A stretch of 64,000 nucleotides of DNA from Sphingobium sp. V4 (GTDB lineage: Bacteria > Pseudomonadota > Alphaproteobacteria > Sphingomonadales > Sphingomonadaceae). This document shows positions 1 through 64,000 of this stretch, one piece after another; positions within the stretch are counted from its first letter, which is position 1, and each line of letters opens with the position of its first letter. The stretch spans positions 2,232,001 to 2,296,000 of the forward strand of contig NZ_CP081001.1 of NCBI RefSeq assembly GCF_029590555.1. Direction: 5' to 3'. The notes beneath the pieces are model-generated. The model was not told where the DNA came from and did no database searches. It saw only the letters and a program-made list of their open reading frames with translations. The position numbers and the translations under genes are program-made.

Positions 1-18
1 GGACCGTATTGGAGATTA

Positions 19-1413
19 TTGCCGACGATGCTGCCTGTCGTTTCCACGCCCAACCGCATGATCCGCGGCGTTCGTACCGGTTTGCGCGCCCTGCTGCTGT
101 CGTCCGCGCTGATCGGCACCGGCATCCAGTCGGTCGCCGCCCAGACCGTCGATGATAGCGGCGATATCGCCGCGCAGCAGCTCAACCTGCCCAAGGACGT
201 CACCGTCTTCGGCAAGAGCGATCCGAATGTCCGCAAGGCGACCGCGATCGTGAACGGCCGCATCATCACCGGCACCGACGTCGATCAGCGCCTCGCCCTC
301 ATCATCACCGCCAATGGCGGCAAGGTGGAGGCCGAAGAAAAGGAACGGCTGCGCGTGCAGGTTCTGCGCAACCTGATCGACGAGACGCTCCAGATCCAGG
401 AAGCCGCCGCCAACGACATCAAGGTCGATCCGGCGGAGGTCAACCAGAGCTATGAGCGGGTTGCCGCCAATTTCCGCCAGTCGCCCACCCAGTTCGACGG
501 CTATCTGCGCGAAAAGGGCAGCTCGTCCGCCAGCATCAAGCGGCAGATCGAGGGCGAACTCGCCTGGAGCCGCCTGCTCCGCCGCAATATCCAGCCCTTC
601 GTCAACGTGTCGGAGGAAGAAGTGAAGTCGGTCATCGACCGCCTCAACGCCGCGAAGGGCAGCGACGAATATCGGATCGGCGAAATCTATCTTTCGGCGA
701 CGCCGGAAAATCGCGAGCAGATCGTCGCCAACGCCCGCAACATCATCCAGCAAATCCAGCAAGGCGGCAGCTTCCAGGCCTATGCCCGTCAGTTTTCCGA
801 AGCGTCGACGGCCGCGGTCGGCGGCGACCTTGGCTGGATTCGCCCCGCGCAGCTCCCGGCCGAACTGGCGCAGGCCGCCGCGGAAATGCAGGTCGGCCAG
901 ATCGCCGGACCGATCGAGACGGTGGGTGGCGTGTCGCTCATCTACGTCATGGACAAGCGCAAGGTGCTGACCGCCGATCCCCGCGATTCGCTGCTCAGCC
1001 TGAAGCAGTTGTCGGTCCTCTTCCCGCAGGGCACGACCAAGGAACAGGCAAGCGCCAAGGCCGCGAGCTTCGCGGCCGCGATCAAGGAGATCAAGGGGTG
1101 CGGCCAGGCCAATGAGGTCGGCGCGAAGATCGGCGCCGACGTGGTCGACAATGACAATGTGAAGGTCCGCGACCTGCCGCCGCAGTTGCAGGACATATTG
1201 CTCAACCTGCAGGTGGGTGAATCGACACCGCCCTTCGGCTCGATCACTGACGGCGTGCGCGTCCTGGTGGTCTGCGGCCGGGATGATCCGGCCTCCGCGA
1301 ACGCCCCCAATGCCGACCAGATCATGGCGCAGCTGGAGGAAGAACGGGTCAACAAGCGCGCGCGCATCTATTTGCGGGATCTTCGCCGCGATGCCGTCAT
1401 CGAATATAACTGA
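19..1413 (+). CDS. surA: SurA-type periplasmic peptidyl-prolyl isomerase/chaperone
   Basis: Escorts outer-membrane proteins across the periplasm and isomerises prolyl bonds. The TTG start at 19 has a GGAG Shine-Dalgarno four bases upstream; in-frame ATGs at 28 and 58 are alternatives. Residues 14-41 form a signal peptide ending VAA, with cleavage before Q42. An N-terminal SurA chaperone region follows, then one clear parvulin domain (about 219-315, with the GGDLGW motif). A degenerate second parvulin-like region begins near residue 335. The 464-residue length fits the family. It overlaps pdxA by 23 bases, and rsmA follows, which is the classical surA-pdxA-rsmA order. In that order lptD normally precedes surA, but the 18 bases before this gene are too few to identify it. 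Confidence 0.93.
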   Translation: MPTMLPVVSTPNRMIRGVRTGLRALLLSSALIGTGIQSVAAQTVDDSGDIAAQQLNLPKDVTVFGKSDPNVRKATAIVNGRIITGTDVDQRLALIITANGGKVEAEEKERLRVQVLRNLIDETLQIQEAAANDIKVDPAEVNQSYERVAANFRQSPTQFDGYLREKGSSSASIKRQIEGELAWSRLLRRNIQPFVNVSEEEVKSVIDRLNAAKGSDEYRIGEIYLSATPENREQIVANARNIIQQIQQGGSFQAYARQFSEASTAAVGGDLGWIRPAQLPAELAQAAAEMQVGQIAGPIETVGGVSLIYVMDKRKVLTADPRDSLLSLKQLSVLFPQGTTKEQASAKAASFAAAIKEIKGCGQANEVGAKIGADVVDNDNVKVRDLPPQLQDILLNLQVGESTPPFGSITDGVRVLVVCGRDDPASANAPNADQIMAQLEEERVNKRARIYLRDLRRDAVIEYN

Positions 1414-2413
1414 CGCGCCCCCCCTCGCTCCGTTCGCCGTTTCGCTCGGCGATCCGGCGGGGATCGGGCCGGAGATCGTCGCCAAGAGCTGGGTGATGCG
1501 GGAGGCGCGCGGCCTGCCGCCCTTCTTCGCGGTCGGCGACATCGCCTCGCTGCGCGCCGTGTGGCTCGGGCCGGTCGTCCAGATCGACAGTCCGGAGGAA
1601 GCCGCCGACGCCTTCGGATCGTCCCTTCCCTGCCTCCAGGTCGCGCAGGCGGGCGACATCGTTCCGGGCAGCCCCTGTGTCGATGGCGCCCGTACCGCTT
1701 TCCAGGCGCTGGAAGTCGCGGTCGGCCTGGCGCGATCGGGATCGGCAGGCGGCGTCGTCACGGCCCCGGTGGGGAAGGAACAGCTGTACGGGGTCGGCTT
1801 CACCCATCCCGGCCAGACCGAATTCATCGCGGAACGCTGCGGAGTTGCGCCGCACAATGCCGTCATGATGCTGGCCGGCCCGTCACTGAAAGTCGTGCCC
1901 ATCACGATCCACATCCCGATCGCGGAAGTGCCCGCCGCCCTGACCATCGACCTGATCCGCAGCCGCGCGCTGACCACCGCCAAGGGATTGCAACGCAATT
2001 TCGGCATCGCCCGCCCGCGCCTCGCCGTCGCGGGGCTAAACCCCCATGCCGGCGAAAATGGCGCGCTGGGCCGCGAGGAAATCGACGTGATCCGTCCCGC
2101 CATCGACCTGCTGCGCGCGGATGGCCTCGACATTGTCGGGCCGCTGGCTGCCGATGGCATGTTCCATTCCCGCGCCCGCGAAACCTACGACGCGGCGCTG
2201 TGCATGTATCATGATCAGGCGCTGATCCCGATCAAGACGCTGAATTTCGACGAAGGCGTCAATATCACGCTGGGCCTGCCGATCGTCCGCACCTCGCCCG
2301 ACCATGGCACCGCCTTCGGCATCGCCGGCACCGACAGCGCCAATCCCGGCGCGATGATGGCCGCGCTCCGGATGGCGGCCGAAGCCGCCCGCGCCCGCAT
2401 CGCCCATGGCTGA
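1391..2413 (+). CDS. pdxA: 4-hydroxythreonine-4-phosphate dehydrogenase
   Basis: Oxidises 4-phosphohydroxy-L-threonine in pyridoxal 5'-phosphate biosynthesis, supplying 3-amino-2-oxopropyl phosphate to PdxJ. The N-terminal [11 protein letters not shown] signature is intact. So are the metal-binding histidine segments [16 protein letters not shown] and SPDHGTAF. The open frame runs upstream inside surA, so the ATG at 1391 was chosen because it puts the conserved GDPAG motif about 20 residues from the start and gives a normal length of 340 residues. It overlaps surA at its start and rsmA at its end (8 bases), so translational coupling is likely. Confidence 0.95.
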
Positions 2414-3245
2414 GTCCCGTCCGGCGCTGCCGCCCTTGCGCGATGTCATCGCGCGCCATGGCCTCGCGGCCAGCAAGGCGCTGGGGCAAAATTTCCTGTT
2501 CGACGAACAATTGCTCGACCGCATCGCGGCCATCCCCGGCCCACTCAAGACGGCGCGCGCGTTCGAGGTCGGCCCCGGCCCCGGTGGCCTGACCCGCGCG
2601 ATCCTGCGTGCAGGGGCGCAACTGGTCGCTGTCGAGCGCGACCAGCGCTGCCTGCCAGCCCTGGCCGAATTGCAGGAAGCCTTCCCCGACCAGCTGCGCG
2701 TCATTTCCGGCGACGCCATTCAGGTCGATGCCCAGAGCGAGGCCGGCGACGGCGCGCATGTGATCGCCAATCTGCCCTATAATGTCGGCACACCCCTGCT
2801 CGTCGGCTGGCTGTCGACCGACTGGTCGCCGCTACCCTGGTGGCAAAGCCTGACCCTGATGTTCCAGATGGAGGTCGCCGAGCGGATCGTGGCGAAACCC
2901 GGCACCGACCATTATGGCCGCCTCGCCGTGCTTTCACAGTGGCGCAGCGATGCGCGGATCGCGATGAAAGTGCATCGCAGCGCCTTTACGCCGCCGCCCA
3001 AGGTCATGTCGGCCGTGGTCCACCTGACCCCCAAGCCGGCGCCCGAGGATGTGCAGCTCAAATATCTGGAGCGGCTGACCGCTGCCGCCTTCGGCCAGCG
3101 ACGCAAGATGCTGCGCCAGAGCCTGAAGGGACTGCCCGGCGCTCTGGCGGCGCTGGAGGCCGAAGGGATCGACCCGCAGCGCCGCGCGGAAACGGTGAGC
3201 GTCGAGGAATTTGTCGCCGTGGCCCGGCGTCTGGGCCAAGGCTGA
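2406..3245 (+). CDS. rsmA: 16S rRNA dimethyladenosine transferase
   Basis: S-adenosylmethionine-dependent enzyme that dimethylates two adjacent adenosines in the 3' helix of 16S rRNA (KsgA). The order of motifs is typical: [13 protein letters not shown] near the start, the SAM-binding [15 protein letters not shown], an acidic residue in AVERDQRC, and the catalytic NLPYN. The all-helical C-terminal domain carries [12 protein letters not shown]. Length is 279 residues. It overlaps pdxA by 8 bases and converges with the BlaR1-like gene, with only two bases between the stop codons and no visible terminator. Confidence 0.96.
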
Positions 3246-3247
3246 CT

Positions 3248-4795
3248 TCAGTCCTTCTCGCCATCGAGTTGGGCGATCTCCTCGTCAATGTCCCGTAGCG
3301 CCTCGGCCCGGTCGGCAGCCGGCATCCGCGTGGCGGCGATCTGGGCACGGGCAGACAATAATCCGGCCCGCGCGGCAGCCTTGCCCATGCGCGCGGCGTG
3401 CCGTGCCTGCGCCTCGATAGCCCGCTCGCAGATACGGACACGGATATGGCGGCGGCCATCGGAGTCGACCGTCTCGCGGTGACTGGTCATCTCGTTGCCG
3501 TCGCAGCCCTCACGGACATCGACGATCGGCACCATCCGGGCGATTTCCGCTTCCGTGGGAATGCGATGACTTTCGACCCGTCCATCGGCGTGGGTGACCA
3601 TGATCCGCCCCTTCTCACTGCGCACCGTCACCGGCGGCGCAGGCGGCACTGGCGAAATGGGTGCGACCATGTCGGCGGCGGGCGGCACAGGCGGGACCGG
3701 TGGCAGCGGCACGGCCTGGGGCTGCGGATCGGCGTGCCCGAGCGCGGCCGGGACGGCAGGCACGGCTCGAACGGCTGGCACGGCGGCGACGGCAGGGGTG
3801 CTGGCCTGCGCCGGCTGGGCGACCAGATCGGTCAGGCGAGCGAGATCGGCGCCTTCGACCTTTTCGGTCAGCGCCGCCATCTGCTGCGCGGCGCGACTGC
3901 CCGATGCGGTGAGGGCAAGGCCGGTGGCGGTGACGAGCGCGACAGCCGCCATGCCCCAGCTGATCCGCCGCAGCGATGTTTCATGAGTCGACAACATTTT
4001 CAGCCTCCCTTTGAGCGTGGCGAGACGGGTGAGATGACAGGCGCCGGCGAACTGCCGACCGCCGGCGGCCTTCAAAATCGCGCGGCCATAGGCGTGGGCC
4101 TGGTCGCTGCCGTAGAGCGACAGGACACGCGCGTCGCAGGCGGTTTCCTGATCGGCGCGATAGGCGCGATAGGCCATCCAGGCGACGGGATTGCACCAGT
4201 GGATCGCCAGCAGCAGCAGTGCGATCATGTTGGCGGTCAGGTCGCCGCGTTCATGATGCGCCCGTTCATGCGCGATCGCCATGTCCTGCTCCTGCGGATC
4301 GTATCGCAGGGCGAAATCGGGCGGCAGCACGATGAAGGGACGGAAAATGCCGAAGGCAAGCGGACCCGACGCCTGGGGGCTGGTGATGATGCGGATGCGG
4401 CCTTCCATGCCGATCTCGGTCGATCCGGCCAATATGTGACGGCGGAAGCGGACATAGCCCACGGCCTGGATCGCCAGGAAGACGATCAGTCCAACGAACC
4501 AGATGGCAATGGCGATTTCCAGCCAGGGCAGACCCGGCGCGGTGTCGACTGCCGCACCGATCGGCGCGTCGTTGAAGATTGCGGGCAAGCCGGCCTGGTC
4601 GACCGCGACATGCAACGGCGAGGGATCGACTACATCGTCCGGCAGCGCGGGCATCAGCATCCGCGCCAAGGGTAGAAGCCAGAGCATATAGGCCGCCCCC
4701 GCCCCCAGCCAGCGCGCGACAGGTCTTCGCAGCATCATGACCAGCGCCATCAGCAAGGTGGTAGCGATCAGGGTTTCTGCCAGCCAGACGCTCAT
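3248..4795 (-). CDS. BlaR1/M56-family membrane metalloprotease with atypical C-terminal region
   Basis: Membrane protein of the BlaR1/MecR1 peptidase M56 family, 515 residues. Several N-terminal membrane segments are followed by the zinc-protease motif HERAHH and a later E-T-A-C-D segment. In the family, sensing activates this protease and it inactivates the cognate BlaI repressor, which is encoded just upstream and overlaps by 4 bases. After the last membrane segment there is no beta-lactam-binding (transpeptidase-like) domain. Instead there is a stretch of about 70 residues rich in Ala, Pro and Val, then a short mixed-charge domain with two cysteines (EGCDG, RICERA) and an Ala/Arg-rich tail. 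The signal sensed is therefore unknown. Confidence 0.85.
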   Translation of the reverse strand: MSVWLAETLIATTLLMALVMMLRRPVARWLGAGAAYMLWLLPLARMLMPALPDDVVDPSPLHVAVDQAGLPAIFNDAPIGAAVDTAPGLPWLEIAIAIWFVGLIVFLAIQAVGYVRFRRHILAGSTEIGMEGRIRIITSPQASGPLAFGIFRPFIVLPPDFALRYDPQEQDMAIAHERAHHERGDLTANMIALLLLAIHWCNPVAWMAYRAYRADQETACDARVLSLYGSDQAHAYGRAILKAAGGRQFAGACHLTRLATLKGRLKMLSTHETSLRRISWGMAAVALVTATGLALTASGSRAAQQMAALTEKVEGADLARLTDLVAQPAQASTPAVAAVPAVRAVPAVPAALGHADPQPQAVPLPPVPPVPPAADMVAPISPVPPAPPVTVRSEKGRIMVTHADGRVESHRIPTEAEIARMVPIVDVREGCDGNEMTSHRETVDSDGRRHIRVRICERAIEAQARHAARMGKAAARAGLLSARAQIAATRMPAADRAEALRDIDEEIAQLDGEKD

Positions 4796-5160
4796 GATCT
4801 CAATCCTTTCAGGATTTCCTCAAGCTCGGCGATATCGTCCGCCGTCAACTGATCCTGCTGCGCCAGCTGGGCGACCAGCGGCGACACGCGCCCGCCGAAC
4901 AGCCGGTTCACCAGCCGTCCGGATTCACCCGCGACATAATCGTCCCGCGCCACCAGCGGGCGGTAGAGAAAGCGGCGGCCATCCTGGTCGGCGGCGATCA
5001 CATCCTTGGCCATCAGTCGCGACAGCAGCGTCTTGACGGTCTGAAGGCTCCAGTCACGGTCGGCGGCGACGCGGTCGGCGACGTCGTTGGCGGTCTGCGG
5101 CGCCTGTTCCCACAGCGCTTCCATCACCACCAGTTCCGCTTCGCTGATCTTCTCGCTCAC
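4792..5160 (-). CDS. BlaI/MecI/CopY-family transcriptional repressor
   Basis: Winged-helix repressor of 122 residues. It opens with SEKISEAELVVMEALWEQ, the usual BlaI N-terminus. The recognition region (DWSLQTVKTLLSRLMAKD) and the C-terminal dimerisation helices (LVNRLFGGRVSPLVAQL) are present. The frame is open for 33 codons upstream, but the GTG at 5160 places the conserved N-terminus at residue 2 and leaves the promoter/operator outside the gene. It overlaps the BlaR1-like protease gene by 4 bases, so the two are one operon. By family analogy it represses its own operon until the protease cleaves it. Confidence 0.92.
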   Translation of the reverse strand: MSEKISEAELVVMEALWEQAPQTANDVADRVAADRDWSLQTVKTLLSRLMAKDVIAADQDGRRFLYRPLVARDDYVAGESGRLVNRLFGGRVSPLVAQLAQQDQLTADDIAELEEILKGLRS

Positions 5161-5192
5161 TTGCCCGACACCCGACTCACCCGTTTGACAAC

Positions 5193-5228
5193 CACAGACG
5201 TAGTCGCATCGATTACGAATGTAGTCAA
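5193..5228 (-). promoter_or_regulatory. Promoter and twin BlaI-type operators of the blaI/blaR1-like operon
   Basis: On the minus strand a -35 box TTGACT (5228-5223) and a -10-like GACTAC (5205-5200) are separated by 17 bases. Two dyads of form TAC-N4-GTA/GTG overlap the boxes: TACATTCGTA (5223-5214) and TACGTCTGTG (5202-5193), 21 bases apart, which is two helical turns. BlaI-family dimers bind TACA/TGTA dyads, so autorepression is a reasonable inference. Confidence 0.55.
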
Positions 5229-5530
5229 TAGAAGTTCGAGCGAGTGACAGCCTCGCCATTTCAACGGGAATCGGACCATGTCGGGAATTTTGACAAAGCG
5301 AACGCCCGGATGCAGCCCGTTAACCTTTGCGATGGCCGATTTTCCTGACCGGCATCATATTGGCACGGCGATTGCGACGCGATGGGCGTTCCCACCGTTC
5401 AACTACCGGGGGATGCCGGCAGGTCTCCGCAGGCATCCCCCACCCGGTTCGTCTCATGTCGTGGAACGGCTGAAGAGGCGTTCGCGGGCGGCGTTCGACC
5501 CCGCGCAAAGCCATCATCATCCGGGTCAGT
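5229..5530. other. 302-base intergenic stretch with one strong hairpin
   Basis: No convincing gene. It lies between the tatC stop and the blaI promoter. Its main feature is a perfect 10-base inverted repeat GGGGGATGCC / GGCATCCCCC at 5408-5417 and 5432-5441 with a 14-base loop. Neither side carries a T-run, so it is not a typical intrinsic terminator, though it may end or protect the tat transcript. Short open frames here lack codon bias and ribosome sites. Confidence 0.5.
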
Positions 5531-6310
5531 TCAGGCCGACGCTTCCTCGGTAGCCTCATCCTTCGCCTGCTTGCGGTCGGTGAACCAGATGGCGATGATG
5601 GTGATTTCGTACAGCAGCAGCAACGGAATCGCGAGCATCAGCTGCGATACGACGTCGGGCGGAGTCAGCACCGCAGCCAGAATGAAAGCGGCGACGATCA
5701 TGTAGCGGCGCAAGCTGATCAGTTGCGCGCGCGTCACGAACCCCGCACGGTTGAGCAGCATCAGCAGCACCGGCATCAGGAAGCTGATGCCGAAGGCCAG
5801 GATGAACTGCATGACGAGGCCGAGATAGGAGTCCGCGCTGGGCAGCGCCTCGACCGACAGGCCGCTGCTATTACCCTGGAACTCCAAGAAAAAATGAAAG
5901 GCGGTCGGCATCACCACGAAATAGGCGAGGCTCGCCCCCATGGCGAAGAGGAAGGGCGTGGCCAGGATGAAGGGCAGCAGCGCCTTTTTTTCCTTGGCGT
6001 AGAGGCCGGGCGCGACGAAGGCCCAGAGCTGGTTGGCAATGATCGGGAAGGACAGGCAGAAAGCGCCGAACACGGCGATCTTCACCTGAACGAAAAAGGC
6101 TTCGTAAAGCTTGGTATAGACCAGCTTGCCGCCGCCGTCGCCAAAGGCTTCCTTGAGCGGGTGGACAAGGATGGCGAACAATTGCTCCGAAAAATAGAAG
6201 CAGATCGCGCCTGTCAGGAAGAGCGCATAAACGCATTTGAGCAGGCGGCTGCGCAGCTCGATCAAATGATCCAGCAGGGGCGCCTTGCTGTCGTCAATAT
6301 CCGTGATCAT
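5531..6310 (-). CDS. tatC: Sec-independent protein translocase subunit TatC
   Basis: Core six-helix membrane receptor of the twin-arginine translocation system, 259 residues. It starts with the conserved cytoplasmic segment [16 protein letters not shown]. The family motif region around [18 protein letters not shown] is present, and the later helices are intact. It overlaps tatB by 4 bases (ATGA) and is the last gene of the glmU...tatC array. Exports folded, cofactor-containing proteins with TatA and TatB. Confidence 0.96.
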
Positions 6311-6738
6311 GCCGCTGCGTCATCCTTGCGCGCTCCGGCAGCGGGCGCTTCCGCAACATAGGGCGGGCCATCGGAGGCCGGGGTCGCCACGGGCGCCGAT
6401 TCAGCAACATAGGGCGGCTCGTCGGCCAGCGGCGCGGATTCGGCCACGAACGGCGGCGTGTCGCCGGCATCCGGAGCGGGCAGGGCTTCGGCCGCAGTCT
6501 CGGCCGGATGCTCCGCCATGATCCGCTTGTTTTGCGCGGCCCACTTCTTTTCCAGCTCTTCCAGTTCGACTTCGCGCACCATGGCGTCGATCCCGGTGCG
6601 GAAATGCCGGGCCATGCCCTGCGCCTTACCCACGATCTGCCCCACCTTGTAGAGCGCGCGCGGCAAATCCTTCGGCCCGATCACGATCACCGCAATGATC
6701 ACGATCACCAGAAGTTCGGTCGAATCGATGCCAAACAT
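6307..6738 (-). CDS. tatB: Sec-independent protein translocase subunit TatB
   Basis: Single-span partner of TatC in twin-arginine signal recognition, 143 residues. The N-terminal [21 protein letters not shown] helix is followed by the GPKDLPRAL hinge and an amphipathic helix, as expected. The C-terminal half is low complexity and carries three copies of PP[FY]VAE[SA] (about residues 96, 110 and 127), spaced 14 to 17 residues apart, which is not a general TatB feature. It overlaps tatC and lies 26 bases downstream of tatA. Confidence 0.93.
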
Positions 6739-6764
6739 GCGGGACTATCGGCCTGTGCTAGCGA

Positions 6765-7016
6765 TCAGGCCTTGGTCTTTTCGTCGGATGCGGTCGGCGT
6801 CGCGCTCGGCGCATCCTGTTCGGGGACGCGATGACCTTCGATCCGGGTGGCGGGCTTGGTCGGCGTGACCGCGTCATCATCGTCCGCCATGCCCTTCTTG
6901 AAGCTCTTGATGCCCTTGGCGACATCACCCATCAGACCGGAAATCCGGCCGCCACCGAACAGCAGCATGACGACCAGGAGCACGATCACCCAGTGCATCA
7001 GCGAGAAGGAACCCAT
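6765..7016 (-). CDS. tatA: Twin-arginine translocase pore subunit TatA
   Basis: Small protein of 83 residues that oligomerises to form the Tat conduit. It has a single N-terminal membrane helix ([18 protein letters not shown]), an FGGGR-type hinge, and an amphipathic helix with the typical [17 protein letters not shown] motif. A charged, disordered tail follows. It precedes tatB and tatC in the usual order and follows scpB by 28 bases. Confidence 0.95.
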
Positions 7017-7044
7017 TTTTCAATACTCCTAGTAGAAGGCCTTT

Positions 7045-7638
7045 CTAGGCGTCTTCCTCGTCATTTTCCACAACGGATTGGTCGGCGAGACCCTCCAGCG
7101 CCAAATCCACGGGATCAAGCAGCCCGGCGACACGCAAATCCTCGATCCCCGGCAGGTCACGGCGGCTGCTAAGGCCGAAATGTGACAGGAATTCTACGGT
7201 GGTTGCATAGATGAGCGGGCGTCCGGGCACCTCGCGCCGCCCCGCAGGCCGGACCCATCCCGCTTCCATCAGCACGTCCAGCGTGCCCTTGGCGACCTGC
7301 ACGCCGCGAATCGCCTCGATCTCGGCACGGCTGACCGGCTCGTGATAGGCGATGATGGCCAGCGTCTCCATTGCCGCGCGGGACAGTTTGCGCGGCTCGT
7401 CCTTTTCGCGCCGCAGGATATGGGAGAGGTCCGGCGCCGTCTGGAAATGCCAGCGCCCGCCCCGCTCGACCAGATTGACCCCGCGCCCGGCATAATGGTC
7501 ACCCAGCGCCGCCAGCGCGCCGTCGAGGTCGCCCGCATCGCCCACATGCAGCTTCAGCTCGGCGGGCGTCATCGGCGCCTCCGCCACGAACAGGGCAGCT
7601 TCGACGGCACGAAGGAAATCGTCGGGTTCCTGGATCAT
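7045..7638 (-). CDS. scpB: Segregation and condensation protein B
   Basis: Kleisin-interacting winged-helix subunit of the SMC-ScpAB condensin, 197 residues. It shows the ScpB signature AAMETLAIIAYHEPVSRAEIEAIRGV, split here only by normal variation, and the C-terminal GRPLIYATTVEFLSHFGL segment. The open frame extends far upstream, but the ATG at 7638 overlaps the scpA stop by 4 bases and begins at the conserved DDFLRAVEAALFVAEAP region. Acts with scpA upstream in chromosome compaction and segregation. Confidence 0.93.
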   Translation of the reverse strand: MIQEPDDFLRAVEAALFVAEAPMTPAELKLHVGDAGDLDGALAALGDHYAGRGVNLVERGGRWHFQTAPDLSHILRREKDEPRKLSRAAMETLAIIAYHEPVSRAEIEAIRGVQVAKGTLDVLMEAGWVRPAGRREVPGRPLIYATTVEFLSHFGLSSRRDLPGIEDLRVAGLLDPVDLALEGLADQSVVENDEEDA

Positions 7639-8419
7639 GACTGGGGTCCGACCGGCGCGGCGACGCGCAGGTAAATGGGTTGGAAAATGCCGTCCTGCTG
7701 GATGTCGAGCCGCCCCTGCCGCGCCAGTTCCAGCGCCGCGACGAAGCTGCTGGCCAGCGCCGACTTCGCCTTGGGCTGGTCCAGATCGCGGGGCAGGAAA
7801 GCCTCCAGCCGGGTCCAGTCCAGCGCCGCGCCCACCAGCGCGCCGACCCGCTGGATGGCCTCGTCCAGCGTCATCACCGGCCGCACCGCGATGGTGTGGA
7901 CGACGGGCTGGGTCCGCGCGCGAATCTGTCCATAGGCCTGGATCAGGTCGAACAGACTGGCGCGCCACTGCGCCTTCCGGACCAGCCGCAACCCTTCGGG
8001 CTTGCGACGCGGGAAGACGTCGCGACCAATCCGGTCGCGCGCCATCAGCCGCGCGGCAGCGTCGCGCATCGCATGGAGCCGTTGAAGCCGCAGTTGCAGC
8101 CGCAGCGCCAGCTCCTCGGGGCTGGGATCGGGCTGTTCCTGGCGGGGCAGCAACAGGGAGGATTTGAGATAGGCGAGCCAAGCCGCCATCACCAGATAAT
8201 CGGCCGCCAGTTCAAGCTTCAGCTGCCGCGCACTGTCGATGAAGGCGAGATATTGTTCGGTCAGCGCCAGGATGGAAATTTCACGCAGGTCGACCTTCTG
8301 CCCCCGCGCCAGCGTCAGCAGCAGGTCGAGCGGCCCTTCCCAATGGTCGAAGCTGACGGTCAGCATGTCCGGCCGCGGCGCCTGCGAAGCCGGGGCCGGC
8401 GGCTCGAACAGGTCTTCGG

Positions 8420-8423
<4 letters not shown>
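7635..8423 (-). CDS. scpA: Segregation and condensation protein A
   Basis: Kleisin that bridges the SMC heads, 262 residues. It has the N-terminal FDHWEGPLDLLLTLARGQKVDLR signature and the following EQYLAFID and LAADYLVMAAWLAYLKSSLLLP helices. The C-terminal winged-helix region is less conserved, as usual. It overlaps scpB at its end and the glmS stop at its start by 4 bases each, so it is translated as part of one polycistronic message. Confidence 0.93.
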
Positions 8424-10243
<1,820 letters not shown>

Positions 10244-10277
10244 GAAGAAGATGCCCCGTCGAACCCGATGAACCAGC

Positions 10278-10302
10278 GAAACCGCTCTTATAGAGTGGTT
10301 TC
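10278..10302. repeat. Hairpin upstream of glmS
   Basis: Inverted repeat GAAACC-g-CTC / GAG-t-GGTTTC around a TTATA loop, in the 118-base gap between the metallophosphoesterase stop and the glmS start. On the minus strand the loop region reads TATAAG, with a weak -35-like CTGGCA 17 bases upstream. It could be a glmS promoter, a processing site or an attenuator. No U-run is present. Confidence 0.3.
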
Positions 10303-10361
10303 ACCGCCATGCCAGTCATCGCGACCGCCCAGCAGCATCATGACGGGCGCACGAGGATATT

Positions 10362-11225
10362 TCAGCCCGGCCGGATGGTGATCATCCAGATGTCGGGCGG
10401 CGCGAACATCCGGATGGGAAAGCCGCTGGTGCCCACGCCGCCTGAAACGATCATCGTCCTGGCGCCCTCGCGATACAGGCCGCACGCATAGCGGGTGCCG
10501 TAGCGCGAGGGCACGTAGACCACGCCAACCAAAGGAAATGCGACTTGTCCGCAATGGCTGTGGCCCACCAGCGTCAGCGACGGCGCATCGGGTAGCCTCG
10601 GAAAAAGGTCGGCCCCGTGCGACAGCATGACCGGCGCACCGCCGATCCGGCGCATCGCCGCCAGCGTGTCGGGCACATCGGGCTTGCTGGTGTAGATGTC
10701 CTTGAAGCCGCCGATCGCCAGCGGCCCGCGCCGGACGGCCCGATCCTGCAACAGCGTCACGCCGATCCGGTCGAAAGCCGCCTGCCAGTCCGGCCCGCTC
10801 AACGCCCGCTGGTTCTTCCGGCTGCGGCTGTCATGATTGCCCAGCACCGCAACCACGCCAAGTGGCGCACGCAGGCCGGCAAAGGGCGCGATGCTCGCCT
10901 GCCCGTCATAGATCGCGCCGCCCTTGTCGTCGCCGACATAGTCGCCACCCAGCAGGATCAGGTCGGGCCGGAGCGCATTGATCTGTGCCACGATCCGCGC
11001 CATCCGCGCCGGGCTGTTGTCCGGGCCGGACAGGTGAGTGTCGGTCATGAGCGCAACCGTCATCGGCTTGCGGGGCGCATCGGCGGGGAACGGCAGCAAT
11101 ATCTCCGCCCGTCGCACCACCGGCATGGCGCTGGCGTTCAGGACCAGCCAAGCCGCAAAACCGATGATCGCCAGCAGCAGACACAGAAATCCCGCCAGCC
11201 AGGGATGACCACGGACGAAACTCAT
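10362..11225 (-). CDS. Membrane-anchored calcineurin-like metallophosphoesterase
   Basis: 287-residue dimetal phosphoesterase. A single N-terminal membrane helix (WLAGFLCLLLAIIGFAAWLV) anchors it, and the catalytic part probably faces the periplasm. Ordered metallophosphatase motifs are present: TDTHL, GGDYVGD, LGNHDS, a histidine in MLSHGADLF, and VGHSHCGQ. The layout resembles YkuE/YaeI-type phosphodiesterases. The ATG at 11225 overlaps the glmU stop (ATGA), so the longer upstream frame was not used. Its position between glmU and glmS suggests an envelope or lipid-headgroup substrate, but the sequence does not say which. Confidence 0.85.
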   Translation of the reverse strand: MSFVRGHPWLAGFLCLLLAIIGFAAWLVLNASAMPVVRRAEILLPFPADAPRKPMTVALMTDTHLSGPDNSPARMARIVAQINALRPDLILLGGDYVGDDKGGAIYDGQASIAPFAGLRAPLGVVAVLGNHDSRSRKNQRALSGPDWQAAFDRIGVTLLQDRAVRRGPLAIGGFKDIYTSKPDVPDTLAAMRRIGGAPVMLSHGADLFPRLPDAPSLTLVGHSHCGQVAFPLVGVVYVPSRYGTRYACGLYREGARTMIVSGGVGTSGFPIRMFAPPDIWMITIRPG

Positions 11226-12583
11226 CCTTTGACAGCCGCCTTCTTCGCCTTCATCCGCGCGCGGAATGCCGCCGCCCAGCCGGCCTTGCCGACCTGTTCG
11301 GGCCGGACCAGACACAGCGAATCCGCCTCCACGGCCTGGGTCACGACGCTGCCCGCAGCTACGATCGCGCCGTCCCCGATAGTCGCGGGCGCGACCAGCG
11401 CGCTGTTGGAGCCGATGAAGGCGCCCGCGCCGATCTCCGTCCGGTACTTGAAATAGCCGTCATAATTGCAGGTGATGGTCCCCGCGCCGATATTCGCCCC
11501 CGCGCCCACGCTGGCGTCACCGATATAGGACAGGTGATTGGCCTTCGCCCCCTCGCCCAGCGTCGCCTTCTTGATCTCGACGAAATTGCCGACCTTCGCC
11601 TTGGGGCCGATCTCCGCCCCCGGCCGCAGCCGCGCATAGGGACCGATCTCCGCCCCGCTTTCGACGCGCGCGCCCTCCAGATGGGAAAAGGCATGGATCG
11701 TCACATCGTCCGCCACCATGACGCCGGGGCCGAAGACGACGTTCGGTTCGACCACCACGTCGCGGCCCAGCTCGGTGTCATGCGAGAAGAAGACCGTCTC
11801 CGGGGCGACCAGGGTCACGCCGTCGCGCATCGCCTCGATCCGGCGGCGCGCCTGCCACATCGCCTCTACCCCGGCCAGTTCGATGCGGCTGTTGATGCCC
11901 GCCACTTCCCACGCCTCCGTCTCGATCACGGCGCTGGTGGCGCCGGGCAGCATCACGATGTCGGGCAGATAATATTCGCCGGCCGCATTGTCGTTGCCGA
12001 TCCTGTCGAGCAGGATGAACAGGTCGGTCGAGCGCACCGCCATCAGGCCGCTGTTGCAGAGCGTCACCGCCCGCTCGGCCTCGCTCGCATCCTTATATTC
12101 CACCATCTTCTCGATGATGCCCTGCCCATCGGCGATGATGCGGCCATAAGCGGCGGTATCATCGGGACGGAAGCCCAGCACCACCGCGCGCGGCTCGTCG
12201 CCCCGGCTCAACCGATCGAGCATCGCCCGCATCGTAGCGGCGCTCACCAACGGCACGTCGCCATAAAGAATCAGCACATCGCCCGCGAAACCCGCGAGCG
12301 CGTCATGCGCCTGCGCGACCGCATGACCGGTGCCCAGCTGCCGGTCCTGCACGGCGATCACCGCGCCCGTGCCGGCAACCGCCTTCTCCACCTGCTCGCG
12401 TCCCGCGCCGACGACCACCACCTGCCGTTCCGGCGCCAGTTGGGAAACGCTCGCCAGCAGATGGAGCAGCATCGGCCGCCCGGCGACCGGATGCAGCACC
12501 TTGTGCAGCGCGGATTTCATACGTGTCCCCTGGCCGGCGGCAAGGATGATGACGGCGAGCGGACGAGAGGCGGGGCTGGTCAC
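11222..12583 (-). CDS. glmU: Bifunctional glucosamine-1-phosphate acetyltransferase / GlcNAc-1-phosphate uridyltransferase
   Basis: Makes UDP-GlcNAc from glucosamine-1-phosphate. The N-terminal pyrophosphorylase domain carries LAAGQGTRMKS with the downstream KVLHPVAGRPM lysine. The C-terminal half is a left-handed beta-helix of hexapeptide repeats, including VGNFVEIKKATLG, the acetyltransferase segment TCNYDGYFKYRT and IGSNSALVAPATIG. The GTG at 12583 (453 residues) places the uridyltransferase motif near the start; an in-frame GTG at 12634 would add 17 residues. First gene of the minus-strand array leading through glmS and scpAB to tatABC. Confidence 0.94.
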   Translation of the reverse strand: MTSPASRPLAVIILAAGQGTRMKSALHKVLHPVAGRPMLLHLLASVSQLAPERQVVVVGAGREQVEKAVAGTGAVIAVQDRQLGTGHAVAQAHDALAGFAGDVLILYGDVPLVSAATMRAMLDRLSRGDEPRAVVLGFRPDDTAAYGRIIADGQGIIEKMVEYKDASEAERAVTLCNSGLMAVRSTDLFILLDRIGNDNAAGEYYLPDIVMLPGATSAVIETEAWEVAGINSRIELAGVEAMWQARRRIEAMRDGVTLVAPETVFFSHDTELGRDVVVEPNVVFGPGVMVADDVTIHAFSHLEGARVESGAEIGPYARLRPGAEIGPKAKVGNFVEIKKATLGEGAKANHLSYIGDASVGAGANIGAGTITCNYDGYFKYRTEIGAGAFIGSNSALVAPATIGDGAIVAAGSVVTQAVEADSLCLVRPEQVGKAGWAAAFRARMKAKKAAVKG

Positions 12584-12710
12584 GGCGTGCGGATCCTGTT
12601 GTTCCTGAGCGTCCGGCGTGATGATCGTCCCCACGGCAGGCCCAGCCCTCCAGGGTCGGAGCTTGCCGCTTCCCCATGCTTTCCCTTTCCGTGTGAAGGA
12701 GAAAGCGCCG

Positions 12711-12736
12711 CCCTTCGACTGGCTCGGGGCGAACGG
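12711..12736 (+). repeat. Dispersed intergenic repeat copy
   Basis: Reads CCCTTCGACTGGCTCGGGGC followed by GAACGG, in the 237-base divergent gap between glmU and gph. It matches the copy at 16221-16244 at 20 of 24 positions. The rest of this gap shows no gene, and it must also hold the divergent glmU and gph promoters, which I could not place. Confidence 0.5.
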
Positions 12737-12820
12737 AGAATGGTGCGACGATCACCCTCGCCGGGCGATTGCAGGACTGCTCTGCCATGTTTGGCTTGCC
12801 TTTGCCACCATGGTCGCGGC

Positions 12821-13501
12821 ATGGCGATGGTCATGGCGAACATCCCCTTCGACATCATCGGCTTCGACCTGGACGGCACGCTCATCGACACCAGCGGCGA
12901 CCTCGCTGCGGCGGTCAATTATGCCATCGGCACGATCGGCCGCCCGGCCTTTCCGGTCGCGGCCATCCATCCCTTCGTCGGGAAAGGGGCAAAGGTCATG
13001 CTCCAGCGCGCGCTGGACGCCTCGGGCGGCCATGACGAGGCGATCCTGGCGCAACTGCTACCGATCCTGCTCGATTATTATGAGCAGAATCTGGCCATTT
13101 ACTCCGTTCCCTATCCCGGCCTGATCGCGGCGATGGATCAGCTTGCGGGGCTTGGCATCAAGCTCGCCATCTGCACCAACAAGGCGGAGCGCTTCACCAT
13201 CCCGTTGATGCGCCAGATCGGCCTGTCCGACCGGTTCGCCAGCATCGTGGGCGGTGACACGGTCGGCATATCGAAGCCCGACCCCGCGCCGATCCGCGCC
13301 ATGATCGAACGCGCGGGCGGCGGCCGGACCCTCTTCGTCGGCGACACGATCAACGACATTGCCGGCGCGCGCAATGCAGGCGTCGCCAATGTCGCCGTCA
13401 GCTTCGGCTTCCTTGACGGCCCTGTCGAGGACCTGGAGGCCGACGCCATCATCCATCATTTCGACGAACTGGTGCCGCTGCTGGAACGCTGGCCGGCATG
13501 A
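12821..13501 (+). CDS. gph: Phosphoglycolate phosphatase (HAD family)
   Basis: Haloacid-dehalogenase hydrolase of 226 residues. Motif I GFDLDGTLIDT gives the nucleophile and acid/base aspartates. Motif II is ICTNKAERF, the lysine motif is ISKPDPAP, and the metal-binding motif IV is FVGDTINDIAGARNAG. The cap helix QRALDAS matches Gph-type enzymes that clear 2-phosphoglycolate. The first of three close ATGs (12821, 12827, 12833) was used. It overlaps the next gene by 4 bases (ATGA). Other HAD phosphatases share these motifs, so the substrate is inferred. Confidence 0.85.
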   Translation: MAMVMANIPFDIIGFDLDGTLIDTSGDLAAAVNYAIGTIGRPAFPVAAIHPFVGKGAKVMLQRALDASGGHDEAILAQLLPILLDYYEQNLAIYSVPYPGLIAAMDQLAGLGIKLAICTNKAERFTIPLMRQIGLSDRFASIVGGDTVGISKPDPAPIRAMIERAGGGRTLFVGDTINDIAGARNAGVANVAVSFGFLDGPVEDLEADAIIHHFDELVPLLERWPA

Positions 13502-14259
13502 CTCTCCGGCTCGAACGCGACGGTGCGGTCGGCCGTCTGCTGATCGACCGGCCCGCGCGACGCAACGCCATGTCCCAGGCGATGTGGGAAACATTGCCGC
13601 AGCTGGTGGGAGACGCGATGGGCGACCCCACGGTGCGCGTGCTGATCCTCGCTTCCGGCACGCCCGGCCTCTTCTGCGCCGGGGCCGACATAGACGAATT
13701 TGCCCGTTTCTCTGGCGCGGAGGAGTGGCGGGTCGCCAATCAGGCCGCAATCCGCGCCAGCCAATATGCGCTCGCCCATGCCGAAAAGCCGGTGATCGCC
13801 GCGATCGATGGCGATTGCATCGGCGGGGGATGCGGCCTTGCCATCGCCTGCGACCTGCGCGTCGCCGCACCAACCGCCCGAATGGGGATCACGCCGGCGA
13901 AGCTCGGCATCGTCTACTCGCTGTTCGACACGAAATTGCTGGTCGATCTGGTCGGCCCGGCGCGCGCGAAGCGCGTCCTCTTCACCGGCGCGCTACACGG
14001 GGCGGACGAAGCCCTGTCGATCGGCCTGATCGAGCAGATCGCCGTCGATCCGCTGACCACTGCCGACACCCTGGCCCGGAGCATCGCCGCAAATGCCCAG
14101 CATAGCGTGCGATCATCCAAGGCGATCATCCGCCGCATCCTCGACGGTCAGGCCGACGATGACACGACCACGCTGGCAATGTTCCGCGACGCCTTCACGC
14201 TGCCCGAATTTGCGGAGGGCGTGACGGCGTTCCGGGAGAAGCGGAGGCCCGATTTCTGA
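13498..14259 (+). CDS. Enoyl-CoA hydratase/isomerase family protein
   Basis: Crotonase-fold protein of 253 residues. The two oxyanion-hole regions are visible: SGTPGLFCAGADIDEF and GDCIGGGCGLAIACDLR. The active-site acid position near MGITPAKLGIVYS differs from the two-glutamate pattern of true hydratases, so it may be an isomerase, a lyase or a carnitinyl-CoA-type enzyme. It is coupled to gph by a 4-base overlap. No other fatty-acid genes are nearby to define the substrate. Confidence 0.85.
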   Translation: MTLRLERDGAVGRLLIDRPARRNAMSQAMWETLPQLVGDAMGDPTVRVLILASGTPGLFCAGADIDEFARFSGAEEWRVANQAAIRASQYALAHAEKPVIAAIDGDCIGGGCGLAIACDLRVAAPTARMGITPAKLGIVYSLFDTKLLVDLVGPARAKRVLFTGALHGADEALSIGLIEQIAVDPLTTADTLARSIAANAQHSVRSSKAIIRRILDGQADDDTTTLAMFRDAFTLPEFAEGVTAFREKRRPDF

Positions 14260-14285
14260 ATATCGGTTGGAACCCCGTTCCGCCG

Positions 14286-14582
14286 CTACAGAATGCCGAC
14301 CGCAGCGTCAGCCCAGATGACGCCGGCGACAGCCACCGCCGCGCCGACCAGCATCGCCCGCAACATCGGCGCAGATGTGACCCTGAACGACAATTCGACA
14401 CATAGCCCCAGGCCGCCGAGCAACAGCGCCCAAGCGGCAAAATCCTCGATGCCCCAGACAAACTGCCGCGAAAAACGCATGGCGATCGCAGGCAGCACCC
14501 AGAGGCAGCACAGGACGGTCCAGAAGCTGCGTCGCCATCGGACGCCAGCTTCACCAGTTTTGATCGCGAAACGCATGAGCAT
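14286..14582 (-). CDS. Small three-helix membrane protein, function unknown
   Basis: 98 residues. The ATG at 14582 has a good GGGGAG ribosome site five bases upstream. Three hydrophobic stretches are visible: SFWTVLCCLWVLPAIAM, FAAWALLLGGLGLCVEL and AMLVGAAVAVAGVIWADAAV. No motif assigns a function. It is convergent with the enoyl-CoA hydratase-like gene, and the lpdA terminator lies just upstream, so it is probably a single-gene unit. Expression is unproven, but the ribosome site and membrane pattern support a real gene. Confidence 0.6.
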   Translation of the reverse strand: MLMRFAIKTGEAGVRWRRSFWTVLCCLWVLPAIAMRFSRQFVWGIEDFAAWALLLGGLGLCVELSFRVTSAPMLRAMLVGAAVAVAGVIWADAAVGIL

Positions 14583-14649
14583 GGCTCCCCGTTGAAGCAC
14601 AGATCCTCTCACGCCCTTTCGGCAGGGACAACGGGCATATGACGCCGCC

Positions 14650-14688
14650 AAAGGAAAAGGGCCGCCGCAATGCGGAGGCCCTTCCTTT
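14650..14688 (-). terminator. Intrinsic terminator of the odh/lpdA operon
   Basis: Long hairpin: AAAGG...AAGGGCC, inner CCGC/GCGG around AAT, then GGCCCTTCCTTT. It starts about 30 bases past the lpdA stop. The A-rich left arm reads as a U-rich tail on the minus strand, and the symmetry would also allow termination from the plus strand. Confidence 0.75.
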
Positions 14689-14717
14689 GTCTACCGATGG
14701 GTCGACGCGATAGGCGA

Positions 14718-16118
14718 TCACATGTGGATCGGCTTGCCGGTCACAGCCATCGCCGCTTCCTTGATCGCCTCGCTGTGCGTCGGATGCGCGTGGCAGGTGT
14801 AGGCGATGTCCTCGCTCGACGCGCCGAACTCCATCGCCTGTGCCGCCTGCGCGATCATGGTGCCAGCAGGGACCCCGATGATCCACACGCCCAGCACCTT
14901 GTCCGTCTCGGCGTCAGCAATGATCTTCACGAAGCCGTCGGGTTCGTGGTTGGTCTTGGCGCGGCTGTTGGCCATCATCGGGAATTTGCCGACCTTGATC
15001 GCGCCGCGTTCTTTTGCGACTTCCTCGGTCAGCCCCACGCCTGCGATTTCCGGCTTGGTATAGACCACGCTGGGGATCACGTCATGATTGACGATGCCGG
15101 TCAGGCCCGCGATATTCTCGGCAACGGCAATGCCTTCGTCCTCGGCCTTGTGCGCCAGCATCGGTCCGGGGATGACGTCGCCGATCGCCCATACGCCCGC
15201 AACCTTCGTACCGAACTCATGGTCCGTCTCGATCTGGCCGCGTGCGTTCAGCTCCAGGCCGATCTTGTCGAGGCCGAGGCCTTCGGTGTTGGGACGACGG
15301 CCGATCGAAACGAGCACGACGTCCGCCTCGATCGTTTCCGCGTCGCCACCGGCAGCAGGCTCGACGGTCAGGGTCACGCCCTTCTTGCCGACTTGCGCAC
15401 CCGTCACCTTGGTGCCGAGCTTATATTCGAAGCCCTGCTTCTTGAAGATCTTGTTGGCTTCCTTGCGGACTTCGCCGTCCATGCCGGGCAGGATCTGGTC
15501 GAGATATTCGACCACCGTCACCTTGGCACCCAGGCGCTTCCAGACACTGCCCAGTTCGAGGCCGATCACACCGCCACCGACGACGACCAGATGGCCCGGA
15601 ACCTTGTCCAGTTCCAGCGCGCCGGTCGAGTCGACGATCTGACCGCCGGCATTGTCGACCGCAACGCCCGGAAGCGGCGTGACCGAGGAGCCAGTCGCGA
15701 TGACGATGTTCTTCGCCGTCACCGTCTCGCCGCCGACTTCAACGGTGTTGGCACCGGTGAAGCTGGCCCGACCCTTGAGCCAGGTCACCTTGTTCTTCTT
15801 GAACAGGAACTCGATGCCCCCGGTCAGACCCTTGACCGCGTCCTTGCGCTGGCCCTGCATGGTGTCGAGGTCCAGGCTCATCTTGTCGATCTTGACGCCC
15901 AGCTTGGCGAGCGCACCGTTCGCGGCCTCGTCATAGAGTTCCGAGGCGTGCAGCAGCGCCTTGGAAGGGATGCAACCGACATTGAGGCAGGTGCCGCCCA
16001 GCGTCTCGCGGCTTTCGGCGCAGGCGGTCTTGAGGCCCAGCTGCGCCGCGCGGATCGCCGCGACATAGCCACCGGGGCCGGCACCGATCACCAGCACGTC
16101 ATAATCGAAGTCTGCCAT
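14718..16118 (-). CDS. lpdA: Dihydrolipoyl dehydrogenase
   Basis: E3 flavoprotein of the 2-oxoglutarate dehydrogenase complex (possibly shared with other 2-oxoacid dehydrogenases), 466 residues. The FAD-binding GAGPGGYVAAIRAAQLG is near residue 13. The redox-active disulfide is in GGTCLNVGCIPSKALL, the NAD-binding motif is VVGGGVIGLELGSVW, and the C-terminal catalytic pair lies in CHAHPTHSEAIKEA. It is the last gene after odhA and odhB, but a 143-base spacer with repeat elements separates it from odhB, so it may also have its own promoter. Confidence 0.96.
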   Translation of the reverse strand: MADFDYDVLVIGAGPGGYVAAIRAAQLGLKTACAESRETLGGTCLNVGCIPSKALLHASELYDEAANGALAKLGVKIDKMSLDLDTMQGQRKDAVKGLTGGIEFLFKKNKVTWLKGRASFTGANTVEVGGETVTAKNIVIATGSSVTPLPGVAVDNAGGQIVDSTGALELDKVPGHLVVVGGGVIGLELGSVWKRLGAKVTVVEYLDQILPGMDGEVRKEANKIFKKQGFEYKLGTKVTGAQVGKKGVTLTVEPAAGGDAETIEADVVLVSIGRRPNTEGLGLDKIGLELNARGQIETDHEFGTKVAGVWAIGDVIPGPMLAHKAEDEGIAVAENIAGLTGIVNHDVIPSVVYTKPEIAGVGLTEEVAKERGAIKVGKFPMMANSRAKTNHEPDGFVKIIADAETDKVLGVWIIGVPAGTMIAQAAQAMEFGASSEDIAYTCHAHPTHSEAIKEAAMAVTGKPIHM

Positions 16119-16132
16119 AACGATCTCCGTTC

Positions 16133-16244
16133 GCCCTTGAAGCGAGCCGAGTGTCTCGCTTCAACCTGTCGAAAGGGCATTACTTCTTCTTTTGTCCGTC
16201 CGAAACAGGAAGGACGGGGGCTTCGACAGGCTCAGCCCGAACGG
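16133..16244. repeat. Palindromic repeat cluster between odhB and lpdA
   Basis: Contains a perfect 10-base inverted repeat TTGAAGCGAG / CTCGCTTCAA (16137-16146 and 16155-16164, 8-base loop). CCTGTCGAAAGGGC follows at 16165-16178. In opposite orientation CTTCGACAGGCTCAGCCCGA plus ACGG lies at 16221-16244. The last two share the core TTCGACAGG as an inverted pair, and related copies lie at 12711 and 22399. This looks like a REP-type extragenic element placed inside an operon. Confidence 0.6.
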
Positions 16245-16261
16245 GATGGGTCGGCTCGACC

Positions 16262-17509
<1,248 letters not shown>

Positions 17510-17517
17510 GAGCTGTC

Positions 17518-20313
17518 TCAGCCTTTCTTCTGGCGGCGGATTTCTTCACGAACGCTGTGGCCCAGCGCATCGGCGACGAGGGCGCCCTGTTCGGCGACAT
17601 GGCGCTTGGCCAGGCCCGTGGCGGGCGAGGCCGATGCCTTTCGGCCGGCATAGCGGGCGCGCATCGGCGCCTTTCCGGCCTTGGCCAGCGCTTCCTCGAC
17701 ATAGGGTTCCACGAAGAACCAGGCGCCATTGTTGCGCGGCTCTTCCTGGCACCACACGACCTCTTCCAGGTTGGTCATGCGCGCGATACGTGTCGCCAAG
17801 GCCTCGGTCGCGAACGGATAGATCTGCTCGATCCGAACGATCTGCACGTCCTTGTCGCCATGTTGATCGCGGGCTTCCATCAGGTCGTAGAAGACCTTGC
17901 CCGAACAAAGCACCAGGCGCTTCGTGTCCTTGTCGGACGCCCCATTGGGGTCCGACAGGATGCGCTTGAAATGCGTTTCGCCCAGGAAATCCTCGGCCTT
18001 GCTGACCGCCGCCTTGTGCCGCAGCAGCGACTTGGGCGCCATGATGATCAGCGGCTTGCGGAAAGGCCGCAGCATCTGGCGACGCAGGATATGGAAATAG
18101 TTGGCCGGCGTCGTGACGTTCGCGACCTGGATATTGCCTTCCGCGCAGAGCTGGAGATAGCGTTCCAGACGCGCCGAGCTATGCTCCGGCCCCTGCCCCT
18201 CATAGCCGTGCGGCAGGAGGCAGACGAGGCCGTTGGAGCGAAGCCACTTGGTCTCCGACGACGCGATATACTGGTCGAAGATGATCTGCGCGCCATTGGC
18301 GAAATCGCCGAACTGCGCTTCCCAGATGACCAGGCTCTTGGGGTCCGCCAGCGCGAAACCATATTCGAAGCCGAGCACCCCATATTCGGACAGCGGCGAA
18401 TCCAGCACCTCGAAACGGCCATGCGGCACGGTCGAGAGCGGGATATATTTCGCTTCCGTATCCTGGTCGGTCCAGACCGCATGACGCTGGCTGAAAGTAC
18501 CGCGCCCGGAATCCTGTCCCGACAGGCGCACCCCATAGCCTTCCGACAGGAGCGACCCGAAGGCCAGCGCCTCGCCGGTCGCCCAGTCAAAATTCTCGCC
18601 CGTCTTGAACATCTCGGCCTTGGCGTCGAGAACGCGCTTGAGCGTCTTGTGGACGTTATGCCCTTCAGGAACGGTAGTCAGCGTCTTGCCCAGACCGTCA
18701 AACAGCTTCTGGCTGATCGCAGATTCCACGCTCTGGCGCGCGGTTTCGGCGTCGGCGGGCTTGTGCAGCCCCGACCAGCGACCGGCGAACCAGTCGGCCT
18801 TGTTCGCCTTGTAGCTCTTGGCCGCCTCGAACTCTTCTTCCAGATGGTTGACGAAATCGTCCGTCGCCTTGGCAACGAAGGCATCATCGACCAGGCCTTC
18901 CGCCTTCAGCCGCGCCGCATAGACGTCGCTGACCGGGGGATGCTGGCGGATCTTGGCGTACATCTGCGGCTGGGTGAAGCCCGGCTCGTCGCCTTCATTA
19001 TGACCGAAGCGACGATAGCACCACATGTCGATCACGATGTCGCGATGGAAGGCCTGGCGATATTCCATCGCCAGCTTGCAAGCGAAGGTCACGGCTTCGG
19101 GATCGTCGCCATTGACGTGCAGGATCGGCGCCTGGACGCCCTTGGCCACATCGCTGGGATAGGGCGAGCCGCGCGAGAATTGCGGGCTGGTGGTGAAGCC
19201 GATCTGGTTGTTCACGATGAAGTGGATGCAGCCGCCCGTATTATAGCCGGGGACGCCCGAGAAGCCGAGGCATTCCCAGACGATGCCCTGGCCAGCGAAG
19301 GCCGCGTCGCCATGGATCAGCACCGGCAGCACCTGGTCATGCTTGGCCAGATCGTCGCGGAAGGTCTGCTGCGCGCGGACCTTGCCCAGCACCACGGGAT
19401 CAACGGTTTCGAGGTGCGACGGGTTGGGCACCAGCGACATATGGACCTTGATGCCGTCGAACTCGCGGTCGGTCGAAGTGCCGAGATGGTACTTCACGTC
19501 GCCCGAACCGCCGACATCTTCGGGATTGGCGGTACCGCCCGAAAATTCGTGGAAGATGACGCGGAAGCCCTTGGCCATGACATTGGCCAGCACGTTCAGG
19601 CGGCCGCGATGGGCCATGCCGAACACGATCTCGCGCACGCCCGACGAACCGCCATATTTGATGACAGCTTCAAGCGCGGGAATCATCGATTCGCCACCGT
19701 CGAGGCCGAAGCGCTTGGTGCCGACATATTTGCGGCCCAGGAACTTCTCATATTGCTCGCCCTGGATGACCTTGGCCAGGATCGCCTTCTTGCCCTCGGG
19801 CGTGAAGTGGATTTCCTTGTCCTTGCCTTCCAGCCTGTCCTGGAGAAAGCGGCGCTCCTCCACGTCGGCGATGTGCATATATTCCAGGCCGACATTGCCG
19901 CAATAATTGGCGCGCAGGATCGCGACGATCTCGCTGACCGTCGCATATTGCACGCCCAGCGTACCACCCAGATAGATCTTCTTGGAGGGATCGGTCAGGC
20001 CATGATATTCCGGCGTCAGGTCGGCCGGCAGGTCACGCTTGGCAAGGCCCAGCGGATCGAGGTTGGCGGCCAGATGACCACGCACGCGATAGGTGCGGAT
20101 CAGCATCTGCGCGCGGATGGCATCGTCAGCGGCAGCCACCACATCGGCATCCGACACGGCCTTGCCCGCCGACTTGGCGGCGGCCTTCACGGCGACCTGC
20201 ATCTGCGTGGGGTCCAGCGCCCCGGTCAGATCGTCGGTGTCCGTCAGCGGCCAGTTGTCGCGCGCCCAGCTCGGCCCGCGCTCGACCTCGAAATCCTGGT
20301 TTTCGTAACCCAT
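17518..20313 (-). CDS. odhA: 2-oxoglutarate dehydrogenase E1 component
   Basis: Thiamine-diphosphate-dependent decarboxylase of the TCA cycle, 931 residues. Visible E1o landmarks are the thiamine-site region [14 protein letters not shown], the histidine region [34 protein letters not shown] and [20 protein letters not shown]. The ATG at 20313 ([13 protein letters not shown]) is preferred over upstream in-frame codons. An ATG five codons earlier is also possible. It follows sucD by about 90 bases, and sucC is not adjacent. Confidence 0.96.
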
Positions 20314-20402
20314 GTCCCTACGTCCCATCCCAGCCGCGTGCAGTCGCGGATGCGGGAAAATAGCGGCCGGGGTGCAGCCCGGCCGCATCATCTATCGGCT
20401 GA

Positions 20403-21287
20403 TCAGCCCTTCAGCACTTCGACCAGCGTCGAACCCAGCTCGGACGGGCTGGCAGCGACCTTGATACCGGCCGCTTCCATCGCCGCGATCTTGCTCTCGG
20501 CGTCGCCCTTGCCGCCCGACACGATCGCGCCGGCATGGCCCATGCGACGGCCCGGAGGGGCGGTGCGGCCCGCGATGAAACCGGCCATCGGCTTCTTGCG
20601 GCCCTTCTTGGCCTCGTCGATCAGGAACTGGGCGGCCTGCTCTTCCGCGTCGCCGCCGATTTCACCGATCATGATGATTGATTCGGTCGCGTCGTCGGCC
20701 AGGAACAGTTCCAGCACGTCGATGAAGTTGGTGCCGTTGACAGGATCGCCGCCGATGCCGACCGCGGTGGTCTGGCCCAGGCCCGCATTGGTGGTCTGGA
20801 ACACGGCTTCGTAGGTCAGCGTGCCGGAACGCGACACGACGCCGACCGAACCCTTGGAGAAGATCGACCCGGGCATGATGCCGATCTTGCACTCATTGGG
20901 GGTCAGCACGCCGGGGCAGTTCGGGCCGATCAGACGCGACTTGCTACCCGACAGGGCGCGCTTCACGCGAACCATGTCGAGGACCGGGATGCCCTCGGTG
21001 ATGCAGACGATCAGCGGGATTTCGGCGTCGATCGCTTCCAGGATCGAATCGGCCGCGAACGGCGGCGGCACATAGATGACCGACGCATCGGCGCCGGTCT
21101 TCGACTTGGCTTCCGCAACGGTGTCGAACATGGGCAGGCCGATATGGGTCGTGCCGCCCTTGCCGGGCGTCACGCCGCCAACCATCTGGGTGCCGTAGGC
21201 CAGAGCCTGTTCGGTGTGGAAGGTGCCGGTGGCACCGGTCATACCCTGGGTGATGACCTTGGTGTTCTTGTTCACCAGAATGGACAT
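20403..21287 (-). CDS. sucD: Succinyl-CoA synthetase (ADP-forming) alpha subunit
   Basis: CoA-binding subunit carrying the phosphohistidine, 294 residues. It starts at [20 protein letters not shown]. The nucleotide-fold and CoA-binding segments are present ([39 protein letters not shown]). The phosphorylated His lies in [18 protein letters not shown]. The ATG at 21287 has an AAAGGGA ribosome site. Its obligate partner sucC is absent between mdh and sucD and elsewhere in the window. Confidence 0.96.
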
Positions 21288-21335
21288 GCGTGTCCCTTTA
21301 TCTTCTGTGGACGTGGCACTTGGGTCTAAAGCGAT

Positions 21336-21366
21336 CCGCCCCAGGCTGCGCACTTACCTGGGACGG
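21336..21366 (-). repeat. Hairpin between mdh and sucD
   Basis: CCG-c-CCCAGG / CCTGGG-a-CGG around an 11-base loop in the 99-base mdh-sucD gap. There is no U-run after it on the minus strand. It may be a processing or attenuation site that sets different mdh and sucD levels. Confidence 0.35.
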
Positions 21367-21386
21367 ACCGGTGCAAGCTTGTGGGC

Positions 21387-22355
<969 letters not shown>

Positions 22356-22398
22356 TCATCCTCCAAGTCATGACTACTGGAATTGCCGGCCCGCCTAC

Positions 22399-22433
22399 GC
22401 CCTTCGGACGGGGGTTTCAACCTGCCAAAGGGC
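22399..22433 (-). repeat. Dispersed intergenic repeat copy
   Basis: GCCCTT...TTTCAACCTGCCAAAGGGC. Its right half (TTCAACCTG-C-AAAGGGC) matches 16161-16178, and its ends pair as GCCCTT/AAGGGC. It lies just upstream of mdh. Confidence 0.4.
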
Positions 22434-22450
22434 TGAGGGACAAATTATCT

Positions 22451-22479
22451 TTGCAATTCATTCGCAGTTGCATTAATGG
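22451..22479 (+). promoter_or_regulatory. Candidate promoter for the small RNA upstream of mdh
   Basis: -35-like TTGCAA (22451-22456), a 17-base spacer and -10-like TAATGG (22474-22479) on the plus strand, opposite to mdh and zapE. The boxes are imperfect. The call rests mainly on the terminator about 66 bases downstream. Confidence 0.35.
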
Positions 22480-22485
22480 AGATTT

Positions 22486-22583
22486 ACACCCTGTCGCTCC
22501 GGGCTCCTACCCTGGTCCGCGAGCCTTCCCTGCAGAGGTATCCTGCCGGGCGCCTTTCTCCTCGGGGGCGCCCGGCCTGTTTT
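22486..22583 (+). ncRNA. Candidate small RNA with C-rich loops, between mdh and zapE
   Basis: About 98 bases from the predicted transcription start to a strong terminator, in a 325-base gap with no gene. The 3' hairpin is a perfect GCCGGGCGCC / GGCGCCCGGC stem (22545-22554, 22567-22576) with loop TTTCTCCTCGGG, followed by CTGTTTT. A second hairpin GGCTC/GAGCC is upstream. Single-stranded parts are rich in CTCC, CCTACCC and CCTTCCC, as in several alphaproteobacterial trans-acting sRNAs that pair with Shine-Dalgarno sites. I do not recognise the family, and expression is inferred. Confidence 0.4.
22545..22583 (+). terminator. Intrinsic terminator, plus strand
   Basis: Perfect 10-base GC stem with a 12-base loop containing CTCCTC, then CTGTTTT. 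No plus-strand protein gene ends nearby, which is why a small RNA is proposed. Confidence 0.7.
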
Positions 22584-22674
22584 GCTTTATGAAAATTGCG
22601 TTCCGATGAACGACACGCGCAATATCCGGCGAGCAGATTCCTCCCGCCGATGAACTGACTTGCGATGCGAAAGC

Positions 22675-23787
22675 CTATTTTGGCCCGTGGCCCAGCGCCA
22701 GATAATCGTCTGACTGCATTTCCATCAGCCGCGATACGGTGCGCTCGAACTCGAACGCCCCATCCCCTTCGGGATAGAGGCGCGCCGGCTCCGCATCCGC
22801 CGCGGCCAGCAGCTTCACCCGATATTCGTAAAGCGAGTCGATCAGAGTCACGAACCGCGCCGCCTCGTTACGATTTTCGGGCCCCAACACCGGAATGCCC
22901 ACGATGATGACGGTGTGATATTTGCGCGCGATGGCCAGATAGTCCGGCGCGCCGCGCGCCTCCACGCACAACCGCTTGAAGGAGAAGACCGCGACGCCCT
23001 TCAGGCTCTTGGGCACCTGCATGGTGCGCCCGCCCTGAACCACAATCTCCTCCGCCGGCACCCTGGCCCGGTCCTCGACCGGATAGTCGGTCAAGCGGAA
23101 AAAGGCCTCGGACAGCGCCTTCGTCGCCTCCGGCCCGTTGGGGCAGTGCCACAGCTTCGCGTCGCCCAGACGGTCGCGCCGGTAATCAACCGGCCCGTTC
23201 AGCGTCATCACGTCCAGCTTCGCCTTGATCAGGTCGATGAAGGGCAGGAAAAGCTGGCGGTTGAGACCATTCTTGTAGAGTTCGTCAGGCTCGCGGTTGG
23301 AGGTGGTGACGATCGTCACCCGCTTTTCCAGCAGCCCGGTGAATAGGCGCGACATGATCGCCGCGTCAGCCATGTTGTTCACGACCATCTCGTCGAAGCA
23401 GAGCAGTCGCGCCTCCTCGGCCAGCGACTCGACAACCGGCGGGATCGGATCGCCCGTCTCAGACTTGCGCGCCTCGGCAAGGCGGGCATGAACGTCCAGC
23501 ATGAATTCGTGGAAATGGGCGCGCTTCTTGCGCTTCACTTGAACCGTGTCGAAGAACAGGTCCATCAGCATCGACTTGCCGCGCCCGACGCCACCCCACA
23601 TGTAGAGGCCGCGCGGTGGCTCGGGCGCCTTGCGCAGCAGCTTCCAGAGCGTCGATCCGCGGGCTGGCGCCGCTTCCAGTTCCTGTTGCAGCCGGTCGAG
23701 TCGAACCGCCCCCGCCCGCTGGTCCGAGTCGGGCCTCAGTTCGCCGGCCTGGACCAGCGTGTCGTAGCGGGCGATCACGCTGCTCAC
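22675..23787 (-). CDS. zapE: Cell division protein ZapE (AFG1-like ATPase)
   Basis: P-loop ATPase of 370 residues, close to family length. The Walker A is WGGVGRGKSMLMD, the Walker B region is LLCFDEMVVNN, and the sensor region is VTIVTTSNREPDELYKNG. In Escherichia coli ZapE modulates the Z-ring. The mitochondrial homologue AFG1/LACE1 handles respiratory proteins, which is of interest given that sdhB heads this operon. The GTG start overlaps the thioesterase stop by 4 bases. Confidence 0.9.
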   Translation of the reverse strand: MSSVIARYDTLVQAGELRPDSDQRAGAVRLDRLQQELEAAPARGSTLWKLLRKAPEPPRGLYMWGGVGRGKSMLMDLFFDTVQVKRKKRAHFHEFMLDVHARLAEARKSETGDPIPPVVESLAEEARLLCFDEMVVNNMADAAIMSRLFTGLLEKRVTIVTTSNREPDELYKNGLNRQLFLPFIDLIKAKLDVMTLNGPVDYRRDRLGDAKLWHCPNGPEATKALSEAFFRLTDYPVEDRARVPAEEIVVQGGRTMQVPKSLKGVAVFSFKRLCVEARGAPDYLAIARKYHTVIIVGIPVLGPENRNEAARFVTLIDSLYEYRVKLLAAADAEPARLYPEGDGAFEFERTVSRLMEMQSDDYLALGHGPK

Positions 23788-24245
23788 CTGGCGGCAGGCG
23801 CCTTGCGGATAGTGGCGGAGGATGCTGCGACGGGCTGACCATCCTGGGTGATGAGCATCCGCAGGAAGAAGAGCCTCCCCGTCTCCCGCAGCATCTCCAC
23901 GTCGGCAAACAGATCAGGCCCGACCTTGCCCGCGCCCAGATATTGCATGGACAGGTCGATGGTCACGCCATTGACCTGCGCCTTGTGCCCCATGACCCAA
24001 AGGCCGCCGAAATAGGCATGATCGGCAAACGCCGCCAGGAAGCCGCCGTGAAGCGTGTCGACTCGATTACGATGATTGGCACGCGTCTCCAGCCCGACCA
24101 GCGCCTTGCCCGGCGCATCACTGCGCATATAGCCGCGCCCGATCGCCTGGAGGAAAGTGTCGGGGTGCGGGTCCGACCAGGCGGCCCAGCCCGCCCACTT
24201 GCCTTCGGTCAGCGTGGCGCCGCCCGCTATGCCGTCACTCGCCAA
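23784..24245 (-). CDS. PaaI-type hotdog-fold thioesterase
   Basis: 153-residue hotdog protein with NRVDTLHGGFLAAFADHAYFGGL, the HGG plus acidic-residue pattern of the PaaI acyl-CoA thioesterase group. It begins at a TTG (24245) one base before the sdhB stop, and its stop overlaps zapE by 4 bases. The acyl-CoA substrate cannot be read from the sequence. Its place between sdhB and zapE looks like co-transcription rather than a shared pathway. Confidence 0.8.
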   Translation of the reverse strand: MASDGIAGGATLTEGKWAGWAAWSDPHPDTFLQAIGRGYMRSDAPGKALVGLETRANHRNRVDTLHGGFLAAFADHAYFGGLWVMGHKAQVNGVTIDLSMQYLGAGKVGPDLFADVEMLRETGRLFFLRMLITQDGQPVAASSATIRKAPAAR

Positions 24246-24246
24246 C

Positions 24247-25035
24247 TTACAGCTGCCGTTCGACCATCATCTTCTTGGTTTCGGCGATCGCCTTGGCCGG
24301 CGAAAGGCCCTTGGGGCAGACGTTCGCGCAGTTCATGATGGTGTGGCAACGATAGAGGCGGAAGGGATCTTCCAGCTCATCAAGACGCTCGCCGGTATAT
24401 TCGTCACGGCTGTCCGCCAGCCAGCGATAGGCCTGGAGCAGGATCGCCGGACCCAGGAACTTGTCGCTGTTCCACCAATAGCTGGGGCAGCTGGTCGAGC
24501 AGCAGGCGCACAGGATGCACTCGTAGAGGCCGTCCAGCTTCTCGCGATCGGCGGGCGACTGGAGCCGTTCCTTGCCGCTCGGCGGCGGGCTGACGGTTTG
24601 CAGCCACGGCTTGATGCTGTTGTACTGGGCGTAGAAATGGGTGAAGTCCGGCACCAGATCCTTGATGACGTCCATGTGCGGCAGCGGCGTGATACGCACA
24701 TCCTTGCCGGCACACTCGTCGATCGCGGTGGTGCAGGCCAGCCCGTTACGGCCGTTCATGTTCATCGAACAGCTGCCGCAAATGCCTTCGCGGCAGGAGC
24801 GGCGGAAGGTTAGCGTCGGATCATATTCATTCTTGATCTTCAGCAGCGCGTCCAGGACCATCGGACCGCAGGAGTCGAGGTCGATCTCATAGGTGTCATA
24901 ACGCGGATTTTCGCCGGAGTCGGGATCGTAGCGATAGACCTTGAAGCTGCGGACGTTGGTCGCCCCTTCAGGCGCCTTGTGGGTCACGCCCTTGCCGCTG
25001 ATCTTGCTGTTCTTGGGCAACGCAAATTCGGCCAT
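24247..25035 (-). CDS. sdhB: Succinate dehydrogenase iron-sulfur subunit
   Basis: Carries electrons from SdhA flavin to quinone, 262 residues. The plant-type [2Fe-2S] ligands are in [21 protein letters not shown]. The second domain has [16 protein letters not shown] and [15 protein letters not shown] for the [4Fe-4S] and [3Fe-4S] clusters. The frame continues upstream, but the ATG at 25035 ([16 protein letters not shown]) is the natural start. The sdhC, sdhD and sdhA genes are not upstream. The next gene is divergent, so sdhB is uncoupled from them here. Confidence 0.95.
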
Positions 25036-25235
25036 CGCTCGTCGAGCCTCTTCGTCGATGTCTGTCTGTTGGGGGTCCGCATAACGAAAAATCTGCAAAG
25101 GTCCAGCACCGAGGACCATGTTTCTGCCCGCAAAGCCTTGTTGCAAATGGCTTGCAGATCAGCATGGCGGCCAAGTCCGCGTCTTGCTTCCTTCACCATC
25201 CGCGCTAGGGCGACGAAATCTGTGGGGAACTCCTA

Positions 25236-26315
25236 TTGCCGATCGACATCGCCTTTCTCGCCATCGCCGAGGCCCAGCAACTCTATCATTGGCTGCCCGC
25301 CGCGCTGGAACTGGCGCGCCGGCCCGATGTACGGGTCAGCATCTTGTCCCCTTCGGACATGATATTGGCGCTGGTGACAAGCTATGATCCAGAAGGCCGC
25401 CTGAACATCGTTCGCCTGGCGCGGCCGCCATCGCGGCCCGACTCGCTCTTCCGCCAGCCCTCGCGGCTGGCGACCCTGCTGCTCAACTTGTCCACCATCG
25501 CCCGCTTCCCGACGCTCGTGACCACCGAGATCAGCAGCGCCTGGCTCCGCCGCATACCCGGCTTCCATCCCCGCCTCATCCTCATCAAGCATGGCGCGGG
25601 CGACCGGGAGGGCGGCTACAAGAAACGCCACGCCGATTTCGACCTGACCCTGGTCGCGGGCGAAAAGGATCGCCGCCGCATGATCGAGCGCGGCCTATGC
25701 ACCGCCGAGACGGTCGCCGTCGGCGGCTATCCCAAGTTCGAACTGAAGGCGGCGCGGCAGCGCTTCTTCCCCGACGACAAGCCGCTCCTGCTCTACAATC
25801 CGCATTTCGATCCGGCGCTGTCGTCATGGATCAAGCACGGCCCCGACGTTCTGGCCGCGCTGGAGTCGCTGACCGGCTGGAACGTCATCATCGCCCCGCA
25901 CACCAAGCTGGCACGCAAGGTGCCGGCGATCACCAGCAGCGCGCCGCACATCCGGATCGACATGGGCAGCCGCCGGTCGATCGACATGAGCTATACGATG
26001 AGCGCGGACGTCTATCTGGGTGACGTATCGAGCCAGGTCTATGAGTTCCTTATCGAACCGCGCCCCTGCATCTTCCTCAACCTCGACCGGCACGACGGGT
26101 CGGGCGATGCCTTCGCCCACTGGAAGCTGGGGCAGGTCATCGAGCGGGCCGACGCCCTGCCCGCCGCCCTCGCCCGCGCGAACGACTTGCAACCGGGCTA
26201 TGTTGCTGCGCAAAAGGCGGCAATGCAGCAATCCATCGACCTGTCCCCGGTCCCCGCGTCGCAGCGCCAGGCCGACCTCATCCTGAATTTCGCGACAGCC
26301 CCCAAGGACTCATAA
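25236..26315 (+). CDS. CDP-glycerol glycerophosphotransferase-like protein (TagB/TagF family)
   Basis: 359-residue cytoplasmic GT-B-like protein. Two family landmarks are visible: LILIKHGAGDREGGYKKR (about 115-131, equivalent to the HG...K loop) and SADVYLGDVSSQVYEFL (256-272, equivalent to the DYSS segment). In Gram-positives this family adds glycerol-phosphate or ribitol-phosphate units from CDP-alcohols to teichoic acids. A sphingomonad has no teichoic acid, so the acceptor here is unknown. The start is a TTG with GGGGAAC upstream. The CDP-alcohol phosphatidyltransferase gene starts 4 bases after it, so they form an operon. Confidence 0.8.
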   Translation: MPIDIAFLAIAEAQQLYHWLPAALELARRPDVRVSILSPSDMILALVTSYDPEGRLNIVRLARPPSRPDSLFRQPSRLATLLLNLSTIARFPTLVTTEISSAWLRRIPGFHPRLILIKHGAGDREGGYKKRHADFDLTLVAGEKDRRRMIERGLCTAETVAVGGYPKFELKAARQRFFPDDKPLLLYNPHFDPALSSWIKHGPDVLAALESLTGWNVIIAPHTKLARKVPAITSSAPHIRIDMGSRRSIDMSYTMSADVYLGDVSSQVYEFLIEPRPCIFLNLDRHDGSGDAFAHWKLGQVIERADALPAALARANDLQPGYVAAQKAAMQQSIDLSPVPASQRQADLILNFATAPKDS

Positions 26316-26319
26316 CGCC

Positions 26320-27423
26320 ATGAGCCAGACGATCACCACCACCCTCGGCCCGGTCCGCCTGCTCGGCGAGAATGCGACGCCGATCTGGGGCATGTCCAAT
26401 GCCGAGCGCAACCGCCGCATGGCGGAAAGCGCGGCGAAGAACGGCAGCATACTCGCGCCAGGGCATGAACTGCTGTTCAACCTGGCCTATGCCTTCGACC
26501 CTTTGCTGCTGCGCCTCGCGCTCGAAACGCCGGGCACGCTGTTCGCCTGGGGACGGACGCCCATTGTCGGGCAGGTGCCGGTGGGCAGCGATCCGCTCGC
26601 GGCGCCGACGGTCATCGACCTGTCGGACGGCCGCAAGCTCTACAATCGCCAGCTTCGCAAGCTGGAACAGCCGATGGTGCGCGAACTCACCCCGGGCACC
26701 CGGCGCGAGATCGAGCGGCGCAGCTATTTCGGCGCCTACAAGGGCGTCACCGACCTGCTGACCAAATATCTCTGGCCCGAACTGGCGCTGGTCCTGACCC
26801 GCATCGCCGCGCAGCTGCGCATGACGCCCAACATGGTGTCGGTGATCGGCGTCACCCTCTGCCTGGTCGCAACCTTCCTCTTCGCCAAAGGGATGTACTG
26901 GACCGGATTCCTCAGCGGCTTCATCTTCATGGTGCTGGACACGGTTGACGGCAAGCTCGCCCGCTGCACCATCACCTCGTCCAAATGGGGCAATGTGATC
27001 GACCATGGCGTCGACCTGGTCCACCCGCCCTTCTGGTGGTATTTCTGGGGCACCGGCCTCGCCTATTGGGGCCTTGCGCTGTCGCCCGGCACCTTCGCCT
27101 TCATCATGACCGCCGTGATCGCCGGCTATGTGCTGCAACGGCTGATCGAGGGGATGTTCCTCAAGGACTTCAAGATGGACATCCATGTCTGGCAGCCGTT
27201 CGACAGCCAGTTCCGCCTGATCACCGCACGGCGCAACCCGAACATGGTGATCCTGTTCGTCGCGCTGCTGGCCGGGCGGCCCGACATCGGCCTGATCGCC
27301 CTCGCCTGGTGGACCATCCTTTCGCTGGTCGTCCATGCCGTGCGGCTGGCGCAGGCCTATGCCGTGCAGCGCAGCGGCAAGCCGATCGTCAGCTGGATGG
27401 ATGAAGCGGAGGCGGCGCGATGA
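26320..27423 (+). CDS. CDP-alcohol phosphatidyltransferase with extra N-terminal domain
   Basis: 367 residues. The C-terminal half is an integral membrane CDP-alcohol phosphotransferase with a complete motif D207-x2-D210-G211-x2-A214-R215-x8-G224-x3-D228-x3-D232. It transfers a phospho-alcohol from a CDP carrier to a hydroxyl acceptor. The first 130 or so residues are soluble and do not match standard phospholipid synthases. Their position recalls fusions in which a nucleotidyltransferase precedes this domain, but no nucleotide-binding motif is visible. The linker (about 108-150) is basic and helical. It overlaps the HIT gene by 4 bases. Confidence 0.85.
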   Translation: MSQTITTTLGPVRLLGENATPIWGMSNAERNRRMAESAAKNGSILAPGHELLFNLAYAFDPLLLRLALETPGTLFAWGRTPIVGQVPVGSDPLAAPTVIDLSDGRKLYNRQLRKLEQPMVRELTPGTRREIERRSYFGAYKGVTDLLTKYLWPELALVLTRIAAQLRMTPNMVSVIGVTLCLVATFLFAKGMYWTGFLSGFIFMVLDTVDGKLARCTITSSKWGNVIDHGVDLVHPPFWWYFWGTGLAYWGLALSPGTFAFIMTAVIAGYVLQRLIEGMFLKDFKMDIHVWQPFDSQFRLITARRNPNMVILFVALLAGRPDIGLIALAWWTILSLVVHAVRLAQAYAVQRSGKPIVSWMDEAEAAR

Positions 27424-27866
27424 ACGCGACAATCGAGAAGTTCGGCTGGCCAGCCACGCTGGTCGCGGCGTTCGAGCACTGGCTGGTCCTGCTCCGCCCG
27501 GCCCAGCCGACGCTGGGATCCCTGGTGCTGGCGGCGAAAAGTGACGCCACCGCCTTCGGCGACCTGCCGGCGGCGGCCCATGCCGAACTCAAGACCGTGA
27601 CCACCGTGATCGAGGCGGCGCTGGGCAAGGCGGTGGGCTACAGCAAGATCAACTATCTGATGCTGATGATGGTCGACCCGCATGTCCATTTCCATGTCAT
27701 CCCCCGCTATGAAGGGACGCGCAGCGCGGCTGGCGTGACCGTCGCGGATGCGGGCTGGCCGGGCCAGCCGGAGCTTGGCGCGGCGGTAAGACTGGACAGC
27801 GAAATGGACAGCTTGCGCGCGTTCCTCCAGGAGGGGTTCGAAAAGGAAATCACCAAGAGCGCCTGA
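27420..27866 (+). CDS. HIT-family nucleotide hydrolase/transferase
   Basis: 148-residue histidine-triad protein. The H88-V-H90-F-H92-VI triad is preceded by a strand region (KINYLMLMMVDPHVHFH), as in Fhit/HINT enzymes acting on nucleotidyl phosphoanhydrides or phosphoramidates. Co-transcription with the glycerophosphotransferase and CDP-alcohol transferase suggests processing of a nucleotide-alcohol or its CMP product, which is inference. The ATG overlaps the preceding stop. Confidence 0.85.
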   Translation: MNATIEKFGWPATLVAAFEHWLVLLRPAQPTLGSLVLAAKSDATAFGDLPAAAHAELKTVTTVIEAALGKAVGYSKINYLMLMMVDPHVHFHVIPRYEGTRSAAGVTVADAGWPGQPELGAAVRLDSEMDSLRAFLQEGFEKEITKSA

Positions 27867-27895
27867 AATTCGATATAACATATTGAATTTCAATA
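27864..27895 (+). terminator. AT-rich inverted repeat at the end of the HIT operon
   Basis: Perfect TGAAATTC (27864-27871, including the stop codon) and GAATTTCA (27885-27892) with a 13-base loop. The nested 15-base palindrome TATTGAA-T-TTCAATA spans 27881-27895, followed by GTCTTT. It is a weak candidate terminator, or an operator, in otherwise GC-rich DNA. Confidence 0.35.
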
Positions 27896-28003
27896 GTCTT
27901 TAGACCCGTCTCGGCGAACGGGAACGCGGCGTCTCGCGAGCGTGTTTTGCGCATTTTTGAATCGAAGTGCGTCAAATCATGGTTCGACGATCATCCGCCA
28001 CGG

Positions 28004-28294
28004 TCAGCCGCCGACCGTCAATTCCTCATAACAGGCCTGCGCCTCGGGCGCTGGGCCGCGCCGGGCCGGCAGCTGGATCACGCGGACCACCCGCACGCCG
28101 CTGGGATGGGGGAAGGTGATGAGGTCGCCCGCGCGCACGGGCGCGTGGGAGCGCTCCACGCGGCGGCCGTTGAGGCGGATATGCCCGTCCTCGGCCAGCT
28201 TCTGCGCGGTCGACCGGCTCTTGGAAAGGCGCGCGAACCACAGGAATTTGTCGATCCGCAGCGCCGGTCCATGGCCGGAGCCCGCGTCAGCCAT
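28004..28294 (-). CDS. S4-domain RNA-binding protein (HslR/Hsp15-like)
   Basis: 96 residues. The S4 fold begins at RIDKFLWFARLSKSRSTAQKL and continues GHIRLNGRRVERSHAPVRAGDLITF. This matches Hsp15-type proteins that bind stalled 50S-nascent chain complexes. The ATG at 28294 overlaps the helicase stop by 8 bases, so the longer frame inside the helicase gene was rejected. Coupling to an RNA helicase fits a ribosome or RNA quality-control role. Confidence 0.85.
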   Translation of the reverse strand: MADAGSGHGPALRIDKFLWFARLSKSRSTAQKLAEDGHIRLNGRRVERSHAPVRAGDLITFPHPSGVRVVRVIQLPARRGPAPEAQACYEELTVGG

Positions 28295-31082
28295 TGCGGC
28301 CCAGCAACTCGGCGAGGCCGGCAAAGGCGTTGTTGGCGGGCGCGGGGCTGCCGCCGGCCGAAGCGGTGCGCGGCCGACCGCCCTCCTTCTGGCCGCCATC
28401 CCTCTGTCCGCCCTCCTTGCCGGGGCGACGGTTGCCGCCCGGCTTGCCGCCGCGCGGCTGCTGACCATGCTGGGGGCGATCGGTGCGCGCCTTCTGCCGG
28501 CCCTTGAACGCCCAGTTGGCGCCCGCGGCAGGCGCGGCGGCGGCGACCACGTCGTCCCCGCTCTCCGTCGCCTCTGTCACTTCAACCGCTTCCGTTTCGG
28601 ACGCCGGCGCCGCGGCCGGGGCGACCGGGCGGAAACCGGCAAGGCGCATCAGTTGCAGGAAGGAGGGTTCGCTGAGACCCAGCGAAACGATCTGCGGGCT
28701 GAGCGCCGTGAAGGCTTCATTCTTCGCGATCGCCTCATGCGCGGCGCGGGCCATGCGTTCGGCCATGTCGATCCGCAGCATCTGATCGCCAAAGCCGCGG
28801 AAACCGGCGATTCGCGCACCCATCCGCGCCGGCTTCTCGCCCGCCGGGATCAGCGTGAGGCCGGGGCCCGGCAGCGGCAGGCAGGGCTTGGCGATGCGCG
28901 CCGCCAGCAGCGCCGATCGCCAGCGCGCGGCGCCGGGCTTGAGCAGGCCATGATGATAGATATCGAGCACGCCGATATCGATGCCCGCCTTGCGCAGCAG
29001 ATGGCGCTGATCCTTGTCGAGATGGCCCAGCGCCGAATCGAGTTCGGTCCGCGCGATCACGCCGCCAGCATCGGCCAACTGCGCGAAGACCGCGCGCACC
29101 ACCGGCGGCACGGCCGGATCGGCGGCGCTTTCGACCATCTTGACCAGCGGCAGCAGATGCTTCTGCTTCTGACCCTCGAACCAGGCGGCGAGGCGCGCCA
29201 CGACCTGCTTCTGCACATCCTGGCCGAGGCCCAGCAGCGCACGATCAAGCCGGATTTCGGGCGCCAGCAGGGTCGGCCCCGCCAGCAGGGTCGCCACCGG
29301 CGTCTCGCCCCAGGCGATGCCCGGCGCCTGTCCCGCCTCGTCCAGCAGCGCAAAATCCGCATCCGCCGCAGCAACCAGTTCGTCAGCCTTCACTCGCAAT
29401 ACCTTTCCAAGGCGCCGTTCCGCGGCCGCCAGCAACATCTTTCGGTCCTGATGCCGCGTAGCGGGATCAACCGAGAATCGGAAGCCGTCAAGTCGTCCGA
29501 TCGTCTCGCCATCGACACAAACGCTCCCGTCCGGCTCTACCGTGACCGGCAGGGTGCTGGCATTCTGGCCGATGTCGCGCAGCAGAACGGAGGTGCGCCG
29601 GTCGACGAATCGCTGCGTCAGCGCGGCATGGAGCGCATCCGACAACTTCTCCTCCAGCGCGCGGGTCCGCTCCGCCATCTCGGCGGGATGGGCCAGCCAG
29701 TCGGGCCGGTGCGCGATGTAGGACCAGGTCCGCGCCGCCGCGATCCGGCCCGACAGCGTGTCGATGTCGCCCTGCACCGAATCGAGCCGGGCGAGATTCT
29801 GCGCGAACCAGTCGCGCGGGATATGGCCGGTCCCTTCGGACAGGAAGCGCCAGATGCGGCCGACGGTGCGGGCATGATGCTCCGCGCCCAGCTTCTGGAA
29901 ATCGGGCAGGCCGCTGGCCGCCCATAACCGTTCCACCTGCCTCTGCCCCCTGGCGCGTTCGATGACGAGGGGATCGTCGGCCAGCCGTTTCAGCACGGCA
30001 TGGTCCACCGCTTCCGGAGCGGCACGCAGTTCGGGGCGCTCGGGCTTCTGTTCCAGGTCGAAGAGCAGATGGTCGAGCCGGTCGGTGCGCGGCGTGCCGT
30101 TGCGCCAGAATAAGTGTTCCACCGGCGGGAAGCGGTGCGCCTCGATCGCTTCGATCTCCTCGGGGGTGAAGGCGGCGTCGCCATCTTCATGGCCCAGGCT
30201 GCCGAAGGTGCCATCCTTGTGATGCCGGCCGGCCCGCCCGGCGATCTGCGCCATCTCGCTGACGGTCAGGCGCCGGGTGCGCCGGCCATCGAACTTGCGC
30301 AGCGAGGCGAAGGCGACATGGGCGACATCGAGGTTGAGCCCCATGCCGATCGCGTCGGTGGCGACCAGATAGTCGACCTCGCCATTCAGGAACATCTGCA
30401 CCTGCGCGTTGCGGGTTCGGGGCGACAGGGCGCCCATCACCACCGCCGCGCCGCCCCGGAACCGGCGGAGCATTTCGGCCACGGCGTAAACCTCCTCCGC
30501 GGAGAAGGCGACGATGGCCGAGCGCTTGGGCAGGCGGGAGAGCTTCTTCGCGCCGGCATAGGAGAGGGTGGAAAAGCGAGGGCGGCCGATGATTTCCACG
30601 TCGGGCACCAATGCCTTGACGACGCGGCTGATGGTCGCGGAGCCAAGGATCATCGTTTCCTCGCGCCCACGCGCGCGCAGCAGCCGGTCGGTGAAGATAT
30701 GGCCGCGCTCAGGGTCCGATCCCAATTGCGCCTCGTCCAGCGCGACGAAGGCGAAATCTTCCTTCGTGCCGCTTTCCCGTCCTCCACCGATTGTTTGTGC
30801 GGCTCCGGCCTGCCGGCCTGCGCCGATCGGCATGGATTCCGCCGTGCAGAGGAAATAGCGCGCTTGCGGCGGCACGATCTTTTCCTCGCCGGTGACGAGC
30901 GCAACCTGTTGCGGCCCCTTGATCGCGACGACGCGGTCATAGACCTCGCGCGCCAGCAGGCGCAGCGGAAATCCCATCATGCCGCTGCTATGGCCGCACA
31001 TCCGCTCGACGGCGAGGTGGGTCTTGCCGGTGTTGGTCGGTCCCAGGACGGCAGTGACGGAAGAACGGGCGAACTGGGCCAT
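28287..31082 (-). CDS. Suv3-type DExH RNA helicase
   Basis: 931-residue superfamily 2 helicase resembling the mitochondrial degradosome helicase Suv3. Motif I is LGPTNTGKTHLA, motif II FVALDEAQ, motif III ILGSATI. Motif V is ATDAIGMGLNLDVAHVAF and motif VI EMAQIAGRAGRHHKDG. A long helical C-terminal region follows. The last 100 or so residues are Gly/Arg/Lys/Pro-rich and disordered (RGGKPGGNRRPGKEGGQRDG), a likely RNA-binding tail. The ATG at 31082 puts AQFARSSVTAVLGPTNTGKT at the start, as expected. Divergent from the M23 peptidase gene. Confidence 0.88.
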   Translation of the reverse strand: MAQFARSSVTAVLGPTNTGKTHLAVERMCGHSSGMMGFPLRLLAREVYDRVVAIKGPQQVALVTGEEKIVPPQARYFLCTAESMPIGAGRQAGAAQTIGGGRESGTKEDFAFVALDEAQLGSDPERGHIFTDRLLRARGREETMILGSATISRVVKALVPDVEIIGRPRFSTLSYAGAKKLSRLPKRSAIVAFSAEEVYAVAEMLRRFRGGAAVVMGALSPRTRNAQVQMFLNGEVDYLVATDAIGMGLNLDVAHVAFASLRKFDGRRTRRLTVSEMAQIAGRAGRHHKDGTFGSLGHEDGDAAFTPEEIEAIEAHRFPPVEHLFWRNGTPRTDRLDHLLFDLEQKPERPELRAAPEAVDHAVLKRLADDPLVIERARGQRQVERLWAASGLPDFQKLGAEHHARTVGRIWRFLSEGTGHIPRDWFAQNLARLDSVQGDIDTLSGRIAAARTWSYIAHRPDWLAHPAEMAERTRALEEKLSDALHAALTQRFVDRRTSVLLRDIGQNASTLPVTVEPDGSVCVDGETIGRLDGFRFSVDPATRHQDRKMLLAAAERRLGKVLRVKADELVAAADADFALLDEAGQAPGIAWGETPVATLLAGPTLLAPEIRLDRALLGLGQDVQKQVVARLAAWFEGQKQKHLLPLVKMVESAADPAVPPVVRAVFAQLADAGGVIARTELDSALGHLDKDQRHLLRKAGIDIGVLDIYHHGLLKPGAARWRSALLAARIAKPCLPLPGPGLTLIPAGEKPARMGARIAGFRGFGDQMLRIDMAERMARAAHEAIAKNEAFTALSPQIVSLGLSEPSFLQLMRLAGFRPVAPAAAPASETEAVEVTEATESGDDVVAAAAPAAGANWAFKGRQKARTDRPQHGQQPRGGKPGGNRRPGKEGGQRDGGQKEGGRPRTASAGGSPAPANNAFAGLAELLGRNG

Positions 31083-31276
31083 ATCCGCCCTATGTCGGGG
31101 ATGGAACGGCACGGGGCAAGGAGATTCGGCGGTTCCCGCCGCTTTGCCGAGCCTGTCGGGCCGGCGGCACGATTCGTCGCACGACCGAGTCGATGCGCCC
31201 CATCTTAAATTGACTTTAACCCTGCCCGGTTCACAACGGCCGCCCCGACGCATAGAGCGGGAATGTCGGGTCGGCG

Positions 31277-32836
31277 GTGACGATATCACCCTTGGGGGTC
31301 GCGGGTTTGTTTCAGGATAGCCAGTTCGGGTCTCAGCAGGGCGGCGCGTCCATATCCCTGTGGCTCGCGGACTCGCTGCGCCGCGAAGCCCCGGCGCGGC
31401 CGCAGGACTGGCGCAGCCGGTTGCGCGACTGGGCCGACGAAGTGGACCTCGTTCCCGACCTGGGCCAGCGCATCGGCAGCCTTACCTGGTTCCGTGGCCT
31501 TGCCACCTGTTTCGGCCTCTGCGCCACCGCCCTCTACCTGTCCCCCGGTTTTCAGCCCGTACCCGGCGCGCCCGGCCCGACGCTGAGCGACGCGCATTAT
31601 GACGAGGTGCGCAGCCAGATGATCACGCCGCTGGCGCTGGGCGCGGACAGTGGCCGGCACATGGGACCGACCGATGCGGTGCAGCCGCTGCGCCAGACGC
31701 CCGAGCGCCCGCAGATCGAACTCAACGCCCAGGTCGGCAGCAGCGACACCCTGCCCCGCGCCCTGTCGCGCGCAGGGGTCAGCGGCGGCGATGTCGCGAC
31801 CGTCATGGCGATGGTCGGCGGCGACATCGGCGCGGGCGTGAAGCCGGGCACGCGGCTCGACATCGTGCTGGGCCGCCGCGCCAGCCGCGACCGCCCCCGG
31901 CCGCTCGACAAGCTGGCCTTCCGCGCGCGGCTCGACCTCGGCGTCGAACTGACCCGCAATGGCAACGTGCTGTCGGTGAAGCGCATCCCCATCCGCGTCG
32001 ACAATACGCCGCTGCGCATCCAGGGCGTGGTCGGCGAAAGCATCTATCGCTCGGCCCGCGCGGCTGGCGCCCCGCCCAAGGCGGTGCAGGCCTTCCTGCG
32101 CGTCATCGCCGGCCAGGTCGACCTGGGCGGTATCGGTGCGGGCGACCGTTATGACATCGTCACCGAATATCGCCGCGCCGAAACCGGCGACGTGGAGGTC
32201 GGCGAGCTGCTTTATGCGGGCCTGAAGCGCGCGCGCGGCAAGGCGATCGACATGCTGAAATGGACCAGCAACGGCCGCACCGAATGGTTCGAGGCGTCAG
32301 GCGTCGGCGAACGGCGCGGCGTGCTCTCTTCGCCGGTGGCCGGGCGCATGTCGTCGGGCTATGGCCAGCGCCGCCATCCGATATTGGGCTATACGCGGAT
32401 GCACGCCGGCATCGATTTCGCCGCCCGCTACGGCTCCCCCATCTATGCCGTGACCGACGGCGTCGTCGGCTTCGCCGGGCGGCATGGCGGTCATGGCAAT
32501 TATGTCCGCATCCAGCATGGCGGCGGCCTCGCCACCGGCTATGCCCATATGAGCCGCATCGCCGCCGTGCCGGGCCAGCGGGTGCGGCGGGGCCAGGTGA
32601 TCGGCTATGTCGGATCGACCGGCCTGTCGACCGGGCCGCATCTTCATTATGAGCTGTATCGCGGCGGCGCGACGGTCAATCCGCTGTCGGTCAAGTTCAC
32701 GACGACGGCGCAGCTGGCCGGTCGAGACCTGACCGCCTTCCGCGCGCGGCTGGCCCAATATCGGAGCCTGCGCGTGGGGCTGCATGACGGTTTCGCACAG
32801 GCGCCGTCGGCCGTGCCGGTGGCGAAAGGCAAGTAG
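31277..32836 (+). CDS. M23-family (LytM) murein metallopeptidase
   Basis: 519 residues. One membrane segment near residue 75 (GLATCFGLCATALYLSPGF) separates a cytoplasmic N-terminus from a periplasmic part. A LysM-like or OapA-like region and linker precede the C-terminal peptidase with zinc ligands in GYTRMHAGIDFA and TGPHLHYELY. Similar proteins cleave or scaffold peptidoglycan cross-links during envelope growth. The GTG at 31277 is the longest start; a TTG 15 bases later is possible. It is followed by the nucleotidyltransferase at 32903 on the same strand. Confidence 0.85.
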   Translation: MTISPLGVAGLFQDSQFGSQQGGASISLWLADSLRREAPARPQDWRSRLRDWADEVDLVPDLGQRIGSLTWFRGLATCFGLCATALYLSPGFQPVPGAPGPTLSDAHYDEVRSQMITPLALGADSGRHMGPTDAVQPLRQTPERPQIELNAQVGSSDTLPRALSRAGVSGGDVATVMAMVGGDIGAGVKPGTRLDIVLGRRASRDRPRPLDKLAFRARLDLGVELTRNGNVLSVKRIPIRVDNTPLRIQGVVGESIYRSARAAGAPPKAVQAFLRVIAGQVDLGGIGAGDRYDIVTEYRRAETGDVEVGELLYAGLKRARGKAIDMLKWTSNGRTEWFEASGVGERRGVLSSPVAGRMSSGYGQRRHPILGYTRMHAGIDFAARYGSPIYAVTDGVVGFAGRHGGHGNYVRIQHGGGLATGYAHMSRIAAVPGQRVRRGQVIGYVGSTGLSTGPHLHYELYRGGATVNPLSVKFTTTAQLAGRDLTAFRARLAQYRSLRVGLHDGFAQAPSAVPVAKGK

Positions 32837-32902
32837 ATTTCCGTTCGGGGCCGGGATGCAAAAGCCCTTCCCGCCTCTCCGCCACTCCGCTAACGCGCGG
32901 CG

Positions 32903-33685
32903 ATGACAGGTTCCGTTACCGCCATCCTGCTCGCAGGCGCGCGCCCCATTCCCGATCCGCTGGCGCTGGCCGCCGGCGTGCCGGTCAAGCCGCTCGCCCC
33001 GGTCGCGGGCGAGCCGATGATCAATCGCCCGGCGCGGGCCTTGCTCGACCATCCCGCCATCGACCGGCTGATCGTCCTGACCCAGCGGCCCGACGTCTTT
33101 GCCGCCGATCCCGCCACCGCCTGGCTCGCGGCGCATCCGCGCGTCACCTTCGAGACGGGGGGGCAGGGAATCGCCTCCTCGCTGCTGGCGCTGATGGCGG
33201 CGGACGACCTGCCCTTCCCGTTGCTGCTGACCACGGCCGACCATGTGCTGCTCGACACGGCGATGCTGGACCAGTTCGTGGGCGAAGCGGCAGGCGCGGA
33301 CATTGCCGTCGCCATGGTGGAGCGGGCGACGCTGCTGGCGCGCTATCCGCAGTCGCGGCGCACCTGGCTGAAATTTCGCGACGGCTGGTGGTCGGGCGCC
33401 AACATCTTCTGGTTCGGCAGCACCAGGGCGCGCCCGGTCATCGCACTGTGGCAGGAGGTGGAGCAGGACCGCAAGAAGGGCTGGAAGATATTGTCCGCCT
33501 TCGGCCCGGTCGCGCTGATCGGCGCGCTGCTGCGCATATCGACACTGCGCGGCGGGATCGCGCGGATCGGCCGGCGCTTCGGCCTTGCCGCGCGGCTGGT
33601 GGCGATGGACAGCCCCGAAGCCTGCATCGACGCGGACAAGCCCGCCGACGTAACGCTGATCGAATCGATCCTCGCCCGGCGTTAG
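32903..33685 (+). CDS. MobA-like nucleotidyltransferase family protein
   Basis: 260 residues with a GT-A-like nucleotidyltransferase fold. The N-terminal LLAGARP and the later VPVKPLAPVAGEPMINR stand for the glycine-rich loop and catalytic lysine, and TTADHVLLD is the metal-binding segment. The glycine loop is looser than in MobA or IspD, so the substrate could be an alcohol-phosphate with CTP. The C-terminal third (WWSGANIFWFG onward) matches none of the well-known members. Its proximity to CDP-alcohol enzymes 5-7 kb upstream suggests it makes an activated alcohol, but this is inference. Confidence 0.75.
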   Translation: MTGSVTAILLAGARPIPDPLALAAGVPVKPLAPVAGEPMINRPARALLDHPAIDRLIVLTQRPDVFAADPATAWLAAHPRVTFETGGQGIASSLLALMAADDLPFPLLLTTADHVLLDTAMLDQFVGEAAGADIAVAMVERATLLARYPQSRRTWLKFRDGWWSGANIFWFGSTRARPVIALWQEVEQDRKKGWKILSAFGPVALIGALLRISTLRGGIARIGRRFGLAARLVAMDSPEACIDADKPADVTLIESILARR

Positions 33686-33692
33686 ACAGACT

Positions 33693-35030
33693 CTAGCCGC
33701 CGCTTGTCACGGCCCGGCGGCTGGCGAGGCCCATCATCGTGAAGCCGGCGAGCGATGCTGCGATATTCGCCATCGCCGCACCCTGCGTGCCGTAGAGCGG
33801 CAGCAGCGCGGATTGCAGGCCGAGCAGCAGCAGGGTCGAAACGAAGGATATCCGCAGCGACAGGCCAGCCCGGTCAGTCGCCATCAGCAGCGGGCGGTAG
33901 CTGACCCCGATCAGGTCGATGCAGGCGGCGACGCCCAGCATCAGCAGCAGCGGATAGGCAGGCAGGAATTCCCGTCCCGCGATCAGCCCCAGCAAAGGAT
34001 GGCCAATCATCAGGATCAGGCCGATGATGACCGCGCCGACCACCAGCGCCAGGCGGTTCGTCCGCCGGAACAGGGCGCCCAGCGCTTCGCGCCCGTGGCT
34101 GCTGGTCCGCGAGAGTTCGACGAAGATGCTGCGCGACAGGAGGCTGGAAATCTTGGTCAGCGAATTGGCGAGCTGGTTGGCGAGGCGATAGAGACCCGCC
34201 CCGGTCGGGCCGACGAAGGCGCCGACGATCAGCACCGCGACCTGCTGCCCGATGGAGGACAGGCTGGTCTGGAGGTTGGTGGCGGTGAGGAAGCCGATGA
34301 TGCCGGGATTTTCGGCACGCGCATCCAGCGCACGGCCTGCGCGCCAGTCGCCGATCCGCCCGCGCCCGACCCGGAACGCCAGCCACCAGTAGCTCAAGGC
34401 GCAGAGCAATTCGGCAAAGGCCCAGGCGATCAGGAAGCCGGTGATGCCGGGCATGAGCGCCAGCGCGACCAGCGCGCCGATCATGCGGCCGACAGGGATC
34501 ATGGTTTCGGCGAAGGCAGCCGAATCGAACCGGTCGAACAGGCGCAATATGCCGGTGGGGCTGGATCGGATGGTGATCATCATCACCATGCAGAACAGCC
34601 AGACCTGCCAGCCCATGCCCGGTCCCAGTTCCAGCGCCCGGCCGAAGAAGAGGATGATGGCCGCCGCGATTCCACCGCCCGCGACCGCCGATGCAAGGTC
34701 GATCAGGATGCAGAAGCGCAGCACGCGATTGAGCGCGTCGCCATCGTTCGCGGCGAGATGGGGCTGGCCATAGCGCACGACGATCTGCCAGCTGTCGAAG
34801 CTGACCAGCGCCTTGATGACGTTGGCGGCGCTCAGCACCAGCGCGAAGCGGCCGAAATCGGCGACGCCGAGCGTGCGGGTGACGATGGCGAGATAGGCGA
34901 GGCTGAGCACCGCGCCCACGCCCTTGCCGCCCAGCAGCCAGCCGGTATTGGCCAGGATGCGGGCGAAGCCGTCGCCCGCCGCGCCCGATCCGCGCTTGAA
35001 CATCACTATGACTGCCGGCCTTTCCGTCAT
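33693..35030 (-). CDS. Oligosaccharide flippase family protein (Wzx-like)
   Basis: About 445 residues with a dozen or more hydrophobic segments, typical of the MOP/Wzx flippase superfamily that moves lipid-linked glycans across the inner membrane. The N-terminus GWLLGGKGVGAVLSLAYLAIVTRTLG fits family patterns (LARTLG-type loop after the first helices). The start is uncertain: ATGs at 35030 and 35003, or upstream codons. It converges with the nucleotidyltransferase gene and is divergent from the cytidylyltransferase gene at 35171. Confidence 0.85.
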   Translation of the reverse strand: MTERPAVIVMFKRGSGAAGDGFARILANTGWLLGGKGVGAVLSLAYLAIVTRTLGVADFGRFALVLSAANVIKALVSFDSWQIVVRYGQPHLAANDGDALNRVLRFCILIDLASAVAGGGIAAAIILFFGRALELGPGMGWQVWLFCMVMMITIRSSPTGILRLFDRFDSAAFAETMIPVGRMIGALVALALMPGITGFLIAWAFAELLCALSYWWLAFRVGRGRIGDWRAGRALDARAENPGIIGFLTATNLQTSLSSIGQQVAVLIVGAFVGPTGAGLYRLANQLANSLTKISSLLSRSIFVELSRTSSHGREALGALFRRTNRLALVVGAVIIGLILMIGHPLLGLIAGREFLPAYPLLLMLGVAACIDLIGVSYRPLLMATDRAGLSLRISFVSTLLLLGLQSALLPLYGTQGAAMANIAASLAGFTMMGLASRRAVTSGG

Positions 35031-35170
35031 GGCATCGCAGAGGCATGGCATCCGTTCGTCCAGGCTCGGCCCGAATGGCGCGCTGCTCTCCATGCGCGCT
35101 TTAGGCGAGCGCCGGGTCGAGTGCAAACGCCGCCTTTTTTTGGGCAAAATTGCCCGTTAACAGCGCGCCC

Positions 35171-35941
35171 ATGACCATCAGCAAAGCCATCATCCTGTCC
35201 GCCGGCCAGGGGTCGCGCCTCCTGCCGCTGACCCGCGACATTCCCAAATGCCTGATCGACTTCAACGGCCGCAGCCTCATCAGCTGGCAGGTCGCGGCGC
35301 TGGCGGCCAATGGCGTGACCGACATCGTCGTCGTCACCGGGTTCCGCACCGAGCGGGTCGAGGATCATGCGCTCCAGATCTACCGCGAAAGCGGCGTGCG
35401 CATCCGCACCGTGTTCAACCCCTTCTTCCAGGTCGCCGACAATCTGGGCACCTGCTGGATCGCGCGCGAGGAAATGCACCGGGACTTCATCATCCTGAAC
35501 GGCGACACCATCGTATCGGACGAGATCGTCGCCCGGCTGATCGCAGGCGCGCAGGACGCAATCACCGTCACCGTCGACGTCAAGGCGAAGGGTGAATATG
35601 ATGATGACGACATGAAGGTGAACCGCGATGCCAGCGGGCGCCTGCACGCCATCGGCAAGCGGCTGCTGCCGCCCGACACCAACGCCGAATCGATCGGGAT
35701 GCTGGCCTTCACCGGCGAAGGTCCGGCGATCTTCCGCAACCAGATCGACCAGATGATGCGCACGCCCGAAGGCGTCGAACGCTGGTACCTCCGCGCGATC
35801 GACATCATCGCCAAGGGCAATCGCGTCGGCACCGTCTCGATCGAGGGGCTGGACTGGCAGGAGGTCGACTTCCCGCAGGATGTGGAGGCGGCCAAGGCGC
35901 TGACCGCCGCATGGGTGGCCGAGGGGCGCTACGCGAAATAG
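35171..35941 (+). CDS. LicC-like phosphocholine/alcohol-phosphate cytidylyltransferase family protein
   Basis: 256-residue nucleotidyltransferase with AIILSAGQGSRLLPLTRDIPKCLIDFNG at the start, combining the glycine-rich loop and catalytic lysine. A metal-binding aspartate is in FIILNGDTIVSDE, and WQEVDFPQDVEAAK is at the end. This arrangement resembles LicC and other enzymes that make CDP-choline or NDP-activated small alcohols or sugars. The ATG at 35171 was used instead of an in-frame TTG 21 bases earlier. Together with the flippase and the CDP-alcohol enzymes it suggests envelope decoration. Confidence 0.82.
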   Translation: MTISKAIILSAGQGSRLLPLTRDIPKCLIDFNGRSLISWQVAALAANGVTDIVVVTGFRTERVEDHALQIYRESGVRIRTVFNPFFQVADNLGTCWIAREEMHRDFIILNGDTIVSDEIVARLIAGAQDAITVTVDVKAKGEYDDDDMKVNRDASGRLHAIGKRLLPPDTNAESIGMLAFTGEGPAIFRNQIDQMMRTPEGVERWYLRAIDIIAKGNRVGTVSIEGLDWQEVDFPQDVEAAKALTAAWVAEGRYAK

Positions 35942-36031
35942 GATGGACGGGCCGATCCGGCGTCCTGCGACGCTGCACTTCCGCCCGCGCCGCCCAAAAC
36001 CGGCCCTACATCCCCGGCAACAATATCCTCA

Positions 36032-36060
36032 TTGACCTTCGCGCGCGGCAGGCATAGCAG
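36032..36060 (+). promoter_or_regulatory. Candidate fdxA promoter
   Basis: TTGACC (36032-36037), a 17-base spacer, then TAGCAG, 36 bases before the fdxA start. The -35 box is good and the -10 is weak. It is the only sigma70-like pair in this gap. Confidence 0.35.
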
Positions 36061-36095
36061 GACCGCGCTTTTCCAAACGATAGAGTGCCCAGACA

Positions 36096-36434
36096 ATGAC
36101 CTATGTCGTGACCGACAACTGCATCCGCTGCAAATATATGGATTGCGTCGAGGTCTGCCCCGTGGACTGTTTCTACGAGGGCGAGAACATGCTGGTCATC
36201 AATCCCAACGAGTGCATCGACTGCGGCGTGTGCGAACCGGAATGCCCGGCCGAGGCGATCCTGCCCGATACCGAGAACGGCCTGGAAAAGTGGCTGGAGC
36301 TGAACACCAAATATTCGGCCGAATGGCCCAACATCACGGTCAAGGGCGAAGCCCCGGCCGACGCCGAGGCGATGAACGGCGTCGAGAACAAGCTGGAGCA
36401 GTTTTTCTCGCCCGAACCCGGCTCCGGCAACTGA
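36096..36434 (+). CDS. fdxA: Seven-iron ferredoxin FdxA
   Basis: 112-residue ferredoxin with one [3Fe-4S] and one [4Fe-4S] cluster. The cysteine pattern is [18 protein letters not shown], then [16 protein letters not shown]. The C-terminal extension ([20 protein letters not shown]) is typical of the FdxA type found throughout the Alphaproteobacteria. It acts as a soluble electron carrier with an undefined partner. It is a single-gene unit with its own terminator. Confidence 0.95.
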
Positions 36435-36480
36435 TCCGGGCGGCCGCGCGCCGCTCCTTATTGCGTCCCATATTGCGGTG

Positions 36481-36518
36481 CACCCCCAGACTTTGTGTCC
36501 AGGGGTGGTAATTTTGTT
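36481..36518 (+). terminator. Probable fdxA terminator
   Basis: CACCCC-CA-GAC / GTC-CA-GGGGTG hairpin (36481-36507) around TTTGT, followed by the T-rich tail GTAATTTTGTT, 47 bases past the fdxA stop. Confidence 0.55.
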
Positions 36519-36544
36519 ACGAATCTGCTAAATAACGCCGCAAC

Positions 36545-36596
36545 GGCCGGAATGCCCCCCTTATTCCGGCCTTGGAGAATAAGCTTCATGTCCTGA
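36545..36596 (+). promoter_or_regulatory. Structured carD leader with a two-codon open frame
   Basis: A perfect 9-base stem GGCCGGAAT / ATTCCGGCC (36545-36553, 36563-36571) has a C-rich loop. GGAGAA follows at 36574-36579, and then ATG TCC TGA at 36588-36596, a start codon with a good ribosome site but only two sense codons. It lies about 90 bases before carD. It may be a regulatory minimal ORF or a coincidence. Confidence 0.35.
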
Positions 36597-36684
36597 CGGG
36601 TCGCGCCGCGGACTTCCCGGCAGATGGCCTTTGTGCATCTGCTCCGCGACGTCCCGTTCCCCGGTTGAATTGGAAAGGTATCAA

Positions 36685-37212
36685 ATGGCTGCCAAGGCGC
36701 TGTCCTTTGACGTTGGTGATTATGTCGTTTATCCCAAGCATGGCGTAGGCCGCGTGATCGAGCTGCAGAAAGAGCAGATCGCGGGCATGGAACTGGAGCT
36801 CTATGTGCTCCGGTTCGAGAAGGAGCGCATGACGCTCCGCGTTCCGACCAACAAGGCCGAAGGCGTCGGGATGCGCAAGCTGTCCTCCAACAAGACGCTG
36901 GAGGAAGCGATGGAAACCCTGAAGGGCAAGCCCAAGGTGAAGCGCACCATGTGGTCCCGCCGCGCGCAGGAATATGAAGCGAAGATCAATTCGGGCGACC
37001 TAGTGTCGATCGCCGAAGTGACGCGCGACCTGTTCCGCGCCGACGACCAGCCCGAGCAGAGCTATTCGGAGCGCCAGATCTTCGAAGCGGCCTCCAGCCG
37101 CCTTGCCCGCGAACTCGCGGCGATGGAGGAGACGGACGAGCCGAGCGCGCTCAAGAAGATCCTGCGCATCCTCAACGAAGCCGCGCCCAAGCACGTCAAG
37201 GTCGAAGGCTGA
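36685..37212 (+). CDS. carD: CarD/CdnL-family RNA polymerase-binding transcription factor
   Basis: 175 residues. The N-terminal RNA-polymerase-interacting Tudor-like domain begins FDVGDYVVYPKHGVGRV and includes the MTLRVPTNKAEGVGMRKL core. The C-terminal helical DNA-contacting domain follows (KVKRTMWSRRAQEYEAKINSGDL). CarD proteins stabilise open complexes at rRNA and growth-related promoters. The ATG at 36685 has GGAAAGG upstream. A 250-base structured leader separates it from fdxA, and a strong terminator follows. Confidence 0.94.
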   Translation: MAAKALSFDVGDYVVYPKHGVGRVIELQKEQIAGMELELYVLRFEKERMTLRVPTNKAEGVGMRKLSSNKTLEEAMETLKGKPKVKRTMWSRRAQEYEAKINSGDLVSIAEVTRDLFRADDQPEQSYSERQIFEAASSRLARELAAMEETDEPSALKKILRILNEAAPKHVKVEG

Positions 37213-37253
37213 CCATTCCGCCGAGCCGACCACGGCAGGCCGATAAAGGAAAA

Positions 37254-37286
37254 GGGGCGTTCCGATCGATCGGGACGCCCCTTTTT
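37254..37286 (+). terminator. Intrinsic terminator of carD (convergent, possibly bidirectional)
   Basis: GGGGCGT-t-CCGATCGATCGG-g-ACGCCCC (37254-37281) followed by TTTTT. Left of the stem, AAAGGAAAA gives a U-rich tail for the minus-strand gene that ends at 37315 as well. Confidence 0.85.
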
Positions 37287-37314
37287 ACTGTTATTCCGGT
37301 GGGCCGGTCGGAAC

Positions 37315-37557
37315 CTACTCGCCCTTGACGCTGCCAGCGGCGTCCTTGGCCGCGTCGCCGACATCGCTGGCGGCCTGGCCGACCTGGGTCGCGGCCGTCG
37401 ACACCGCATTGTCCTTGTTCGTTTCGCTGCTGATCAGGAAGAAGGCGGCCACAGCCACCACGACCACCAGCAGCAGCACCGCCAGCGTCATGCCGCCGCC
37501 GCTGCGCTTCTCGATCACCGTCGTCGTCGTTGCCGGACGCTCCTGATAATCGGCCAT
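37315..37557 (-). CDS. Small single-span membrane protein, function unknown
   Basis: 80 residues with an AGGAGGAG ribosome site before the ATG. A short polar, Thr-rich N-terminus (TTTTVIEKRSGGG) precedes one strong membrane helix (MTLAVLLLVVVVAVAAFFLI). The tail of about 35 residues alternates Ala with Asp/Lys (QVGQAASDVGDAAKDAAG), as in amphipathic LEA-like or YtxH-like tails. No family assigned. It converges on carD and shares its terminator. Confidence 0.65.
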   Translation of the reverse strand: MADYQERPATTTTVIEKRSGGGMTLAVLLLVVVVAVAAFFLISSETNKDNAVSTAATQVGQAASDVGDAAKDAAGSVKGE

Positions 37558-37637
37558 ATGTCACTCCTCCTCGTCACGCCACCCGGCCGGTTCAATGCGC
37601 GAATGCGGGGCAATGTTCCGGGGAGGATCGACCGGCA

Positions 37638-38141
37638 TCAGTCCTGGACGGGGACGAAGGCGCCCTTGGCGCGATCCTTCACCACCTGGTCGGCGCGGAA
37701 CACCGATCCGCTCATGGTGATGTAGACGCCCGGCTCGGCGACCTGCGCGGTGGCGAAGGCCATGCCGAGGTTGAAGCTCGCATCGCTTTCACCGAAACGC
37801 GCCGGGGCAAGCGCGCCGACCAGCACGATCGTCTTGCCCGCAATGTCCTTCAACTGCTTCGCCGTCTCGGTCATGGTGTCGGTGCCATGGGTGATGACGA
37901 TATGGCGTTCGGATGCGGCCGCGACACGGGCGTAGATCAGCGCCCGGTCCTGATCGTCCAGTTCCAGACTGTCCTTGCGGGTCACTTCCTCTATGCGGAA
38001 AGGGCGCTTCACGCGGGCGACCTCCAGCAGCTTGGCCATCACCGTCTCGCCGACCTGATAGTCGGACAGGGCGTCGAAATAGATTTTGTCGATCGTGCCG
38101 CCGGTGGTGAGCAGCAGGATCGGGGTTTCGGGGGACAGCAT
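37638..38141 (-). CDS. Half-length asparaginase-domain protein
   Basis: 167 residues, about half of a type I/II L-asparaginase. It has the N-terminal nucleophile motif LLLTTGGTIDKIYF and the second signature VITHGTDTMTETAKQL, so the residues for acyl-enzyme chemistry are present. The C-terminal domain that completes the intersubunit active site is missing. The stop is not followed by any remnant in other frames, so this is a compact family member rather than a fresh truncation. Asparagine hydrolysis is uncertain. Confidence 0.75.
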   Translation of the reverse strand: MLSPETPILLLTTGGTIDKIYFDALSDYQVGETVMAKLLEVARVKRPFRIEEVTRKDSLELDDQDRALIYARVAAASERHIVITHGTDTMTETAKQLKDIAGKTIVLVGALAPARFGESDASFNLGMAFATAQVAEPGVYITMSGSVFRADQVVKDRAKGAFVPVQD

Positions 38142-38203
38142 AAGGGGACTCCGGGGTCGATTTTCGGGCGCTTTAGCTGAAAAGCGTCCGGGCCGGAACG
38201 CCC

Positions 38204-39016
38204 TTATTCCCCGCGCGCCATCGCTTCGCCCCGGTCGCGCGCAGCGTCAAGCGTATCAGTCAGCAGCACCAGCAGCCGGTCGTCGGCGTCGAGGACATTC
38301 AATCCCTCGCGCGTCATGCCGCCGGGACTGGCGACCTGATCGGCGAGCGTCGCCGGGCTTTCCGCCGCGCGGCCGGCCATCTCGGCCGATCCCCGCACCG
38401 TCGCCAGCGCCATGCGCGCGGCCTGGTCGGCAGGGATGCCGATCGCTTCACCCGCGCGCGCCAGTGCGTCGACGAAGCGGAACAGGAAGGCCGGGCCGCA
38501 ACCCGACAGCGCCGTCACCTGATTGAACAGGCCTTCGTCGGCGATCCACTCAGCGAGGCCCAGCGGCTGGATCAGGGCGTCGATGTCGCCCCTCGCCTCG
38601 GCCGATGTCGCCATGTCGGTAAACAGCGCGATCACGCCCTCTCCCAACCCCACGGGCAGGTTGGGCATAGCCCGGACGATGTCGCCCGCGGCCGGAAAGC
38701 GGCGGCGCAGTTCGGCGAGCGTCGTACCGGCCAGGATCGAGACGAGCCGCGTGTCCGCCGCGCAGAGCGGCGCCAGCGCGGCCGCGACATCGCCGATCTG
38801 ATAGGGCTTCATGCCCAGCAGCACGGTGGTGCCCGCAGGCAGCGCTGAAGGATAGTCGGTCACGACGGCAACCCCGTCGGCCACCGGCCGGCCACTGGGC
38901 CGCAGCACCGTGACGCGCGCGGGGTCGAGACCGCAATCCAGCCAGCGGATGAGCATCTGCCCCGCCATGTTGCCGCAACCGACAAGGAACAGATGATCGG
39001 GCCAGACAATCGACAT
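38204..39016 (-). CDS. proC: Pyrroline-5-carboxylate reductase
   Basis: Last step of proline synthesis, 270 residues. The Rossmann motif is LFLVGCGNMAGQMLIRWL, and the dinucleotide-contacting region is LLGMKPYQIGDVAAAL. The family signature lies in the C-terminal dimerisation domain (VTALSGCGPAFLFRFVDALARAGEAIGI, ASPGGMTREGLNVLD). The ATG at 39016 was preferred over the long upstream extension, which runs through ybjN. It follows ybjN by 8 bases. Confidence 0.94.
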   Translation of the reverse strand: MSIVWPDHLFLVGCGNMAGQMLIRWLDCGLDPARVTVLRPSGRPVADGVAVVTDYPSALPAGTTVLLGMKPYQIGDVAAALAPLCAADTRLVSILAGTTLAELRRRFPAAGDIVRAMPNLPVGLGEGVIALFTDMATSAEARGDIDALIQPLGLAEWIADEGLFNQVTALSGCGPAFLFRFVDALARAGEAIGIPADQAARMALATVRGSAEMAGRAAESPATLADQVASPGGMTREGLNVLDADDRLLVLLTDTLDAARDRGEAMARGE

Positions 39017-39024
39017 GGGGCGTC

Positions 39025-39531
39025 TCAGGCTTCGCCGCGCGTTTCGATGAGGCTGGCGGAAATCGCCTCGCTGGGCGACTTGCCACCCCAGAGCACGAAC
39101 TGGAACACCGGATAGAAGCGTTCGCATTCGTCGATGGCGGTTTCGACCAGCAATTGCGCCTGGTCGAGCGTCAGCGTGCCGCCCGCACCCAGCAGCGCGC
39201 CGTGGCGGAACAGGACGATGCCGCTCGACGACCAGAGTTCGAAATGGCCGATCCACAGCTGTTCGTTGATCAGGCCCAGCGTCTCATAGATGGTGCCGCG
39301 CTTTTCCTCCGCCACCCGGATGTCGGGCAGGGCCAGGAGCTGGAGCACCTGATCCTCGTCACGCCAGATGCCGCGCAGTTCATATTGCGCCCATGAACCC
39401 TGCGTGTTCGCGACGATCTCATCCTCGCCGACCTGCTCGAAGCTCCAGCCATGCGCCTCGAAATAGGCCGCCAGCATGTCGATCGGGGCCGCTTCCTGGC
39501 CGCCATGTTCAAATTCGTCGCTATCCATCAT
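39025..39531 (-). CDS. YbjN domain-containing protein
   Basis: 168 residues. The YbjN fold is recognised by its alternating pattern (FEAHGWSFEQVGEDEIVANTQGSWAQYELRGIW, then INEQLWIGHFELW and FRHGALLGAGGTLTLDQAQLLVETAIDECERFYPVFQFVLWGGKSPSEA). It is chaperone-like (type III secretion chaperone fold) with no defined reaction. It lies just upstream of proC and is likely co-transcribed. Confidence 0.88.
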   Translation of the reverse strand: MMDSDEFEHGGQEAAPIDMLAAYFEAHGWSFEQVGEDEIVANTQGSWAQYELRGIWRDEDQVLQLLALPDIRVAEEKRGTIYETLGLINEQLWIGHFELWSSSGIVLFRHGALLGAGGTLTLDQAQLLVETAIDECERFYPVFQFVLWGGKSPSEAISASLIETRGEA

Positions 39532-39573
39532 CGCCGGGCCTTATCACCGCATAGGGCGAAAGGACAGATAGGA

Positions 39574-39873
39574 TCAGCCTGCGTCACCCGGCGCGGGCTT
39601 GGCCGTCCTGGCGCCTTTGGCGACAGGTTCGCCCGCCTTGCCTTCCAGCGCGTCGAGCCGGGCCTTGAGCAGTTCGACCTCCTCCCGCGCTGCGGCGGCC
39701 ATCGCCTTGACCGCGTCGAATTCCTCGCGCGACACGAATTCCATGCCGCCGATCCATTCCTTCGCCCGCTCGCGCGCGTTGGATTCGAACTCGCGCGTCA
39801 TGCCCGCCACCGTGCCGGCGGCGCCGTTCACCAGCTTGGCCAGATCGTCGAAAAAGCGGTTCTCGCTCTGCAT
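39574..39873 (-). CDS. Accessory factor UbiK family protein (BMFP)
   Basis: 99-residue membrane-fusogenic coiled-coil protein. An amphipathic N-terminal helix (NRFFDDLAKLVNGAAGTVAGM) is followed by the coiled-coil region EFVSREEFDAVKAMAAAAREEVELLKARLDALE and a basic tail. In gammaproteobacteria UbiK aids ubiquinone synthesis with UbiJ. The same role is an inference here. The ATG at 39873 starts the conserved block. Confidence 0.85.
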   Translation of the reverse strand: MQSENRFFDDLAKLVNGAAGTVAGMTREFESNARERAKEWIGGMEFVSREEFDAVKAMAAAAREEVELLKARLDALEGKAGEPVAKGARTAKPAPGDAG

Positions 39874-39913
39874 TGCTCTATCCTCATTGCGGCGCGTCGG
39901 GCGCGCCAGACAT

Positions 39914-40462
39914 TCATATCTGGGTCTTGAGCGCCGGAGCGACAAGGGTCTCGGCCTCAGGGTTCAGGCGGCCGATCTCATAATTGAGGAAGGAGGCGAA
40001 AGCCAGCCAGCAGAGATAGGGCAGCAGCAACAGGCCCGCGAAGCGCCGGATGCGCCAGAACAGCGCGATCGTTGCGGCCACGACGAGGATGAGGGCCAGC
40101 AGCAACGCCAGCGAGCCGCCGACCTGGTGCCAACGAAAGAAAAGCGGCGACCAGGCGAGGTTCATCAGCAACTGGACCAGGAACAGCGCGATCGCGGCGC
40201 CCCGCCCCCTTGCCCTGCGTGCGTCCAGCACGATCGCGAAGGCCAGCGCCATCAGGATGTAGAGGATGGTCCACGCGACGCCGAAGGCCCAGCCGGGCGG
40301 CATCAGCACGGGCTTTTCCAGCGCGTCGAACCAGCGATTGCCATAGCCGCTATTGGCGAGCCTGCCCGACAGGAAGCCCAGAAAGACGATGGCGGGCACC
40401 GTCACCAGCGCCCAGCGCAGATAGGCGAGACGCAACTGACCCTGGGACGCAATCTGGTTCAT
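39914..40462 (-). CDS. TspO/MBR family protein
   Basis: 182-residue five-helix membrane protein. Characteristic residues include the WFDALEKPVLMPPGWAFGVAWTILYILMALA stretch and NLAWSPLFFRWHQVG, plus a C-terminal LPYLCWLAFASFLNYEI, as in TspO proteins that bind porphyrins and cholesterol-like ligands. In Rhodobacter TspO modulates photosynthesis-gene expression and tetrapyrrole traffic. No tetrapyrrole gene is nearby. The ATG at 40462 is preferred to an upstream TTG. Confidence 0.92.
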   Translation of the reverse strand: MNQIASQGQLRLAYLRWALVTVPAIVFLGFLSGRLANSGYGNRWFDALEKPVLMPPGWAFGVAWTILYILMALAFAIVLDARRARGRGAAIALFLVQLLMNLAWSPLFFRWHQVGGSLALLLALILVVAATIALFWRIRRFAGLLLLPYLCWLAFASFLNYEIGRLNPEAETLVAPALKTQI

Positions 40463-40486
40463 CGACGGCAACAACCCCCACGCATG

Positions 40487-43400
40487 TCACTCGGCTGGTT
40501 CGGGCGAATCCTTGAGCGCCGATTCCAGCTTGCGGCTAACGGTTTGCGGAGAAACCGTGCGCTTGGCAACGCGGGAATAGAAGATCGGGATCAGGAACAG
40601 GGTGATGAGCGTCGCCAGGCTGACGCCGAACACCACGACCACGCCGATCGAATGGCGTGCCGCCGCCCCTGCCCCGCCCCGGATGACCAGCGGCACCGCG
40701 CCGATCACAGTCGCGATCGAGGTCATCAGGATCGGCCGCAGGCGGCGCGTCGCGGCCTCGCGAATGGCCTGCGCGATCTCCAGCCCCTCGTCGCGCAGCT
40801 GGTTGGCGAATTCGACGATCAGGATGCCGTTCTTGGCCGCCAGCCCGACCAGCATGACTATGCCGATCTGGCTGTAGAGATTGATGGTCCCGCCGGTGAT
40901 AGCCAGCCCGATGACGCCGCCGGCCACCGCCAGCGGCACGGTGGCGATGATGACGCCGGGATGGATGAAGCTTTCGAACTGGGCCGCCAGCAGCAGGAAG
41001 ACAATGACGATGGTAAGGCCGAACACGAGCCAGATCGCGCTGCCCGTCTCGCGCAGCGACTGGCTTTCGCCGCGATAGCCCAGCGCCAGCACTTCGGGCG
41101 ACTGGCGCGCCTGCTCCTCCAGCCAGCCGAGCGCTTCGCCGAGCGAAGTACCCGGCGCCAGCGCCGCCGTCAGGGTGATAGCGCGCAGCTTGTTGTAGCG
41201 GTTGAGCTGGCGCGGCCCCGCCACTTCCTTGACCGTGACCAGCGTCGACAGCGGCACCAGAACGCCGGTGCGCGACCGCACATGGATGCGCTCCAGATCC
41301 GCCAGCGTCTCGCGCCCTTCATCCTCCGCCTGGACCAGCACGCGATATTCCTCGCCCCGGTCGACATAGGTGCCAACCCGGCGCGACCCCAGCAGGCTTT
41401 GCAGCGCCTGGCTGACATCATCGACCGAAACCCCCAGGTCGCCGGCGCGGGCGAGGTTGGTTTCGATCCGCATCTGCGGCTTGCTTTCCTTGTAATCGCT
41501 GTCGAGGTTGATGAGTCCGGGATAGTCCGCAGCTGCCATGACGATGCGGTTTCGAGCGGCCACCAGGCCTTCATAGGTGGATCCGGCCAGCACGATATTG
41601 ACCGGCAGGCCACGCCCGCGCCCCAGCCCCGATCGCGGTGCGGCATTGCCGCGCACGCCGGGCTGGTCGGCGATCACCTTGTTGATGACGGTCGCGACCT
41701 GCGCGGTGGTGATGGTACGATCCTCCCACGGACGCAGGAAAGCGATGATGTTGCCGCCGTTGAAATCGTCGGTCGCGCCAAAGCCGGCGGGCGTGCGGAT
41801 GACCAGGTTCTGAAGCGTGCCATCCTTGCGCAGATAGGCGAGGTCATCCTCGATCTTGCGCATATAGGCCATCATGCGATTGAAGCCGGTGCCTTCGGGT
41901 GCGCTGATCTGGGCTTCGACCACGCCCGTATCTTCGGCCGGGGCGAGTTCGCTGGGCAGGCGGGTGAAGAAGAAACCGCCGATCGCAAGGAAGATCAGCA
42001 CGCCGGCCAGCGGCAGCAGCGGCCGGCGCAACACTGCGTCGAGCCAGCGGGCATAGCCGTCCTCCAGTCGCTGGAAGCGGGCATCGACCCAACGCGCCAG
42101 CCGGCCGCGCTCGGCGGTCCTGAGCAACTTGGAACAGAGCATCGGCGCGAGGCTGAGCGAGATGAAGCCGGAGAAGGCGATCGCCGCGATCATCGCGATG
42201 GCGAGTTCGCGGAACAGAAGCCCGGTCTGGCCGGCGAGGAACATGACCGGCACGAACACGGCGCAGACGACGAGCGTGGTGGAGATGATCGCAAAGCCCA
42301 CCTGCCGGGTGCCGAGATAGGCGGCGACCAGCGGGTCTTCGCCCTGTTCGATGCGGTGATAGACATTTTCCAGCACGACGATCGCGTCATCGACCACCAG
42401 CCCGATCGCCAGCACGAAGGCGAGCAGGGTCAGCAGATTGATCGACAGGCCGAGCAACCACATCACCGCGCAGGTGGCGAGCAGGCAGATGGGCACGGTG
42501 ATGGCCGGGATGATGGTGGCGCGCACCGAGCCGAGGAACAGGAAGATGACGAGGATGACGAGCAGCGCCGCTTCGATCAGCGTGTCGTAGACATTGTCGA
42601 TCGCGCGTTCGATGAAGAGGGATTCGTCGGTGCCGATGGCGACCCGCATCCCCTGCGGCAAGGTGGGCTTCAGTTCCGCGATCAGCGCCTTGGCCTTTTG
42701 CGCGACATCGAGCGTGTTCGCGCCCGACTGGCGGATGATGCCGATGCCGATCGCCGTCCCCTGGTTGGAGCGGAAGCTGCTGTAGGGATTTTCCGCGGCT
42801 TCCTCGATCCGGGCGACGTCGCCGAGCTTTACCTGATAGCCGTCCGTCCCGCGGCCGACGACAAGTTGCGCGAACTGGTCGGGCGTGGCGAAGGGGCGTT
42901 CGACGCGCAGGGTCTGGTTCTGGTCCCGCGATTCGAAGCGGCCGGCCGGCAATTCGACATTCTGGCTGCGCAGCGCCGTTTCGACATCGGCCGGCGTCAG
43001 TCCGAAGGCGGCGAGCCGTTCGGCGTTGAACCAGACCCTGGTCGAAGGGCGCGCTTCCCCGCTGATATTGGCGCGGGCGACTCCATCGATCGCGGCGAAG
43101 CGATCGACGACGTTGCGGTCGAGATAGTCGCTGATCTGGATGGGCGACCAACCGGGCCGCGAGAAGGCGATGAAGAGGATGGCGCGCGCGTCCGAATCCA
43201 CCTTGCGGATTTCGGGCGCCAGAGCGTCCTCCGGCAAATCCTCCGTCACCGATCCCACGCGGTCGCGCACGTCGTTGGCGGCGCTGTCTATGTCGCGCGA
43301 GGGGTCGAATTCGATATTGATGTTGGACGTGCCGTCCTGCGAGGTCGAGGTGATCGTCTGGATGCCCTGCACCCCGGCCACCGCATCCTCGATCAACTGG

Positions 43401-43591
43401 GTGATGCGGGTTTCAACCACCGATGCCGCCGCGCCGGTATAGCTGGTTTCGACTGACACGATCGGTGGATCGGTGTCGGGATATTCGCGCACCGACAGGC
43501 TGATGTAACCGACGACGCCGACGATGCAGAGCAGCACCGCGACCACGGCGGCGAAGACCGGGCGGCGGACGGACAGGTCGGACAGTTGCAT
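40487..43591 (-). CDS. RND efflux transporter permease (HAE1 family)
   Basis: 1034-residue inner-membrane proton/drug antiporter. It begins LSDLSVRRPVFAAVVAVLL, has two periplasmic porter regions, and shows the central helix 4 motif LAIGLVVDDAIVVLENVYHRIEQG with the proton-relay aspartates. The C-terminal half repeats the fold (GLAAKNGILIVEFANQLRDEG, with the relay lysine region). Length and motifs fit MdtB/MexD-like pumps. The adaptor gene is 4 bases upstream. No outer-membrane factor or regulator is encoded alongside, so it probably uses a TolC-like protein from elsewhere. Confidence 0.94.
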   Translation of the reverse strand: MQLSDLSVRRPVFAAVVAVLLCIVGVVGYISLSVREYPDTDPPIVSVETSYTGAAASVVETRITQLIEDAVAGVQGIQTITSTSQDGTSNINIEFDPSRDIDSAANDVRDRVGSVTEDLPEDALAPEIRKVDSDARAILFIAFSRPGWSPIQISDYLDRNVVDRFAAIDGVARANISGEARPSTRVWFNAERLAAFGLTPADVETALRSQNVELPAGRFESRDQNQTLRVERPFATPDQFAQLVVGRGTDGYQVKLGDVARIEEAAENPYSSFRSNQGTAIGIGIIRQSGANTLDVAQKAKALIAELKPTLPQGMRVAIGTDESLFIERAIDNVYDTLIEAALLVILVIFLFLGSVRATIIPAITVPICLLATCAVMWLLGLSINLLTLLAFVLAIGLVVDDAIVVLENVYHRIEQGEDPLVAAYLGTRQVGFAIISTTLVVCAVFVPVMFLAGQTGLLFRELAIAMIAAIAFSGFISLSLAPMLCSKLLRTAERGRLARWVDARFQRLEDGYARWLDAVLRRPLLPLAGVLIFLAIGGFFFTRLPSELAPAEDTGVVEAQISAPEGTGFNRMMAYMRKIEDDLAYLRKDGTLQNLVIRTPAGFGATDDFNGGNIIAFLRPWEDRTITTAQVATVINKVIADQPGVRGNAAPRSGLGRGRGLPVNIVLAGSTYEGLVAARNRIVMAAADYPGLINLDSDYKESKPQMRIETNLARAGDLGVSVDDVSQALQSLLGSRRVGTYVDRGEEYRVLVQAEDEGRETLADLERIHVRSRTGVLVPLSTLVTVKEVAGPRQLNRYNKLRAITLTAALAPGTSLGEALGWLEEQARQSPEVLALGYRGESQSLRETGSAIWLVFGLTIVIVFLLLAAQFESFIHPGVIIATVPLAVAGGVIGLAITGGTINLYSQIGIVMLVGLAAKNGILIVEFANQLRDEGLEIAQAIREAATRRLRPILMTSIATVIGAVPLVIRGGAGAAARHSIGVVVVFGVSLATLITLFLIPIFYSRVAKRTVSPQTVSRKLESALKDSPEPAE

Positions 43592-43595
43592 GGCT

Positions 43596-44639
43596 TCAGC
43601 CCGCTGCCTTGGCGGGACCGGGCTTGTCGCCGGCCAGCCGCACCGTCACCCCGTCGGTCAGCTTGACCACGCCTTCGGTCACGACCTTCTGCCCGGCCTT
43701 CAGCCCCCCGGTGATTTCGACGAGGCCGTTCTGGCGGATGCCGGTGTCGACCTTCACGCGCTTTGCGGTGCGATCCTCCAGCACGAACACGAAACGCTCA
43801 TCGCCATCGCCGACAACGGCCAGTTCGGGCACCGCGAGCGACTGGCGCTGGCTGGCGAGGACGCTGACGGTCAGCAACATGCCCGGCTTCAGCGCATGAT
43901 CGGGATTGGGCAGGATGGCGCGCACCCGGATGGCGCGGGTGGCGGGATCGATCACCGGGTCGATGGTGGCGATCATGCCGGCAAAGGGCCGATCGGGCCA
44001 TGCGGCGGAGACCGCCTTGATCGGCATCCCTTCCCGGAGCAGCGACAGCCGGGTTTCGGGAATGGTGAAGTCCAGCTTGATGCGGCTGATGTCGCTGACC
44101 GTGGCGATCGCGGTGCCGGCGGTGACGATCGCGCCGGGCGATACGGTGCGCAGGCTGACCCAGCCGGCGAAGGGCGCGCGGATGACGCGGTCGCCGATCG
44201 AGGCGCGGGCCAGGTCGGCATTGGCGCGGGCGGAGTTGGCAAGCGCGGTCTGCTGGTCGAGCGTCGCCCCGGTGGCGAAGCCGCGCGCCTTCAACGCCTG
44301 GATGCGCTGGAGCTGCTGGCTCGCCTGAAGCGCGGTCGCCTCGGCCGAGGCGAGTTCGGCCCTTTCCTGCCCCACGGCGAGGGTCGCGATCACCTGCCCC
44401 TTCGCCACGAAGCCGCCATCCGCGAAGTTGAGGGCGGTGATCCGCTCCGTCACCGGCGCGGACAGCACCACCTGTTCATTGGCCAGCGCGGTGCCCACCG
44501 CTTCGAGCGTGTCGGTGAAGCTGACCCGCGCGATCGGACCAGCCTCCACCAGCGGCACGGCGCGCGGTTTCTGCTGTTTTTCGCCATTGCAACCGGCGAG
44601 GCAAAGGGCTGTGAGAATGATAGGCAGAAACGGGCGCAT
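43596..44639 (-). CDS. RND efflux periplasmic adaptor subunit
   Basis: 347-residue membrane-fusion lipoprotein or anchored protein. The N-terminus LPIILTALCLAGCNGEKQ has a lipobox LAGC, so lipidation at Cys18 is likely. A lipoyl/barrel-sandwich domain (QVVLSAPVTERITALNFADGGFV ... VIRAPFAGWVSLRTVSPGAIV) flanks a short helical hairpin, followed by beta-barrel and membrane-proximal domains. It bridges the permease encoded 4 bases downstream to an outer-membrane channel. Confidence 0.92.
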   Translation of the reverse strand: MRPFLPIILTALCLAGCNGEKQQKPRAVPLVEAGPIARVSFTDTLEAVGTALANEQVVLSAPVTERITALNFADGGFVAKGQVIATLAVGQERAELASAEATALQASQQLQRIQALKARGFATGATLDQQTALANSARANADLARASIGDRVIRAPFAGWVSLRTVSPGAIVTAGTAIATVSDISRIKLDFTIPETRLSLLREGMPIKAVSAAWPDRPFAGMIATIDPVIDPATRAIRVRAILPNPDHALKPGMLLTVSVLASQRQSLAVPELAVVGDGDERFVFVLEDRTAKRVKVDTGIRQNGLVEITGGLKAGQKVVTEGVVKLTDGVTVRLAGDKPGPAKAAG

Positions 44640-44693
44640 GGCAGAGGGCTATCGGGCCTTTCAACGCGACACAAGCTGACCGTTGGTCGCGTC

Positions 44694-44710
44694 ATGTATC
44701 AATATGTATC
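44694..44710 (-). promoter_or_regulatory. Tandem ATGTATC repeat upstream of the efflux genes
   Basis: Two exact copies of ATGTATC (44694-44700 and 44704-44710) are separated by AAT, a 10-base period, in the 96-base gap between the tlyA stop and the efflux adaptor start. ACATAC at 44725-44730 is a related inverted half-site. It is a possible regulator binding site. No promoter boxes are clear. Confidence 0.3.
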
Positions 44711-44735
44711 GGGGCGGAAAACGAACATACGTCCA

Positions 44736-45473
44736 TTATCCACCAAGCCGGGCATGGATAAGAAATTCGACATTGCCCTGCGGCCCGGTGATCGGGCTTT
44801 GCGTCACGCCTTCGACGGTCCAGCCCTGACTGCTCACCCAGTCCCGCACCTCCGCGCAGACCCGTTCATGGACGGCGGGATCGCGCACCACGCCATTCTT
44901 GCCCACCTCCTCGCGCCGTGCCTCGAACTGCGGCTTGACGAGCGCGAGCAGATGGGCGCCGGCGCGGGCGAATGTCATCGGCCGCTCCAGCACCTTGGCC
45001 AGGCTGATGAAGCTGGCGTCGCACACGATGATGTCGACCGGCCCGGCGATGTGGGCATCGGTCAGGATGCGGGCGCTGGTCTGTTCATGGACGATGACGC
45101 GGTCGTCGGAGCGCAGTTTCCAGGCGAGCTGGTTGGTGCCGCTATCGACCGCATAGACCTTCGCGGCGCCGTGGGTCAGCAGCACGTCGGTGAAGCCGCC
45201 GGTCGAGGAGCCGACGTCGATCGCCACCATGCCGGTCACGTCGATCGCGAATTGCTCCAGCCCATGGGCCAGCTTGATGCCCCCGCGCGACACCCAGGGA
45301 TGATCGCGGCCGCGCACGTCGAGGTCCGTTCCCTCGGGCACCTGCTGCCCCGCCTTCTCGATCTTCCGGTCGCCGAGATAGACGAGGCCGGCGAGGATGA
45401 GCGCCTGGGCGCGGGCGCGGCTTTCGGCGAGGCCGCTGTCGACGAGCAACTGGTCGGCGCGGATCTTGGCCAT
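44736..45473 (-). CDS. tlyA: TlyA-family rRNA cytidine-2'-O-methyltransferase / hemolysin-like protein
   Basis: 245 residues. An N-terminal S4 RNA-binding domain (RADQLLVDSGLAESRARAQALILAGLV) is fused to an FtsJ-like SAM methyltransferase domain with the binding motif VAIDVGSSTGGFTDVLL. Its catalytic region is CDASFISL and LVKPQFEARREEVGKNGVV. In mycobacteria TlyA methylates 16S and 23S rRNA cytidines. The ATG overlaps the stop of the preceding disulfide reductase gene (ATGA). Confidence 0.92.
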   Translation of the reverse strand: MAKIRADQLLVDSGLAESRARAQALILAGLVYLGDRKIEKAGQQVPEGTDLDVRGRDHPWVSRGGIKLAHGLEQFAIDVTGMVAIDVGSSTGGFTDVLLTHGAAKVYAVDSGTNQLAWKLRSDDRVIVHEQTSARILTDAHIAGPVDIIVCDASFISLAKVLERPMTFARAGAHLLALVKPQFEARREEVGKNGVVRDPAVHERVCAEVRDWVSSQGWTVEGVTQSPITGPQGNVEFLIHARLGG

Positions 45474-47512
45474 CAGCGCACCAGATCCGTCAGCGTGGCG
45501 GGAGTCAGCAATTGCGGCAATGTCAGGGCCTCCCTGCCCGGCGCATACCAAAGGTAGAGCGGAACGCCCGAGCGGCCCTGGCTTTCCAGGAAGCGGGTGA
45601 TGGCGGGATCGGCGTTGGTCCAGTCGCCGACCATCACCGTGACGCCGGCCTGTTCGAAGGCGGCGCGGGTTTCGGCGCGGTCGATGGCGGCGGCCTCGTT
45701 CGCCTTGCAGGTCAGGCACCAGTCGGCGGTGAAATAGAGGAAGACCGGCTTGTTGGCGGCGCGCAGCTCGGCCAGTTTCTGGACACCGAACTGGACACTA
45801 GTTTCGCTCTTTTCGGCGACGACCGGGGCGCGGCTCGGCAAGGCGAGGCTGCCGCTGGCCAACAGCGCCGCGGCCGCCAGCGCGGCGACCAGCCCGCCGC
45901 CCTTGCCGAGCCGCTGCCGACCGCCGAGCCACCAGAGGAGCAGGGCCAGCAGCAAGGCCGCAGCAAGGCCGATCGTCATGCCCGGCACGCCGCGTTGCTG
46001 CCCCAGCAACCAGGCAAGGCCCAGCGCGGTCAGGAACATCGGAACGGCAAGCATCTTCTGGACGCGCCCCATCCAGGCACCCGGCCTTGGCAAACGATTG
46101 CGGAGGGCCGGGAGATAGGCGAGCAGCAGGAAGGGCAGCGCAAGACCCAGCCCCAGGCCGACGAATATGGCGAGCGCGGCGGGCAAGGGCAGCAGCAGCG
46201 CCGCCCCCATCGCCGCCGCCATGAACGGCCCGGTGCAGGGGGTTGCGACGAAGGCGACCAGCGCCCCGGTCCAGAAGGAACCGGCAAGACCGCCCTTCCC
46301 CGCGAGGCGATCGCTCCCGCCATAGGCGCCAAGGTCGAACAGGCCCGCCAGATTGAAGGCGATCGCCGTCACCAGCAGCAGCAGCGCGAGGATGATGCGC
46401 GGATCCTGCAACTGGAACGCCCAGCCGACCGCCCCGCCTGCCGCGCGCAGCGCCAGCAGGAGCGCGCCCAGCGCGAGGCAGGTGAGGATGATGCCGGCGG
46501 TGTAGGCCAGCGCCTCGCGCCGCACCGTGCGTTCGTCCCCGCCCGCCTTGGCCAGCTTCATCGCCTTGAGGCCCAGAATCGGGAAGACGCAGGGCATGAT
46601 GTTAAGCAACAGCCCACCCAGCAGCGCCCCGCCCAGCGCGGCAAGGATCGCGCCCGCCTGTCCGCCAATGGCCTGTCCGCCGCTCGCCCCCGCCACATGT
46701 CCGGGCCGGGCGGTCAGGAGGAAGCCGACATGGTCGCCGGTGCGCAGAACGGCCTGCACCATGCCGCCCTTCCCGCCTTCGGCCGCGTCCGTTTCGATCA
46801 GCAGCCGGTCGCCGTCGCGCGTCACCGTCTGCGGCGCGGCGTAGCGGGCCAGCCCTTCGGCCAGCGGAAAGAGGTGGATGTCGCTCGCCCTCGCGCTCGC
46901 CGGGAAGGGCACCGACAGGCGCACCCTGCCGTCCTTCACCTCATAGGTCGCCTCTGACCCCAGCGGCCGGGGCAGATGGATGCGCCAGCCGTCGAAGCGC
47001 GTGCGATCCGATGCCGCGACCATCCCGTCCCCCGCGACCAGATCGAGCGTCAGTTCTCCGCTTTCGGGCACGCACACCTTGTCGGTGCAGGCCAGCCATT
47101 GCGCCCTGGCCCGGACCGGCAGCCGCGTGCCGGGCGCGATGCCGGCCGCGACCTTGAGCGTCGCGAGCACCGCATAGGGGCCTTCATAGACATGGTTCAT
47201 CAGGCCCGAGATGACCAGGGTTTCCGGCACCGGATAGCGCAACCGCCCGATGCTGACGCCCTTGGGCAGGGTCCATTCGACGGTCATGCCGAGGCCCGCG
47301 TCGCCGGGATTTTCCCAATAGCCGTGCCATCCCGCCTCCGGCGTCATGGCGAAGGCGATGGTCGTGCCCGCGCCGGGCGCGGGCGCGGCGCTTTCGGCGA
47401 CCAGTCGCGCGGCGATATGCGCCTTGCCGCCCCCGAACGCACCCTGCGCGTGCGCGGCGGGCAGGCTCGCCAGCAGGGCAAGCGTCATCAATATGACTTG
47501 AAAAATCCGCAT
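45473..47512 (-). CDS. ScsB/DsbD-like thiol:disulfide interchange protein
   Basis: 679 residues. Signal peptide (LALLASLPAAHAQG), then an N-terminal periplasmic beta-sandwich region with a CTDKVC cysteine pair near residue 142. A central CcdA-like set of about eight membrane helices follows, with the redox cysteines in MPCVFPILGLKAMK and TPCTGPFMAAAMG. The C-terminal thioredoxin domain has YFTADWCLTCKANE. It passes cytoplasmic electrons to periplasmic thiols. The N-terminal domain is of the ScsB type rather than the classical DsbD alpha domain. Coupled by overlap to tlyA and divergent from phoK. Confidence 0.9.
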   Translation of the reverse strand: MRIFQVILMTLALLASLPAAHAQGAFGGGKAHIAARLVAESAAPAPGAGTTIAFAMTPEAGWHGYWENPGDAGLGMTVEWTLPKGVSIGRLRYPVPETLVISGLMNHVYEGPYAVLATLKVAAGIAPGTRLPVRARAQWLACTDKVCVPESGELTLDLVAGDGMVAASDRTRFDGWRIHLPRPLGSEATYEVKDGRVRLSVPFPASARASDIHLFPLAEGLARYAAPQTVTRDGDRLLIETDAAEGGKGGMVQAVLRTGDHVGFLLTARPGHVAGASGGQAIGGQAGAILAALGGALLGGLLLNIMPCVFPILGLKAMKLAKAGGDERTVRREALAYTAGIILTCLALGALLLALRAAGGAVGWAFQLQDPRIILALLLLVTAIAFNLAGLFDLGAYGGSDRLAGKGGLAGSFWTGALVAFVATPCTGPFMAAAMGAALLLPLPAALAIFVGLGLGLALPFLLLAYLPALRNRLPRPGAWMGRVQKMLAVPMFLTALGLAWLLGQQRGVPGMTIGLAAALLLALLLWWLGGRQRLGKGGGLVAALAAAALLASGSLALPSRAPVVAEKSETSVQFGVQKLAELRAANKPVFLYFTADWCLTCKANEAAAIDRAETRAAFEQAGVTVMVGDWTNADPAITRFLESQGRSGVPLYLWYAPGREALTLPQLLTPATLTDLVR

Positions 47513-47589
47513 CGGGCCTCTGGTCGCGTGGATGCATGGGGGCTAGGTCGCTCCCTATCCGCCGTCAAGGCATGAGAAGGTTATAGAAT

Positions 47590-49257
47590 ATGTTCAAACG
47601 CGTCGCCGCCGCCCTGTTGCTCGCCAGCGCCATGCCCGTCATGGCGCAAACGCCCGCCCCCGCCCCCGTTGCCGCGACCGTCGCGCCCGTCGCTGCCCCC
47701 AAGCTGATCGTCGCGATCAGCATCGACCAGTTTTCCGCCGACCTTTTCAGCGAATATCGCCAATATTACAGCGCGGGCCTCAAGCGGCTGACACAGGGAG
47801 CGGTCTTTCCGCGCGGCTACCAGAGCCATGCCGCGACGGAGACCTGCCCCGGCCATTCGACCATCCTGACCGGCAGCCGCCCGGCGCGCACCGGCATCAT
47901 CGCCAACAGCTGGTTCGATCTCGGCACGGGCCGTGAGGACAAGGCGATCTACTGCGCCGAGGATGAAAGCGCGCCGGGCAGCAACAGCGACGCTTATGTC
48001 GCCTCGCCCGTCCATCTGAAGGTACCGACGCTGGGCGGCCGGATGAAGGCGGCGAACCCCGCCACCCGCGTCGTGTCGGTCGCGGGCAAGGATCGCGCGG
48101 CGATCATGATGGGCGGGCCGACCGCCGACCAGGTCTGGTGGCTGGGCGGCGCGCAGGGCTATGTCAGCTACAAGGGCGTCCCCACCCCGCCGCTGGTCGC
48201 GAAGGTGAACCAGGTGTTCGCCCAGCGCCTGGCCCAGCCGAATCCCGGCTTCGAACTGCCCGCCCAGTGTGCGGCCAAGGATTTTCCGGTGCAGGCGGGC
48301 AATCGCACGGTCGGCACCGGCCGCTTCGCGCGCGACGCGGGCGACTATAACGGCTTTCGCATCTCGCCCGAACAGGATGCGATGACCCTGGCTTTCGCCG
48401 CCGCCGCGATCGAGACCATGGGCCTTGGCAAGCAGACCCAGACCGACATCATCTCGATCGGCCTGTCGGCGACCGATTATATCGGCCACACCTATGGCAC
48501 CGAAGGCACCGAAAGCTGCATCCAGGTCGACCGGCTGGACCAGGAACTGGGCGCCTTCTTCGACCGGCTCGACAAGGATGGCATCGACTATGTGGTGGTG
48601 CTGACCGCCGACCATGGCGGCCATGACCTGCCCGAACGCCATCGGCTGAACGCCATGCCGATGGAAAGCCGGGTCGACATGGCGCTGACGCCCAAGGCGC
48701 TGTCGGCCGCCGTCGCCGAGAAGGCCGGCCTGCCGGGCCGGAAGGTCATCTGGGGTGACGGGCCGGCGGGCGACCTCTATTTCGACAAGGGGCTGACCGC
48801 CGCGCAGCGCGCGCGCGTGGAAGCCGAGGCGCTCAAGCTGCTGCGCGCCCATCCGCAGGTCGAGACGGTGTTCACCAAGGCCGAAATCGCCGCCACCCCC
48901 TCTCCCTCCGGCCCGCCCGAAAGCTGGAGCCTGATCCAGGAAGCGCGCGCCAGCTTCGATTCCGAACGGTCCGGCGACCTGCTGCTGCTGCTCAAGCCGC
49001 GCGTCATGTCGATCCCCGAACGGGCGGTGATGGGCGCGGTCGCCACCCACGGCTCGCCCTGGGACACAGACCGTCGCGTGCCGATCCTGTTCTGGCGCAA
49101 GGACATGCGCCATTTCGAACAGCCGCTGGGGGTCGAAACGGTCGACATCATGCCCAGCCTCGCAGCGCTGATCGGCCTGCCCGTGGCGAAGGGCGAAATC
49201 GACGGGCGTTGCCTGGACCTGATCGCGGGTGCGGGCGACAGTTGCGCACCGGAATAG
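47590..49257 (+). CDS. phoK: Secreted alkaline phosphatase of the PhoK/SPAP type
   Basis: 555 residues with signal peptide cleavage after MPVMAQ. It matches, as I recall it, the Sphingomonas sp. BSAR-1 PhoK sequence along almost its whole length: KLIVAISIDQFSADLFSEYR at the start, the nucleophile Thr85 in ATETCPGHSTILTG, zinc ligands in SIGLSATDYIGH and LTADHGGHDLPERH, and ATHGSPWDTDRRVP near the end. PhoK is a zinc/calcium phosphomonoesterase of the nucleotide pyrophosphatase-like superfamily, secreted to take phosphate from organic esters. It is a single-gene unit. No phosphate-regulon box was recognised upstream. Confidence 0.93.
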   Translation: MFKRVAAALLLASAMPVMAQTPAPAPVAATVAPVAAPKLIVAISIDQFSADLFSEYRQYYSAGLKRLTQGAVFPRGYQSHAATETCPGHSTILTGSRPARTGIIANSWFDLGTGREDKAIYCAEDESAPGSNSDAYVASPVHLKVPTLGGRMKAANPATRVVSVAGKDRAAIMMGGPTADQVWWLGGAQGYVSYKGVPTPPLVAKVNQVFAQRLAQPNPGFELPAQCAAKDFPVQAGNRTVGTGRFARDAGDYNGFRISPEQDAMTLAFAAAAIETMGLGKQTQTDIISIGLSATDYIGHTYGTEGTESCIQVDRLDQELGAFFDRLDKDGIDYVVVLTADHGGHDLPERHRLNAMPMESRVDMALTPKALSAAVAEKAGLPGRKVIWGDGPAGDLYFDKGLTAAQRARVEAEALKLLRAHPQVETVFTKAEIAATPSPSGPPESWSLIQEARASFDSERSGDLLLLLKPRVMSIPERAVMGAVATHGSPWDTDRRVPILFWRKDMRHFEQPLGVETVDIMPSLAALIGLPVAKGEIDGRCLDLIAGAGDSCAPE

Positions 49258-49291
49258 CAGAGCCCGCTCGCTTCGGGCGAACGGAAATCGC

Positions 49292-50299
49292 CTAGATATT
49301 CTCCCCGATCCCGTCCGTGCTGTCGCGCAGGGCATGGACGCGGTGGGGAGCGGACACTTCGACGCGGCTCGTCACCTCATATTGGGCCTTGGCCTGGCGG
49401 ACGTTGCTGTCCGCCGGGACGCTGTCGGTCAGCCAGACATTGCCGCCGATGACGGAGCGGCTGCCGATGATGATCCGGCCCAATATCGTCGCCCCGGCGT
49501 AGATGACCACGTCATCCTCGATGATCGGGTGGCGCGGCCATGCCTTTTCGAGCCGCCCCTTCTCGTCCGCGGGAAAGCTGCGCGCGCCGAGCGTCACGCC
49601 CTGGTAGAGCCGCACCCGATCGCCCACGATCGCCGTCTCCCCGATCACCACGCCGGTGCCATGGTCGATGAAGAAGGACTGGCCGATCGTCGCGCCGGGA
49701 TGGATGTCGATCCCCGTCTCGCCATGCGCGATCTCCGAAATGATCCGCGCGACCAAGGGCGCGCCCAGCGCGTGGAGCCGATGCGCGAGCCGGTGATGGA
49801 TGATCGCCAGCATGGACGGGTAGCAGATCAGCACCTCATCCACGCTGCGCGCGGCCGGATCGCCCAGGAAGGCGGCCTCGACATCGCTGTCGAGCAGCGC
49901 GCGCAAGGCCGGCAGGCTCTGCGCGAAACCGCCGATGATGCGCGCCGCCTCGCGATCGACCGCCTGCACCGGCTCATCCTTGAGCGCGTAGAGAAGTTCG
50001 AGCCGGATCTGGCCGTAGAGGCGGCTGAGCACCGTCTGGAGCGTTTCGGCGACAAAGGCGTCCTCATTGTGAAGGCGCACGAAACTGGGGCCGAGGCGCA
50101 ACGGGAAGAGCGCGCCGCACAGCGATTGCATGATCTTCGTCAGATTGGCCCGCGACGGGAAGCCCTCCGCGCCATATTCGGCATGATGCTGCTGCGCCTG
50201 TCGCCAGCGGCGGCGCGCGGCCCCCAGCTCCGTCACCAGTTGCCCGATATCCCAATATCCCTCGACGATGCTGTCGTCTTCCGGTCCGTCTGCAATCAT
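49292..50299 (-). CDS. Serine O-acetyltransferase (EpsC/SrpH-type)
   Basis: 335 residues, longer than CysE of enteric bacteria because of a long helical N-terminal region. The C-terminal left-handed beta-helix has [26 protein letters not shown] with the catalytic His/Asp, and [12 protein letters not shown]. It makes O-acetylserine for cysteine synthesis. The start at 50299 ([17 protein letters not shown]) is preferred to an upstream in-frame codon. Its 3' end converges on phoK. Confidence 0.9.
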
Positions 50300-50388
50300 G
50301 TCCGCCTCACGCGCTTGATGGATCGGGCATAGCCCCTGCGCGGGCATGGCGGTAAACGAGTTTTGCTTGGGGACGGACAGCTTCTCTT

Positions 50389-51720
50389 TTAGCGGGCCGA
50401 GGAAGCGCCGCGCGTCGCGGATCGCGGCAGCGGCAGGCAGATTTCGGCACGCAGGCCGCCTTCGGGGCGGTTCGCGAGGAGAAATTGCCCGCCCTCCGCC
50501 GCCACCGCCTTCTGCACGATGGCGAGGCCGAGGCCGAGGCCGCGCGTGTTGCGCTGGCGCGCATCGTCGAGCCGGGCGAAGGGCCGCAGCACCTCCTCCA
50601 GCCGGTCGCGCGGGATGCCGGGGCCGTCATCATCGACGCGGATCAGCACCTCTCCACCCTGGCGCTGCAACGAAACGCGGGCGCGGTCGCCATAATGAAG
50701 CGCATTTTCGATCAGGTTGCGGACGGCGCGGCGCAAGGACAGGCCGCGCACATCCATCTCCAGATGCGCCGGCCCTTCATAGCTGACGTCGGCGCCATGG
50801 TCCTGGAAGGCATCGACAACGGTTTCGATGCTGACGGCGATGTCGGTACGTACGGGCGGCTCGGGATCCTGCCCCCCGCCCAGGAAGGCGAGCAGCGATT
50901 CAAGCATGGCGCCCATTTCCTCCAGGTCGCCGGCCATGGCCTCCTGGATTTCGGGGTCGTTCACCGCCTCCAGCCTCAATTGCAGGCGGGACAGGGGCGT
51001 GCGCAGGTCATGGCCGACCGCCGCCAGCGTCTCGGTCCGTTCGTCGATCAGCCGATGGATGCGCGCCTGCATGGCGTTGAAGGCGACGATCAGGTTGCGC
51101 ACGTCGCTGGTGCCGGCTTCCGGCACGATCACCTCCACCCCCCGTCCGATCCGATGGGTGGCGTGGGTCAGGTCGCGCAGCGGCCCCAGGGTGCGGCGGA
51201 TCAGCAGCCAGCCGGCGACGAGCAACGCAATGACGGGGATGAGCGCCAATCCCATGCGGCCGATGGTGAAGGCCCATTTGCCGCCACTGTGGTGCATCCC
51301 GAAATAGAGCCAGCTGCCGTCGGGCAGCTGCAACCCGCCATTAATCTCCGAATGACGCCCTGGCGAGATCCGGAGCCACAGGCCGGATTTCTCCAGGCTC
51401 GGTTCCCAGGCGACGATCTGCCGCCGCATCCGTTCCAGTTCGGGCGACAGCGGCGGCGGGGGCGGCGCGGCGGGCGACCAGTGGACGTCGTAGCGATCGG
51501 TGGTCAGCTGGATGCCAAGCGCGCGCCGCTCGGTCGGCGGCTGTTCGGCCAGCAGCTTGCGCGCGATGACCAGATGTTCGGCCAGGCGGCGGGCCTCATC
51601 GTCCTGCAACGAGAGCTGGCTGGCGCGCTCGTAGATCAGCGTGCCCACGGCAAATTCGAGCGTGACGGTCAGCAGCAGGATCGCGAAGAGCCGGCCGACC
51701 AGCCCCAGCGACCCCCGCAC
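50389..51720 (-). CDS. Sensor histidine kinase (EnvZ-like)
   Basis: 443 residues. Two membrane segments ([20 protein letters not shown] and [19 protein letters not shown]) bracket a periplasmic domain of about 130 residues with an Asp/Glu-poor, Pro-rich stretch ([15 protein letters not shown]). HAMP, then the phosphoacceptor [19 protein letters not shown], the N box [11 protein letters not shown], and DDGPGIP / [11 protein letters not shown]-binding boxes. The start is a GTG at 51720; a TTG at 51732 would overlap the regulator stop. It pairs with the response regulator directly upstream. The signal is unknown. Confidence 0.9.
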
Positions 51721-51728
51721 ATGCGGTC

Positions 51729-52439
51729 TCAAGCGCGGCTGACTTCGGCGTTGAACATATAGCCCACGCCCCGGACGGTGGTGATCGGCGCGCCCTTGTC
51801 CTCGGTCGACAGCTTGCGACGCAGGCGGCTGACCAGCACGTCGATGCTGCGGTCGCTGCTGTCGCCCATGCGGGTGCGCGACAGTTCGATCAGCCGTTCG
51901 CGCGCGATGACGCGTTGCGGATGGCTGAGGAACGACCCGAGCAGGTCGAACTCCGCGCCGGTCAGGTCGACGATCGCGCCGGTGGGCGAGCGCAGTTCCC
52001 GGCGGGGGAAGTTGACGGACCAGCCGTCGAAGCGCGCCTCGCTCTCGCGATGTTCGTCCGGGCCGCGCTCCACGCCGACGCGGCGCAATATGGCGCGGAT
52101 GCGCGCGATCAGTTCGCGGGTGCCGAAAGGCTTGGGCAGATAGTCGTCGGCGCCAAGTTCCAGCCCGACGATACGGTCGGTCTCGCTGCCCTTGGCGCTG
52201 ATGAAGATGATGGGCACGTCGCTCTTGCGGCGGATCTGGCGGCACAGGTCGATGCCGTTGGTGCCGGGCAGCATGACGTCGAGCACGACCAGGTCGACCG
52301 GGCCGGCGTCGAAGGCGACCCACATTTCGGGGCCGGAGGAGGCGGGGCGCACCTGATAGCCATGTTCCTGAAGCGCGCGGGCGGTCAGCGTGCGCAGCGG
52401 CGGATCGTCTTCGACCAGGATGATCGACGGAGCGGTCAT
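51729..52439 (-). CDS. OmpR-family response regulator
   Basis: 236 residues. The receiver has a full set of key residues: E10/D11 acid pocket, phosphoacceptor D54 in VVLDVMLPG, switch S81 and K103 in LPKPFGTREL. The C-terminal winged-helix DNA-binding domain is complete (LTGAEFDLLGSFLSHPQRVIARERLIELS, SIDVLVSRLRRKL, TVRGVGYMF). Partner of the adjacent histidine kinase. A near-palindromic CAACAA-N-TTG site lies about 100 bases upstream and recurs near the orphan regulator. Confidence 0.93.
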   Translation of the reverse strand: MTAPSIILVEDDPPLRTLTARALQEHGYQVRPASSGPEMWVAFDAGPVDLVVLDVMLPGTNGIDLCRQIRRKSDVPIIFISAKGSETDRIVGLELGADDYLPKPFGTRELIARIRAILRRVGVERGPDEHRESEARFDGWSVNFPRRELRSPTGAIVDLTGAEFDLLGSFLSHPQRVIARERLIELSRTRMGDSSDRSIDVLVSRLRRKLSTEDKGAPITTVRGVGYMFNAEVSRA

Positions 52440-52535
52440 GGGAGCGTCAGCGCACGAAAGGTCATGGCCGGGAGATAGGGCTGGCCCGATCGGGGGTCAA
52501 CCGCGCGCCGGCAGCGAAACGGCCGATCGCTACAG

Positions 52536-52552
52536 CAGCAACAATTTGTCAC
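52536..52552. promoter_or_regulatory. CAGCAACAATTTGT element upstream of the response-regulator gene
   Basis: CAGCAACAATTTGTCAC, containing the imperfect palindrome GCAACAA-T-TTGTCAC (52538-52552). The 14 bases CAGCAACAATTTGT recur exactly, on the other strand, at 57094-57107. Possible binding site for one or both OmpR-type regulators. Confidence 0.4.
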
Positions 52553-52575
52553 GGCGGGGACTAGTGGTCCGATTC

Positions 52576-52619
52576 TGACATTTGCAACCATCCCAGCCGC
52601 TAGCGGGAGGCAAATGTCA
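52576..52619. repeat. 44-base cruciform-like palindrome
   Basis: Perfect 10-base arms TGACATTTGC (52576-52585) and GCAAATGTCA (52610-52619) enclose a second perfect palindrome CCGCTAGCGG (52597-52606). GGACTAGTGGTCC, also dyadic, lies just upstream. Not a terminator by tail. It lies between the regulator and torF and could be an extragenic repeat or an insertion-element remnant. Confidence 0.6.
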
Positions 52620-52639
52620 AAATCAATCCGCGAGAGAGG

Positions 52640-52667
52640 CGCCGGACCCGGCGAACCGGGTCCGGCG
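52640..52667 (-). terminator. Terminator of torF
   Basis: Perfect 12-base stem CGCCGGACCCGG / CCGGGTCCGGCG with a CGAA tetraloop, 8 bases past the torF stop. The tail on the minus strand is only moderately U-rich (GATTTTGAC about 18 bases on). Confidence 0.7.
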
Positions 52668-52674
52668 TTCAGGA

Positions 52675-53514
52675 TCAGAAGGCGGCCGAGAGCGAGAAGA
52701 CGACCGTGCTGCGCGCGATCGACTTGCCGAAGTCCTTGCTGTCGGCGACCATGAAGTTGGGGCGCAGATAGTTTTCCTCGACGCGGGCGATGTCGGTGTC
52801 GACATAGGAGACGCCGACGGTCAGCGGCGTGCCCGGGATGGCGACGTCCGCACCGACCAGCCAGTCCAGATATTTGCCGGTCGGCGCGACCGAGGTGCCG
52901 TTCGGGCCAAGGCCGCTATTGCCGTTCGACCAGCCCAGATGCGCCTTCAGCGTGACCGGGGTGTTGGGCACGGCGCCGCTGACGTCGCCCCAGACGTAGA
53001 AATTGTCTTCCTTGTCGCCCGGATCGAAGACGGTGCAGGCCGCGTCGCTGCACCATTTGCCCAGCGCTTCCTGCTTGGGCGCATAGGCAACGCCGACCAG
53101 ACCCTTGACCGGACCGAACTGGTGCGACAGCTTGACATAGGGTTCGGCGAAATCGGTTTCATCCGCGCCCGACGGATACATGTACCAGGTCAAGCCGACA
53201 TCGACCGTCGTGCCTTCACCGAGCGACGCCGAGTAGCCGGCGATCAGATCGAGTTCCATGTTCGCGCCGCCGAAACGGCCCCAGCCGCCCAGGTTCGATC
53301 CCCAGGTGCCGACATAGAAGCCGCTTTCATGCGTAGCGGTGATGCCACCCTGGATCGCCATGCCCCGGTCGGACTGCGACACGCCACGGAACCGATAGTC
53401 GGACACGAGGCCAACGCTGCCGGTGACGGTGACGGGGCTGGTGGGTTCTTCCTGTGCGAAAGCCGGTACGCTGGACATGAGCGCGAGGGCGGCACAGGCG
53501 ATTTGATACTTCAT
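52675..53514 (-). CDS. TorF family putative porin
   Basis: 279-residue outer-membrane beta-barrel. Signal peptide KYQIACAALALMSSVPAFAQ, then the family start PVTVTGSVGLVSDYRFRGVSQSDRGMAIQGG. Alternating strands end in the terminal aromatic VFSLSAAF. The ATG at 53514 is six bases from an AGGGGA ribosome site, while the ATG at 53520 touches that site and is less likely. Two cysteines (WCSDAACTVF) could form a loop disulfide. The pore substrate is unknown. Confidence 0.88.
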   Translation of the reverse strand: MKYQIACAALALMSSVPAFAQEEPTSPVTVTGSVGLVSDYRFRGVSQSDRGMAIQGGITATHESGFYVGTWGSNLGGWGRFGGANMELDLIAGYSASLGEGTTVDVGLTWYMYPSGADETDFAEPYVKLSHQFGPVKGLVGVAYAPKQEALGKWCSDAACTVFDPGDKEDNFYVWGDVSGAVPNTPVTLKAHLGWSNGNSGLGPNGTSVAPTGKYLDWLVGADVAIPGTPLTVGVSYVDTDIARVEENYLRPNFMVADSKDFGKSIARSTVVFSLSAAF

Positions 53515-53707
53515 GAACATTCCCCTTTACGAAAGAATGTTCCGTCCTGCTTCCACCCGCCCGGAAGTCTGTCGTGCGCCCCGGTATCAGTGGATGCGCC
53601 AATGAATATGCAATGCGGCCAGAATAGAAAACCGCTTTTTCTCGCATTTGCGAAATGAAGTCAGCCCCTGTTGCGCGGATGCAACAACCGTCCGGTGCCG
53701 GAAACGG

Positions 53708-53740
53708 AAAAGCCGCCGTGCCGGGGGATGGCACGGCGGC
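53708..53740 (-). terminator. Intrinsic terminator of the carbonic anhydrase-SulP operon
   Basis: Perfect 11-base stem GCCGCCGTGCC / GGCACGGCGGC with loop GGGGGAT, followed on the minus strand by TTTTCCGTTTCC. It lies 30 bases past the sulP stop. The rest of the gap to torF (53521-53707) shows only small hairpins such as TGTTGC/GCAACA. Confidence 0.85.
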
Positions 53741-53769
53741 TCCGGCAGTCGCCTGGACGGGGGTGAGGA

Positions 53770-55266
53770 TCAGGCGACGAGTTGGCGCATCCGTCCGGTT
53801 GCGCCGAACAGTTCGACCGGGGCGCCCGCGCCGCGACGGCGATCGACCCACTCGCGCAGCATTTCCGCGCAAGTATGGTCGATATGGCCCAGGCGCTCGA
53901 CATTCAGGATGACGAGGCCGGCGGCGGGCAGCGATTCGAGCTTCGCCGACAGCTTGGGCAGGCTGAGGAAGGTCGCGGAACCGCGCAGCGCGACTTCATG
54001 GGCATCGCCGCGGCTTTCCTCCTCCATGTTGAGGCGCAGGCGCCTGGCATGGGGCAGCAGCTCGATCAGCGACAGGCCGATGCCCACCAGCACGCCAGTC
54101 AGCAGGTCGGTCGCCACGACACAGATCAACGTCGCCGCCCACACCAGGGCCGGAAGCGGGCCATAGAGGTGGAACAGATGCTTGACGTGGGCGACACTGA
54201 CCAGACGAACGCCGGTGATGACGAGGATGCCCGCCAGCGCGGCCATCGGAATCTCGCGCAGCAGCCAGGGGAGCAGCGCGACGAAGCCGAGGATCCAGAT
54301 GCCATGCAGGATCGCCGACAGGCGGGTCTTGGCGCCGGCCTGCACGTTGGCGGACGAGCGGACGATGACGCCGGTCATCGGCAGCGCGCCGGCGAAGCCG
54401 CACAGCAGATTGCCCACGCCCTGGGCGCTCAGTTCCTTGTTGTAGTTGGTGCGAACGCCGTCGTGCATCCGGTCGACCGCCGCCGCCGACAGCAGCGTTT
54501 CGGCGCTGGCGATGAAGGCGATGGCGATGGCGGTGGTGATGATGGCCGGGTTCATCAGCTGGGCCAGCAGCCCGGCTTCGGGAAGGCTGACCGCCGCGAC
54601 GATCGATTCGGGCACGACCACGCGCGCCACCGGCAGGTCGAGGATGAAGGCGACCAGGGTGGCCAGCACGACGCCGACCAGCGCGCCGGGCACCAGCTTC
54701 ATCGATGCGGGACGGAACTTTTCCCAGCCCAACATGCCGAAGATAGTGACGAGACCGACCGCGAAGGCCGTGGCCGCGCCGCCATTCGACAGGCCCAGTA
54801 TCTGGCCCGGCATGGCGATCAGGTTATGCAAGCCGCTCGACAAGGGCTTGTCGTCGAACAGCACATGGAACTGGCCGACGACGATCAGCACGCCGATGCC
54901 CGCCAACATGCCATGGACGACGGCCGGCGAGATGGCGCGGAACCAGCCGCCCACCCGCGCCAGCCCGGCGATCACCTGGATGGCGCCGGCCAGGATCAGG
55001 ATCGGACCAAGGGCCGACAGCCCCTGTTCGCGGACGATTTCAAAGACGATGACGGCAAGACCGGCGGCGGGACCGCTGACCTGGAGCGGCGAGCCCGCGA
55101 GCAAGCCGACGACGATGCCGCCGATGATGCCGGTGATGAGACCCTTTTCCGGCGGCACGCCGGAGGCCACGGCGATGCCCATGCACAGTGGCATCGCCAC
55201 GAGGAAGACGACGATCGACGCCGTGAAGTCGCGGCTGAAATTGCCGCCGGAAAGAGCCTTCAACAT
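53770..55266 (-). CDS. SulP-family inorganic anion transporter (probable bicarbonate transporter)
   Basis: 498 residues: about 12-14 membrane helices of the SLC26/SulP fold (VVFLVAMPLCMGIAVASGVPPEKGLITGIIGG near the start) and a C-terminal STAS domain (about 425-498, RGSATFLSLPKLSAKLE ... VERLGHIDHTCAEMLREWV). Genes for SulP and a beta-carbonic anhydrase are adjacent (3 bases apart), as in BicA-like bicarbonate systems. So bicarbonate is a likelier cargo than sulfate, though the anion is not proven. Confidence 0.9.
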   Translation of the reverse strand: MLKALSGGNFSRDFTASIVVFLVAMPLCMGIAVASGVPPEKGLITGIIGGIVVGLLAGSPLQVSGPAAGLAVIVFEIVREQGLSALGPILILAGAIQVIAGLARVGGWFRAISPAVVHGMLAGIGVLIVVGQFHVLFDDKPLSSGLHNLIAMPGQILGLSNGGAATAFAVGLVTIFGMLGWEKFRPASMKLVPGALVGVVLATLVAFILDLPVARVVVPESIVAAVSLPEAGLLAQLMNPAIITTAIAIAFIASAETLLSAAAVDRMHDGVRTNYNKELSAQGVGNLLCGFAGALPMTGVIVRSSANVQAGAKTRLSAILHGIWILGFVALLPWLLREIPMAALAGILVITGVRLVSVAHVKHLFHLYGPLPALVWAATLICVVATDLLTGVLVGIGLSLIELLPHARRLRLNMEEESRGDAHEVALRGSATFLSLPKLSAKLESLPAAGLVILNVERLGHIDHTCAEMLREWVDRRRGAGAPVELFGATGRMRQLVA

Positions 55267-55269
55267 GTG

Positions 55270-55968
55270 TTACTCCGCCGCTTGGGCAAGGACCGTCTCG
55301 CCCGCGAGGCGACGGCCGTGGGGAAGCGCGATCGGCATGGGCTGGCCTTCGCGCAGGGGCAGGAAGCGGCCGGTATCGCCGTCGAGGCCAAGCACCTGGC
55401 CGGCATGAATGTCGACATACCAGCCGTGCAGGGCGATCTCGCCGCGCGCGATGCCCGAGGCGACCGACGGATGAGTGCGCAGATGGGCGAGCTGGGCGAC
55501 GACATTTTCCAGCGCCATGTTGCGGAGCTTTTCCGCATCGCTCAGATCGTCGGGATAGCTTTCGCGGCAGACCTTCTGCGCGGCGTGGCTATGACGCAGC
55601 CAGGCGGCGACATTAGGCATGGTGGTGAGATCGGCGTTGGTGGACAGCGCCTTCATCGCGCCGCAATCGCTGTGGCCGCACACGATGATGTCGCGCACGC
55701 CCAGCACCATCACCGCATATTCGACGGTGGAGGTGACGCCGCCATTCTGGGTGGCGTGCGGCGGCACGATGTTGCCCGCGTTGCGGCAAACGAACAGGTC
55801 GCCGGGCTGCGCCTGCATGATGTGTTCGGGCACGATGCGCGAATCAGCGCAGGAAATCATCAGTGCCTTGGGGCTCTGGCCATGGCTGGCCAGCTGGTTG
55901 TAGAGCGCGCTTTCGTTCGGGAAGACCTTGGTTTCGAAGCTGAATACGCGACCGATAAGCTCGTTCAT
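55270..55968 (-). CDS. Beta-class carbonic anhydrase
   Basis: 232 residues. Zinc ligands C40, H99 and C102 are seen in ISCADSRIVPEHI and CGHSDCGAM, and the Asp42-Arg44 dyad is intact. Interconverts CO2 and bicarbonate in the cytoplasm. The gene sits immediately before the SulP transporter. A good promoter lies about 110 bases upstream. Together they can trap or supply bicarbonate for carboxylases. Confidence 0.95.
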   Translation of the reverse strand: MNELIGRVFSFETKVFPNESALYNQLASHGQSPKALMISCADSRIVPEHIMQAQPGDLFVCRNAGNIVPPHATQNGGVTSTVEYAVMVLGVRDIIVCGHSDCGAMKALSTNADLTTMPNVAAWLRHSHAAQKVCRESYPDDLSDAEKLRNMALENVVAQLAHLRTHPSVASGIARGEIALHGWYVDIHAGQVLGLDGDTGRFLPLREGQPMPIALPHGRRLAGETVLAQAAE

Positions 55969-56077
55969 GGAGTCTATCCTCTTCTCTGTTGCTCTATGCG
56001 GTTGCCGGTCAGGGGGCGGACCGGCGCAGAGTGAAGAATAGGATCGCGGTTTTGCTGCGGCGCAGCGGCTTTGTTAA

Positions 56078-56107
56078 ATAATATGTCTGGCTAATAAACG
56101 GTGCCAA
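56078..56107 (-). promoter_or_regulatory. Promoter of the carbonic anhydrase-SulP operon
   Basis: On the minus strand TTGGCA (56107-56102), an 18-base spacer and TATTAT (56083-56078), about 110 bases before the carbonic anhydrase start. The region is AT-rich relative to its neighbours. The orphan regulator ends 49 bases upstream of it. Confidence 0.55.
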
Positions 56108-56156
56108 AGACGCGCCGAACCGCTGAAACGCTCCATTTCCGCGCGAAACAGGGGCG

Positions 56157-56867
56157 TCAGCGCCGGTCGACCACCGCGCTGAACATATATCCGACGCCGC
56201 GAACTGTAACAATCGGCGCGGCACGCCCGCCCTCCCCCAGCTTGCGGCGAAGGCGGCTGACCAGCACGTCGATGCTGCGGTCGGAGGAGGGGGCGTCGCG
56301 CACGCCGGCCATTTCCATCAGCCGCGCGCGGGCGATGACGATCTGGGGATGGTCGAGGAAGACGGTCAGCAACGCGAATTCGGCAGCGGTCAGGTCTACG
56401 GGAAAACCCTGCGGGTCGCGAATCTCCCGGCGGGCGAAATCGACGATCCATCCCTCGAACACGGCCCGGCTCTGACGGCGCAGGCCAAGCGCGCGCTCCC
56501 CCCTGCCACGCCGCAAGACGGCGCGCAGCCGCGCGGCAAGCTCCCGAGTCGAATAGGGCTTGGCCATATAATCGTCGGCGCCCAGCTCCAGACCGACCAC
56601 GCGGTCGACCTCCGAACTGTTGGCACCGACCAGGATGATCGGCACGTCGCTGCGCTCGCGCACGTCACGACACAGGTCCAGCCCGTCGGGACCGCGCAGC
56701 GCCGCGTCCAGCACCAGCACACCCACCGGCACGCTGGTCAGGGCGTGGAAGACGTCGTGCGCCGACCCTGCGGGCAATGCGCGAAATCCGCTCTGTTCCA
56801 GATATTCGCGGACATTGCGCCGCAAATCCTGCTGGGTTTCGGCGATCAGGACCAGGGGCGGATTCAT
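56157..56867 (-). CDS. Orphan OmpR-type regulator with degenerate receiver
   Basis: 236 residues, colinear with the regulator at 51729-52439 but with altered phosphorylation residues. The acid pocket is E10-T11 instead of E10-D11 and the switch residue is G81 instead of S81, while D54 (LVLDAALRGPDG) and K103 (MAKPYSTREL) remain. The winged-helix domain is complete (LTAAEFALLTVFLDHPQIVIARARLMEMA, SIDVLVSRLRRKL, TVRGVGYMF). No kinase is adjacent. It is likely to act without normal phosphorylation. It is directly upstream of the carbonic anhydrase-SulP genes and may control them. The start at 56867 is preferred over a codon 45 bases upstream. Confidence 0.9.
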   Translation of the reverse strand: MNPPLVLIAETQQDLRRNVREYLEQSGFRALPAGSAHDVFHALTSVPVGVLVLDAALRGPDGLDLCRDVRERSDVPIILVGANSSEVDRVVGLELGADDYMAKPYSTRELAARLRAVLRRGRGERALGLRRQSRAVFEGWIVDFARREIRDPQGFPVDLTAAEFALLTVFLDHPQIVIARARLMEMAGVRDAPSSDRSIDVLVSRLRRKLGEGGRAAPIVTVRGVGYMFSAVVDRR

Positions 56868-57090
56868 GCGGCCAGCGTCCGCGCACCATCCCCTGCCGCA
56901 GCGATCGGGCAATGCGCCTGGCCGTCAAGGCCGGAGCCTGCGTGGAAAACGGCCGATAAAATACTCGCAATGGTTGACGCCAGAGCGGGGGACATGAACG
57001 CTTCTCCTTTGCGGCCCGCACCATCCCGGCCGCAAAGCCGGACGACCGTGTCAGGTTAGGCGCGCTCAATGTCTGCGTAATTGGCTCGAC

Positions 57091-57121
57091 GTAACAAATT
57101 GTTGCTGGCGACATTGTCGCC
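57091..57121. promoter_or_regulatory. Two adjoining palindromes upstream of the orphan regulator
   Basis: GTAACAA-A-TTGTTGC (57091-57105) abuts the perfect GGCGACA-T-TGTCGCC (57107-57121), a 16-base period. The first shares 14 bases with the element at 52536. It lies just past the exonuclease stop and about 225 bases before the regulator start. Possible operator pair, or part of the exonuclease terminator. The rest of the gap 56868-57090 shows no gene. Confidence 0.4.
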
Positions 57122-57123
57122 TG

Positions 57124-57648
57124 TCACTGGGCCGCCAGCAGGGCGCGCGCGCTCCGCGCCTCGCCGGTGGCATGGGCGATCAACGCGGCCAGCCAGAGCG
57201 CGTCTCCCGCCGCCCGATGCCGTTCCACCCCCTGCGCGTCGGCATAGGCGACCGCCGCGCCGATCCGCGCCTCGTCGATCGCCCGCTCATCGAACAGCGT
57301 CGAGACATGGTCGATGCGAAAGGGCGAAGCTGCGCCGGCGGCAGCCGCGAGGGTGTCCAGCCAATATTGGTCGATCAGACTGTCGGCGATCACCCGCCGC
57401 CCCCGCGCGGCGAGGGCCAGTTCGGCGAGCACGGCCTCGACCGGCCATCCCTCCGAATCGATGCGGCTGAGGCTGAGGCCATGCAGCGCCTCGGCTTCGG
57501 CCGTCCAGTCCCAGCCCGCCCAGCTGTCATGCGGCCGGATCAACCAGCTGCGCGCGGCGCCATCATCCGCCATCCCCACCTCGATCGGGAAGGAGCGCCC
57601 ATGGCGCGGCAGGCAGGACGCCTCGAAATCGATTGTCATTATGGTCAC
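57124..57648 (-). CDS. DEDDh 3'-5' exonuclease-like protein
   Basis: 174 residues with an RNase-H-like exonuclease fold. The Asp/Glu pair is in TIDFEASC, a central acidic region is LSRIDSEGWPVEAVLAEL with DSLIDQYWLD, and the C-terminal HRAAGDALWLA holds the catalytic His and Asp. Shorter than DnaQ epsilon and without other domains. It resembles stand-alone DnaQ-like exonucleases. The GTG at 57648 has GGAG upstream; an ATG nine bases later is an alternative. Confidence 0.8.
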   Translation of the reverse strand: MTIMTIDFEASCLPRHGRSFPIEVGMADDGAARSWLIRPHDSWAGWDWTAEAEALHGLSLSRIDSEGWPVEAVLAELALAARGRRVIADSLIDQYWLDTLAAAAGAASPFRIDHVSTLFDERAIDEARIGAAVAYADAQGVERHRAAGDALWLAALIAHATGEARSARALLAAQ

Positions 57649-57877
57649 GTTTCAGGCTCCGGTCCTGCGCGCCGCCGGCCCTCTCCCAGCCTGTGCCGCG
57701 CGCATCGTCTTGCGCGCCCCCATTTCCACCCCAACTATGTCAGGCAAAAGTCAGCCGCCGCCCTGATGGCCGAAAATGACATGAGCGGACATGCCGACGC
57801 GGCGAACCGCAGGTCGCGCGGGACGGCGCCGCCCGCTTCTGCTAATCGACGGAAACAACAGCGAAACAGAAGAGATC

Positions 57878-58846
57878 ATGACCGTCATTGCCGCCTATCT
57901 CTACCGCAACGGCCAATGCGTGCGCCCGGTGTCGATCGACGAGCGGATCGCCTGTTCGGCGGACAAGTCCGAATTCGTCTGGATCGGCCTCGCCGATCCC
58001 AGCGACGACGAAATGCACCGATTGCAGCGCACCTACGATCTGCATCCGCTCGCGGTCGAGGACGCGATCAAGGCGAACCAGTTGCCCAAGGTCGATCTGT
58101 ATGGCGACCAGCTGTTCGTCGTCGCCCGCACCGCCTATCTCGAAGCGGACGCCATCTCCTATGGGGAGACCGCGATCTTCGTGGGTCACAGCCATATCAT
58201 CAGCGTCCGCCACGGTTCGGCGCGCGCCCATCTCACCCTGCGCCACGACCTGGAGGCGGTGCCTGCCCGCCTGGCGCAGGGCGTCGACTATGTGCTGCAC
58301 GCCATCCTGGACTTCATCGTCGACGGCTATCTGCCGATCATCGAGGGGATCGAGGATGAGGTGCTGGCGATGGAACAGCAGATGATCGACCATTTCCTGG
58401 GGCGCGACGACATTACCCGCATCTTCAACCTGCGCCGCCAGCTGATCCGGTTCCAGCGCATCCTGGTACCGATGCAGGAGGTGGCGACCAAGTTCGTGAA
58501 GGTCGAACTGCCATGCATCGACGCGGAGGCGCGGGCCTATTTCAGCGACGTGCGCGACCATGTGCGCCGCGTTCAGGTGATGGTCGACGATCTGCGCGAG
58601 GTGCTGAGCAGCGTGTTCGAATCCTCCAACCTGCTGGAGCAGCAGCGCACCGGCGCCATCACCCGCCAGCTTGCCGCCTGGGCTGCCATCCTGGCGGTGC
58701 CGACCGCGATCGCGGGCATTTACGGCATGAATTTCGAGCATATGCCCGAACTCAAGACGCGCTACGGCTATTTCGTCGTGCTGGGGGTGATAACCGTCAT
58801 ATGCAGCCTGCTCTACGCCCGCTTCAAACGGCTGAAGTGGCTGTAG
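57878..58846 (+). CDS. corA: CorA-family magnesium/divalent cation transporter
   Basis: 322 residues. The long cytoplasmic funnel domain (about 1-255) has the usual helical pattern, including VEDAIKANQLPKVDLYGDQLFVV and RQLIRFQRILVPMQE. Two C-terminal membrane helices contain the selectivity motif YGMNFEHMPEL (GMN). A homopentameric channel for Mg2+, Co2+ or Ni2+ entry. The ATG at 57878 has AGAAGAG upstream; a longer in-frame start was rejected because its N-terminus lacks conservation features. Confidence 0.94.
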   Translation: MTVIAAYLYRNGQCVRPVSIDERIACSADKSEFVWIGLADPSDDEMHRLQRTYDLHPLAVEDAIKANQLPKVDLYGDQLFVVARTAYLEADAISYGETAIFVGHSHIISVRHGSARAHLTLRHDLEAVPARLAQGVDYVLHAILDFIVDGYLPIIEGIEDEVLAMEQQMIDHFLGRDDITRIFNLRRQLIRFQRILVPMQEVATKFVKVELPCIDAEARAYFSDVRDHVRRVQVMVDDLREVLSSVFESSNLLEQQRTGAITRQLAAWAAILAVPTAIAGIYGMNFEHMPELKTRYGYFVVLGVITVICSLLYARFKRLKWL

Positions 58847-58872
58847 CAGCCGGATCGAGCCGTGTTTTGCAA

Positions 58873-58900
58873 CGTCAGTGGACTTCGTCCCGTTCTGACG
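58873..58900 (+). terminator. Hairpin downstream of corA
   Basis: Nested stem CGTCAG-t-GGAC-TTC-GTCC-cgtt-CTGACG, 27 bases past the corA stop. No T-run follows, so it is a weak terminator candidate. Confidence 0.4.
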
Positions 58901-58926
58901 CGGTTACTATCTTGTAAAACTGGAAA

Positions 58927-58975
58927 ATTCCGAAAAAATCAGTTATTGTTCGATCGCATCGAAAAAATTCGGAAT
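58927..58975 (+). promoter_or_regulatory. A-tract region with inverted and direct repeats upstream of a small membrane protein gene
   Basis: ATTCCGAA (58927-58934) and TTCGGAAT (58968-58975) form a perfect 8-base inverted repeat. CGAAAAAAT occurs twice (58931 and 58960), 29 bases apart, close to three helical turns. The region is strongly AT-rich in a GC-rich genome, so it may be curved DNA or an operator for the gene at 59017. Promoter boxes are not clear. Confidence 0.4.
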
Positions 58976-59016
58976 ACAGGCCTGAATTGGCCAGGGTGAG
59001 GACGGAAGAAGCGCAT

Positions 59017-59247
59017 ATGATAGGTGTTCCGACCGATCCGAGTGAAAGAATTGTCGATTCTGGCCCAGGCCCGATGCCGGCACGGTGCGATCCTTTGCCG
59101 GGCGAGCATCCGCTCGTCACTCCCGTTGCAGACCCGTTGCCGGCGTTCGTCAGGGCCGAACGCATGGTCCAACATCTGTCGCGTTGGGCGGGGCCAACCG
59201 CGCTGTCTGGCGCCGTCCTCCTTCTGGGATACTGGCTGCTGAGCTGA
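59017..59247 (+). CDS. Small tail-anchored protein A next to the exopolysaccharide initiator, function unknown
   Basis: 76 residues. The ATG at 59017 has GGAAGAAG five bases upstream. The N-terminal 45 residues are polar and Pro-rich, with one C-terminal membrane helix (TALSGAVLLLGYWLLS). The junction RAERMVQHLSRWAGPTAL closely matches the protein encoded at 61055 (RLENIVQMVSRWAGVTAL). I recognise no known family. The topology predicts a cytoplasmic N-terminus. It precedes the sugar transferase gene by 272 bases and is probably a separate transcript. Being short, it needs expression evidence. Confidence 0.6.
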   Translation: MIGVPTDPSERIVDSGPGPMPARCDPLPGEHPLVTPVADPLPAFVRAERMVQHLSRWAGPTALSGAVLLLGYWLLS

Positions 59248-59489
59248 TTCGCACGGGCTACAGCCGCGCCTTGTCGCAGCGCAGCGCAGTGATGGTCTTA
59301 CTCCGGTTATCGCACTTGTGGGGCGCCACGTCGCCGATCGCCTTCAAGTCGTCGGAAAAGCCCTTCCGGGCGTCTATAGTGGATTGCCAGCCGCGAAAGA
59401 TTGTGGCGTGCTGCTACGCAACATAAATCAAAATAACGCACGCGTAACAAATGCCTTCATTCCGGTCGCCCATGGAAACATGGATCGGG

Positions 59490-59501
59490 CATGACGTCAT
59501 G
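59490..59501 (+). promoter_or_regulatory. 12-base palindrome before the sugar transferase gene
   Basis: CATGACGTCATG is a perfect dyad 18 bases upstream of the start codon, probably in the 5' untranslated region. A weak promoter-like TTGTGG-N17-TAAATC pair lies upstream (59400-59428). Possible repressor site. The rest of 59248-59489 shows no gene. Confidence 0.35.
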
Positions 59502-59519
59502 ACGCAAAAAGGGTTGTAG

Positions 59520-60911
59520 ATGTCGAAAATCGATCTTGCGATCAAAGATATCCCCCGTTTCCATCCCACCACAGCCGCAAGTCTCCGGAACATCCGACTG
59601 GCGCTGTGCCTGCTACTGTTGGCGACAGACATGGTGGCATTGGCTACCGGATTTGCTCTGGGCCTGCGCGCGGCGGGCCTCCCTACACTGTCGAGCGCAC
59701 TTTGGCAGTCCATGGCAGGTGGCATGATCGTTTATGGGATACTGGCCTTTCATAACCAGGCGTTCCATCCGCGATGCCTTACAGGCATTACCAGCTCCTG
59801 CCGCAGCGCGATCATGGCACTGGCCGGCACGCTGCTGATCTTCCTCCTGGTCGTGTTCTCGCTCAAGGCGACCGACAGTCTTTCCCGCCTTGGCGTGACA
59901 TCGGGCATCCTGTGCAGCGCCACGCTGCTGATCGTCCAGCGAATGATGATCGTGCGCGCGGTGCGCCGCCATTTCGGCGACGGCCTGTTCGCGCAGCTGC
60001 TGATCGTCGATGGCGGCGTCCTTCCCGACAATGTCCAAGGCTTGACGGTTATCGAAGCCGATGCCGCGGGCCTGCGCCCCGACCTCGACGATCCCTACAT
60101 GCTGCATCGGCTGGGGGTAATCCTGGAGGAATTCGACCGCGTGGTGATCGCCAGCGCGCTCGATCGCAAGGACGACTGGGCCCAAATGCTCAAGGGCGGC
60201 AACATCTCCGGGGAAATCATCGTTTCCGACCTGGATTCGATGGCGCCGCTCGCAGTCCATAATTGTCGCGGGATGCCTACGCTGGTCGTGTCCCGCGGGC
60301 CGCTGAACTTGGCCAACCGGGCCAAGAAGCGCCTTCTCGACATCATCCTGACGGTCCCGGTGCTGATCGCGCTGGCCCCGATGATGGCGGCGGTGGCGAT
60401 CCTCATCAAACTCGACTCGCCCGGCCCGATCTTCTTCCGGCAGGAGCGGATCGGGCGTGGCAACCGCATCTTCCACATCCTGAAATTCCGCAGCATGAGG
60501 GTGAACCAGGCGGGCCAGGACGGCGCGACATCGACCCGCCGCGACGATGATCGCATCACGCGCGTCGGCGCCTTCATCCGCAAGACCAGCATCGATGAAC
60601 TGCCCCAGCTCATCAACGTGCTGATGGGTGAAATGAGCCTGGTCGGTCCTCGCCCCCATGCGCTGGGATCGACGGCGGAAGATCAGCTGTTCTGGCAGGT
60701 CGACCGGCAATATTGGCATCGCCACGCGCTCAAGCCCGGCATCACCGGCCTGGCGCAGATCCGGGGCTTCCGCGGCGCGACCGAAACCCGGCGCGACATC
60801 CTCAACCGGGTGGAGGCGGATCTGGAATATCTGCACGGCTGGAGCCTGATGCGCGATATCGCCATCCTGGTGGGCACGCTCAACGTACTGGTCCACCGCA
60901 ACGCATATTGA
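59520..60911 (+). CDS. Polyprenyl-phosphate sugar-1-phosphate transferase initiating exopolysaccharide synthesis
   Basis: 463 residues. Four N-terminal membrane helices, a nucleotide-fold-like middle region, a fifth membrane segment, then the bacterial sugar transferase domain KRLLDIILTVPVLIALAPMM ... DSPGPIFFRQERIGR ... FRSMRV ... TSIDELPQLINVLMGEMSLVGPRPH ... HALKPGITGLAQIRGFRG. The family (WbaP/WcaJ/PssY type) loads the first sugar-1-phosphate on undecaprenyl phosphate. In sphingomonads the equivalent step starts sphingan-type polymers. A strong terminator follows, so it is not co-transcribed with the exporter genes. Confidence 0.92.
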   Translation: MSKIDLAIKDIPRFHPTTAASLRNIRLALCLLLLATDMVALATGFALGLRAAGLPTLSSALWQSMAGGMIVYGILAFHNQAFHPRCLTGITSSCRSAIMALAGTLLIFLLVVFSLKATDSLSRLGVTSGILCSATLLIVQRMMIVRAVRRHFGDGLFAQLLIVDGGVLPDNVQGLTVIEADAAGLRPDLDDPYMLHRLGVILEEFDRVVIASALDRKDDWAQMLKGGNISGEIIVSDLDSMAPLAVHNCRGMPTLVVSRGPLNLANRAKKRLLDIILTVPVLIALAPMMAAVAILIKLDSPGPIFFRQERIGRGNRIFHILKFRSMRVNQAGQDGATSTRRDDDRITRVGAFIRKTSIDELPQLINVLMGEMSLVGPRPHALGSTAEDQLFWQVDRQYWHRHALKPGITGLAQIRGFRGATETRRDILNRVEADLEYLHGWSLMRDIAILVGTLNVLVHRNAY

Positions 60912-60995
60912 GCGCACCGCAGCGCCGGGCGGAACGCGACGAACGGTTGGCGCGAAGCCCCGCATTCCTACCTTTTGTTAATATCCGCGCGATAT

Positions 60996-61028
60996 CCCGC
61001 CTGCATCAGGAACAGGCGGGATTTTTTT
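60996..61028 (+). terminator. Strong intrinsic terminator between the sugar transferase and a small gene
   Basis: Perfect stem CCCGCCTG / CAGGCGGG (60996-61003, 61013-61020) followed by ATTTTTTT. The inner sequence CCTG-cat-CAGG can form a competing short hairpin. It ends 27 bases before the GTG of the next small gene, so it may act as that gene's attenuator as well as ending the upstream transcript. Confidence 0.9.
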
Positions 61029-61054
61029 GTGTCATGCAGAACCGGAAGTCTGGC

Positions 61055-61234
61055 GTGATCGTTGCAGTTCGTTCGGCTGAGGAAATCAGCCCGAAAATCC
61101 ATATTCCCGCCCGTCGTCGCGCTACGCCGGTGCTTGCCGATCGCCTGGAAAACATCGTGCAGATGGTTTCGCGCTGGGCGGGCGTCACCGCCTTGATCGC
61201 CACTTTGGCTGCAATCGGATGGGTGATTCTCTAG
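61055..61234 (+). CDS. Small tail-anchored protein B, related to the one at 59017
   Basis: 59 residues from a GTG at 61055 with a GGAAG ribosome site six bases upstream; an ATG at 61034 would add seven residues but lacks one. A basic, Pro-containing N-terminus (SPKIHIPARRRATP) leads to RLENIVQMVSRWAGVTAL and a C-terminal membrane helix ending IGWVIL. It shares VQ-x2-SRWAG-x-TAL and the tail anchor with the protein at 59017, and the two bracket the sugar transferase gene. No family assigned. A terminator directly upstream implies read-through or attenuation. Confidence 0.6.
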   Translation: MIVAVRSAEEISPKIHIPARRRATPVLADRLENIVQMVSRWAGVTALIATLAAIGWVIL

Positions 61235-61283
61235 ATCCAAACAGCGCTCGCTAGATTGCTCCCAGATTAACAAGTCCGACATG

Positions 61284-61350
61284 GCGGGTTCCGGCCTGTA
61301 ACCCGCACATTTCGGACGATCCGAACCGTTGCTTTGCCGCGACCAACGGT
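61284..61350 (+). promoter_or_regulatory. Three consecutive hairpins before the outer-membrane protein gene
   Basis: GCGGGTT/AACCCGC (61284-61290, 61300-61306), TTCGGA-cga-TCCGAA (61311-61325) and ACCGTTG/CAACGGT (61325-61331, 61344-61350). All stems are perfect. They may form a structured leader for the exporter genes or an end for the small gene's transcript. No U-run is present. Confidence 0.4.
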
Positions 61351-61466
61351 GTGTGGCCATGTGTGCAGGCGGCGGAAACCCGACTAGCATGGGCTCATTG
61401 CTGCAACGCAACATGAGTCGCATTTTGGCCCCATCAGATCATCCGCAACTGCGGACGCACTTCGTC

Positions 61467-62690
61467 ATGCCCGGCACGGGTCGCCTGGAGCGTCGAACGC
61501 GCGTCCTGCGCACCATATTCGTCACGGCCGCAGCCCTGACGATCACCCCTCCTGTCGCGTTCGCGCAGGACAATATCGGATCCAACGGCGCACTCGAAGA
61601 GCGACGCCTGGTCGACTATGGCTTCAACCTCACGGCCGGGCTGGACCTGCTCTATGACGACAATGTCTATCGCGTCGACGACGCGGTGGCCGACCCGAAG
61701 AGCGACCTGATCGTCACGCCATCGATAGAGGCGCGGTTCGGGCGGCCGGTCGGACGACATGACATCCTGTTTCGGGCCAAGCTGGGCTATGACCGTTTCC
61801 TGTCGGAACAGCAGCGCAGCAAGCTGCGCGTCGATACGGAGGCCAAGGCCGACCTGCGCTTCGGCGCCACCTGTGTCGTCACGCCCCGCGCCGCCTACCG
61901 GCAACAGCGCGCCGATTATGGCGATCTCAACACGGCGACCGAGAATCTCCAGCGCTTCACCTCCTTCGGGGCCAAGCTCAGCTGCGAGCGGCCCGGCCTG
62001 TTTCCCGTGGCCGCCTATAGCCACGACCTGACGCGCAACGCCGACCAGTTCGACTATGCCGACCAGACCAGTGACAGCTTCATGGGCGGGATCGGCTACA
62101 ACAAGCCGAGCCTAGGCACGATCACCGCTTATTATGCGCGGGTCGACAGCAAGCGCGACACGCTGGGAATCGAAAACCGGATCAACAGCTGGGGTCTGCG
62201 TTTCCAGCGGTCGGTGTCGCCGCTGACCCAGATCGACGCGGACCTGCGCTGGCTCGACGTCGACAGCGATTCGGCCGCGGTCGGCAGCTATGACGGGCTG
62301 GGCTGGAAGGTCAGCCTGTCGACCAACGCGGTTCCGCGCCTCAAGCTGACCGCCACGACCGAACGGAGCATCGTCAACGACAGCCTGATAGCGGCCGGCT
62401 TCGCCATCGAGACCGCCTATCGCGTGCAGGGCGACTTCGCCATTTCCGAACTCACCTCTGCCGGTCTCTACGCGGAATGGGAACGGCGGAAATTCCGGCA
62501 GGACGCCGCGCTGCGCCCCTTCACGATCAACGCCGACCGTAACCAGCGGCTGGGTGGCGTGCTGAGCCGGAAACTGTCGGACCGTGTCGCGCTGACGCTC
62601 GACGCCCAGCATTATCGGCGCCGGACCGACACCGACATTTCCCAGTTCAGCGGCACCCAGGTGACGCTGGGCGCGGCGATCAAATTCTGA
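61467..62690 (+). CDS. Outer-membrane beta-barrel protein of the exopolysaccharide locus
   Basis: About 407 residues. Signal peptide around RTIFVTAAALTITPPVAFAQD, then alternating strands with many aromatic residues and the terminal VTLGAAIKF. It resembles the outer-membrane beta-barrel proteins next to exopolysaccharide exporters in sphingomonads. Start codons further up (61413, 61389, or a TTG at 61329) are in frame. The ATG at 61467 gives the most normal signal peptide. The exporter gene follows 22 bases later. The role is probably in secretion or anchoring of the polymer. Confidence 0.75.
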   Translation: MPGTGRLERRTRVLRTIFVTAAALTITPPVAFAQDNIGSNGALEERRLVDYGFNLTAGLDLLYDDNVYRVDDAVADPKSDLIVTPSIEARFGRPVGRHDILFRAKLGYDRFLSEQQRSKLRVDTEAKADLRFGATCVVTPRAAYRQQRADYGDLNTATENLQRFTSFGAKLSCERPGLFPVAAYSHDLTRNADQFDYADQTSDSFMGGIGYNKPSLGTITAYYARVDSKRDTLGIENRINSWGLRFQRSVSPLTQIDADLRWLDVDSDSAAVGSYDGLGWKVSLSTNAVPRLKLTATTERSIVNDSLIAAGFAIETAYRVQGDFAISELTSAGLYAEWERRKFRQDAALRPFTINADRNQRLGGVLSRKLSDRVALTLDAQHYRRRTDTDISQFSGTQVTLGAAIKF

Positions 62691-62712
62691 ACCATCCAGG
62701 GAGCAAAGACCT

Positions 62713-63540
62713 GTGAAAACAGCCAAGACCCTGACCATCTTGCAGGCGGCGGCCCTCGCCGCGCTGCCTGCGGCCGCCATTGCCCAGGCCGCTGCACCGG
62801 CGAGCACGACGGCGGCCGTCGCCCCCGCCGCGCCACAACCCGGCGCCGCGGCCGGCTATCTGCTCGGCCCGGACGACGAGGTGAAGATCGCCGTGTTCGG
62901 CCAGCCCGACCTGTCCACCACGACGCGGGTGAAGGCGGATGGCACGGTCCTGCTCGCGCTGATCGGCCCCATTCAGGCGAACGGCAAGAGCACGACCCAG
63001 CTGTCGCAGGACATCGCCGCCGGCTATGCCGCCGGCGGCTATCTGACCAAGCCGTCGGTCAGCGTCGAAGTCAGCAATTATGTCAGCCGCTTCGTTACCG
63101 TGCTGGGCAATGTGCCGCAGGCAGGCAATTACCCGCTCGACCGGCCCTATACGGTGGCATCGATGCTGGCCAAGGCGGGGGGATCGACCAAGGACGGCGC
63201 CAACGCGGTCATCCTGACGCCCGCCGAGGGCGGCGCGCCGGTGCGTATTTCGCTGGCCGACATGTCGGCGGGCGCCAACCGGCCGCTGAAGCCGGGCGAC
63301 ACGCTGTTCGTGCCGCAGGCCGAGAAAGTCTATGTCTATGGCCAGGTGCAGCAGCCCGGCGCCTTTTCCTTCGCGCCGGGGCAGAGCTTCCGCCAGGCGC
63401 TGGCATTGGCGGGCGGCCCGACCCTGGCAGGGTCCACAAAACGCATAAAGGTTCGCCGGGGGGGGAAGGAAATTCAGGCCGATCTGGACGATCCGGTGCA
63501 GCCTGAAGACGTCCTCATCATCCGGGAGAAGCTGTTTTGA
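62713..63540 (+). CDS. Wza-type polysaccharide export protein
   Basis: 275 residues, starting at a GTG with AGGGAGC upstream. Signal peptide region (ILQAAALAALPAAAIAQA). A polysaccharide export (PES) domain follows: YLLGPDDEVKIAVFGQPDLSTTTRVKADGTVLLALIGPI ... PSVSVEVSNYVSRFVTVLGNVPQAGNYPL. Two SLBB-like repeats are present (VYVYGQVQQPGAFSFAPGQS). It forms the periplasmic/outer-membrane channel for the polymer. The signal sequence lacks an obvious lipobox cysteine, unlike Escherichia coli Wza. Confidence 0.92.
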   Translation: MKTAKTLTILQAAALAALPAAAIAQAAAPASTTAAVAPAAPQPGAAAGYLLGPDDEVKIAVFGQPDLSTTTRVKADGTVLLALIGPIQANGKSTTQLSQDIAAGYAAGGYLTKPSVSVEVSNYVSRFVTVLGNVPQAGNYPLDRPYTVASMLAKAGGSTKDGANAVILTPAEGGAPVRISLADMSAGANRPLKPGDTLFVPQAEKVYVYGQVQQPGAFSFAPGQSFRQALALAGGPTLAGSTKRIKVRRGGKEIQADLDDPVQPEDVLIIREKLF

Positions 63541-64000
63541 CCGCGATAGATCAAGGCATATTGCAGGAACGGACCGGCCTTCTGGGCCGCTTCCTCTCGT
63601 CCGCCCTCGGCGATACGCGACGGCGCAGCGACCGGCTGATCCCCGACGAGGTCCAGCTGGAAGCGGACATGCGCGCCGTGCCGGGCTTCCACCACGCCTC
63701 GTCCGAACAGGAGACCGATGACGCGCAGCCGCGGCCGCTGTCGATGAGCGCCATGACCGCGCCCATCCGCCCGATCAGCCTGCGCCGCGACAGCATTTAC
63801 GCCGCCTTCAACACGGCGATGCCCGTCACCGACCGCCATGGCCTGGCCGGGCGCAACAGCGAGCTGGAAAAGCTGGTCGAGGCGATCGTCGTGCAGCGCA
63901 AACATGCGGTGGTGTTCGGCACGCGCGGATCGGGCAAGACCTCGCTCGCGCGGGTTTTCGGCGACCTGGCCGACGAGGCGGGCTGCGTTGCCCTCTACGC
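63537..64000 (+). CDS. AAA/P-loop ATPase, 3' end beyond window (partial)
   Basis: Open to the end of the window, with 154 codons visible. The TTG at 63537 overlaps the exporter stop by 4 bases, so the gene is translationally coupled. The first 95 residues are polar and contain no recognised domain. Then DRHGLAGRNSELEKLVEAI leads into Walker A FGTRGSGKTSLA (128-139), as in stand-alone AAA ATPases that load or remodel partners. Its placement after the exporter suggests a role in polymer length control or regulation, but that is inference and the C-terminal part is missing. Confidence 0.75.
   Translation, partial: MTAIDQGILQERTGLLGRFLSSALGDTRRRSDRLIPDEVQLEADMRAVPGFHHASSEQETDDAQPRPLSMSAMTAPIRPISLRRDSIYAAFNTAMPVTDRHGLAGRNSELEKLVEAIVVQRKHAVVFGTRGSGKTSLARVFGDLADEAGCVALY

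Follow-up and report, generated by a model that had tools for sequence, protein, structure and literature searches.

What do six genes of Sphingobium sp. V4, clustered within 10.7 kb and including predicted enzymes of nucleotide-activated alcohols, build together? They lie in the window, by which we mean the whole 64,000-nucleotide stretch of contig NZ_CP081001.1 that was analysed (positions 2,232,001 to 2,296,000). A sequence-only reading had proposed that these genes activate, transfer and export a phospho-alcohol, and had offered a phosphodiester-linked glycan or a novel sphingolipid or glycolipid headgroup as the product. Based on comparisons of the encoded proteins and their gene neighborhoods, we suggest that the six genes are very probably the headgroup-building part of the ceramide phosphoglycerate pathway, in a sphingomonad version. 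The likely product is ceramide (di)phosphoglycerate and not a teichoic acid or an ordinary phospholipid.

Counterparts in the Caulobacter phosphosphingolipid cluster

The phosphosphingolipid cluster of Caulobacter, CC_1152-CC_1168, comprises 17 genes, including cpgABCD (PMC11324152). The pathway, a recent description, equips ceramide lipids in the outer membrane with phosphoglycerate headgroups. Biochemistry has shown two of its reactions: CpgB makes ceramide-1-phosphate, and CpgD (CC_1152) combines CTP with phosphoglycerate to give CDP-glycerate. Genetics show that CpgC is required for ceramide phosphoglycerate (CPG), that CpgA (CC_1159) and CC_1153 are required for ceramide diphosphoglycerate (CPG2), and that CpgD is needed as well (PMC11324152, PMC12275187). 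The flippase CC_1166 was grouped with transport (PMC11324152).

As a reference we used a stretch from Caulobacter vibrioides DSM 9893 (L118), found by scanning named genomes by alignment with CpgA. CC numbers were assigned in it by the published gene order and the domains described in PMC11324152. The stretch contains 17 genes that fit the published order. Of the four genes in it that were compared with Pfam, CpgB, CC_1153 and CC_1158 had the expected domains, and CpgC had no match.

We found that all six window genes have a homologue inside this one 17-gene stretch. The earlier reading was right that the six genes exist, and most of the set is conserved within the genus. The genes are (percentages refer to the L118 homologue):

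25236..26315, + strand: TagF-like GT-B transferase of the CC_1167 family, first gene of the operon; 38.8%, weak PF04464
26320..27423, + strand: CpgA homologue (CC_1159), CDP-alcohol phosphotransferase; 41.5%, PF01066
27420..27866, + strand: HIT hydrolase, CC_1157 homologue; 57%, PF01230
32903..33685, + strand: MobA-like nucleotidyltransferase, CC_1153 homologue; 35%, E 2e-35, PF12804
33693..35147, - strand: MOP-type flippase, CC_1166 homologue; 29%, E 4e-39, PF01943/PF13440
35171..35941, + strand: CpgD homologue (CC_1152), LicC-like, predicted CTP:phosphoglycerate cytidylyltransferase; 52%

The first three genes form the tight operon that had been proposed, and the coordinates agree: a 4-base gap separates the TagF-like gene from cpgA, and the end of cpgA overlaps the start of the HIT gene by 4 bases. 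The cpgD open reading frame covers 35150-35941, and the ATG at 35171 is the start that matches CpgD relatives; the gene is ~7.7 kb from cpgA. Genes for an S4-domain protein, a helicase and an M23 peptidase (Pfam) lie between the operon and the MobA-like gene, and we saw no link between them and the six genes. A promoter scan returned one promoter-like site, inside the TagF-like gene (0.4 expected). A terminator scan gave seven terminator-like sites where 1.8 were expected; three of these are stems that overlap one another 3' of the HIT gene, at 27925-27952. Neither scan was given weight.

The LicC-like protein is, by sequence, a CpgD homologue and is predicted to make CDP-glycerate. Identity to L118 CpgD is 52% over residues 1-245 of 256. 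When aligned with the published residues, the window protein keeps R16, K26, N90, T93, N110, G111, D112, S170 and W201, which are catalytic or contact CTP, a magnesium-bound water or glycerate; N90, N110 and S170 are the glycerate contacts (PMC13228409, PMC12275187). T88 is replaced by alanine, at a position where the contact runs via the backbone carbonyl.

The CDP-alcohol enzyme (PF01066, 33.9 bits) is closest to CpgA, and not to ordinary phospholipid synthases, a kind of enzyme that the sequence-only reading had named as counting against its proposal. It is the only CpgA match in its genome at E<=1e-20, and its CDP-alcohol phosphotransferase motif is invariant in 23 sequences.

Pathway genes elsewhere in the genome

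Other genes of the pathway are present elsewhere in the same genome. We found matches to Spt (52%), CerS (47%) and CpgC (44%), a weak match to AcpR (34%, E 6e-7) adjoining Spt, with CpgC ~2 kb beyond, and a distant CpgB-like kinase (30%, E 2.7e-19). CerS, LptG, LptF and the CpgB-like kinase lie within ~6.4 kb, a position that lends support to the kinase match; these two Lpt proteins near CerS were the only LptF/LptG proteins found in the genome. Neither CerR nor AasR turned up in the window or in the three 20-kb stretches of the genome that were fetched, which include the surroundings of Spt.

The sphingomonad arrangement thus shares with the Caulobacter cluster homologues of 6 of the 17 genes within 10.7 kb, and Spt, AcpR, CerS, CpgC, CpgB-like and LptF/G homologues elsewhere. 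It differs in that the genes are scattered, a paralogous TagF-like gene stands immediately 5' of cpgA, and cpgA overlaps the HIT gene. The CpgB match is also distant, as are the matches to CC_1166 and CC_1153. Scattering has been described before: Sphingomonas wittichii has orthologues of 16 of the 17 cluster genes, spread over six regions (PMC11324152).

Co-occurrence of CpgA and CpgD and their linkage to ceramide genes

We found that CpgA and CpgD occur together. In a survey of 190 genomes of the class (all class and relative counts include the Sphingobium genome itself), CpgA was present in 13 at E<=1e-20 and CpgD in 14; 13 had both and none had CpgA alone (Fisher 3e-19, a value that takes no account of shared ancestry). 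The one genome with CpgD and no CpgA has a 31% match (G147; E 4e-21). Among 61 relatives, 40 had both proteins, one had CpgD alone and 20 had neither, giving 40 with CpgA and 41 with CpgD; here CpgA was counted above 200 bits, a threshold that leaves out weaker matches to other CDP-alcohol enzymes.

Synteny, which the earlier reading had expected across relatives, was kept among genus members but was partial at the level of the class. CpgD, whole or in part, is within 1.5 kb of cpgA in 15 of 30 genus loci, and the flippase adjoins cpgD in six of the eight genus stretches fetched. Of ten stretches around CpgD from the class, five each contain homologues of two or three of the remaining window genes, and five (L046, L050, L051, L052 and L054) have none of them nearby. 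One class genome, G235, has the CpgA, HIT, CC_1153, flippase and TagF-like homologues clustered together, away from CpgD.

For CpgA loci from named genomes, we took the best 80 of 540 candidates, a sample biased towards the query; going by their titles, they come from alpha-, beta- and gammaproteobacteria and a small number of further groups. In these 80 loci, the genes found near CpgA were CpgC (68), NTP3 (61), CerS (59), HIT (58) and CpgD (46). Because 36 of these loci fall short of 20.9 kb, absences among them are weakly informative.

The HIT and TagF-like genes as possible members of the pathway

CC_1157 and CC_1167, the Caulobacter counterparts of the HIT and TagF-like genes, were judged probably unrelated to phosphosphingolipids, including in the comparison with S. 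wittichii (PMC11324152). By this account only cpgA, cpgD and the CC_1153 homologue would act in the sphingolipid pathway, and the TagF-like, HIT and flippase genes would be chance neighbors serving another envelope product. We consider this account possible, although on balance unlikely.

The distribution of the HIT gene argues against chance. Every one of the 33 cpgA-bearing genomes of the genus has it directly 3' of cpgA. Among the best 80 of 540 loci, 58 contain HIT, and in 47 of these it lies between LptF2 and a CC_1158-type phosphoesterase gene. Across the class it is found in 14 of 190 genomes, nine of them with CpgA; the five without CpgA count against the preferred reading. The protein (PF01230, 24.8 bits) contains HVHFHV, which fits HxHxH, the histidine triad of HIT hydrolases; in the Caulobacter homologue, D replaces the first residue.

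The TagF-like gene is less constant, which favors chance. Four of the 190 class genomes have it, including only 3 of the 13 with CpgA. In contrast, 16 of the best 80 of 540 loci have a TagF-like gene near CpgA, and some of these belong to gamma- and betaproteobacteria. Of 17 TagF-like copies in these loci, 11 adjoin a flippase, as does the copy inside the large G235 cluster. In Caulobacter, the cofitness of CC_1167 is 0.57 with spt and 0.54 with CC_1159, which, like the grouping of CC_1166 with transport, speaks against chance neighbors; the same source expects CPG2 in three species found to be without CC_1167 (PMC11324152).

Neither gene is needed everywhere for CPG2, because HIT is present in 34 and TagF-like in 14 of the 44 full-length loci among the best 80, and four Pseudomonas loci (L117, L138, L141 and L144) have CpgA and CpgD and neither of the other two. 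These Pseudomonas loci also count in favor of chance. Literature searches placed CC_1167 in two papers, the Caulobacter study and one on meningococcal typing, and CC_1157 in 34, of which the 20 listed are, apart from the Caulobacter study, mostly about meningococci. Among the papers listed we found no mutant of CC_1157 or CC_1167 (the supplements of PMC11324152 lay outside the search), and there was no paper on CCNA_01225. Taken together, the linkage is a hint that CC_1157- and CC_1167-type genes also belong to the pathway.

The TagF-like protein and the slot before cpgA

The TagF-like protein resembles CDP-alcohol polymerases of the TagF type in fold. Its PF04464 score is 18.7 bits, below the curated cut-off of 22.1, and 10 of 24 aligned TagF-like members match this family at E<=0.01. 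A PDB sequence search with the single protein gave no match; a profile of the 24 homologues matched the TagF-like protein Cps3D (E 1.9e-4). In a fold search the whole length of the protein was of GT-B fold, with TagF, TarL and Cps3D among the closest. YxPH and GDxSSQ of the TagF-like protein align with YAPT and TDYSS of Cps3D. Unlike in those polymerases, its donor would probably be CDP-glycerate and its acceptor probably a sphingolipid.

The same genome has a second CC_1167-type copy (G000:C1:3033349) that is closer to CC_1167 (45%) than the window copy is. The window gene is therefore a paralogue of CC_1167 and not a strict ortholog; its product belongs to a fast-evolving clade of the genus.

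We found that the slot 5' of cpgA varies. A TagF-like gene, whole or in part, is within 1.5 kb 5' of cpgA in 30 of 33 genus genomes. Other genes occupy the slot in the remaining three, which are without a TagF-like gene in the 20 kb fetched: GT4 glycosyltransferase genes in G003 and G024 and an FkbM-type methyltransferase gene in G006. This replacement fits chance neighbors. The presence of glycosyltransferase and methyltransferase genes suggests that the slot encodes a variable headgroup step.

A stronger proposal is that the TagF-like and HIT proteins are true headgroup enzymes. In sphingomonads, CDP-glycerate from CpgD would feed both CpgA and the TagF-like enzyme, and ceramide would bear an extended or capped chain of poly(phosphoglycerate). 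Such a chain would make a Gram-negative sphingolipid resemble a teichoic acid. The slot would then be a hot spot that sets the species-specific headgroup, with a TagF-like gene in most members of the genus and glycosyltransferase or methyltransferase genes in a few. We regard this combined proposal as speculative and rather improbable as it stands.

Other products considered

The fold and profile matches to TagF, TarL and Cps3D might instead point to a teichoic-acid-like or capsule polymer, made from CDP-glycerol by the TagF-like enzyme with the flippase acting as Wzx. This is very unlikely, with the search for a capsule polymerase near the six genes confined to the list of open reading frames: the cytidylyltransferase is of the CpgD type, the partners linked elsewhere are ceramide genes, and most CpgA loci are without a TagF-like gene.

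A CDP-inositol pathway, ending in a solute or lipid resembling di-inositol-phosphate and made by a split IPCT/DIPPS, is likewise very unlikely. The archaeal AF2299 and IPCT-DIPPS structures were the top folds for CpgA, and the same logic of a cytidylyltransferase plus a CDP-alcohol transferase applies. In addition, NF041135, a model of the fused IPCT/DIPPS, is matched in one half by the CpgD-like protein (E 2.6e-16) and in the other by the CpgA-like protein (E 1e-7). However, at 59.6 and 31.3 bits these matches come nowhere near the model's cut-off of 580 bits, the two proteins resemble CpgD and CpgA of Caulobacter more closely, the glycerate contacts are kept in CpgD, and ceramide genes are present in many clusters around CpgD and CpgA. 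Unlike the archaeal enzymes, the window proteins are separate, and glycerate rather than inositol and a lipid acceptor are predicted.

Ordinary phospholipid synthesis is barely credible: PF01066 is common to CpgA and phosphatidyl transferases and the fold is like that of phosphatidylinositol phosphate synthases, but, in contrast to housekeeping enzymes, CpgA-type proteins have a patchy distribution (13 of 190 class genomes) that follows CpgD. All three products were rejected on the grounds given for each.

A predicted pathway for ceramide (di)phosphoglycerate

The preferred reading, a sphingomonad ceramide phosphoglycerate pathway, can be set out step by step. CpgD would convert CTP and 2-phosphoglycerate to CDP-glycerate, as shown biochemically for the Caulobacter enzyme. 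CPG itself would come from CpgB and CpgC, whose genes lie outside the window. CpgA would then transfer phosphoglycerate from CDP-glycerate to CPG, giving CPG2 and CMP, a step with genetic support in Caulobacter. The CC_1153 homologue may carry out a further nucleotidyl step in building the headgroup. The flippase would flip the lipid to the far side of the inner membrane, and LptF/LptG, whose genes lie near that for CerS, probably aid its outward carriage. From linkage and fold we would guess at two further roles: removal or recycling of a nucleotide by-product or intermediate by the HIT protein, and extension or capping of the headgroup by the TagF-like protein, with CDP-glycerate or a different CDP-alcohol as donor.

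As first proposed, the genes very probably act jointly on a phospho-alcohol: a cytidylyltransferase would activate it, and a CDP-alcohol transferase and a flippase complete the set. Of the products offered, the sphingolipid headgroup fits, with phosphoglycerate as the predicted phospho-alcohol; no finding supported a phosphodiester-linked glycan. The pathway is not novel. Its match in Caulobacter, the pathway to ceramide (di)phosphoglycerate (PMC11324152, PMC12275187), was described in 2024 together with a prediction for S. wittichii (PMC11324152). What is new here is modest: evidence that CC_1157- and CC_1167-type genes travel with the pathway, and the variable slot 5' of cpgA.

CPG2 supports the viability of Caulobacter without lipopolysaccharide (PMC12275187) and is the presumed target of polymyxin in that organism (PMC11324152). 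Sphingomonas koreensis is cited as LPS-free (PMC11324152). If sphingomonads have a conserved version, the pathway could be tested in a group cited as LPS-free, with the CC_1157-type HIT and CC_1167-type TagF-like proteins as candidates for steps in CPG2 synthesis.

Second CpgA-like genes

We found a second CpgA-like CDP-alcohol transferase gene in 19 of 80 named CpgA loci (the best 80 of 540 candidates), mostly in the LptG2-CerS interval. These were L066, L067, L069, L070, L071, L073, L080, L082, L085, L086, L094, L095, L101, L104, L112, L125, L130, L133 and L134. A further case was found in genome G246 (L048:14028-15410). PMC11324152 suggests an as-yet-unknown enzyme for the ceramide phosphoglycerate (CPG) step. 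The second transferase could be this enzyme, although no such gene was present in the Caulobacter stretch L118.

A genus member without CpgA or CpgD matches

Neither CpgA nor CpgD was matched in a genome search of G034, placed in the genus of the window. Its 7.2 kb contig C270 (L173) carries CpgB-CpgC-NTP3-flippase and a cut-off TagF-like gene. The G034 CpgB (44%) and CpgC (52%) are closer to their Caulobacter counterparts than are those of its relatives. These genes may reflect either contamination or transfer.

Other genes of the window and its genome

Two same-strand ORFs of the window, as listed, overlap by 182 bases:
28004-28468, S4-domain ORF
28287-31289, helicase ORF
The true start of the S4-domain ORF is probably further in than listed.

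Elsewhere in this genome (G000) are:
C1:3033349-3034440 (L171), second TagF-like gene
C1:2319101-2325509 (L170), LptF/LptG pair near CerS and a ceramide-kinase-like gene

The second TagF-like gene adjoins, as judged by eye, apparent GT4 glycosyltransferase and sulfotransferase genes, possibly a separate glycolipid locus. The LptF/LptG pair comprises the only two LptF/LptG proteins found in a genome search, and from its siting it is as if the Lpt machinery of this organism carried sphingolipid.
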